DNA from: Gammaproteobacteria bacterium
GTDB lineage: Bacteria; Pseudomonadota; Gammaproteobacteria; Steroidobacterales; Steroidobacteraceae
NCBI GenBank assembly: GCA_023265875.1
Contig: JAHFSF010000002.1
Span: forward strand, 1-42,883
DNA: 42,883 nucleotides
Reading direction: 5' to 3'
This document shows, piece by piece, positions 1 through 42,883 of the stretch. Each line of letters opens with the position of its first letter. The first letter of the stretch is position 1. Both the position numbers and the translations under genes were made by a program. Below the pieces are notes generated by a model, which saw only the letters and a list, made by a program, of their open reading frames with translations, searched no databases and was not told the origin of the DNA.

Positions 1-1
1 C

Positions 2-70
2 CGCGAATTTTACGGCCTCGAAAAGCTGTGGGATCTGCGTCCCATGCAGCGCGAGCCGGTCCCGGCCTGA
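2..70 (+). CDS. rsfS: Ribosome silencing factor RsfS, C-terminal end (partial)
   Basis: Reading frame ends REFYGLEKLWDLRPMQREPVPA*, typical of the RsfS C-terminus; directly upstream of rlmH, a conserved order. Confidence 0.75.
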   Translation, partial: REFYGLEKLWDLRPMQREPVPA

Positions 71-79
71 GTTGCGATC

Positions 80-550
80 GTGCATGCCCGGCTGATTGCG
101 GCCGGCACCCGCTTGCCGGTATGGGTTGACCAGGGATACGCCGACTACGCGGGGCGCCTGGGCGCGGGGCTGCGCCTGCAGCTGATCGAGGTCCCGGTCC
201 CGCGACGAGGCGGCGATGCCGACATCGTGCGCGCGCGCGCCGTTGAAGGCCGCCGCATGCTGGCGGCAATCGAGCCGCGGGATTTCGTCGTGGCGCTCGA
301 AGCGACCGGGCGGCCCATGACGACCCCCGAACTCGCGCGCTGGCTGGAGGCCAGGCTCGCCGGTGGGCGCGACCTTGCATTCGTGATTGGCGGGCCGGAT
401 GGGCTGGCTCCGGAAGTCCTGGCGCGAGCCGACTGCCGCTGGTCCCTGTCGCCGCTGATCTGGCCACACGGACTGGTGCGGGTCATGCTGGCTGAGCAGC
501 TGTACCGCGCGCAGAGCCTGCTGCAAGGTCATCCCTACCATCGCGCCTGA
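80..550 (+). CDS. rlmH: 23S rRNA (pseudouridine1915-N3)-methyltransferase RlmH
   Basis: 156 aa; FVIGGPDGLAPEV...LSPLIWPHGLVRVMLAEQLYRAQSLLQGHPYHRA matches the SPOUT RlmH C-terminus. Confidence 0.95.
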   Translation: MHARLIAAGTRLPVWVDQGYADYAGRLGAGLRLQLIEVPVPRRGGDADIVRARAVEGRRMLAAIEPRDFVVALEATGRPMTTPELARWLEARLAGGRDLAFVIGGPDGLAPEVLARADCRWSLSPLIWPHGLVRVMLAEQLYRAQSLLQGHPYHRA

Positions 551-604
551 ACAGCGGGCCGGGTCCGCCATCCGGCTTCTCCCGGCCTGGCCGGCGAACC
601 GGGT

Positions 605-1219
605 ATGCTGGACAATTTCGCGGCCCACTCAATGCCTTACGACCGCATCCAGCTTGCCTCCGGATCGCCAAGACGCAGCCTGCTGCTGGCGCAGATCGGT
701 GTTTCCCACGAGGTGAGGCCGGTTGCCATTGACGAGACGCGCCGCGCCGGCGAATCGCCGCGCGACTATGTGCTGCGGCTGGCGCGGGAGAAGGCGGCGG
801 CCGGTGCCGCTGCGGGTTGTGCGTTGCCCGTGCTGGCTGCCGATACCACCGTCGCAATCGGCAATGAAATTTTTGGCAAGCCGCGGGACGAGGGTGATGG
901 AATCCGCATGCTCGCCGCCCTGTCGGCCAGGAGACACGAGGTGCTGACCGCGGTCGCTCTGGCCTGCGGGAATCGCCTCGCACTGGCGGTCAGTGTGAGT
1001 CACGTGACCTTCCGTGAACTGTCCATGGCGGAGTGTCGCGCCTACTGGGTGACCGGAGAGCCTGCCGGCAAGGCCGGGGCCTACGCGATCCAGGGACTGG
1101 GTGCCGCGTTTGTCAGCCTGCTCGAGGGCAGTTGCTCGGGCGTCATGGGCCTGCCGCTGTTCGAAACAGCGGCCTTGCTGGACGCCGCCGGCGTGCGGCG
1201 CTGGCAGGTGCCGGGATGA
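605..1219 (+). CDS. maf: Maf-family nucleoside triphosphate pyrophosphatase (start may be ATG 632)
   Basis: [20 protein letters not shown]-terminal Maf signature; [17 protein letters not shown]; downstream of rlmH. Confidence 0.92.
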
Positions 1220-2673
1220 GCGTGGAGATCCTCGTCAACGTGACGCCGCGCGAGAGCCGGGCGGCTGTGGTTGAGCAGGGCATCGTTCAGGAACTCTACA
1301 TCGAGCGGGCCAACCGCCGCGGCCTGACCAGCAACATTTACAAGGGCCGGGTCTCGCGCGTGCTGCCGGGAATGCAGGCCGCGTTCATCGATATAGGGCT
1401 GGATCGCGCGGCCTTCCTGCATGCTTCCGACATCCTGCCGGCAGCGGGCCTCGAGCCGGATGCCGAGGCGCCGGACAGCGTGCGCGACCTCGTCAACGAC
1501 GGCGACGAAATCCTCGTCCAGGTGCTGAAAAATCCGCTTGGCACGAAGGGCGCGCGGCTTTCGACCTATGTGACGCTGCCATCGCGGTTCCTCGTCTACC
1601 TGCCGCAGGGGCGGGGTGTCGGCGTCTCGGCGCGCATCGAGAGCGAGTCCGAGCGGCTCCGGCTGCGCGAAACCGTGCAGGACTTCATCGGCGACAGGGG
1701 CGGCTGGATCGTGCGCACTGCGGCCGAAAACGCCGGGCTCGAGGCATTGCGCGCCGACATGATGTTCCTCGAGCGCCTGTGGGACGTCGTGCGCGAACGC
1801 GGCGTGGCGGCGCACGCGGGCGAGCTCGTGCATGAGGACCTCGCCCTCCCGATGCGCGTGCTGCGGGACCTGCTCGGGCAGCAGGTGGACCGCGTGCTGG
1901 TCGATGCGCCCGACGCACATGGACAGATGGTCGCTTTCACGCAGACATTCATGCCCGCGCTCGCTGGCCGCATCGAGCTGTACGATGGCAAGCGGCCGAT
2001 CTTCGACCTGCACGGCATCGACGACGAAATCGAGCGCGCCCTCGACCGCAAGGTGCCGCTGAAATCCGGCGGCTACCTGATGATCGACCAGACCGAGGCA
2101 TTGACGACGATCGACGTCAACACCGGCGCCTTCGTCGGCCATCGCAACCTCGAGGATACGATCTACCGCACGAATCTCGAGGCAGCGGTCGCGATCGCGC
2201 GGCAGCTGCGGATGCGGAATCTCGGCGGGATCATCATCGTGGACTTCATCGACATGCAGGATGCCGAGCACCGCCGCCTGGTAATGGAAGCGCTGGAACG
2301 CGCACTCGCCGGTGACCACACCAGGACGCACATTTCGGCGGTTTCGGCGCTGGGCCTGGTGGAGATGACGCGCAAGCGCACGCGCGAAAGCCTGGAACAC
2401 CAGCTATGCCGGCCTTGTCCAAGCTGTGATTCCCGCGGTTTCGTCAAGACGGCCGAGACGGTCGCTTACCAGATTTTCCGGGAAGCATTGCGCCAGGCCC
2501 GGCAATTCGACTTCCAGGAGTTGCTGGTGCTGGCGCATCAGGACGTCATCGAGCTGCTGCTCGACGAGGAATCCGCGGCGCTGGCCGAGCTCGAACTCGC
2601 GATCGGCAAGCCGATACGGCTGCAGACCGAGGCGCTCTACGTGGCGGAGCAATTTGACGTCGTGCTGGTATAG
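1216..2673 (+). CDS. rng: Ribonuclease G
   Basis: [31 protein letters not shown]...; S1-like region, [10 protein letters not shown] catalytic motif, [12 protein letters not shown] Zn-link. ATG overlaps the maf stop (ATGA); the track start at 1033 is upstream of the real one. Confidence 0.95.
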
Positions 2674-2682
2674 GGCGAAGTA

Positions 2683-5600
2683 ATGCAGGGCGACATGGTC
2701 CGGTCCGGGAAGCGATTCAGGAAGTTGTGGCGTTGGGCCGCGGGCACCGCGGCGACGCTCGTCGTGGTCGCCGCGCTGGGCATTGGCGCCTTCCGCCTTG
2801 CGATCGAGTTGCTTCCCGGCTACGAGCAGCAGATCGCTGACCAGATCCGTGCCGCGACAGGGTTGCGCCTGCAATTCGATTCGCTGAATGCGAGCATCGG
2901 ACCCTACGGGCCGGAGATCCAGTTCCATGGCGCGCGCGTGCTGCCGTCCACCGGCGAGGACCCGCTGGTGAGCGCCGAGTCCGGACGCGTGAGCCTGTCG
3001 ATCGGCAGGTCGTTGTGGTATCGGCGGATCGAGGTCGGGCGCGTCATCCTGGTCGCGCCACGCCTGCATTTCGTGATCCATGCCGATGGCAGTGTCGAAC
3101 TGGTCGGCCAGCGCGCGATCGAGCCCGCGCCCGGTGTGGAACGCCCTTCGATGACACTCGAACGACTGCCGCGCGGGCTGTTCGCCGTGCGCGACGCAAC
3201 GCTCGATGTGCTCGACCTGCGCGCCCGCCAGGGCCGCTTTGAGCTGACCGGCGCGAACCTCGAAATGGAGCGCAAGGGCGACCATGTGCGATTGCGCGGG
3301 AGACTCGAGCTGCCGGAGCACCTCGGGTCGGCGCTGGAGATCAGGGCTGATGTCAAGGGCGACCTCGAGGACGCGTCAGCGGTCGCATGGCGTGCAAAAG
3401 TCGACGCGAAAGGCCTGGACCTGGAGCAGTGGGCTGCACTGCTGCCGGACAGTTTTGTCGTGCCGGCAGCGGGCCATGGTTCGATCGTGGCCAGCGCGCG
3501 CGGCATCGGCCGCGAACTCGCGCTGCTGCGCCTGCAGCCGCAGCTTGCCAATCTGCGCCTTCCCGGAGGCGGCGCCGAGTTCACCCGCATCGCCGGCGAC
3601 GTGCGCATGCAGCGTGACCCTGCCAGCATTTCCATCACAGCGACCGGGCTCGAAATCTCGCGCGAAGGTGCTTCCTGGCGGCCGACGAATCTCGCCGTGA
3701 CGCTGCGGCGACGCAATGACCGCATTGTCTCGGCTACTGCGCGCGCGGATTACCTGCGCATCGAGAATCTCGTGGCCTTCGCTTCGCTGCTGCCCCAGGG
3801 GGCGATGCGCGGAGGGCTCGAGGCCCTGGCGCCGCGCGGCGAGCTGTTTAGTCTCGATGCAACCGTCGCCGATGCGGGACCAGGCTTGCTGCCCGACATC
3901 AACGGCCGCGTGCGCTTTGCCGATCTCGGTTTCGAGCCGATCGGCAGGGCCCCTGGTGTCCAGGGACTCGATGGCTCGGTCGAGGGACGCGGCGCTGGCG
4001 GCGTCGTACAGATCGCGACCCGCGAGGCCATGATGAAGTGGCCGCTGCAATGGCGCGCGCTGGCCGAGTTCAGGAAAGCCGATGGCCGTCTTGAGTGGAG
4101 TCGTTTTGGGAACGGCGTGCGCCTGTGGCTCGACGATGCGGTCGTGGACGCCGGCCACGGCAGCGCGCGTGGCCGGCTCCGCCTGCTGCTGCGGCCGGGC
4201 CAGCTGCCGCTGCTGGACTTGAGCGCTACGGTCGCGGGCTTCGATGCGACCCAGACCTGGCGTTACCTGCCGATCGATAAGATCAGCGACAAGTCGCTCG
4301 GCTGGCTGGATGCGGCGTTTCGCGCGGGCCACGTCATCAATGCGCAGGTTTCGGTTACCGGGCCGACCCGCGGCTTTCCGTATCGGGAGGGGCAGGGGCG
4401 GTTTCATGCCGAGGCGCGCGTGGCGGGTGTGACGCTCTTCTACGCGCCCGGTTGGCCGGTGATTCGCGGCATCGACGCCGACCTCTTTTTCGACGGTCCC
4501 GCGATCCGCGTGCTGGCCACGCGTGGTTCGGTGGCCGGCATCCCGATCACGCAGGCGGAAGCGAGCAGTGCGGATTACCGGGACGCCATCGTTGCCGTGC
4601 GCGCGTCGGCCCGGGGTGATGCGGGACGCGCCATCCGGTTGCTGCAGGAAAGTCCGCTCGCTCCGTCGCTGGGCGCTGCCTTTGCCGAGTTGACGGGCTC
4701 CGGGCCGCTCGCAGGCGAGATTGCGATGTACCTGCCGATCAAGGATTTCGACCGGCGGGTCATCACCGTGATGACCACGTTCGATGGCGCGACCCTGCGT
4801 GAAGGCCAGCAGGGCATCGAGGTCGCCGGTCTCGAGGGCAGCTTGTGGGTGCGCAACCGCGAAATCGAGGCACCGGCGCTGACCGGCCAGATGCTGGGCG
4901 GCCCGCTGCAGATTTCGCTCAACACCACCAAGCAGCAGAACGGAGACCTGCGCACCCAGGTGAATGCGCAGGGAACGGTGACGGGCGAATTGCTGCGGCC
5001 GGTTGCGCGACTGCCGGTGAACGGCGGCATCAGCGGTACTGCCGATTGGCGCGGCTACCTGACCCTTGATCGCAGCGCCGATCCGCAGCGACCGATGATC
5101 GGGTCATTGCGGGTCAGCAGCGACCTGCGCGGGCTCGCCTCGAAGATGCCCGAGCCCTTTGCCAAACCGGCCGATGCGGCACGGCCGCTGACGATCAACG
5201 CAAGTTTCGGCGGCGACGCGGGGGCCCGCGTCCAGGCACAGCTAGGCCGCGATGTGCACGCGCTGCTGCAATGGCGCAGCAAGCCCGAGGATCCACCCAT
5301 CGAGCGTGGCGTCGTTTACTTCGGCGCCATGGCGCCCACCTCGCTGCCGCGCGCCGCAGGTCTCTGGCTGGCGGGGAACCTGGAGGCGGCAAGCCTTTCG
5401 GATCTGCTCGCCCTGAAATGGGACCAGCCGCGCGGCCGTCCCCTGCAGGAATGGCTCGGCGGTGCCGACCTGTCGATCCAGCGCCTGGAGGTGCTGGGCT
5501 ACGAGTTTGCCAGCGTGAATGGCCGCCTGCGATCCGGCAATCGTGCCTGGGAAGTCGACGTGAATGCGCCTGCTGCAAGCGGCCACGTCACCGTGCCGCA

Positions 5601-6597
5601 CGAATTTCCCGGCGACGTGCCAATGGTGCTCGATCTCGAGCGCCTGCACTTCGGCAAGAGTGTGCGTGCCGGCGAAGGTGAGGCCGACCCGCGTGAGTTG
5701 CCTGCCATCCATGTGGATATCGGCGACTTGCTGTTCGACGGCCGTAGTTATGGGCACCTGCGGGCGGAACTCGCGCGCGGCACGACCGGCATGACGCTGA
5801 ACCAGTTCACGATGGAACACGCGGCTTTCTCGGCCAGCGGCAATGGCAGCTGGCTGCTGCGCGATGGCAGCGCGCACTGCCGACTCGAATTCGATGTCGA
5901 AAGCAAGAACGTGCTCGGCTTCATGAATGCGATGCAGCTTGGTTCGCTGGTTGCTGCGCAGCACGGCCGCATCAGCGCTGACCTGAGCTGGCCTGGTCCG
6001 CCGGAGGCAAGCGCGATCGAACGCGTATCTGGCCGCCTGGAAATCGCCGCGGAGAACGGACGCCTGACCTCGGTCGAGCCGGGTGCCGGCCGGGTCTTCG
6101 GCTTGATGAGCCTCTCGCACCTGCCTCGCCGGCTCGCGCTCGACTTCAAGGACCTGACCGGCGAGGGCCTGTCCTTCGATACGATGCGCGGCACGTTCCG
6201 GCTCACCGACGGCGAGGCCTACACGGACAACCTGACCCTGCGCGGCTCGGCTGCCGAAATCGGCCTGGCGGGCCGGACCAGCCTGCGTGACCAGACCTAT
6301 GACCAGACCGCGGTTGTCACCGGCCAGATCGGCGCTTCGCTCGGCGTCGCGGGAGCGCTGGCCGGCGGTCCGGCCGTAGGCGCGGCCATGCTGCTGTTCT
6401 CGCGGATCTTCAAGGGGCCGCTGCAGGGCGTCACGCGCGGCTACTATCGCATTACAGGGTCTTGGGATGACCCGCAGGTGCGACGCATCGATGCGCGCGA
6501 GATGAAGGAGGGCCAGGAGGCGGCGACGCCGGCGCCCGAGCGCGCTGGCGACGGCACGAACGGCGGCGAATCGGGCAGCGCCCGGAAATTTCAATGA
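2683..6597 (+). CDS. yhdP: YhdP family protein (AsmA-like, DUF3971)
   Basis: 1304 aa with N-terminal TM segment, downstream of rng as in many gammaproteobacteria; C-terminal GRVFGLMSLSHLPRRLALDFKDLTGEGLSFDTMRGTF is typical of YhdP. Confidence 0.9.
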   Translation: MQGDMVRSGKRFRKLWRWAAGTAATLVVVAALGIGAFRLAIELLPGYEQQIADQIRAATGLRLQFDSLNASIGPYGPEIQFHGARVLPSTGEDPLVSAESGRVSLSIGRSLWYRRIEVGRVILVAPRLHFVIHADGSVELVGQRAIEPAPGVERPSMTLERLPRGLFAVRDATLDVLDLRARQGRFELTGANLEMERKGDHVRLRGRLELPEHLGSALEIRADVKGDLEDASAVAWRAKVDAKGLDLEQWAALLPDSFVVPAAGHGSIVASARGIGRELALLRLQPQLANLRLPGGGAEFTRIAGDVRMQRDPASISITATGLEISREGASWRPTNLAVTLRRRNDRIVSATARADYLRIENLVAFASLLPQGAMRGGLEALAPRGELFSLDATVADAGPGLLPDINGRVRFADLGFEPIGRAPGVQGLDGSVEGRGAGGVVQIATREAMMKWPLQWRALAEFRKADGRLEWSRFGNGVRLWLDDAVVDAGHGSARGRLRLLLRPGQLPLLDLSATVAGFDATQTWRYLPIDKISDKSLGWLDAAFRAGHVINAQVSVTGPTRGFPYREGQGRFHAEARVAGVTLFYAPGWPVIRGIDADLFFDGPAIRVLATRGSVAGIPITQAEASSADYRDAIVAVRASARGDAGRAIRLLQESPLAPSLGAAFAELTGSGPLAGEIAMYLPIKDFDRRVITVMTTFDGATLREGQQGIEVAGLEGSLWVRNREIEAPALTGQMLGGPLQISLNTTKQQNGDLRTQVNAQGTVTGELLRPVARLPVNGGISGTADWRGYLTLDRSADPQRPMIGSLRVSSDLRGLASKMPEPFAKPADAARPLTINASFGGDAGARVQAQLGRDVHALLQWRSKPEDPPIERGVVYFGAMAPTSLPRAAGLWLAGNLEAASLSDLLALKWDQPRGRPLQEWLGGADLSIQRLEVLGYEFASVNGRLRSGNRAWEVDVNAPAASGHVTVPHEFPGDVPMVLDLERLHFGKSVRAGEGEADPRELPAIHVDIGDLLFDGRSYGHLRAELARGTTGMTLNQFTMEHAAFSASGNGSWLLRDGSAHCRLEFDVESKNVLGFMNAMQLGSLVAAQHGRISADLSWPGPPEASAIERVSGRLEIAAENGRLTSVEPGAGRVFGLMSLSHLPRRLALDFKDLTGEGLSFDTMRGTFRLTDGEAYTDNLTLRGSAAEIGLAGRTSLRDQTYDQTAVVTGQIGASLGVAGALAGGPAVGAAMLLFSRIFKGPLQGVTRGYYRITGSWDDPQVRRIDAREMKEGQEAATPAPERAGDGTNGGESGSARKFQ

Positions 6598-7412
6598 ACA
6601 AGCCGATTGTTGCTGCGCTGCAGATGACCTCGGTCGCCGACGTCGCCAGGAACCTCGGGACCGCGAGGCGCCTGCTGAAGCAGGCGCGCGAGGGTGGCGC
6701 CTGCCTCGCGGTGCTGCCGGAGAATTTCTCATTCATGGGCCGCACTGAGGCCGAGCGACGCCAGGTGACGGAGCCGGACGGCGATGGTCCGGTGCAGGAC
6801 GCGATGGCGGCGGCGGCGCGCGAATACGGGCTCTGGATCGTTGCCGGCACCCACCCGATCGCCGTGCCCGGTGAAGCGCGCCCGGCCAGCGCCTGCATCG
6901 TGTACGACGCCCGGGGCCTGCGCGCCGCGCGCTACGACAAGATTCACCTGTTCGACGTGGATCTGCCAGGCGGGCGGGAAAACTACCGCGAATCAGGCAA
7001 TGCGGTTCCCGGCGCCGTGGCCGTGACTGTCGATACGCCGGCAGGCCGCCTGGGTTTGAGCGTGTGCTACGATCTTCGCTTCCCGGAGCTATACCGCCGA
7101 CTGGTCGCCGATGGAGCGGAGATCCTCAGCATGCCATCCGCGTTCACCGTTCCCACCGGCCAGGCACATTGGGAAATCCTGCTGCGTGCGCGCGCCATCG
7201 AGAACCTTTGCTTCGTGATCGCAGCCGCGCAGACCGGGATCCATGACAACGGCCGCGAAACCTACGGCGACAGCCTGATCGCCGACCACTGGGGCCGCGT
7301 GCTGGGACGCCTGCCGCGTGGCAGCGGGGTCGTGCTGGCCGCAATCGACCGTGAAGGACAGGCGGCAACGCGCCTCGGATTCCCGGCATTGAGCCATCGG
7401 GTCATGGCATGA
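6594..7412 (+). CDS. Carbon-nitrogen hydrolase (Nit1/2-like amidase)
   Basis: Nitrilase triad regions: LPENFSFMG (Glu), [12 protein letters not shown] (Lys), [14 protein letters not shown] (Cys). Confidence 0.92.
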
Positions 7413-8851
7413 GCCTTGATGCGTTGCAATGCGCGCGCGACCTGATACTGACGCCGTCAGGCCTGGATGAACGGCGGCTGGAGCAGGCGCTCAGTTCGCT
7501 GCTGGGCGCCGCGGTCGATTCGGGCGACCTTTATTTCCAGCTGGCGCGCGAGGAACACTGGGCGCTCGAGGACGGCATCGTCAAGGAAGGCAGCCACGGC
7601 ATCGAGCAGGGTGTCGGCGTGCGCGCGATGGCCGGTGAGCGCACCGGTTTTGCCTATTCCGACGAAATCGTGCCCGCCGCACTCCTGGAAGCGGCACGCG
7701 CTGCGCGCGCGATTGCACGTGAGGGCGGCCACGGCCAGGTGATGGCCTGGAAGTCCGCCGCCGCGCAGCGCCTCTATCCGGTGGATGATCCGATCGCATC
7801 GCTTGCCGACGCCGACAAGGTCGCGCTGCTGAACCGGCTTGACCGCGATGCGCGTGCCCTGGATCCGCGCGTCAGGCAGGTCGTCGCAAGCCTGGCGGCG
7901 GTGCACGAGGTCGTTTTGATCGCGGCGAGCGATGGGACGCTGGCCGCGGACATGCGACCGCTCGTGCGCATGAATGTGTCAGTCATCGTCGAGCAGGACG
8001 GGCGCCGCGAGCAGGGTTATGCGGGTACCGGCGGCCGTTACTCGCTGCAGGAGTTCGTGGCGGGTGACCGCCCGCTGCAGCTCGCGCGCGAGGCCGTGCG
8101 GCAGGCGACCGTCAATCTCGAATCGGTGGCGGCGCCCGCGGGCACGATGCCCGTGGTGCTCGGTCCGGGCTGGCCCGGCGTGCTGCTGCATGAGGCCATC
8201 GGCCACGGGCTGGAGGGGGACTTCAATCGCCGCGGCACTTCGGCGTTCTCGGGACGCATCGGCGAGCGCGTGGCTTCGCCCCTGTGCACGGTCGTCGATG
8301 ACGGCACGCTGCCAGGTCGGCGCGGTTCGCTCAATGTGGACGATGAAGGCACGCCGACCGCCTGCACGACACTGATCGAAAGCGGCGTCCTGAAGGGTTA
8401 TCTGCAGGACAAGCTGAATGCGCGGCTGATGGGAATGCAACCGACCGGCAACGGCCGGCGCGAGTCCTTCGCCCACACGACGCTGCCGCGCATGACGAAT
8501 ACCTACATGCTGCCCGGGCCGCACGAGCCCCGGGAAATCATCCGGTCGGTGAAGCGCGGCCTCTATGCCGTCAATTTCGGCGGCGGCCAGGTGGACATCA
8601 CTTCGGGCAAGTTCGTATTTTCGGCGAGCGAGGCTTACCTGATCGAGGATGGCCGCATCACGGCCCCGGTCAAGGGCGCGACGCTGGTCGGCAACGGGCC
8701 CGATGTGCTGACCCGTGTCAGCATGGTCGGCAACGATCTTGCCCTCGACGATGGCATCGGCAGCTGCGGCAAGGACGGACAGACAGTGCCGGTCGGTGTC
8801 GGCCAGCCGACACTGCGCATCGACGCGCTGACCGTCGGTGGCACCGCCTGA
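7409..8851 (+). CDS. tldD: Metalloprotease TldD
   Basis: [25 protein letters not shown] metal-binding motif; [19 protein letters not shown]-terminus. Confidence 0.96.
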
Positions 8852-8863
8852 GGATCGGGGAAG

Positions 8864-9094
8864 ATGCGCCTGTTACGACCGCTCTATGAGTCCCTGCCTT
8901 ATCTCTACATGGGGATCGGCCTGGCCGCGGTCGCTACGTCCTTCCGGTGGCGTGAGGCAGGCTGGTCCGACCCGCTGTCCGCAGTCGGCATGGTCTCGGT
9001 GGTCATCGGCCTGGTGCTGGTGCTCAAGCGTCACGACTACCGGATCCAGAAGCGCCGTTATGGCGCGGCCTTCGACGACGACGACGACCGCTGA
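8864..9094 (+). CDS. Small two-TM membrane protein with acidic tail, unknown function
   Basis: 76 aa; two hydrophobic segments (LPYLYMGIGLAAVATSF; AVGMVSVVIGLVLVL) then KRHDYRIQKRRYGAAFDDDDDR; 12 nt after tldD. Confidence 0.7.
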   Translation: MRLLRPLYESLPYLYMGIGLAAVATSFRWREAGWSDPLSAVGMVSVVIGLVLVLKRHDYRIQKRRYGAAFDDDDDR

Positions 9095-10375
9095 TCAGTT
9101 CGGCCGTCCCGCGGGGGTCCGGCCGCCCTTGCTCCTGGATTTCTCGTCGGCAGGCAGTTCATGACTGCCGCTCGTTTCCTGCCGGCTGCGCGCGCGCGCC
9201 GACCGCTCATCGACGTACATGATCTCGTGCTTGCCGAGCGCGATGACGTCGCCGTCGTTCAGGTAATGCTTGCGGACGCGCTTCGACTTCAGGTACACGC
9301 CATTGGTGCTGTTCAGGTCTTCGAGGACGCTGCCGTCCGCATTCGTGATGATCTGGCAGTGGTGCCGGCTGACGAACTTGCTGTCGATCTGCAGGTCGTT
9401 GTCGGACGTCCGGCCAATGATCAGCCGTCCGGGGCGCAGGGGTCGCTCCTCGACGTACTCGCCGGCATGCGCGACGATGATGCGCGCCATGATCTGGTCG
9501 GGCCCCACTGGCCTGGGCGGCGGCATGTCGGCCATGGCCGCCCGCATGCGGTTGGTGCGCGCGGCGAACTCCACCCACTGCAGTTCCTCGATCGCCACCT
9601 TCAATTCCTCGACGCCAACCGTGCTCCGCTCCAGCACGCAGGCGCTCATCATGGCCGTGTCGCACAGCGTGTTGATCAGGCGCGGCACGCCGCCCGTGTA
9701 GCGAAAGATGACCGGATGCGCTTCATCGGTGAAGATCTGCCGGCCGTGGGATCCTGCGACCTCGAGCCGGTGCAATACATAGGCCTGCGTATCCTCGGGT
9801 GACAACGCGGTCAGGTGGAAACGCAGGCGCACGCGCTGCACGAGCTGGATCAATTCCGCGGAATCGAGCTTTTCGCCAAGTTCCGGCTGTCCCGCCAGGA
9901 TGATCCGCAGCACCTTTTCCTTCGTGGTTTCGACACCGGACAGCAGCCGGATTTCCTCGAGCACGCGGTTGGACAGGTTCTGCGCCTCGTCGACGATCAG
10001 GAGCACCTTGCGGCCGGCGGCGTACTGCTCGACCAGGAACTGGTTCAGGGTTGCAATCAGCTCGCCCTTGCGCATCTTGAATGGCGAGAATCCGAACTGC
10101 ACCAGCACTGTCTGCAGGAATTCAGTCGCCGAGATCTGCGTCTGCGCGACCTGCGCGACGACGACGTCCTTCTCGAGTTCGCGCAGGAATGTCTCGATCA
10201 GCGTGGTCTTGCCGGAACCGATTTCGCCGGTGATGATGACGAAGCCATCGGTGAACCAGATCGTCGATTCCATGTACGCCTTGGCGCGCGCATGTTCTTT
10301 CGACAGGTACAGGAATGCAGGGTCCGGGCTCAGCCGGAATGGCAGTTCAGTCAGCTGAAAATGTTCCAGATACAT
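9095..10375 (-). CDS. ExeA/GspA-like AAA ATPase with C-terminal FHA domain
   Basis: MYLEHFQLTELPFRLSPDPAFLYLSKEH; Walker A GEIGSGKTT; Walker B VLLIVDEAQNL; C-terminal FHA LIIGRTSDNDLQIDSKFVSRHHCQI...EDLNSTNGVYLKSKRV. Confidence 0.9.
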   Translation of the reverse strand: MYLEHFQLTELPFRLSPDPAFLYLSKEHARAKAYMESTIWFTDGFVIITGEIGSGKTTLIETFLRELEKDVVVAQVAQTQISATEFLQTVLVQFGFSPFKMRKGELIATLNQFLVEQYAAGRKVLLIVDEAQNLSNRVLEEIRLLSGVETTKEKVLRIILAGQPELGEKLDSAELIQLVQRVRLRFHLTALSPEDTQAYVLHRLEVAGSHGRQIFTDEAHPVIFRYTGGVPRLINTLCDTAMMSACVLERSTVGVEELKVAIEELQWVEFAARTNRMRAAMADMPPPRPVGPDQIMARIIVAHAGEYVEERPLRPGRLIIGRTSDNDLQIDSKFVSRHHCQIITNADGSVLEDLNSTNGVYLKSKRVRKHYLNDGDVIALGKHEIMYVDERSARARSRQETSGSHELPADEKSRSKGGRTPAGRPN

Positions 10376-10387
10376 GAGGCATCAAGG

Positions 10388-11500
10388 CTAGCACAAGGGG
10401 CTTTCTGTCGTCCGCCGGCGGCCTGCAATGCGCCGCATGGCGGCGGCGGCGCGATCGCAATCCCGGCGGGTGGCGCAGACTTGTGTCAGGTGCCCCAGCT
10501 TGCGGCCCGGTCGTGGCGATTTGCCGTAGTCATGCCAGTGCAGTCCGGGAATGCCAAGCAGCTTGCCGGCAGGCGGCAGCCTGCCGATCAGGTTAACCAT
10601 GACCGCATGTCCGCGCGCGCGCGTGCTGCCAAGGGGCATTCCGGCAATTGCGCGGATGTGATTCTCAAACTGGCTGGTCTCGGCACCCTCGATGGTCCAG
10701 TGACCGGAGTTGTGCACGCGCGGGGCCAGTTCGTTGGCGACGAGCCGGCCACGATCCACGAAATACTCGACGCAGAGTACGCCGACATAGCGCAGTTCCA
10801 CGAGCAGCCGCTTCGCCTGTCTTTCCGCCGCGCGTTGCAGTCCCGCATCGGAAAATGGCGCGCGCGTCTGCGCAAGGATCCCGAGCTCATGGACATTTTC
10901 CGCGAGCGGATAGCAGGCGATTCTTCCGCCCTGGTCCCGCGCGGCGATCAGCGACACCTCGCGCGTGAAGCGCACGAAGCGTTCATAGAGCAGTGGCTGG
11001 CCGCCCAGCTGCCGCCATGCTGCCGCTGCATCGGCAGGCTGGCGCAGCGGTGACTGGCCCTTGCCGTCATAGCCAAGCCGGAGCGTCTTCAGGATGCCGG
11101 GCGTGCCGAGCGATGCAATTGCGCGCTGCAGTCCATGCCAGTCATTCACGGCGGCATACGGCGCGACCGGTATCCCGAGGCGCTGGAACAGTCTCTTCTC
11201 CCGCAGCCGGTCCTGGCCGATGGCGAGGGCGCGCGGCGGTGGCCAGACCGGCGCGATCTTTTCGACTGCGCGCACCGAGGCGACCGGCACGTTCTCCCAG
11301 TCGAAGGTCATGACGTCGACGCCTCGCGCGAACCGGGCCAGCGCCCGCAGGTCATCGAAGGCGCCGGTGACGATCGGCGCAACCGCGGCGCCAGGCACCT
11401 CTGCACTGCGGTCGTACATCGTGAATTGAAGCCCGAGCGGAATGCCGGAAAGGGCCATCATCCGGCCGAGCTGGCCGGCGCCGATGATGCCGATGCGCAT
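10388..11500 (-). CDS. purK: 5-(carboxyamino)imidazole ribonucleotide synthase
   Basis: MRIGIIGAGQLGRMMALSGIPLG; ATP-grasp region with ARVHNSGHWTIEGAETSQFENHIRAIAG. Confidence 0.96.
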   Translation of the reverse strand: MRIGIIGAGQLGRMMALSGIPLGLQFTMYDRSAEVPGAAVAPIVTGAFDDLRALARFARGVDVMTFDWENVPVASVRAVEKIAPVWPPPRALAIGQDRLREKRLFQRLGIPVAPYAAVNDWHGLQRAIASLGTPGILKTLRLGYDGKGQSPLRQPADAAAAWRQLGGQPLLYERFVRFTREVSLIAARDQGGRIACYPLAENVHELGILAQTRAPFSDAGLQRAAERQAKRLLVELRYVGVLCVEYFVDRGRLVANELAPRVHNSGHWTIEGAETSQFENHIRAIAGMPLGSTRARGHAVMVNLIGRLPPAGKLLGIPGLHWHDYGKSPRPGRKLGHLTQVCATRRDCDRAAAAMRRIAGRRRTTESPLC

Positions 11501-11503
11501 GAT

Positions 11504-11995
11504 TCAGCTGCCGGACGGGTCGGGCTGCGCCAGCACGTCGGCCGTCTGACGCTCGCGGAAGGCGCGCAGCGCGTCCATGAATGGCGGATGCCTGCCCGCC
11601 AGGATTGCGGTTGCCAGCAGCGCCGCATTCCTGGCGCCGGGTTCGCCGATCGCGACCGTCGCGACCGGCACGCCCGCCGGCATCTGCGCGATCGACAACA
11701 GTGAATCGAGGCCTTGCAGGGCCTTCGACTGGATCGGCACGCCGATGACCGGCAGCAGGGTCTTTGACGCCGCCATTCCGGGCAGGTGGGCGGCGCCGCC
11801 GGCACCTGCGATCAGCACCTCGAGGCCCCGACCGGCGGCGCCCGAGGCGTACTGAAACAGCAGATCAGGCGTACGGTGGGCCGAAACGATCCGGGTCTCG
11901 AATGGAACGGACAACGCGGTCAGGATAGCGGCCGTGTGCCGCATCGTGTCCCAGTCCGACGACGAGCCCATGATGATGCCGACCAGCGGTTTCAT
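11504..11995 (-). CDS. purE: 5-(carboxyamino)imidazole ribonucleotide mutase
   Basis: [58 protein letters not shown]. Confidence 0.97.
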
Positions 11996-12208
11996 CGCGA
12001 AATTCTAGCATGCTGCCCCGGCACGGCAGTGTCTGGACGTGCCCAAGTGCTTGTCTGGGCAGGGCCTCTTCCCGGGGACTATCCCTGAAAGACCCCCGCG
12101 CCGACAGGGAGTAGAGCGGCGCGGGGGGAAGCCCGGAATTCAGGGGATGCTTGATACCTTGGGCAACGCGATCAGGCTAACGCGGGTGACACGCGGATCA
12201 ACAGCGGC

Positions 12209-12228
12209 CTGTCGCCGGACGGCGACAG
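12209..12228 (-). repeat. Perfect 8-bp hairpin (CTGTCGCC-GGAC-GGCGACAG) just past the darP stop; possible terminator or 3'-end structure
   Basis: Exact inverted repeat located 1 nt beyond the darP stop codon; no T-run. Confidence 0.5.
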
Positions 12229-12229
12229 C

Positions 12230-12748
12230 TCAGCGCGGTACCCCGTCGGCCAGCCGTTCGCGGATCCAGCGGAACAGTTCACGCCCGGCGCCGGAAGGCC
12301 TGCCGCCGGCACCTTCCGCCGCCGCGGCCTCGCGCAGGCGTGCCAGCACCGCGCGCTCCGCTGCAGGGCACTCCGCCATGAAATCGGCCATCGCCGATGG
12401 TCCCTCCTGCACCAGCCGGTCGCGCCAGCGCTCGGCGCGCTTGAAGCGCATCGCATCCAGTCGGGTGGTCGCGGCCACCGCTGCCAGCGCCGCGTGGATC
12501 GGTTCCGGGTCCACGCCGCGCATCAGTTTTCCGACAAAGAGCTTCTGGCGCAGCAATGCGCCATGGCTGTTGATGCGCCTGGCGAGCAGGATGGCGTCGC
12601 GCAGCTTTTCAGGCAAGGCGAGTCCAGCCAGCACATCGTCGGGAGCCTCGATCAGGCGCTCGCCGAGGGCCTGCGACTCCTGCGCGCGGCGCTTCAGTTC
12701 GCCCTTGGTCGGCGGCGGTGGTTCCCCCGGGAGCTGGCGGCGTCGCAT
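12230..12748 (-). CDS. darP: DUF615 protein YjgA/DarP (50S assembly-associated)
   Basis: PPTKGELKRRAQESQALGERLIEAPDDVLAGLALPEKLRDAILLARRINSHGALLRQKLFVGKLMR; divergent from pmbA as in many gammaproteobacteria. Confidence 0.93.
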   Translation of the reverse strand: MRRRQLPGEPPPPTKGELKRRAQESQALGERLIEAPDDVLAGLALPEKLRDAILLARRINSHGALLRQKLFVGKLMRGVDPEPIHAALAAVAATTRLDAMRFKRAERWRDRLVQEGPSAMADFMAECPAAERAVLARLREAAAAEGAGGRPSGAGRELFRWIRERLADGVPR

Positions 12749-12829
12749 CGACGCGATGCTAGCATGCAGGTGATTACCCGCTGCGCGCGGGCCGGTACAA
12801 TCCGCGCTCCGCCGCTTGCCTGGAACGCA

Positions 12830-14167
12830 ATGACCGAAGTCGCCCGTCCTGTCCAGTCCGAACTCGAGCAGGTCGTCGGGCAGGCGCTTGCGCTTGCGCG
12901 CCGCCGCGGCGCATCGGCGGCCGAGGCCGGCGTCAGCGTCGCGTCGGGCCTGTCGGTGACGGTGCGTCTGGGCGAGGTGGAAACCCTCGAATACCAGCGC
13001 GACCGCAGCCTTGGCGTTACTGTCTACGTGGGTCAGCGAAAGGGGTCCGCGAGCACTGCGAACCTGACGTCGTCCGCGGTCGAGGAAACCGTCGCCAAGG
13101 CGCTTTCAATCGCGAGCTTCACGGCTGAGGATGTGTTCGCTGGCCTGCCTGATGCCGCGCTGATGGCTCGCGAGCTGCCGGATCTCGACCTGTTCCATCC
13201 GTGGGAGATCGAGGCGACGGAGGCCATCGGGCTGGCGAAGAAATGCGAAGCGGCGGGGCTTGCGGTCGATCCGCGCATCCGGAATTCCGAGGGTGCGTCT
13301 GTCTCGACCCACCGGAAACTACGCGTGTTCGGCAACAGCCATGGCTTCGTCGGCGGCTATCCGTCCACCGCCCACAGTGTCAGCTGCGTCGTTCTCGGCC
13401 AAAGCGACGGTGACATGGAACGCGACTACTGGTATACGGCGGCGCGGGACTGGCGCGCCCTCGAGGACATCGAGGACGTCGGCCGCAAGGCGGCCGCGAG
13501 GGCACTGAGCCGACTCGGCGCCGACAAGCTCACGACCCGCAAGGCACCCGTGTTGTTCGCGCCGGAACTCGCCCGCGGGCTGATCAGTCATTTCACCGGT
13601 GCAATCGGCGGCGCCGCCCAGTACCGCCGCAGCAGCTTCCTGCTGGACGCCGCGGGACAGGCGATATTTCCGCCGGCCATTTCGCTGGCCGAGCGGCCGC
13701 ATCTGCCGGGTGCGCTGGGCTCGGCGCCATTTGACGGCGAAGGTGTCGCGACCCGCGACCGCGACCTGGTCGTGGACGGCGTGCTGACCGGCTATGTGCT
13801 CGACGCGTATTCCGCGCGCAAGCTCGGGCTTTCGACCACCGGCAATGCCGGCGGCGTGCACAACCTCGTGGTGCTGGGCGAGACGCTCGATTCCGGGGCG
13901 CTGTTGCGCCGGCTGGGCACGGGGCTCCTGGTCACGGAGATGATGGGGCAGGGCGTCAACCCGGTGACCGGTGACTATTCGCGCGGCGCGACAGGTTTCT
14001 GGGTGGAGGGCGCAGTGGTCGGCAGGCCGGTGCACGAGATCACGGTCGCCGGCAACCTGCGCGACATGTATCGCGGCATCGTCGCGCTCGGCGACGACAT
14101 GGACTGCCGGGGCGCGATACATTGCGGCTCGATGCTGATCGAGCAGATGACGATCGCAGGCGGCTAG
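12830..14167 (+). CDS. pmbA: Metalloprotease PmbA (TldE)
   Basis: [93 protein letters not shown]-like C-terminus. Track start at 12494 is too far upstream; ATG 12830 is in frame. Confidence 0.95.
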   Translation: [445 protein letters not shown]

Positions 14168-15483
14168 GGCGCCGGGCGGCTCGCGAGGTCGCGCAGCGTC
14201 AGGTCCGCCGTGCGTTCCCGGATCGCCGCCTCGATGTGACCGGCGATCGCATCGGCTTCCGGTTCGGTGCGTGCGCGCCAGAGCAGCCAGGTTTCATACT
14301 GTCGTTCGTCACGCACCGCATTCAGTATGTCGTGCAGGCCGATGCCTTTGAGGTCGCGCGCCGGCAGCACATCCTCTTCCTCGGTGGTCGTCACGAGACC
14401 GGCTTTCTCGAGCGAGTCGATGACGGTCGCGAGCGCGGAGCCCGGAATCTCGAGGCGTTCCGCCAGGCCGCGCAACCGCCACGCCGGACGGCCTGCCACA
14501 AAGTTTCTCGCCGCGAGCAGCATGACCGTCAGCGCCAGCCGTTCGCGCAGGCAGCTGGTCAGCCGGACCGGCGCCTGCCCGGCGCGCAGATAGCGCGGGT
14601 TCTGGATGTAGAAGGAGAGCTGCGCGCCGATCAGCAGGATCAGCCAGCTCAGGTAGATCCAGATGAGCGCCGACACGAAGATGGCGAAACCCCTGTAGAC
14701 AAGGACCGTGCCCGTCGAGGCTGCGACGATCTGTGCGAAGATCGCGCCGCTCATTGCCCACAGCACGCCGGCCGTGACACCACCGGCGAGCGCGGCGGCG
14801 AGCCGCACGCGCGTATTCGGCACGAACACGTACAGGAACGTGAATACCGCGGTCACGAACAGGTAGATCCCCGCGTTGCCGAGGCCGCGGATGATCGAGC
14901 CCAGCGGCTCGCGACTCGTGAGCCAGCGCATGCCCTCATAGTCGGCAACGGCGCCCAGCAGGCTGAGGGCGGTGACGAGGAACACCGGGCCGATCACCAT
15001 CAGGCTCAGGTACTCGCTGATGCGGCGCATCAGGGAGCGCGGCCGCTCGACATGCCAGGCGAAATTGAAGGCGCCTTCGAGCTTCTGGATCGTGGCGATG
15101 ATGGTGTAGATGAGGAAGGCGAGGCCCAACGAGCCCAGCACGCCACCGCGCACGTTTTCGACGAAGGTCATGATCAGCGCGGTCATCTCGCCGGCCCGCT
15201 CGCCGATCGGACTCAGGAAGTCGCGAATCCTCGGCTCGAGATTGTGATGCAGGCCGAAGCCATTCAGCACGACCAGTGCGAAGGCGACCAGCGGAACGAC
15301 GGATAGCAGCGTCGTGTAGACGAGGCCCATCGCGCGCAGATTGAGCTCGCCAGTCAGCAGGTCCCGGATCAGCGCATAGGGATAGCGAAGCAGGTCGAGC
15401 AGCCATCCGGCCGGGTTCAGGTGCGACCCCGCATGGCGGTCGAACAGGAGTCGTTCGATTCGCCGGCGCGGATCCAGACTCAT
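14164..15483 (-). CDS. YihY/BrkB-family inner membrane protein with C-terminal winged-helix-like extension
   Basis: Multiple TM helices, GLVYTTLLSVVPLVAFALVVLNGFG; C-terminal soluble region ARNFVAGRPAWRLRGLAERLEIPGSALATVIDSLEKAGLVTTTEEEDVLPARDL. Start chosen at MSLDPRRRIERLLF. Confidence 0.9.
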   Translation of the reverse strand: MSLDPRRRIERLLFDRHAGSHLNPAGWLLDLLRYPYALIRDLLTGELNLRAMGLVYTTLLSVVPLVAFALVVLNGFGLHHNLEPRIRDFLSPIGERAGEMTALIMTFVENVRGGVLGSLGLAFLIYTIIATIQKLEGAFNFAWHVERPRSLMRRISEYLSLMVIGPVFLVTALSLLGAVADYEGMRWLTSREPLGSIIRGLGNAGIYLFVTAVFTFLYVFVPNTRVRLAAALAGGVTAGVLWAMSGAIFAQIVAASTGTVLVYRGFAIFVSALIWIYLSWLILLIGAQLSFYIQNPRYLRAGQAPVRLTSCLRERLALTVMLLAARNFVAGRPAWRLRGLAERLEIPGSALATVIDSLEKAGLVTTTEEEDVLPARDLKGIGLHDILNAVRDERQYETWLLWRARTEPEADAIAGHIEAAIRERTADLTLRDLASRPAP

Positions 15484-15538
15484 GGTCATCGCGGCAGCGT
15501 GGCACAGGCCGGATGACGCCGCAATGCGCGGCGCCGTC

Positions 15539-16426
15539 TCAGCCGACCAGCCGACGCTCGGCCTCGCGGTACTTCTCGGCGGTCCTTGCAATGACGTCTG
15601 CCGGCAGGTGCGGCGCAGGTGGCCGCTTGTCCCAGGACAGTGTCTCCAGGTAGTCGCGCACGTATTGCTTGTCGAAAGAGGGCGGGCTGATGCCCGCGCG
15701 GTAACTGTCCACCGGCCAGAAGCGTGAGGAATCCGGTGTCAGCGCCTCATCCATCAGCACGACACGGCCCGTCGCGTCGAGTCCGAACTCGAACTTCGTG
15801 TCGGCAATGATGATGCCGCGGACGAGCGCATAGGCGGCGGCCTGCGTGTAGAGGGCCAGCGCGAGCTCGCGCACGCGGGCAGCATTCGTTGCGCCGATGG
15901 CCGACTGCATCTGGTCGAAACCGATGTTTTCGTCATGCTGCCCGGCGGCGGCCTTGGTCGCGGGCGTGAAGATCGGGGCCGGCAGCCGGGCGGCGAGCGC
16001 CAGTCCCGCCGGCAGCGGGATCCCGCACACGGCGCCGTGACGCTGGTAGTCCTTCCAGCCCGACCCGATCAGATAGCCTCGAACCACGGCCTCGATCGGC
16101 AACGGCGTCAGGCGCCGGACGATCACCGCGCGGCCTTCCAGCAGCGCAAGTTCCGATGGATCCGTGACATGCCGCGACAGCGGCTCAGCAGTCAGGTGAT
16201 TCGCGGCGATCTTGCTCGTCCGCGCGAACCAGAAATTGGATATCGCCGTCAGCACGCGCCCCTTGCCGGGGATCGGGTCGGGCAACACGACGTCGAAAGC
16301 GGAAAGCCGGTCGGTCGCGACGATCAGGAGCCGCGTGTCGTCGATCGCGTAGTTGTCCCGCACCTTGCCACGGTGGACGAGCGGCAGGCCGGCGAGCCGG
16401 GATTCGAACAGGGGACTCTGGTCCAT
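15539..16426 (-). CDS. purC: Phosphoribosylaminoimidazole-succinocarboxamide synthase
   Basis: [59 protein letters not shown]. Start chosen at [15 protein letters not shown]. Confidence 0.96.
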
Positions 16427-16514
16427 GCAGCGAGGGCTCTTGATAACATGGCGCCCGTGCGCGCCTGTGCGGGAGCGCGGATTCTTGCAGCCGCGCGTTC
16501 TGGCGGTCAAGGAA

Positions 16515-17345
16515 ATGGCGATGAACTGGACCGGCAAGCTGGTCGGCGCATTGCTGGGGTTCATCCTCAGCCGCCGGCCGCTGGGCGTGCTGATTGGAAT
16601 GATCGCGGGCCATTTCTATGACCTGCGGATGGCTGGCGGTCTGGCAGGTCCGCGCGTCGACCCGGCGCTCGTGCGTCCGGCGTTCTTCCGCACGGCCTTC
16701 GGCGTCATGGGTCACATCGCCAAGTCTGACGGCCGCGTGTCGGAGCAGGATATCGCCGCGGCGCGCCGCATCTTCCGCCAGTTCAACCTGAACGACGCGG
16801 ACACGCGGGCCGCGATCGACTGCTACACGCTGGGCAAAAGCAATGCGTTCGAGTTGACGGCTGCGCTCGGGGAACTGGTCCGTGTCTGCCGCGGCCGCGG
16901 CGACCTGTTGCGCATGTTCCTGGAGATCCAGATGCGTGCCGCGTTGATGGGCGACGGCCTGCAGGGCGCCACGCGCGCGACACTTGTGCGCATCGCGCAG
17001 GCCCTCGATATCGGCTCCATCGAGTTCACACACCTCGAGACCGTCCTGCGTCTGCAGGGCTACGGTATGGCGTCCGGCCAGGGGTCGGATCGGTCCGGCG
17101 GTTACCGGCCCGGCACGACCGGCGGACGCGATGCGCTCGCCGCGGCCTATGAAGTCCTCGATGTGCCGCGCAGCGCTACCGATGCCGAGGTCAAGCGCAG
17201 TTACCGCCGCCAGATGAGTCAGAACCATCCGGACAAGCTCGTGGCACGCGGCCTGCCGGAATCGATGCTGGAAGTCGCCAAGCAGAAGACCCAGGCCATC
17301 CAGGCAGCCTGGGAACGGATCCGCGAATCGCGTGGCATGCGCTAG
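16515..17345 (+). CDS. djlA: DjlA-like co-chaperone (TerB-like plus C-terminal J domain)
   Basis: N-terminal [31 protein letters not shown]-terminal [36 protein letters not shown] contains HPD. Confidence 0.92.
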
Positions 17346-17353
17346 ACTGAAAC

Positions 17354-18028
17354 ATGGGCATGCAGTCGCCGGTCATCGCAGCCTCGATCCTTTCCGCGGA
17401 CTTCGCGCGCCTCGGCGCCGAGGTGGATGCCGTGATCGAGGCGGGTGCCGACTGGATCCATTTCGACGTGATGGACAATCACTACGTCCCGAACCTGACG
17501 ATCGGTCCGCTGGTCTGCAAGGCGTTGCGGCATCACGGCGTCACGGCGCCGATCGACGTTCACTTGATGGTCGATCCCGTGGACCGGCTGGTCCTCGAAT
17601 TCGCCGAGGCGGGCGCGACCTGGATCAGCTTCCACCCCGAGGCGAGCCGGCACGTGGATCGCACGATCCGCCTGATCCGCGAGTCGGGCTGCCGCCCGGG
17701 GCTGGTGCTGAACCCGGCGACGCAGCTCGGCTGGCTCGATCACACGCTGGCTCAGATCGACCTGTTGCTGTTGATGTCGGTCAATCCGGGATTTGCCGGC
17801 CAGCAGTTCATCGAGCCCGTCTTTGCCAAGCTCGCCCAGGCGCGGCAGCGCATCGACGCGGACGGCCGCGCAGTGCGGCTCGAAATCGATGGCGGCGTGA
17901 AGCTGGACAATATCGGCGCGATCGCGCGGGCGGGGGCCGATACCTTCGTGGCTGGCAGCGCGATCTTTGGCTCGAAGGACTACGGCGCGACGATCCGCGC
18001 GATGCGCGCAGCCATCGCGAAAGTCTGA
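17354..18028 (+). CDS. rpe: Ribulose-phosphate 3-epimerase
   Basis: [59 protein letters not shown]. Confidence 0.97.
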
Positions 18029-18034
18029 CCGCGC

Positions 18035-18727
18035 CTATTTGGCGGCGGCGGCCTTCGCGAATTCCGGCGCGGGCCGCGCCTTGATCTTGGGTCGCGCCCC
18101 GAACACGACAATCGTCTTGCCGCGCGCGGTCAGGATTCCCTGTTCTTCGAGGACCTTCAGCACCCGCCCCGCCATTTCCCGCGAGCAGCCGACGAGACGC
18201 GAGAGCTCCTGGCGGCTGACCTTGATCTGCATGCCCTGCGGGTGGGTCATGGCGTCCGGTTCGCCGCAAAGATCCATGATCGCATGGGCGATGCGCCCGG
18301 TGACGTCGACGAAAGCCAGGTCGCCGAGCTTGCGATTGGTGCGATCCAGGCGCGTCGCGAGCTGGGTCGACAGTTCAAACACGAGGGCGGGGCTTTCCGC
18401 GGCGACCTGGCGGAAGCGCGGATAGGTCATCTCCGCCAGCTCGCATTGGGTCCGCGTGCGCACCCAGGCGCTGCGCTGCTGGCTGTCCGAGAACAGCCCC
18501 ATCTCGCCGAAGAACTGACCCTTGTTGAGATAGGCGAGGACCATCTCATTGCCTTCCTCGTCCTCGATCATGACCTCGACCGAGCCGCGGATGATGTAGT
18601 AGAGGACATCCGGCAGGTCGCCGGCGTGGATCAGTACGGTCTTGGATGGCACCGTGCGGACCCGGCAATAGCTCAGGAATCGGTTGATCGCCGGAATGTC
18701 CGTCAGCTGCTTGACGACTTCTTCCAT
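18035..18727 (-). CDS. crp: CRP/Clp-like transcriptional regulator
   Basis: Cyclic-nucleotide binding fold (GQFFGEMGLFSDSQQRSAWVRTRTQCELAEMTY) and HTH SRQELSRLVGCSREMAGRVLKVLEEQGILTARGKTIVVFG. Start chosen at MEEVVKQLTDIP. Confidence 0.9.
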   Translation of the reverse strand: MEEVVKQLTDIPAINRFLSYCRVRTVPSKTVLIHAGDLPDVLYYIIRGSVEVMIEDEEGNEMVLAYLNKGQFFGEMGLFSDSQQRSAWVRTRTQCELAEMTYPRFRQVAAESPALVFELSTQLATRLDRTNRKLGDLAFVDVTGRIAHAIMDLCGEPDAMTHPQGMQIKVSRQELSRLVGCSREMAGRVLKVLEEQGILTARGKTIVVFGARPKIKARPAPEFAKAAAAK

Positions 18728-18813
18728 GATGCCCCCTGATTTGATGGCCGTGTGCCCTGGGCGTCCTTGTATTACAGCACTATCTTCGCCGCAAGGCATC
18801 ATCGGGGCGGCGC

Positions 18814-19455
18814 TTACACCCAGTAGGCCGTGCCGGTCATGATCCTGGCGATCAGGCGCATCAGTTGCGGCACCGGCGCGGGCAGCGCCGCGCCGCCGGC
18901 TGCAAGCGCCGACTGGCCGTGGCATACCTCGTCCGCCTGCATCTGTTCGATGATCGCGCGACTGCGCACATCGTCCTCCGGCAGCTCTTCAAGATGCCCC
19001 GCGAGATGTCCCTCGACCTGTCGCTCGGTCTCGGCCATGAAACCGAGGCTCAGGCGATCGCCCAGCAGCCCTGCTGCCGCGCCGATCGCGACCGAACCGG
19101 CATACCAGATCGGGTTCAGAAAGCTCGTGTGCGAATCCAGTTCGACCAGCCGGTCGTGGCACCAGGCGAGGTGATCGCCTTCCTCCGCGGCCGCACGCCG
19201 CATCGCGGCACGGGTCTCTTCGGAACGGGCGGTCAGCGCCTGGCCGTGATAAAGCCCCTGAGCGGCCACTTCACCTGCATGATTGACCCGCATGAGCCCC
19301 GCGACATGGCGGCGGCGACCCGCGTCCGCCGGCCGGGTCAGGCCGGGCGACCCCGGGGTCGGACGGGTCGCATGGGGGCGGCCAAGACTGGCCCTGAGTC
19401 CCGCATCGGCCAGCTCGAACAGGTGGTCCAGGGGGGTAAGGGAACGGCCGCTCAT
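18814..19455 (-). CDS. coq7: 2-polyprenyl-3-methyl-6-methoxy-1,4-benzoquinone monooxygenase
   Basis: [42 protein letters not shown] di-iron ligands. Start chosen at [17 protein letters not shown]. Confidence 0.95.
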
Positions 19456-19531
19456 GTAATGCATATTATATGGCCCTGGCGCCACAGCTTCCCCTGTCCG
19501 GCCAAGGACTTGCGCCACGAGCCAGCCGGCT

Positions 19532-19559
19532 TTGCAAGGCCTTCGCATCTGTGTAAACT
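19532..19559 (+). promoter_or_regulatory. Putative sigma70 promoter of rplM-rpsI
   Basis: TTGCAA (19532-19537), 16-nt spacer, TAAACT (19554-19559), 41 nt before rplM ATG. Confidence 0.55.
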
Positions 19560-19600
19560 TGCCGGCCTTTCTCGAACCTGACCCGTTTCAGGGGCCCAAG

Positions 19601-20032
19601 ATGAAGACGCTGTTTGCGAATCCAGAGCGCGTGCGTCGCGACTGGTACCTGGTGGATGCGTCCGGCAAGACCCTGGGCCGGCTGGCGTCGGCGGTCGCAT
19701 TCCGGCTGCGCGGCAAGCACAAGCCGGAATATACGCCGCATGTCGATTGCGGTGATTACATCATCGTCATCAATGCCGAAAAGGTGGCGGTGACGGGCAA
19801 CAAACTGCGCGACAAGGTCTACCAGCAGCACACGGGCTATCTCGGCAACCTCAGGACCATAGCGCTGGGCAAGCTCCTGAACGAGCACCCCGAACGCGCC
19901 ATCGAATACGCGGTCAAGGGCATGCTGCCCAAGACCATATTGGGCCGGCAGATGTTCCGGAAACTGCACGTTTTCGCCGGCCCGACCCACCCGCACGCGG
20001 CGCAGCAACCGAAGACCCTCGAGCTCGCCTGA
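19601..20032 (+). CDS. rplM: 50S ribosomal protein L13
   Basis: [30 protein letters not shown]...[34 protein letters not shown]. Confidence 0.98.
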
Positions 20033-20063
20033 GCCCGGGCCCGCAACCGACCAGGACCAGCAC

Positions 20064-20456
20064 ATGGCATTGAATACCAACAACGGTACCGGACGGCGCA
20101 AGACTGCATCGGCCCGGGTCGTACTGAAGCCGGGCAAGGGCGCGATCACGGTGAATGGCCGCTCGCTCGACGAGTTTTTCGGTCGCAAGACCGGCCGCAT
20201 GATCGTCCGCCAGCCGCTGGAACTCGTGCAGATGAGCGACCGCTTCGATGTCACGGTGCTGGTGCAGGGCGGTGGCGTCACCGGCCAGGCTGGCGCGATT
20301 CGCCACGGCATTACGCGCGCGCTGATGGAGTACGACGAGACGCTGCGCAAGCCGCTGCGGGCTGCGGGCTTCGTGACCCGCGATGCGCGCGAAGTCGAGC
20401 GCAAGAAGGTCGGCCGTCGCAAGGCACGCCGCGGGACGCAGTTCAGCAAGCGCTGA
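20064..20456 (+). CDS. rpsI: 30S ribosomal protein S9
   Basis: [32 protein letters not shown]...[24 protein letters not shown]. Confidence 0.98.
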
Positions 20457-20482
20457 GTCGGAATCCTGCGGACGAACCGCAT

Positions 20483-20556
20483 TGGGGGATCGTCTAGCGG
20501 TAGGACTACGGACTCTGACTCCGTCAACCTAGGTTCGAATCCTAGTCCCCCAGCCA
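20483..20556 (+). tRNA. tRNA-Gln (anticodon CTG), CCA encoded
   Basis: TGGGGGA/TCCCCCA acceptor stem, anticodon stem-loop ACGGA-CTCTGAC-TCCGT (CTG), GGTTCGAATCC T-arm, terminal GCCA. Confidence 0.95.
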
Positions 20557-20557
20557 A

Positions 20558-20600
20558 CAAACAAAGCGGGCTGGCCTGTAAGGCCAGCCCGCTTTGTTTG
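20558..20600. terminator. Perfect 20-bp stem / 3-nt loop intrinsic terminator, probably bidirectional, downstream of tRNA-Gln
   Basis: CAAACAAAGCGGGCTGGCCT-GTA-AGGCCAGCCCGCTTTGTTTG, exact inverted repeat with TTTGTTT on the 3' side of both strands. Confidence 0.9.
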
Positions 20601-20615
20601 CAGGGACTGGGATGA

Positions 20616-20678
20616 GAACCCTTGGGTTCGACGGCGGCGCCGCAGGCGCCGTAGAGCGTCGCCGCGTTTCGCGGCGAC
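20616..20678. repeat. Cluster of three consecutive small palindromes (REP-like)
   Basis: GAACCC-TT-GGGTTC (20616-20629), CGGCGCC-GCA-GGCGCCG (20635-20651), GTCGCCGCG-TTT-CGCGGCGAC (20658-20678). Confidence 0.6.
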
Positions 20679-20690
20679 GACCCGGCACCT

Positions 20691-21353
20691 CTAGCGCTTC
20701 AGGGTGTGCACGCCATCGTCACCGGCGACCAACAGCAGGTCAGCGCCGCGGCGGGCGAACAACCCGACCGCAACGACGCCGGCCAGCAGGCCGATCTCGG
20801 CTTCGAGCGCCGCCGGGTCCGGGATCTTCAGGTTGTGCACGTCGAGGATCACGTTGCCATTGTCGGTCGTGAACCCCTGGCGATAGACCGGCTGGCCACC
20901 CAGGCCGACGAGCCTGCGCGCAACCAGCGAGCGCGCCATCGGGATCACCTCGACCGGAAGCGGGAAGCGCCCGAGCATCGGCACCAGCTTCGAGTCGTCG
21001 ATGATGCAGATGAAGCGACGACTGGCGGCTGCCACGATCTTTTCGCGTGTCAGCGCACCACCGCCACCCTTGATCAGGTCGAGATGGCGGGTTGCCTCGT
21101 CGGCGCCGTCGACATAGAGGGCGAGGTCGCCGGCATCGTTGAGTTCCAGCACCTCGATGCCGGCGGTGCGCAGCAGGCGGCTGCTGGCTTCCGACGAGGA
21201 TACGGCTCCGGCGACGCGGTGGCGGCGCCCGGCAAGCGCCGCAATGAAGTGATTGACTGTCGAGCCGGTGCCGACCCCGACCAGCATGCCGTCCTCGACC
21301 AGTTCGAGTGCCGCGAGGGCTGCGGCCCGCTTCTTCGCATCGGCGTTCATCAT
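20691..21353 (-). CDS. rpiA: Ribose-5-phosphate isomerase A
   Basis: [52 protein letters not shown]. Confidence 0.97.
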
Positions 21354-21363
21354 CGTCCTCCGC

Positions 21364-21396
21364 AAAAAACTGTGCCCGCTTTCGCGGGCACAGTTT
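21364..21396 (-). terminator. Intrinsic terminator of the Lys-rich micro-ORF transcript
   Basis: 13-bp exact stem AAACTGTGCCCGC/GCGGGCACAGTTT with 4-nt loop (21367-21396); minus-strand T-run (plus AAAAAA 21364-21369). Confidence 0.85.
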
Positions 21397-21464
21397 CAGC
21401 TTTCAGAGAACCGGCGGCAGGTGGTCTATCGATCAGCCAACCGCCGATCCCGCTGCAGAAGGCC

Positions 21465-21512
21465 TTACTTCTTTTTCGCAGCCTTCTTCTTGCCCTTCTT
21501 CTTCGTCGCCAT
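21465..21512 (-). CDS. 15-aa lysine-rich microprotein MATKKKGKKKAAKKK
   Basis: ATG..TAA, 9 of 15 residues Lys; Shine-Dalgarno GGAG 7 nt upstream (minus strand CATGGAGATCCAACATG); flanked by promoter-like sequence and a strong terminator. Below the 60-aa cutoff of the ORF track. Confidence 0.6.
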   Translation of the reverse strand: MATKKKGKKKAAKKK

Positions 21513-21546
21513 GTTGGATCTCCATGTCGGGTTAATCCGAGGTCGG

Positions 21547-21574
21547 AGTATATACATGGTTGACGGGATTGCAA
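21547..21574 (-). promoter_or_regulatory. Putative sigma70 promoter for the micro-ORF
   Basis: Minus strand TTGCAA (21574-21569), 16-nt spacer, TATACT (21552-21547). Confidence 0.55.
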
Positions 21575-21684
21575 GCAAGGGGTATGAGCATCGCGCGCAT
21601 GCGCACCGCCATCACATGCCGACCACGATGATCAGGATCTCGCTCGCGGTGTGATACCAGTGGTCTTCCCGCGCGGCTTCGGCG

Positions 21685-22140
21685 TCATTCCGTTCGTTCT
21701 CCCGCGAGTTGATGAATGAAATTCCATTCGTCATCCGTGACCGGCGTGATGGACAGCCGGTTGCCACGACGCAACACGAAAAGGTCCCGCAGCGGGCCGT
21801 CGGCATGCTTGCGCATCGTCTCGAGCAGTACTGGCCGCGCGAACCGGCGCAGCAACTGGACCTCCACCTGGTACCAGCGCGAATCCGCGGGTTCAGGGGA
21901 GCCGGCGCGCACGATGCGCATCGTTCCGTAGATGCCGGGTTCTGCGCAGCTCGAATGATGGAAGAAGGCACGGTCGCCGCGCCGGAAATCGTCGCGCAGC
22001 ATGTTGCGGACCTGATAATTGCGCACGCCATCCCAGGCGGCCGTGCGCCGCGGGGCCCGGGCCAGGTCGTCGATGCCGAACGCGGCCGGCTCGGACTTCA
22101 TCAGCCAGTGCTTCGGCAGCCGTTTTTCCGTGGTTTTCAA
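21685..22140 (-). CDS. EVE domain-containing protein
   Basis: KHWLMKSEPAAFGIDDLARAPRRTAAWDGVRNYQVRNMLRDDFRRGDRAFFHHSSCAEPGIYGTMRIVRAG is characteristic. TTG start at 22140 overlapping the upstream ygfA stop is preferred over the distant ATG. Confidence 0.88.
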   Translation of the reverse strand: MKTTEKRLPKHWLMKSEPAAFGIDDLARAPRRTAAWDGVRNYQVRNMLRDDFRRGDRAFFHHSSCAEPGIYGTMRIVRAGSPEPADSRWYQVEVQLLRRFARPVLLETMRKHADGPLRDLFVLRRGNRLSITPVTDDEWNFIHQLAGERTE

Positions 22141-22712
22141 CGCAGCAGCGCCGCCGCGCGACCATGCACGCCGCGCTCTGTCACGATGCCCCACAAGGGC
22201 ACGTCACGCGCCTGTGCAGGCAGGCCCTCCACGCGCTGCAACTCGAATGCGAGCCCGAGCAGCAGCGGCCGGTGCCAGACACGCCGATGGCGGAGGAATG
22301 CGAAGTGCCGGTCGTAGAATCCGGCCCCCCTTCCGAGCCGGTTGCCTTCGTCATCGAACCCGACCAGCGGAGTGATCACGAGGTCCAGCCAGCGCGCCGG
22401 GTCGCTGTCCGCCAGCGGGTGCCTGGCGGCGACCGGGAAGGGTGCAAATCGCATCCGCCGCCCGCGCAGGCTGGTGATGACCGGCAGATGCACCTCGCAG
22501 CCGAGCGCGAGCGCGCGGCGGACGACGAGGGCGGGATCGATCTCACCATCCGTTGCCTGGTAGACCGCGATACGCGATTGCGGCCGGGGCAGGCCCATGC
22601 GGGCGAGCGTCGCAGCCACTGTGATCGCTGCGGCGGCGCGGTCCGCGGCGCCAACAGCGCGCCGCGCTTGGCGCAGGCGCCCGCGCAACCCGGCCTGCGG
22701 GTTCTCAGGCAT
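22137..22712 (-). CDS. ygfA: 5-formyltetrahydrofolate cyclo-ligase
   Basis: Lys/Arg-rich N-terminus; TPLVGFDDEGNRLGRGAGFYDRHFAFL is the MTHFS signature; adjacent to 6S RNA. Confidence 0.93.
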   Translation of the reverse strand: MPENPQAGLRGRLRQARRAVGAADRAAAAITVAATLARMGLPRPQSRIAVYQATDGEIDPALVVRRALALGCEVHLPVITSLRGRRMRFAPFPVAARHPLADSDPARWLDLVITPLVGFDDEGNRLGRGAGFYDRHFAFLRHRRVWHRPLLLGLAFELQRVEGLPAQARDVPLWGIVTERGVHGRAAALLR

Positions 22713-22726
22713 GGAGGCAATGAGGA

Positions 22727-22915
22727 GGCGCCACCCGCATGTGCCGTTGCAGACCGCTGCTCTCGAACCGGAGCAACAAGTGGAGCAAGCCGCGGCACTT
22801 AAGGCTTTCCGCTACGAGGCGGACCTGCACAATACTGCCGCTGAGCCAGGCTCCTGGGTGTTTCACATTAGGGTCGAGAGTACCCAGGCCCACATCGAAC
22901 ACCGCAGGCGGCGCC
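22727..22915 (-). ncRNA. ssrS: 6S RNA (SsrS), ends approximate
   Basis: ORF-poor zapA-ygfA interval, where 6S RNA usually lies; GGCGCC(GCCTGC)/(GCGGGT)GGCGCC closing stem and GAAAGCCTTAA resembling the E. coli GAAGCCTTAA stretch; long imperfect rod with a central unpaired region. Confidence 0.85.
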
Positions 22916-22954
22916 AAATCGTGGCGCTCGCGCATTGCGCGAGCTGCCGTCATT

Positions 22955-23269
22955 TCAGTTTTCCTGGCGATGCGCGCGCGTCAAGGCCGATTCGACGCGC
23001 TCCCGCATGGCCTTCAGCCGCGAGGCAAGGTCGCTTTCGGCGCCCTGGTCACGGCCATGCGATTCGAGCAGGTCGTGCGCAATGTTCAGGGCGGCCATCA
23101 CGGCGATGCGGTCGAGACCGACCACCTTGCCGCTGTCGCGGATCTCGCGCATCTTCCGGTTCAGCAATTCCGCCGAATCGACCAATGCAGCCCGCTCTTC
23201 CGCCGGGCAGGCGACATGGTAGTCCTTTTCGAGGATCCGCACGCTGACGCGACTGACGTCGGCGGTCAT
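22955..23269 (-). CDS. zapA: Cell division protein ZapA
   Basis: VSVRILEKDYHVACPAEERAALVDSAELLNRKMREIRDSGKVVGLDRIAVMAALNIAHDLL. Confidence 0.94.
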   Translation of the reverse strand: MTADVSRVSVRILEKDYHVACPAEERAALVDSAELLNRKMREIRDSGKVVGLDRIAVMAALNIAHDLLESHGRDQGAESDLASRLKAMRERVESALTRAHRQEN

Positions 23270-23499
23270 GCGCCGCTCTCCATGGCCTTCAGCCTGCCGA
23301 TCATGGCCTCGACACGGGCCCGCACCTGTTCGTTCTTCTGCATCAGCGTCGCCCGCTCGGCACTAAGCGAGTCCTGCCGCTGCCGCAGTGCCCGATTCTC
23401 CTCCTTCAACTGGGTGACGGCCCCGACCAGTTCGTCGAGGCGACGCTCGAGGCGCTTCAGTTCGCGCTCAAGACCCGGCTTGCTGGTTGCGTCTTCCAT
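23266..23499 (-). CDS. TIGR02449-like coiled-coil protein
   Basis: MEDATSKPGLERELKRLERRLDELVGAVTQLKEENRALRQRQDSLSAERATLMQKNEQVRARVEAMIGRLKAMESGA, overlapping zapA. Confidence 0.85.
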   Translation of the reverse strand: MEDATSKPGLERELKRLERRLDELVGAVTQLKEENRALRQRQDSLSAERATLMQKNEQVRARVEAMIGRLKAMESGA

Positions 23500-23575
23500 G
23501 CAGTCATTATGAAACCGCTTTGCAAGGCGGGTCAACGCGAACGATGCTGCGGCCCGCTGTTGCAGCGGAGTAGCA

Positions 23576-24154
23576 TTGGCGGCTACCGTGCCCGCCGTGA
23601 CCTATCAGGAATTGCAGTCCGCGCTCGCTGACCTTGACTCGCCGGTGGGCGCCGCCGAGGCACACGGATGCCTGTGCGGCGCCCTGTGCGCGCGCGAGGG
23701 TTTCAGCGTGGTCGAATGGCGGGGGGAACTGGTCGAAGCCGGCGCCGCGCCCGGGCCCGGTGCTGGCGCCGGGAGGGTGCTCGGGGCGCTGCACCTGGAA
23801 ACGCTGGAAGCGCTGCGGTCGCCGGACTTCGGCTTCGCACCGCTGCTGCCAGATGCGGAAGCAGCGATCGCCGACCGCGTGCAGGCCCTCGCGGAATGGT
23901 GCGGTGGATTCCTGTACGGGCTGGGCACCGGCGCCGCCGGCAGCCGGCTCGAAGGGCAGGGCGAGCTCGACGAAATCCTGGCGGACCTGGCCGAGATCAC
24001 GCGGGCGCGACTCGATCCGCAGGAGCCTGACGAGGCGGGTGAGGCGGCATTCACGGAGCTGCATGAATTCGTCCGCGCCGGCGCGCAGCTCGCATTCGAC
24101 GAGCTGATCGGGACGCGCGCGGCGCGGCCTTTCGCGGGCGCGGCGGTGCACTGA
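23576..24154 (+). CDS. ygfB: UPF0149 family protein YgfB (start uncertain)
   Basis: AEAHGCLCGALCAREGFS; LAEWCGGFLYGLG; upstream of pepP. Confidence 0.9.
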   Translation: MAATVPAVTYQELQSALADLDSPVGAAEAHGCLCGALCAREGFSVVEWRGELVEAGAAPGPGAGAGRVLGALHLETLEALRSPDFGFAPLLPDAEAAIADRVQALAEWCGGFLYGLGTGAAGSRLEGQGELDEILADLAEITRARLDPQEPDEAGEAAFTELHEFVRAGAQLAFDELIGTRAARPFAGAAVH

Positions 24155-24164
24155 GCGGGGTAGC

Positions 24165-25472
24165 ATGAAGAAGGACGAGTTCGCCAGGCGCAGGCGCCAG
24201 TTGATGCGGATGATGGGCAAGGACGCGATTGCGATCCTGCCGGCGGCACCGGTCCGCCATCGCAATGGCGACGTCGAGTATTTCTACCGTCCCGACAGCG
24301 ATTTCTATTACCTGACCGATTTTCCGGAGCCGGAAGCCGTCGCCGTGCTGCTGCCGGGCCGGCCGCATGGCGAATACGTGCTGTTCGTGCGCGATCGCGA
24401 CCCGGCCCGCGAGACCTGGGACGGCGCGCGGGCCGGGCCGGCGGGCGCCGTGCGCGACCACGGCGCCGATGACGCGTTCCCGATGTCAGACATCGACGAG
24501 ATCCTGCCCGGGCTGCTGGAACGCTATGCGCGTGTCTATTACACGATGGGCACGCACCTGGAGTTCGACAAGCGCGTGATCGGCTGGGTCAACCACCTGC
24601 GCGCGCAGGCGAAGCAGGGCCTGCACACGCCCCAGGAGTTCGTCGCGCTCGACCATCCGCTGCACGAAATGCGGCTCGTCAAGAGCCGGGCCGAACTCGC
24701 GGTGATGCGCCGCGCCGGGAAGATCGCCTGCGCGGCACACCGGCGGGCCCTTGCGGCGACCGCGCCCGGCCGCATGGAATACGAGGTCATGGCCGAAATC
24801 CTGCATGAGTTCCATACGCAGCGCGCCGATATCTCCTATCACCCGATCGTCGGCAGCGGCCCCAATTCCTGCGTCCTGCACTACCGCAACAACGATCGCC
24901 AGATGCAGGACGGTGAGCTGCTGCTGATCGACGCCGGTTGCGAGTACCAGTATTACGCGTCCGACGTGACCAGGACGCTGCCGGTCGGCGGCCGCTACAG
25001 CGCCCGCCAGCGCGACGTGTACGAGATCGTGCTCGAGGCGCAGAAAGCCGCGATCGCCAAGGTCCGGCCGGGCTGCCACTGGAACGATGCCCATGACGCG
25101 GCCGTGCGTGCGATCACCCAGGGCCTGGTTCGAATCGGCCTGCTGAAAGGGCGCGTTTCCCGGCTCATCAAGGAAGGCGCCTACCGGGAATACTTCATGC
25201 ACCGGACCGGCCACTGGCTCGGCATGGATGTACACGACGTCGGCGAGTACAAAGTCGGCGAACAATGGCGCCTGCTGGAGCCCGGCATGGTCACGACCGT
25301 CGAGCCGGGCATCTACATCTCGCGCGGTGCGAAGAATGCCGGCCGGCAATGGCGGGGTATCGGCGTGCGCATCGAGGACGACGTGGTCGTCACCGCTGAC
25401 GTGCCCGAGGTGCTGACGGCAGGAATGCCGAGCGACCCGGATGAGATCGAGCGGCTGATGGCGGCGGCGTGA
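24165..25472 (+). CDS. pepP: Xaa-Pro aminopeptidase
   Basis: YFYRPDSDFYYLTDFPEPEAVAVL; LLIDAGCEYQYYASDVTRTLPVGG; HRTGHWLGMDVHDVG. Confidence 0.96.
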   Translation: MKKDEFARRRRQLMRMMGKDAIAILPAAPVRHRNGDVEYFYRPDSDFYYLTDFPEPEAVAVLLPGRPHGEYVLFVRDRDPARETWDGARAGPAGAVRDHGADDAFPMSDIDEILPGLLERYARVYYTMGTHLEFDKRVIGWVNHLRAQAKQGLHTPQEFVALDHPLHEMRLVKSRAELAVMRRAGKIACAAHRRALAATAPGRMEYEVMAEILHEFHTQRADISYHPIVGSGPNSCVLHYRNNDRQMQDGELLLIDAGCEYQYYASDVTRTLPVGGRYSARQRDVYEIVLEAQKAAIAKVRPGCHWNDAHDAAVRAITQGLVRIGLLKGRVSRLIKEGAYREYFMHRTGHWLGMDVHDVGEYKVGEQWRLLEPGMVTTVEPGIYISRGAKNAGRQWRGIGVRIEDDVVVTADVPEVLTAGMPSDPDEIERLMAAA

Positions 25473-26737
25473 ACCGGCCCGCGATGCTGCGCTGCGACGT
25501 CGCCATCGCCGGCGGCGGCATGGTAGGCCTGTCGCTGGCCGCGGCGCTCGCCGAGCTGCCGCTCGATGTCGTCGTCGTCGAACCGGTGGCCGCCGAGGCG
25601 GATGAACAGCCAAGCTTTGACTCACGCACGACGGCGTTGGCGGCCGGCAGCCGGCGCGTGCTGGAAGGCGTCGGTGCGTGGGCCGGCATCGCCGTGCAGG
25701 CGACGCCGATCCGCAAGATCCACGTGTCGGAGCGCGGCGTGTTCGGATTCGCACGGCTGACGGCCGCCGAGCAGGGCGTCACCGCGCTCGGCTATACGAT
25801 CGAAAACCGGCTGCTGGGCCAGGCGCTGCGACGCCGTTGCGGAACCGCCGCGCGCCTGGTCCACTGTCCCGCTGGGGTGCAGGACGTGGTCCCGGGCGAA
25901 GACACGGCACGGCTTGTGACCGATCAGGGGCAGCAGATCGCGGCCCGCCTGGTGGTCGCGGCAGACGGTGCCCGGTCGCGCGTGCGCAGCGCCTGCGGCA
26001 TCGAGGCGACCGTGTCGGACTACGACCAGCACGCCGTCGTAGCGCACGTGGAGACCGAGCGCTTCCACGAGTACACGGCCTATGAGCGCTTCACGCCGTC
26101 GGGGCCGATCGCCGTGCTGCCGATCACGGAGGGGCGCTGTGCGATCGTCTGGACGCTGGGACCCGAGGCTGCACGGCGCGCCCTGGGGCTCCCCGACGCG
26201 GTATTCATTGACGAACTCCAGCAGGCCTTCGGCCTGCGTCTCGGGCGCTTCACGCGCGTCGGCCGGCGGCAGTCCTATCCGCTCGCGCTGACGCGTTCCG
26301 ATAAGCAGTCGGCGCCTCGCGCCGTGATCATCGGCAATGCCGCCCAGGGCCTGCACCCGGTCGCAGGACAGGGATTCAATCTCGGCCTGCGCGATGTCGC
26401 GACGCTCGCCGAGGTGCTGGCCGACGAGATCGGGGAGCAGGGTGTGGCAGCCGATCCCGGTGCGGCGCGGGTGATCGAGCGCTACACGGGCTGGCGACAA
26501 CCGGACCGCAACGCGGTGATCCGCTTCACCGATGCGCTGGTGCGGGGTTTCGGCAATCCGTTCGGTCCGCTCCGCGCCGCGCGCGCTTCGGGCCTGCTGC
26601 TGTTCGACCTGTTCGGTCCGGCCAAGCGTGAGTTCGCGCGCCGGACGATGGGCATGGCCGGACCATTGCCACGCCTCGTGCGCGGGCTGCCGCTGGTCGT
26701 CACGCGACCGGCCACCGACCGGCCGGTGCAGGCATGA
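25469..26737 (+). CDS. ubiH: UbiH-family FAD-dependent monooxygenase (2-octaprenyl-6-methoxyphenyl hydroxylase)
   Basis: DVAIAGGGMVGLSLAAAL FAD motif; GNAAQGLHPVAGQGFNLGLRD; downstream of pepP. Confidence 0.92.
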   Translation: MNRPAMLRCDVAIAGGGMVGLSLAAALAELPLDVVVVEPVAAEADEQPSFDSRTTALAAGSRRVLEGVGAWAGIAVQATPIRKIHVSERGVFGFARLTAAEQGVTALGYTIENRLLGQALRRRCGTAARLVHCPAGVQDVVPGEDTARLVTDQGQQIAARLVVAADGARSRVRSACGIEATVSDYDQHAVVAHVETERFHEYTAYERFTPSGPIAVLPITEGRCAIVWTLGPEAARRALGLPDAVFIDELQQAFGLRLGRFTRVGRRQSYPLALTRSDKQSAPRAVIIGNAAQGLHPVAGQGFNLGLRDVATLAEVLADEIGEQGVAADPGAARVIERYTGWRQPDRNAVIRFTDALVRGFGNPFGPLRAARASGLLLFDLFGPAKREFARRTMGMAGPLPRLVRGLPLVVTRPATDRPVQA

Positions 26738-27969
26738 AGCGCGATTTCGACGTGGTGGTCGTCGGCGGTGCGATGGCCGGGGCCGGCGCAGCGGCGCTCC
26801 TGGCATCGAATTCGGGCACTGCTTCGCTGCGGATTGCGCTCATCGAGCCGCATCCGGCGACTGCACCCGCGGCGGCGGATCCGCTCGACCTGCGTGTCTC
26901 GGCGCTGTCGCAGGCGTCGCAGCGCCTGCTGGAACAGACTGCTGCCTGGCCCGCCGTCGTCGCGCGGGGCGCCGCCGCCTATCAGCGCATGGTCGTCTGG
27001 GAAGAGCGCACGACCCCGGACGGGCCGGGGGCGCTGCACTTCGACGCGGCCGAGCTAGGCGAAAGGGAACTCGGCCACATCGTCGAGAATCGCGCGGTGC
27101 AGGCGGCATTGCTGGAGCGCGCGCTGGCTGCGGGCGTCGTGCTGCTGCGCACCGGATTCTCGTCGCTGGCGGCAGGCGCCGATGCCGTCCGCGTAGCGAC
27201 GACCGATAGCCGCGAGTTTTCGGCGGCGCTCGTCATCGGCGCTGACGGCGGCGACTCGGCGGTGCGATCGCGTGCAGGCATCGCGACACGCGGCTCCGAC
27301 TACGAGCAGTGTGCCGTCGTGACGCACCTGTCCTGTGAACAGCCGCACCGGGACACGGCCTGGCAACGCTTTCTCGATACCGGGCCGCTCGCGCTGCTGC
27401 CGCTCGCCGATGGACGCGTCTCGCTGGTCTGGTCGACGACGCCGGCGCAGGCCCAGGAACTGGTTAACTGCGGCGCTGAGGAGTTCGCCGAGCGTGTGAC
27501 CGCCGCCTCGGCGGGCGTCCTCGGGCGGCTCGAGGCGACCGCGGCGCGGGCGGCGTTTCCGCTGCGGCTGCTGCAGGCGGACCGCTACGTGGCGAATCGG
27601 ATTGCATTGATCGGCGATGCCGCCCACACCGTGCATCCGCTGGCCGGGCAAGGGATCAACCTGGCTTTCCTGGATGCCGCAGCACTCGTCGATGTCATCG
27701 GCGCGGCGCTGGAATCCGGGGACGATCCGGGCGAACTGCGCCCGCTCCGGCGCTACGAGCGCTGGCGCAAGGCCGAGGTTCTGCCGGCGATCGCGCTGCT
27801 GGACGGCCTGCAGCGGCTGTTCCGCGGCGGCAATCCGCTGCAGTCCCGCCTGCGCCGGGAAGGTCTCGGCCTGGTCGATGCCTCGGGGCTGTTGAAGCGG
27901 GCGCTGATGCGGCGCGCCATGGGCATCTCTGGCGAAGTGCCGGAGTCGGTGCGCCAGCGGCCGTCATGA
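26734..27969 (+). CDS. UbiI/VisC/UbiF-family FAD-dependent hydroxylase
   Basis: FDVVVVGGAMAGAGAAALLA; IGDAAHTVHPLAGQGINLAFLD. Confidence 0.92.
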   Translation: MKRDFDVVVVGGAMAGAGAAALLASNSGTASLRIALIEPHPATAPAAADPLDLRVSALSQASQRLLEQTAAWPAVVARGAAAYQRMVVWEERTTPDGPGALHFDAAELGERELGHIVENRAVQAALLERALAAGVVLLRTGFSSLAAGADAVRVATTDSREFSAALVIGADGGDSAVRSRAGIATRGSDYEQCAVVTHLSCEQPHRDTAWQRFLDTGPLALLPLADGRVSLVWSTTPAQAQELVNCGAEEFAERVTAASAGVLGRLEATAARAAFPLRLLQADRYVANRIALIGDAAHTVHPLAGQGINLAFLDAAALVDVIGAALESGDDPGELRPLRRYERWRKAEVLPAIALLDGLQRLFRGGNPLQSRLRREGLGLVDASGLLKRALMRRAMGISGEVPESVRQRPS

Positions 27970-29571
27970 ATTGAGAGTGGCGTCCTTGGTCTCGCGCAGG
28001 AACAACAGGCCGACCATGCCGGTCATCGCCGCAACGATGATCGGATACCAGAGACCATCGTAGATATTGCCGGTGCGAACGACGAGCGCAGCCGCGAGGA
28101 AGGGCAGGAAACCGCCGAACCAGCCATTGCCGATATGGTAGGGCAGGCTCATCGACGAATAGCGGATGCGCGTCGGGAAGAGTTCGACGAGGTAGGCGGC
28201 GATCGGGCCGTACACCATCGTCACGTAGATCATCAGGGCCCACAGCAGCAGCAGGGCCACCGGCAGGTTGACGCGCGCGGGATCGGCAGCGGCCGGGTAG
28301 CCGTACGCGATGAGCTGCGCGCGGTAACTCGCCTGGTCGAATCCCGTGAGCCGCGTCGCGCCGATCGTCGTCACGACGTCGTTGTTTCCATCCTGCGGCT
28401 GGCGTTCGTAGCTGACGCCGGCCTTGGTCAGGAAGTCGCGCGCCTGATCACATAGCGACTTCGGTTTCGAAAAGATGTGGACATGGCAGTCCTGGCCGGC
28501 GACGGTGATCGCGGCGCGCTCCTCGAACTCGGCGAGCGCCGGATTCACCGACAGCGTCAGTCCCTTGAAGATCGGGATGAATGTCAGCGCGGCGAGCAGG
28601 CAGCCGGCGACCATGATGCGCCGGCGGCCGATGCGATCGGACAACCTGCCGAAAACGACGAAGAACGGCGTGCCGACGAGCAGCGCGGCCGCGACCAGCA
28701 GGTAGGACATCTCGAAATCGAGCTTCAGCGTGTTCTGCAGGAAGAACAACGCATAGAACTGCCCCGTGTACCAGACCACGCCCTGGCCGGCGGTCGCGCC
28801 GAAGAGCGCGAGCAGCACGATTCGCGCATTGGCCCATTGCCCGAAGCTCTCGGTCAACGGTGCGCGCGACAGCCCGCCCGCGGACTTGATCTCGAGAAAA
28901 GCCGGGGACTCCTCGAGCTTCAGCCGGATGTACACCGATACCCCGAGCAGCACCACCGACAGCAGGAATGGAATGCGCCAGCCCCAGGCGCGGAATGTCT
29001 CCTCGCCCAGGCCCAGCCGGCAGCCGAGGATGACGGCAAGCGACAGGAAGAACCCGAGCGTCGCCGTCGTCTGGATCCAGCTCGTATAGCTGCCACGCCG
29101 GCCCGGCGGCGCATGTTCGGCCACATACGTGGCGGCGCCGCCATATTCGCCGCCGAGCGCGAGGCCCTGGGCGAGCCGCAGCGTCACCAGCAGCACCGGC
29201 GCCCAGATGCCGATCCGCGCATAGGTCGGCAGCACGCCGACCAGCGCCGTCGAGAAACCCATGACGACGATCGTGATCAGGAAGGTGTACTTGCGGCCGA
29301 TCAGGTCGCCGACGCGACCGAACACGAGTGCGCCGAGCGGCCGGACCGCGAAACCGGCGCCGAAAGTCGCGAGGCTGGCGAGAAACGCCGCGGTGTCGTT
29401 GCCAGGCGGAAAGAACAGCGAGCTGAAGAATACGGCGAGCGTGCCGTAGAGGTAGAAATCGTACCACTCGAACACCGTGCCGAGCGACGAGGCAAAAATC
29501 ACCCGACGATGCGCTGCATCGATCCACGGGCCCGGCGCCGCGGGCCCCATGCTGGAAGCCGGGGTATTCAT
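27964..29571 (-). CDS. MFS transporter, metabolite:H+ symporter (MHS) type
   Basis: ASSLGTVFEWYDFYLYGTLAVFF; RPLGALVFGRVGDLIGRK; LALGGEYGGAATYVAEHAP. Start chosen at MNTPASSMGP. Confidence 0.93.
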   Translation of the reverse strand: MNTPASSMGPAAPGPWIDAAHRRVIFASSLGTVFEWYDFYLYGTLAVFFSSLFFPPGNDTAAFLASLATFGAGFAVRPLGALVFGRVGDLIGRKYTFLITIVVMGFSTALVGVLPTYARIGIWAPVLLVTLRLAQGLALGGEYGGAATYVAEHAPPGRRGSYTSWIQTTATLGFFLSLAVILGCRLGLGEETFRAWGWRIPFLLSVVLLGVSVYIRLKLEESPAFLEIKSAGGLSRAPLTESFGQWANARIVLLALFGATAGQGVVWYTGQFYALFFLQNTLKLDFEMSYLLVAAALLVGTPFFVVFGRLSDRIGRRRIMVAGCLLAALTFIPIFKGLTLSVNPALAEFEERAAITVAGQDCHVHIFSKPKSLCDQARDFLTKAGVSYERQPQDGNNDVVTTIGATRLTGFDQASYRAQLIAYGYPAAADPARVNLPVALLLLWALMIYVTMVYGPIAAYLVELFPTRIRYSSMSLPYHIGNGWFGGFLPFLAAALVVRTGNIYDGLWYPIIVAAMTGMVGLLFLRETKDATLNS

Positions 29572-29581
29572 GCGGCGGGAT

Positions 29582-29914
29582 CTACAGCAACGAGTCCGCC
29601 TTGGCCGCGCAGATGAAATCGTTGTCGGACAGCCCGCCGATGGCATGCGTCGAGAAGCGGATCCGGCAGTAGTTGTAGCCGATCTCCAGATCCGGGTGGT
29701 GGTCCTCGGCATTGGCGATGTGCGCGAGCGCATTGACGAAGCTCATCGTGCGCCAGAAATCCGGGAACCCGAGGTCGCGTCGCAGGGCCTTGCCGTCCTC
29801 GACCAGCCGCCAGTCCTTGTGCAGCAGATTCATCAGGCTCGCGGCCGCCTTCGCATCGTGCGCTCGCACGCCGCCCTCGCAGGGGACGCACTTACGGTCC
29901 TTGAGTGATTCCAT
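29582..29914 (-). CDS. phhB: Pterin-4a-carbinolamine dehydratase
   Basis: CVPCEGGV; FVNALAHIANAEDHHPDLEIGYNYCRIRFSTHAIGGLSDNDFICAAKAD. Confidence 0.95.
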   Translation of the reverse strand: MESLKDRKCVPCEGGVRAHDAKAAASLMNLLHKDWRLVEDGKALRRDLGFPDFWRTMSFVNALAHIANAEDHHPDLEIGYNYCRIRFSTHAIGGLSDNDFICAAKADSLL

Positions 29915-31137
29915 CAGCCCTCCCGCGGCGCAAAGTGGCGCACGACGTAGCGTTCGACCAGTTCCTGGAAATCCTCGGCGATGCGCTCACCCTTCAGCGT
30001 GACCGTCTTTTCGCCGTCCTCGTAAACAGGGGCCACGGGCCGTTCGCCGCTGCCGGGGAGGCTGATGCCGATGTTGGCATGCTTGCTCTCGCCCGGCCCA
30101 TTGACGACGCAGCCCATCACGGCAACGGTCATCGTCTCGACGCCGGAGAAGCTGCGCTGCCAGTCCGGCATGCGTCGGCGCACGTGTTCCTGGATCCGCT
30201 GGGCGAGCTCCTGGAAGTAACTACTGGTGGTGCGGCCACAGCCGGGACAGGCGACGACCCGCGGCAGGAAGGCGCGCAGGCCGAGGCTCTGCAGGATCTC
30301 CTGGGCGATGCGGACCTCCTCCGTTCGGTCGCCGCCGGGCTGTGGCGTCAGCGACACGCGGATCGTGTCGCCGATGCCTTCTTGCAGCAGCACGGCGATC
30401 GCCGCGGTCGAGGACACGACGCCCTTGGCGCCCATGCCGGCCTCGGTCAGGCCGAGGTGCAGCGGGTAATCGCAGCGCGCGGCGAGCTGGCGGTAAATCG
30501 CGATCAGGTCCTGCACGCCGCTGACCTTCGAGCTGATGACGATCGCGTCGTGCGGCAGGCCGAGTTCCTCGGCGCGCGCCGCGCTCGCGAGCGCGGAGAC
30601 GACGGTCGCCTCGCGCAGCACCTCGAGCGCGTCCTGCGGCTCCGGCAGGCGCGAGTTCTCGTCCATCATCCGCGTCAGCAGGTCCTGGTCGAGGCTGCCC
30701 CAGTTGACGCCGATTCGAACCGGCTTGCGATGCCGGCAGGCGGTCTCGATCATCGCGGCGAACTGCGGGTCGCGCTTGCTGCCGCGGCCGACATTGCCCG
30801 GATTGATGCGGAGCTTGTCGAGCGCCTCGGCGCAACCAGGATGCGCGGCCAGCAGCTTGTGGCCGTTGAAGTGAAAGTCGCCGACCAGCGGCACGCCGCA
30901 GCCGGCGGCCAGCAGCCGCTCCCTGATCCGCGGCACCGCCGCCGCGGCCTCGTCGGTGTTGACGGTCACGCGGACGATTTCCGAGCCGGCGGCGGCAAGT
31001 TCACCAACCTGCCGGACCGTCGCTTCGACGTCTGCGGTGTCGGTATTCGTCATCGACTGCACGACGACCGGCCGGCCGCCACCGACCGTGACGGCGCCGA
31101 TGCGGACCCCGACTGATGCGCGGCGTGGCGCGATCAC
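29914..31137 (-). CDS. ispG: 4-hydroxy-3-methylbut-2-en-1-yl diphosphate synthase
   Basis: [59 protein letters not shown]. Confidence 0.96.
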
Positions 31138-32900
31138 GGCTGCTTCTGAGTCTCGATCCAGTCATTGACGGTCCGCTCGACGATCTCGAGCGGCACCGCG
31201 CCGGTCGAGAGCAGCGTGTCGTGGAAGGCGCGGATGTCGAAACGGTCGCCAAGCGCCGCTTCCGCGCGCGCGCGCAGCTCGAGGATCTTCATCTGGCCGA
31301 TCTTGTAGGCGAGCGCCTGCCCGGGCCAGGCGATGTAGCGATCGATCTCGTTGACGACGTCTGCCTCGGTCTTGGCCGCATTCTCGAGGAAGTAGTCGAT
31401 CGCCTGCTGGCGCGTCCAGCCCATGTAGTGGATACCGGTGTCGACGACCAGGCGCACCGCGCGCCACTGGTCGTAAGTCAGCTGGCCGAAGCGTGAGTAT
31501 GGGTCCTGGTACAGCCCGAGGTCGTAGCCCAGCCGCTCCGAATACAGGCCCCAGCCCTCGACATAGGCGGTCACGCCGCTGAAGCGCCGGAACTTCGGCA
31601 GGTCGGTCTGTTCCTGCGCCAGCGCGATCTGCAGGTGATGGCCAGGCACCGCCTCATGCACGGTCAGCACCTCGATTTCGTACTTCGGCCGCACCTCGGG
31701 CCGGTACAGGTTGACGTAAAAATAACCCGGCCGCCGGCCGTCGATGGAGGGCCCGCTGTAGTAAGCGGTCGTCGTGTTCGGCGCACTGGTCGCCGGGATG
31801 ACGCGCAGGCCGAATGGCGTGCGGTACAGCTTGCCGAACAACCGCGGCAACTCGGGTTCGATCATCTTCGCCGTGTAGACGTAGGCGCGGAACAGCTCGT
31901 CGGGCGTCGCATAGTAAAACTTCGGGTCGGTGCGCAGCTGCACGAAGAATTCCTGCAGCGTGCCGCTGAAACCGACCTCCTTCATGACCTCGAGCATCTC
32001 GGCCCGGTCGCGCGCGACCTCGGCGAGGCCGATTTCGTGGATCTGCTCGGGCGTCAGCGAAGTCGTTGTGTGGTACCTGACGCGATTCGCGTAGAAGGCG
32101 CGCCCGTCCGGCGTGTCCCAGATACCGACCGTGTCGCGACAGGCCGGCAGGTACACGTCGCGGAACACGCTGGTGAAGCGGCGGTAACTGGGTATCACCG
32201 CCTCTGCGATGACGCGCCGGGCTGCCGCCGTCAGCCGCCCGCGTTCCGCGTCGGGAATCGCATCCGGATACCGCCGGAACCGCTCGAAGAACGGGCTGTC
32301 ATCCGGACGCTCGACCAGCTGCATCTCGAGTTGGGGCAGCACCCGCTCCATGATGACCCGCGGCTGCGTGCGCTTGGCCGCGGCGGCGCGTTGCAGCAGC
32401 GCTGCGTACTGTTCCAGGTACACGGGCAGCGCCGCCAGGCGCCGGAGCCAGGTGTCGTAATCCGCGACCTTTTCGAACGGCATGTTCTCGGTGGTTTCGT
32501 TCAGCGATTGAGGGCCCTCGCGTGCCTTGATGTCGTAGTACTCGGGATGGAAGGGTGCTGCTGCGACGCGATCCTGGTACTGGAGCCGGAACAGGTCGTA
32601 GTTGAGCTGGTCGGCCGGCGACAGTGCGGCGCGGGGAATCCGGTCCAGGTCGGTGAGCACCCGGGCGTCGGCCGCATTCTGGGCCTCCAGCGCCGCCGGG
32701 CCCAGGTCCGGCCAGCGGTCATTGAATTGGGTCTCGCCGCGGTAACTCGCGACCAGCGGATCCTCGGCGAGTTCGCGTTGCCATTCGCGTTCGAACAGGG
32801 CCTGCAATTGCGCGCCGGCGTCAGCGGCGGCCCACGCCGGGGAGGGCAAGGACAGCGCCATGCAGTACAGGGTGGCAGCCAGGACTCGCGGGCAGGTCAT
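31134..32900 (-). CDS. DUF885 family exported putative metallopeptidase
   Basis: Signal peptide [80 protein letters not shown]. Confidence 0.93.
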
Positions 32901-33034
32901 GCGCGATTTCTCCGATCGGGTTGGCGGCAGGAGGGCGACTATACCCTGTGACGATGGCTGCGGCAGTGGCCGGCAGGCGGCCGCCCGATGACCCGCGGTC
33001 CGCCTGTTTCCGCTAGAATTGGTGCCTTCGCATC

Positions 33035-33210
33035 AAGGTCCTGCCGGAGAGACCGCAGCAGTGCGGCGCCGAAGGCGCAACCCGCCCGGAAACGCTCAGG
33101 CAACCGAACGGCAGGACTTGGCGGACTCTGGAGAGTGGCCCTCGCGGGCCCACCGAAGGGGAGCGGCCCCGGGACCACCCGGTACCCAATCTCTCAGGTA
33201 TCAGGACAGA
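33035..33210 (+). promoter_or_regulatory. Tandem glycine riboswitch (two aptamers), ends approximate
   Basis: Aptamer 1 GGAGAGACCGC...GCGCCGAAGGCGCAA...GGAAACGCTCAGGCAACCGAACGGCAGGACT; aptamer 2 CTGGAGAGTGGCC...CACCGAAGGGGAG...CAATCTCTCAGGTATCAGGACAGA; upstream of gcvT. Confidence 0.93.
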
Positions 33211-33247
33211 GGGGCGGTGGGTCCGTGGGGCCCGCCGCCCCTTTTTT
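33211..33247 (+). terminator. Intrinsic terminator forming the riboswitch expression platform
   Basis: GGGGCGGTGGG ... CCCGCCGCCCC (11 bp with one G-U) followed by TTTTTT, directly after aptamer 2. Confidence 0.88.
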
Positions 33248-33280
33248 CTTGCGGTGGCAGCAGGGCTGCCGGGACAGACG

Positions 33281-34372
33281 ATGATGGGACAACGCACTCC
33301 GCTCTACGATCTGCATGTCGCAGCCGGCGCGCGCCTCGTGGATTTCGGCGGCTGGGACCTGCCGGTCAACTACGGCTCCCAGATCGAGGAGCACCGTGCC
33401 GTGCGCTGCGATGCCGGGATGTTCGACGTCTCGCACATGTGCGCGCTCGACTTGCGTGGCACCGGCACGCGGGCGCTGCTGGCGCAACTGCTCGCCAACG
33501 ACATCGGCCGCCTGACGGTCCCCGGCAAGGCCCTGTACAGCTGCATGCTGCGCGCCGACGGTGGCGTCATCGACGACCTCATCGCCTATTTCCTCGACGA
33601 GCAGTGGTTTCGCCTGGTTGTCAACGCCGGGACGGCCGCGAAGGACCTGGAATGGATCCGTGAGCGGGCACGGCCGGCAGGCGTGTCGCTGACGCCGCGC
33701 CGCGACCTGGCAATGATTGCGGTGCAGGGGCCACAGGCGCAGGCAAAGGCGCTGCCACTACTGCGGCCCGCATGCCAGGCACGCGCAGCCGGCCTCGGGC
33801 CCTTTTTCGCGACGCCCTGTGGTGAATGGTTCGTCGCGCGCACCGGCTACACCGGCGAGGATGGCTACGAGATCATGTTGCCGTCCGGCGGGGCGCCGGC
33901 ATTCTGGAATGCGCTGCAGGCGGCGGGCGTGCGCCCCTGCGGTCTCGGGGCGCGCGACACGTTGCGGCTCGAGGCCGGCATGAATCTCTACGGCAGCGAC
34001 ATGGACGAACGCGTCTCGCCGCTCGAGTCCGGCCTGGCGTGGACCGTTGCGCTCGATGGCGATCGGGACTTCATCGGCAAGGAAGCGCTGGTCGCCGAGC
34101 GCAGCAGGGGTTCCGCGCGCAAGCTGGTCGGGTTGCTGCTGCTGGAACGCGGCGTGCTGCGTTCGCACCAGCAGGTCGTCGCCGGCGACGCGGGTTCAGG
34201 TGAAGTAACCAGCGGCACTTACTCGCCGACGCTCGAACGGTCGATCGGATTCGCGCGCGTGCCGGCCGCGGCCGCCGGTACCGTGCAGGTGGATATCCGC
34301 GGGCGCCTGGTTCCCGCGCGGATCGTCAAGCTGCCGTTCGTGCGCAACGGCAGGATCCTGGTCGAATTGTGA
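33281..34372 (+). CDS. gcvT: Glycine cleavage system aminomethyltransferase T
   Basis: [49 protein letters not shown]. Confidence 0.97.
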
Positions 34373-34385
34373 GACGGAGAACTGC

Positions 34386-34775
34386 ATGAGCAAGGTGCCT
34401 GCTGAGCTGCGTTATACGAAGAGTCATGAATGGCTGCGCGCGCTGCCGGACGGCAGCGTCGAGATTGGGATCACCGATCATGCGCAGGCGGCGCTCGGTG
34501 ATCTCGTCTTTGTCGAAGTGCCGGCAGCCGGCCGGACCCTGGCGACGGGCGACGCCTGTGCCGTCGTCGAATCCGTCAAGGCGGCTTCGGATGTCTACAG
34601 TCCGCTCGGCGGCGAAGTGCTGGCAGGCAATGAGGCGCTCGCGACCCAGCCGGAACTGGTCAACCAGGATCCCTACGGCAAGGGCTGGATCCTGCGCCTG
34701 AAGCCGTCCGGCAATGCCGCCAGCGCCGATCTGCAGGACGCGACGGCCTACGCCGCCGAAGTCGCCGGGGATTGA
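34386..34775 (+). CDS. gcvH: Glycine cleavage system protein H
   Basis: [59 protein letters not shown] lipoyl site. Confidence 0.97.
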
Positions 34776-34777
34776 CG

Positions 34778-36166
34778 ATGCCATACATCCCGCATACGGA
34801 TGAGGACATCGGCGCCATGCTGGAGCGCATCGGAATCCGCGACATCGATGAATTGTTCGACGAGATCCCGAAGGAATTGCGGATCGACTCGCTGCCGGGC
34901 GTGCCGGCGGCGCTGACCGAGATGGAAGTCGCGCGGCTGATGTCCGAGCGCGCAGCGCAGGACGGCCGGCCGCTGAACTTCATCGGTGCCGGCGCCTATG
35001 AGCATCACATCCCGGCGCCGGTGTGGGCGATCACGACGCGCGGCGAGTTCTACAGCGCCTACACACCGTACCAGGCCGAGGCGAGCCAGGGAACGCTGCA
35101 GGTGATGTACGAGTTCCAGTCCATGATCGCCAGCCTGACCGCGATGGACGTGTCGAATGCCTCGTTGTATGACGGCGCCTCGGCGCTCGCCGAGGCCTGC
35201 CTGATGGCGGTGCGCGCACACCGGCGTTCGAAGTCAGCGCACATCCTGGTGCCGGTGACGGTCAACCCGGCCTGGCGGCGCGTGGCCCGGGTCATCACCG
35301 AGGGCCAGGGCCTCGTGCTCGAGGAGTTGCCCTACTGCACCGAGCAGGGCACGACGATCCCGCAGGTGCTCGAGCGTTACGCGGGCCAGGACATCACCGC
35401 GCTCGTGATCCAGCAGCCGAATTTTTTCGGACAGCTAGAGGATGCCGATGCGCTGGCGCGCTGGGCCCGCGCCAATGGTGCGCAGGTCATTGCCGTGACG
35501 AATCCGGTGTCCCTCGCGCTATTGACCCCGCCTGGCGAGTGGGGCGAAGGCGGCGCCGACATAGCCTGCGGTGAAGCGCAGCCATTCGGCGTGCCGCTGT
35601 CCTCGGGTGGACCCTATGTCGGCTTCATGGCAACCCGCCTGGAGCATGTCCGGCAGATGCCCGGGCGCATTGCCGGGCGAACCGTGGATCTCGAGGGCAG
35701 GACGGGCTTCACGCTGACCCTGCAGGCGCGCGAGCAGCACATCCGGCGCGGCAAGGCGACCTCGAACATCTGCACGAACCAGGGCCTGTTGATGACTGCA
35801 GCGACGATCTACCTGTCCCTGCTCGGTCCCGCCGGCCTCGCGCGGGTCGCCGGCGCCTGCGTGGCACGCACGCGGGAACTGGTCGAAGCCCTGACGACGC
35901 GGTGCGGTGTGCGCGCCGCATTCCCGGGGCCGCGCTTTCACGAGGCGGTGCTGCTGCTCGACCGGCCGGTCGTGCCGGTGCTCGAGTCGCTGGCGGCGGC
36001 GGGAATCGCCGGCGGTTACGATCTCGCGCGAGATTTCCCTGAACTCGGCCATGCGCTGCTGGTCTGCGCGACCGAGACCAGGACCAGTGCTGACATCGAG
36101 ACTTACGCCCGGACCCTGCACCGCACGCTCGGACGCGCCGCGGCAGCCGCCGGAGTGCGGCCATGA
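34778..36166 (+). CDS. gcvPA: Glycine dehydrogenase subunit 1
   Basis: [48 protein letters not shown]. Confidence 0.96.
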
Positions 36167-37626
36167 AGCGGATCGAACCGGTGATATTTGACCTGTCGCG
36201 CAGCGGTCGCGGCGCGACCGCCCAGCATCCACCGGCGGCGGAAACCGCGATCCCGGCGCAGTTCCGGCGCCGGCGGCCGCCAGTGCTGCCCGAAGTCTCC
36301 GAACTCCAGGCCGTGCGGCACTACACGCGCCTGTCGCAGCTGAACTACAGCATCGACACGCAGTTCTACCCACTCGGCTCCTGCACGATGAAATACAACC
36401 CGCGGGCCTGCAATTCGCTGGCCATGCTGCCCGAGTTCCTCGGCCGTCATCCGCTGGCGCCGGCGGCTACGGGCCAGGGCATGCTCGCTTGCCTGTTCGA
36501 GCTCCAGGAGATGCTGAAGGCCGTGACCGGCATGGCTGCCGTCTCGCTGACGCCGATGGCGGGCGCGCAGGGCGAATTTACCGGCGTCGCGATGATCCGC
36601 GCCTTCCATCGCGCCCACGGCGACCTGGCCCGCAATGAAATCATCGTGCCGGATGCAGCGCACGGCACCAATCCGGCGACCGCGAGCATGTGCGGCATGA
36701 AGATCCGCGAAATCGCCTCGCTTGCGAATGGCGATGTGGACCTCGCCGCGCTCGATGCCGCACTTTCGCCTGCGACTGCCGGCATCATGCTGACCAATCC
36801 CAGCACGCTCGGCGTGTTCGAGCGGCGGATCACCGAGATCGAGCGCAAGGTGCATGCGGCCGGGGGCCTCGTCTATTACGACGGCGCGAACCTCAACGCC
36901 ATCCTCGGCAAGGTCCGACCCGGCGACATGGGCTTCGATGTGATCCACACGAACCTGCACAAGACCTTCTCGACGCCGCACGGAGGCGGTGGCCCAGGCT
37001 CTGGCGCGGTTGGCGTCGGCGAGCGTCTGCTGCCATTCCTTCCGGTGCCGGTGGTCGGCAGGGACGGCGATCGCTATCGCTGGCTCGACGAACGTGACCT
37101 GCCGCAGTCGATCGGGCAGTTGTCAGGATTCATGGGCAACACCGGCGTGCTGCTGCGCGCCTATGTCTACATGCGCATCCTGGGGGCCGCCGGCATGCGC
37201 CGGGTCGGCGAATTCTCGACGCTGAACGCGAATTACCTGTTGCAGCGCCTGCGCGAGGCGGGCTTCGATGCGGCCTATCCGGAACGCCGCGCCAGCCACG
37301 AGTTCATCATCACGCTGCGCCGCCAGACCCGCGAGCAGGGCGTCACGGCGATGGATTTCGCCAAGCGCCTGCTCGACTACGGCTACCATGCGCCGACGAC
37401 CTACTTTCCGCTGCTGGTGCCGGAGTGCCTGTTGATCGAGCCGACCGAGACCGAGACCCGTGAGGAACTCGATGGTTTCGTGGATGCGCTGGTCGCCATC
37501 CAGCGCGAAGCCGAGGCAGACGCCGCAATGCTGAAGGGCGCGCCCTATACGCTGCCGGTGCGGCGGCTCGACGACGTGCGCGCCGCGAAGCAGCTCGACG
37601 TGGCGTGGAAACCGGCGGGCGCGTGA
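36163..37626 (+). CDS. gcvPB: Glycine dehydrogenase subunit 2
   Basis: [54 protein letters not shown]. Confidence 0.96.
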
Positions 37627-37997
37627 GCCACCGGCCCGACAAGATGACCGGGCCTGCGCGCCTCGTGCGCGCTTTCGGCAGCAGCTGGCGCGGCTTTGCG
37701 GCGGCCTGGCGCGAGGAAGAGGCATTCCGGCAGGAGTGCCTGCTGGCGTTCATCGTGGTGCCGCTCGGACTGTGGATCGGGGAATCCGGCATCGAAAGGG
37801 CGCTGCTGGTCGGCCCGATGTTCATCGTGCTGACCGTCGAGCTGTTGAACAGCGCGGTCGAGGCGACGGTTGACCGCATCGGCGCGGAACACCATCCATT
37901 GTCCGGCATCGCCAAGGAACTCGGCTCGGCGGCCGTGTTCGTCGCGTTCGCATTGCTGGCGCTGACCTGGGCGCTTGTGTTACTGGGCAGGGCCTGA
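37623..37997 (+). CDS. dgkA: Diacylglycerol kinase (GTG start overlapping gcvPB stop)
   Basis: [58 protein letters not shown]. Confidence 0.94.
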
Positions 37998-38015
37998 TCC
38001 TCCCGTGAGGTTGCC

Positions 38016-38951
38016 ATGGCGGCATTGATCTGCGGTTCGCTGGCCTACGACACGGTAATGGTCTATCCGGGCCGTTTTCGTGACCAGATCCTCGCGAACA
38101 AGATCCACATGCTGAATGTGTCGTTCATGGTGCCGACGCTGCGCCGGTACTTCGGCGGCTGTGCCGGCAACATCGCCTACAACCTGAAGCTGGTGGGTGC
38201 GGAGGGCCACGCGATGGGGGCCGTCGGCCATGACTTCCGGCCCTACCGGGAGTGGCTCGAATTCAACGGCATGTCCTCGCTGTACGTTCGGGTGATCGAG
38301 GACGAGTACACGGCGCAGGCCTACATCACGACCGACCTCGACGACAACCAGATCACGGCGTTCCATCCGGGCGCGATGAATCGTTCTCACCTGCTGAGTG
38401 TTCCCGACGACGCGGGCATCTCGATCGGCATCCTTGCGCCAGACGGCCGCGAAGGCATGGTCATGCATGCCGCACAATTCGCGCGCGCGGGGATACCATT
38501 CATATTCGATCCCGGCCAGGCCCTGCCGTTGTTCGGCGGCCAGGATCTCGAGGCGTTCATCGACCAGGCGTCGTGGGTCGCGGTCAACGATTACGAGGGA
38601 CAGCTGCTGCAGGAGCGGACCGGACTGTCGACCCGGGACCTGGCGGGTCGCGTCAAGGCCTACATCGTGACGCGCGGCGCCGAGGGCTCGCTGATCCATA
38701 CCGATGGTCGCACGATCGAGGTGCCCGCGGTGCGTGCAGCGCAGGTCGTCGACCCGACCGGCTGCGGGGATGCCTACCGCGCCGGCCTGTTGTACGGGCT
38801 GATGCGCGGCATTGACTGGGAAACGACGGGCCGGATCGCATCGCTGCTGGGCTCGATCAAGATCGCGACAGTCGGCACCCAGCACCACAGCTTCACCCCG
38901 GCCGAATTCAAAGAACGATTTCATGCCGCATACAATTACCGGCTGGACTGA
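38016..38951 (+). CDS. PfkB-family carbohydrate/adenosine-type kinase
   Basis: GGCAGNIAYNLKLVGAEGHAMGAVG; DPTGCGDAYRAGLLYGL catalytic signature. Confidence 0.9.
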   Translation: MAALICGSLAYDTVMVYPGRFRDQILANKIHMLNVSFMVPTLRRYFGGCAGNIAYNLKLVGAEGHAMGAVGHDFRPYREWLEFNGMSSLYVRVIEDEYTAQAYITTDLDDNQITAFHPGAMNRSHLLSVPDDAGISIGILAPDGREGMVMHAAQFARAGIPFIFDPGQALPLFGGQDLEAFIDQASWVAVNDYEGQLLQERTGLSTRDLAGRVKAYIVTRGAEGSLIHTDGRTIEVPAVRAAQVVDPTGCGDAYRAGLLYGLMRGIDWETTGRIASLLGSIKIATVGTQHHSFTPAEFKERFHAAYNYRLD

Positions 38952-41754
38952 ACACCTGCTGCGCGGCCTGGTCCTGCTGGCCGTGGCGGCCCTGCTGCCA
39001 GACGCGCCGTCCTGGGCGGAGGACGCATCGCCCAGCTGGACCCGGACCCTGGAGCGCATCTCGACCGGCGTCGTCGCTATCCAGATCGACGCGACGCGCG
39101 CTTTCGATACCGACTGGAATGTCTCGGCACAAGCCACCGGTTTCGTGGTCGATGCGGAGCGTGGCCTGATCCTGACCAATCGCCACGTCGTGACGCCGGG
39201 CCCGGTGACTGCGGTTGCGACCTTCATCAATCGCGAGGAAGTCGACCTGCAGCCGGTGTACCGCGATCCGGTGCACGATTTCGGCCTCTACCATTACGAT
39301 CCATCGAAACTGAAGTTCATCACTCCGGCGGCATTGCCACTGTATCCGGCGGGCGCGCAGGTCGGCGTCGAGATCCGCGTCGTCGGCAACGACGCGGGCG
39401 AGCAACTCTCGATCCTGGCCGGCACGCTGGCGCGGCTTGACCGCGAGGCGCCCGACTACGGAGTTGGCAAGTACAACGACTTCAACACCTTCTACTACCA
39501 GGCCGCTTCGGGAACTTCCGGCGGTTCTTCCGGCTCGCCGGTCATCGACATCGAGGGCCGCGTGCTGGCGTTGAATGCCGGCGGTTCGACCGAAGCGGCA
39601 TCGAGTTTCTACCTGCCGCTGCCGCGCATCGCGCGCGCGCTGGCGCTGCTGCAATCCGGCCGGAAGGTCAGCCGCGGCACGCTGCAGGCCGTGTTCCGCT
39701 ACACGCCTTATGACGAATTGCGTCGCCTCGGCCTGCCGGCCGCCGCCGAGGCCGAAGCGCGTGCGGCCGCGCCGGCGCGCACCGGCATGCTGGTCGTGAC
39801 GGAAGTGCAGCCCGGGGCGCCCGCCTACGGGCAACTTGCCGTTGGCGATATCCTGGCCGCCGTCAATGGCCGGCTGATCGCCGACTTCGATTCGCTGGAT
39901 GGGCTGCTGGACGATTCGGTCGGCGGCGACCTCGATCTTGCGGTCGTGCGGGGCGGGGAACGGCGGACATTCCGCTTGCCGGTGCAGGATCTGCAGTCCA
40001 TCACGCCCGACGAATACCTCGAGATCGGCGACGGCGTGCTGCACACGCTGTCATGGCAGATGGCGCGACACATGAATGTGCCGGTCGCTGGCGTCTTTGT
40101 CGCCAACCCTGGCTACATGTTCGGCTCTGCGGGCATTCCGCGCGGCGCCGTAATTACCGAGCTGGACGGGCGACCCGTCGCGAACCTGGCAGAAGCGCTG
40201 ACCGTATTTTCCGCGCTCGGCGACCGACAACGGGTGACCGTGCGTTATTTCACGCTGGAGGAATCGCGTACGCCGCAACTCAAGTCGCTGCAGGTCGACC
40301 GGCGCTGGTTCCCGGCACGACACTGCCGGCGCGACGACTCGATCGGGCGCTGGCCCTGCGCAGCGGTGCCGGCCGGTCCGGACGCGCGACCATCCATGCC
40401 CGGGACGACGCAGTTCGCGCGCACCCGCGACCCGCAGGTCGATGCGATGGCTCCGTCCCTGGTGGCGGTCGAGTTCAACATGCCTTACTCGGTATCAGGG
40501 GTGACCGAACGCAACTACCACGGCACCGGCGTCATCCTCGACGCCGAGCGCGGCCTGGTTGCCGTGGACCGCAATACGGTGCCAGTCGCGATCGGCGATG
40601 TGCGCCTGACATTCGCCGGCACGATCGAAGTGGACGGCAGGGTGGAGTACGTGCATCCGCTGCACAACCTGGCCGTCGTGCGCTATGACCCGAAACAACT
40701 CGGCGACACGCCGGTGCGTTCGGTACGACTCGCCAACCGGCTGCCTGAGACGGGCGAAAGCGTGCGCGTCGTCGGGATGCATCCGGACAACCGCGTGGTC
40801 TCGCAGCAGGCGACCGTCGCGTCGATTGGTCCGGTCGCATTCCCGCTGTCGCGGACGCTGCAGTTCCGGGACGCCAATCTGGAGGTGATCGACCTGGTGA
40901 ACGGGCCGGCGGACTTCGATGGCGTGATCACCGATCGCCAGGGCAGCGTGCTGGCATTGTGGTCGAGCTTCGCCTTCGAGAACGGTCGTGGCCTCGAGCA
41001 GCAGAACATGGGCATCCCGGCCGCCATCGTCCGGGATATGCTGCTGTATGCGCGCGATGGCGTGCCGCTCTATTCCGCTGAGGCGGAATTCAGCCTGTTG
41101 TCCCTGGCGGAGGCGCGCAGGCTTGGGCTCGACGGCGGGTGGATCGAGCGGCTGACGACGCACGACCCCCAGCACCGGCAGGTGCTGACGATCGAAAGGC
41201 TCGTGGCCGGCTCGCCTGCCGCCCTGCAGTTGCAGCCAGGGGACCTGCTGCTGGCGGTGGACGGCCAGGTCGTCAACAGCTTTGGCGACGTCCGTGCGGC
41301 GGTGCGCGCGCCGCGTGTCGAATTGACGCTGTGGCGCTCCGGCGCCGAGCTTCGCATCCCGCTCGAGACGGTCGCGCTGTCGGGACGCGACATCGAGCGC
41401 GTGCTGGTCTGGGCCGGCGCGACGCTGCAGGAACCGCACCGGGCCATGGCGGCGCAGCGCGCGATCCCGCCGGATGGCGTGTTCATCGCTTTCTTCATGT
41501 ATGGATCGCCGGCGTCGCGTTACAAGCTGTGGGCAGGCCGGCGCATCACCGAAGTCGACGGCGTTCCGGTACCTGACCTCGACGCCTTCATCCGCGCCGT
41601 CTCGGGTCGTCCGGACCGATCGTCGCTGCGCCTGAAGACGGTCAGCTGGAACGATGCCGTGGAGGTCACCACGCTGCGCCTGGACCAGCATTACTGGCCA
41701 GCCTACGAATTGCGGCGTGGCGCAGACGGGTGGCAGCGTACGTCACTCGAGTAA
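38923..41754 (+). CDS. Exported Nma111/DegP7-like tandem trypsin-PDZ serine protease
   Basis: Signal-peptide-like LLRGLVLLAVAALLPDAPSWA; GFVVDAERGLILTNRHVVTPGPV, YRDPVHDFGLYHYDP, IRVVGNDAGEQLSILAGTLARLDREAPDYG, YNDFNTFYYQAASGTSGGSSGSPVID; a second degenerate protease-like unit follows. Confidence 0.9.
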   Translation: MPHTITGWTEHLLRGLVLLAVAALLPDAPSWAEDASPSWTRTLERISTGVVAIQIDATRAFDTDWNVSAQATGFVVDAERGLILTNRHVVTPGPVTAVATFINREEVDLQPVYRDPVHDFGLYHYDPSKLKFITPAALPLYPAGAQVGVEIRVVGNDAGEQLSILAGTLARLDREAPDYGVGKYNDFNTFYYQAASGTSGGSSGSPVIDIEGRVLALNAGGSTEAASSFYLPLPRIARALALLQSGRKVSRGTLQAVFRYTPYDELRRLGLPAAAEAEARAAAPARTGMLVVTEVQPGAPAYGQLAVGDILAAVNGRLIADFDSLDGLLDDSVGGDLDLAVVRGGERRTFRLPVQDLQSITPDEYLEIGDGVLHTLSWQMARHMNVPVAGVFVANPGYMFGSAGIPRGAVITELDGRPVANLAEALTVFSALGDRQRVTVRYFTLEESRTPQLKSLQVDRRWFPARHCRRDDSIGRWPCAAVPAGPDARPSMPGTTQFARTRDPQVDAMAPSLVAVEFNMPYSVSGVTERNYHGTGVILDAERGLVAVDRNTVPVAIGDVRLTFAGTIEVDGRVEYVHPLHNLAVVRYDPKQLGDTPVRSVRLANRLPETGESVRVVGMHPDNRVVSQQATVASIGPVAFPLSRTLQFRDANLEVIDLVNGPADFDGVITDRQGSVLALWSSFAFENGRGLEQQNMGIPAAIVRDMLLYARDGVPLYSAEAEFSLLSLAEARRLGLDGGWIERLTTHDPQHRQVLTIERLVAGSPAALQLQPGDLLLAVDGQVVNSFGDVRAAVRAPRVELTLWRSGAELRIPLETVALSGRDIERVLVWAGATLQEPHRAMAAQRAIPPDGVFIAFFMYGSPASRYKLWAGRRITEVDGVPVPDLDAFIRAVSGRPDRSSLRLKTVSWNDAVEVTTLRLDQHYWPAYELRRGADGWQRTSLE

Positions 41755-41776
41755 GTGCCCGGCATATCATCAGACC

Positions 41777-42778
41777 ATGTTGCCCGACCCAGCACGGATC
41801 GAAGAGGCCGCCGCGCTGCTCCGCGCCGGTGAACTGGTCGCATTCCCGACGGAAACGGTCTACGGTCTTGGCGCGGACGCCTCCAATCCCTGGGCGGTCG
41901 CGAAGATCTTTGCGGCCAAGGGCCGTCCCGCCAGTCACCCGCTGATCGTTCACGTCAGCGGCATCGAGGCCGCGCGGCCATGGATTGCGGGATTTCCCGA
42001 TGCCGCGAAGCGACTCGCCGAGGCCTTCTGGCCCGGACCGCTGACGCTCGTGCTGCCGAAGGCTGCGACCGTTTCACCCGCGGTGACGGGCGGGCAGGAC
42101 AGTATTGCGCTGCGTGCCCCGGCCCATCCTGTCGCGCGCGCGCTGCTTGCCGCATTCGGCGGTGGCATTGCCGCCCCGTCCGCCAACCGCTATGGCCGCA
42201 TCAGCCCGACCCGCGCAGCGGACGTGCACGAGGAACTCGGGGACCGGGTTGCGCTCGTGCTCGATGGGGGGGACTGCGAGGTCGGGCTCGAGTCGACGAT
42301 CGTCGCCTGTCTCGGTGATCGGGTGACGCTGTTGCGCCCCGGCGCCGTTTCCCGATCCCAGTTGCAGGACGTGATCGGGGAGGTCGTGGACACGGATGCC
42401 GCTTCGCCACGCGTACCAGGGCGCGATCGCTCGCATTACGCGCCGGGCACGCCGCTTTCGATCATCGCCGCCGGGATGTTGCAGGCCGAGGTCGGGAACG
42501 CGCTGGCCGCCGGTGAGACGCTCGCCGTGCTCGCGTGCTCCGCGGCGCCATTTGCATCGCCGCGCCTGACATGGCGTTGTCTTGGCAACCGGCCGATCGA
42601 GTACGGACGCGCCCTGTATGCGGCGCTACGCGATCTCGATCGCGCCAGCGCGACGCGTATCCTCGTTGAGTCGGTGCCGGGTGGCGAGGCGTGGTCGGCG
42701 ATCGCCGACCGGCTGGCGCATGCCGCCGCCCGCGGCGCTTGGCCGGCCGCGGCGGGCGTCGTCACGGATTCGACCTGA
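41777..42778 (+). CDS. tsaC: L-threonylcarbamoyladenylate synthase, two-domain Sua5 type
   Basis: GELVAFPTETVYGLGADASNPWAVAKIFAAKGRPASHPLIVH; C-terminal SHYAPGTPLSII Sua5 domain. Confidence 0.95.
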   Translation: MLPDPARIEEAAALLRAGELVAFPTETVYGLGADASNPWAVAKIFAAKGRPASHPLIVHVSGIEAARPWIAGFPDAAKRLAEAFWPGPLTLVLPKAATVSPAVTGGQDSIALRAPAHPVARALLAAFGGGIAAPSANRYGRISPTRAADVHEELGDRVALVLDGGDCEVGLESTIVACLGDRVTLLRPGAVSRSQLQDVIGEVVDTDAASPRVPGRDRSHYAPGTPLSIIAAGMLQAEVGNALAAGETLAVLACSAAPFASPRLTWRCLGNRPIEYGRALYAALRDLDRASATRILVESVPGGEAWSAIADRLAHAAARGAWPAAAGVVTDST

Positions 42779-42883
42779 TCAGCGGACGCGGATGTTTTCG
42801 GTCAGCAGCACATTGATGTCGGCGATACCCTTTGGATCCAGCGTGCCGGCCGCCAATTGCAGGCGCAGCACATTCAGCAGGTA
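42779..42883 (-). CDS. C-terminal end of an unidentified protein (partial)
   Basis: Minus-strand frame ...YLLNVLRLQLAAGTLDPKGIADINVLLTENIRVR*, open to window end; too short to assign. Confidence 0.5.
   Translation of the reverse strand, partial: YLLNVLRLQLAAGTLDPKGIADINVLLTENIRVR

Follow-up and report, generated by a model that had tools for sequence, protein, structure and literature searches.

The nearest described counterparts of the gene analyzed here are the HC2/Hc2 and BpH1 proteins (PF07382, NF038052/NF038053), polycations of 165-237 aa built from disordered, Lys/Ala-rich pentamer repeats; Hc2-type proteins show strong length variation through the number of these repeats (PMC2848022). 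Another disordered Lys/Ala-rich polycation is the C-terminal KPAA-repeat domain of AlgP/PhaF in Pseudomonas, which has been linked to DNA and to polyphosphate granules and which in AlgP follows a 124-aa helical N-terminal domain (PMC9239181). Leader peptides of attenuated operons (hisL, pheL type) share a different set of traits with our locus, namely a tiny open reading frame (ORF) rich in one amino acid and a hairpin with a T-run in front of a gene. In prokaryotes, lysine-rich low-complexity segments are over-represented in proteins that bind DNA or RNA (PMC6821194), and one survey of bacterial small ORFs spans 15-70 codons, which places a 15-codon gene at its lower limit (PMC11188072).

The gene described here encodes the 15-residue peptide MATKKKGKKKAAKKK, with a net charge of +9, and no description of this microprotein was found in the literature searched. 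It lies on the minus strand directly upstream of rpiA in the window, by which we mean the whole stretch of 42,883 nt from a Steroidobacteraceae genome that was analyzed. The elements of the locus are as follows:

21574-21569, minus strand: promoter -35 element TTGCAA, read from the sequence
21552-21547, minus strand: promoter -10 element TATACT, with a spacer of 16 nt to the -35 element
21547-21574, minus strand: whole promoter, a G+C-rich discriminator following TATACT; GCTTGTAATTT...TGTATATACT kept in 45 aligned leaders
21520-21546, minus strand: 5' leader CGGATTAACCCGAC, with the Shine-Dalgarno sequence at its end and a small potential hairpin CGG-N6-CCG
21523-21520, minus strand: Shine-Dalgarno sequence GGAG, 7 nt before the ATG
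21465-21512, minus strand: micro-ORF, ATG at 21512-21510 and TAA at 21467-21465; conserved in more than 120 loci
21397-21464, minus strand: 3' untranslated stretch, folding into a GGCGG/CCGCC hairpin that some relatives lack
21364-21396, minus strand: terminator-type hairpin AAACTGTGCCCGC-GAAA-GCGGGCACAGTTT of 13 bp with a GAAA loop (21396-21367) and T-run (21369-21364); probably a partial terminator
20691-21353, minus strand: rpiA (ribose-5-phosphate isomerase A), ATG at 21353; constant downstream neighbor

A sequence-only reading of this DNA had described a self-contained micro-gene, and all the parts it named (promoter, GGAG at 7 nt from the ATG, the Lys-rich frame with its stop, the 13-bp hairpin and T-run) are present and can be read directly on the minus strand. 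The description as self-contained is only partly right: the terminator stops 11 bp before rpiA, and TTGCAA-16-TATACT is the sole promoter-like site in a scan of about 2 kb around the locus (20600-22600), so that rpiA is probably expressed by read-through of the hairpin. The -35 element is TTGCAA here and TTGTAA in most relatives. An automatic terminator scan listed no terminator at the 21364-21396 hairpin, a miss probably explained by the outer A-T pairs, in which half of the T-run is bound up. It should be noted that the T-run is often poor across loci, and that the distance from the terminator end to rpiA has a median of 50 bp.

Two structured RNAs also match within the window. A 6S RNA (RF00013, 81.8 bits; 22728-22913, minus strand) lies just upstream of a 5-formyltetrahydrofolate cyclo-ligase-like gene, the usual gammaproteobacterial arrangement, and a single-aptamer glycine riboswitch (RF00504, 68.6 bits) is found at 33034-33121 on the plus strand.

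To interrogate the distribution of the gene, we used a pattern composed of the -10 element and leader, holding no ORF information, on 396 genomes of the order. It matched in 146 of these, all of them Steroidobacteraceae (about 171 genomes of the family were sampled, as counted from the table), with one match per genome apart from a few repeats, whereas the reversed pattern gave no match in the same 396 genomes; the occurrence of the leader pattern is thus far beyond chance. A class-wide search with the leader pattern returned three matches outside the order, which are unlike the leader and were taken as chance. Other searches recovered the gene in 12 further genomes of the family, and most of the remaining family genomes without a match are incomplete assemblies. 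By DNA search, the gene is present in all genomes of the genus and in many of the family. Among 77 matches of a leader search, the named records include Steroidobacter agaridevorans, S. gossypii, Peristeroidobacter soli, P. agariperforans, and Povalibacter uvarum; in S. agaridevorans and Povalibacter uvarum the peptide has 22 aa. A Shine-Dalgarno sequence, ATG, and lysine-rich ORF follow the leader in 126 of 127 loci, and the remaining locus (L018) also has one; the frame is broken by an N in L096 and by a contig end in L058. Because leader searches select conserved leaders, the leader conservation seen in the alignment is partly by construction; that of the ORF is not.

Downstream of the leader the ORF takes essentially every time the form SD-ATG-(K/A/T/G/S)n-KKK-stop. 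The family peptides measure 15-30 aa and comprise 28 distinct sequences, all with 52-63% Lys, a charge of +9 to +17, and KKK at the C-terminus, and none with a single acidic, aromatic, Cys, His, Ile, Leu, Asn, or Gln residue. Counting substitutions on the short edges of minimum-spanning trees of equal-length ORFs, we found 70 of 76 nearest-neighbor substitutions to be synonymous, against 21.3 expected; when the same base changes were placed elsewhere in 10,000 simulations, the synonymous count never exceeded 35. Third codon positions likewise hold 70 of the 76. The 17-aa form illustrates this well, with one and the same peptide in 27 loci whose DNA varies at four third positions. As judged from this substitution pattern, the status of the micro-ORF as a genuine protein-coding gene under purifying selection is strongly supported. 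The translated, polycationic, histone-tail-like microprotein put forward in the sequence-only reading is supported accordingly in frame, ATG, Shine-Dalgarno sequence, and lysine pattern, all kept in the related genomes where that reading had proposed to look for them, and the H1/HC2-like character of longer orthologues (below) adds to this support. The codon counts do not point to a special avoidance of AAA: AAG is preferred (33:5) to a degree similar to that in neighboring genes (699:127). In two Steroidobacteraceae loci (L111, which is Povalibacter uvarum, and L119), an extra in-frame ATG gives MTMATKAKK..., and the start may differ there by two codons.

The same reading had offered as its alternative a dual-function small RNA; such an RNA would act on other mRNAs, with the peptide of secondary importance. 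The predicted transcript is short and discrete, its folding is better than that of all 200 of 200 dinucleotide shuffles (z = -5.1), and the leader and the hairpin core are highly conserved, as would suit such an RNA. The stretch from ORF to hairpin varies, however: its GGCGG/CCGCC hairpin is optional and missing in a number of species (e.g., L015, L017, and L019). No Rfam family matches at the gathering cut-off (best sub-threshold E-value 1.9), change within the ORF is governed by codon position, and in sister families long coding sequences occupy the same transcript. We therefore find no support for the small RNA and consider it very unlikely.

These long coding sequences came to light when rpiA was searched in 30 genomes spanning the order, which gave 29 loci. 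In 23 of them a lysine-rich ORF lies directly upstream of rpiA and in the same direction; of the other six, two show the leader and the first part of such an ORF before the contig ends. The 30 rpiA loci sampled in other orders of the class all lack it. Within the 29-locus sample, the upstream ORFs of the family measure 15-26 aa, those of two genera in a second family (f15) 20 and 23 aa, and those of other families 75-209 aa. For the short f15 forms, and for several of the long ones, the internal ATG was taken as the start. A leader model built from the 45 short-gene leaders only (R1) matches 19 loci of the order at the start of the lysine-rich ORF, long genes included (E-values 4e-14 to 1e-3; for the long genes of other families, 1e-3 to 2e-11), and none of the 30 control rpiA loci of other orders; in the genome of the window its single match is the leader described here (1.2e-19). 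Sharing both this leader and the position before rpiA, the long and short genes are orthologous.

The orthologues tie the gene to the HC2 proteins. One adjoining rpiA in family f2 scores 61.3 bits against the Pfam HC2 profile (cut-off 40) and another in f4 scores 32.9 bits (E = 9e-8), below the cut-off, as are most long orthologues; the HC2 match is driven by composition. In 23 genomes of the family, no gene at any other place passed the HC2 cut-off, and a long orthologue found no match among PDB sequences. The trait shared with HC2 is disordered Lys/Ala-rich repeats of variable length, the forms in the order spanning 15-209 aa while leader and position stay constant. The short forms of 15-30 aa differ from HC2 in their length, in a spacing of lysine triplets in place of pentamer repeats, and in their fixed place before rpiA. 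Pfam and NCBIfam scans of the short forms gave no match; the 21- and 26-aa orthologues do not match the HC2 profile, and the 15-mer is too short to scan. Since the short forms fail this profile test, we do not file the window peptide as a member of HC2, and regard it as related through its orthologues. Neither does it belong with AlgP: it has 15 residues, no N-terminal domain, and no KPAA repeats, and the family peptides lack proline in most species. On the evidence of leader, position, and composition, the microprotein appears as the shortest form of an order-specific H1/HC2-like lysine-rich polycation.

The fixed neighborhood of rpiA, which lies downstream in the same orientation wherever a locus has sequence enough to tell (116 of 116), brings in attenuation. 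The micro-ORF would then encode a leader peptide, and its translation, or the stalling of ribosomes at its lysine codons or polybasic residues, would govern the terminator hairpin and through it rpiA. The order of a short Lys-rich ORF, a terminator, and then rpiA with little room for another promoter agrees with this, as does a stop-to-hairpin distance of only 15 nt in some species. Among species, however, this distance ranges from 15 to 77 nt, and with the mid hairpin so often missing there is no recurring, competing antiterminator and no conserved pair of mutually exclusive structures such as a hisL- or pheL-type leader has; the operon downstream is not a matching biosynthetic one either, and we know of no link of rpiA to lysine supply. 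The orthologous ORFs, moreover, are not always short, the same leader serving proteins of 75-209 aa in sister families, and lysine codons alone would not require conserved Ala/Gly/Thr spacers or an invariant KKK end. Attenuation is therefore unlikely.

The flanking RNA elements are themselves conserved. The leader segment CGGAYTAACCCG (21528-21539, minus strand) is nearly invariant across the family, beyond ordinary leader needs; candidate roles are those of an operator, a 5' hairpin, and an autoregulatory site. The CGG-N6-CCG element varies almost exclusively through C-to-T changes in its 3' half (G-C to G-U), and a conserved 5' hairpin here is possible, though unproven. In the terminator hairpin (21367-21396, minus strand) the sequence, and not only the pairing, is kept across genera (TGCCCGCGNAAGCGGGCA in most loci): a strict pattern finds the core TGCCCGC..GCGGGCA in 108 of 118 testable loci, and those inspected among the other ten carry a variant hairpin loop.

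The best explanation, which we consider probable from the sequence comparisons, is that the gene codes for a disordered polycation of 15 residues, the shortest in a series specific to the order, and that this peptide acts as a nucleic-acid counter-ion. Charge is its only evident property, as the peptide has no hydrophobic face and no folded domain. It would be made in quantity and would serve, in the manner of a protamine or polyamine, as a counter-ion on nucleic acid without sequence specificity; candidate targets are nucleoid DNA or RNA and ribosomes, and polyphosphate is also possible. Most transcripts would end at the hairpin, and rpiA would be supplied by the minority that extend past it; the cell would thereby contain more of the peptide than of the RpiA enzyme. 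A 15-mer with a charge of +9 may be too weak a binder at physiological salt to organize DNA alone. The attenuation and small RNA explanations are both weaker than that of a counter-ion.

A G+C-rich discriminator, as follows TATACT here, is a trait of stringently controlled promoters. Together with rplM and rpsI, which lie near the microgene within the window, and with the Lys-rich low-complexity regions known from ribosomal proteins (PMC6821194), this would fit a ribosome-associated microprotein under a growth-rate-controlled promoter, binding rRNA like the tail of a ribosomal protein rather than DNA. Profile scans of the orthologues revealed no sequence relation to any ribosomal protein family, and the more than tenfold length range within the order is unlike that of ribosomal proteins; we judge such a role to be quite improbable.

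Returning to the polycation series, shrinkage in the family is more likely than lengthening elsewhere, as long forms occur in about ten families, although the rpiA tree is too weak to decide. Family f15 has short forms in L152 and L157 (20 and 23 aa, two genera) and a 123-aa form in a third genus (L143), lengths that suggest a second length change. We tentatively propose, as a scenario that may well prove wrong, that the Steroidobacteraceae cut an H1/HC2-like chromatin-type protein down to a 15-residue oligolysine, in effect a ribosomally made polyamine, while keeping promoter, leader, terminator, and the coupling to rpiA, with f15 as a second and possibly independent short lineage. The gene adds a new, miniature form to the H1/HC2-like polycations, and its product looks like one of the smallest proteins of the H1-like type on record; with only 15 codons, it is a protein gene clearly conserved throughout a family. 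The natural series of 15-209 aa under one promoter makes it testable what minimum length of disordered polycation can do an H1-like job.
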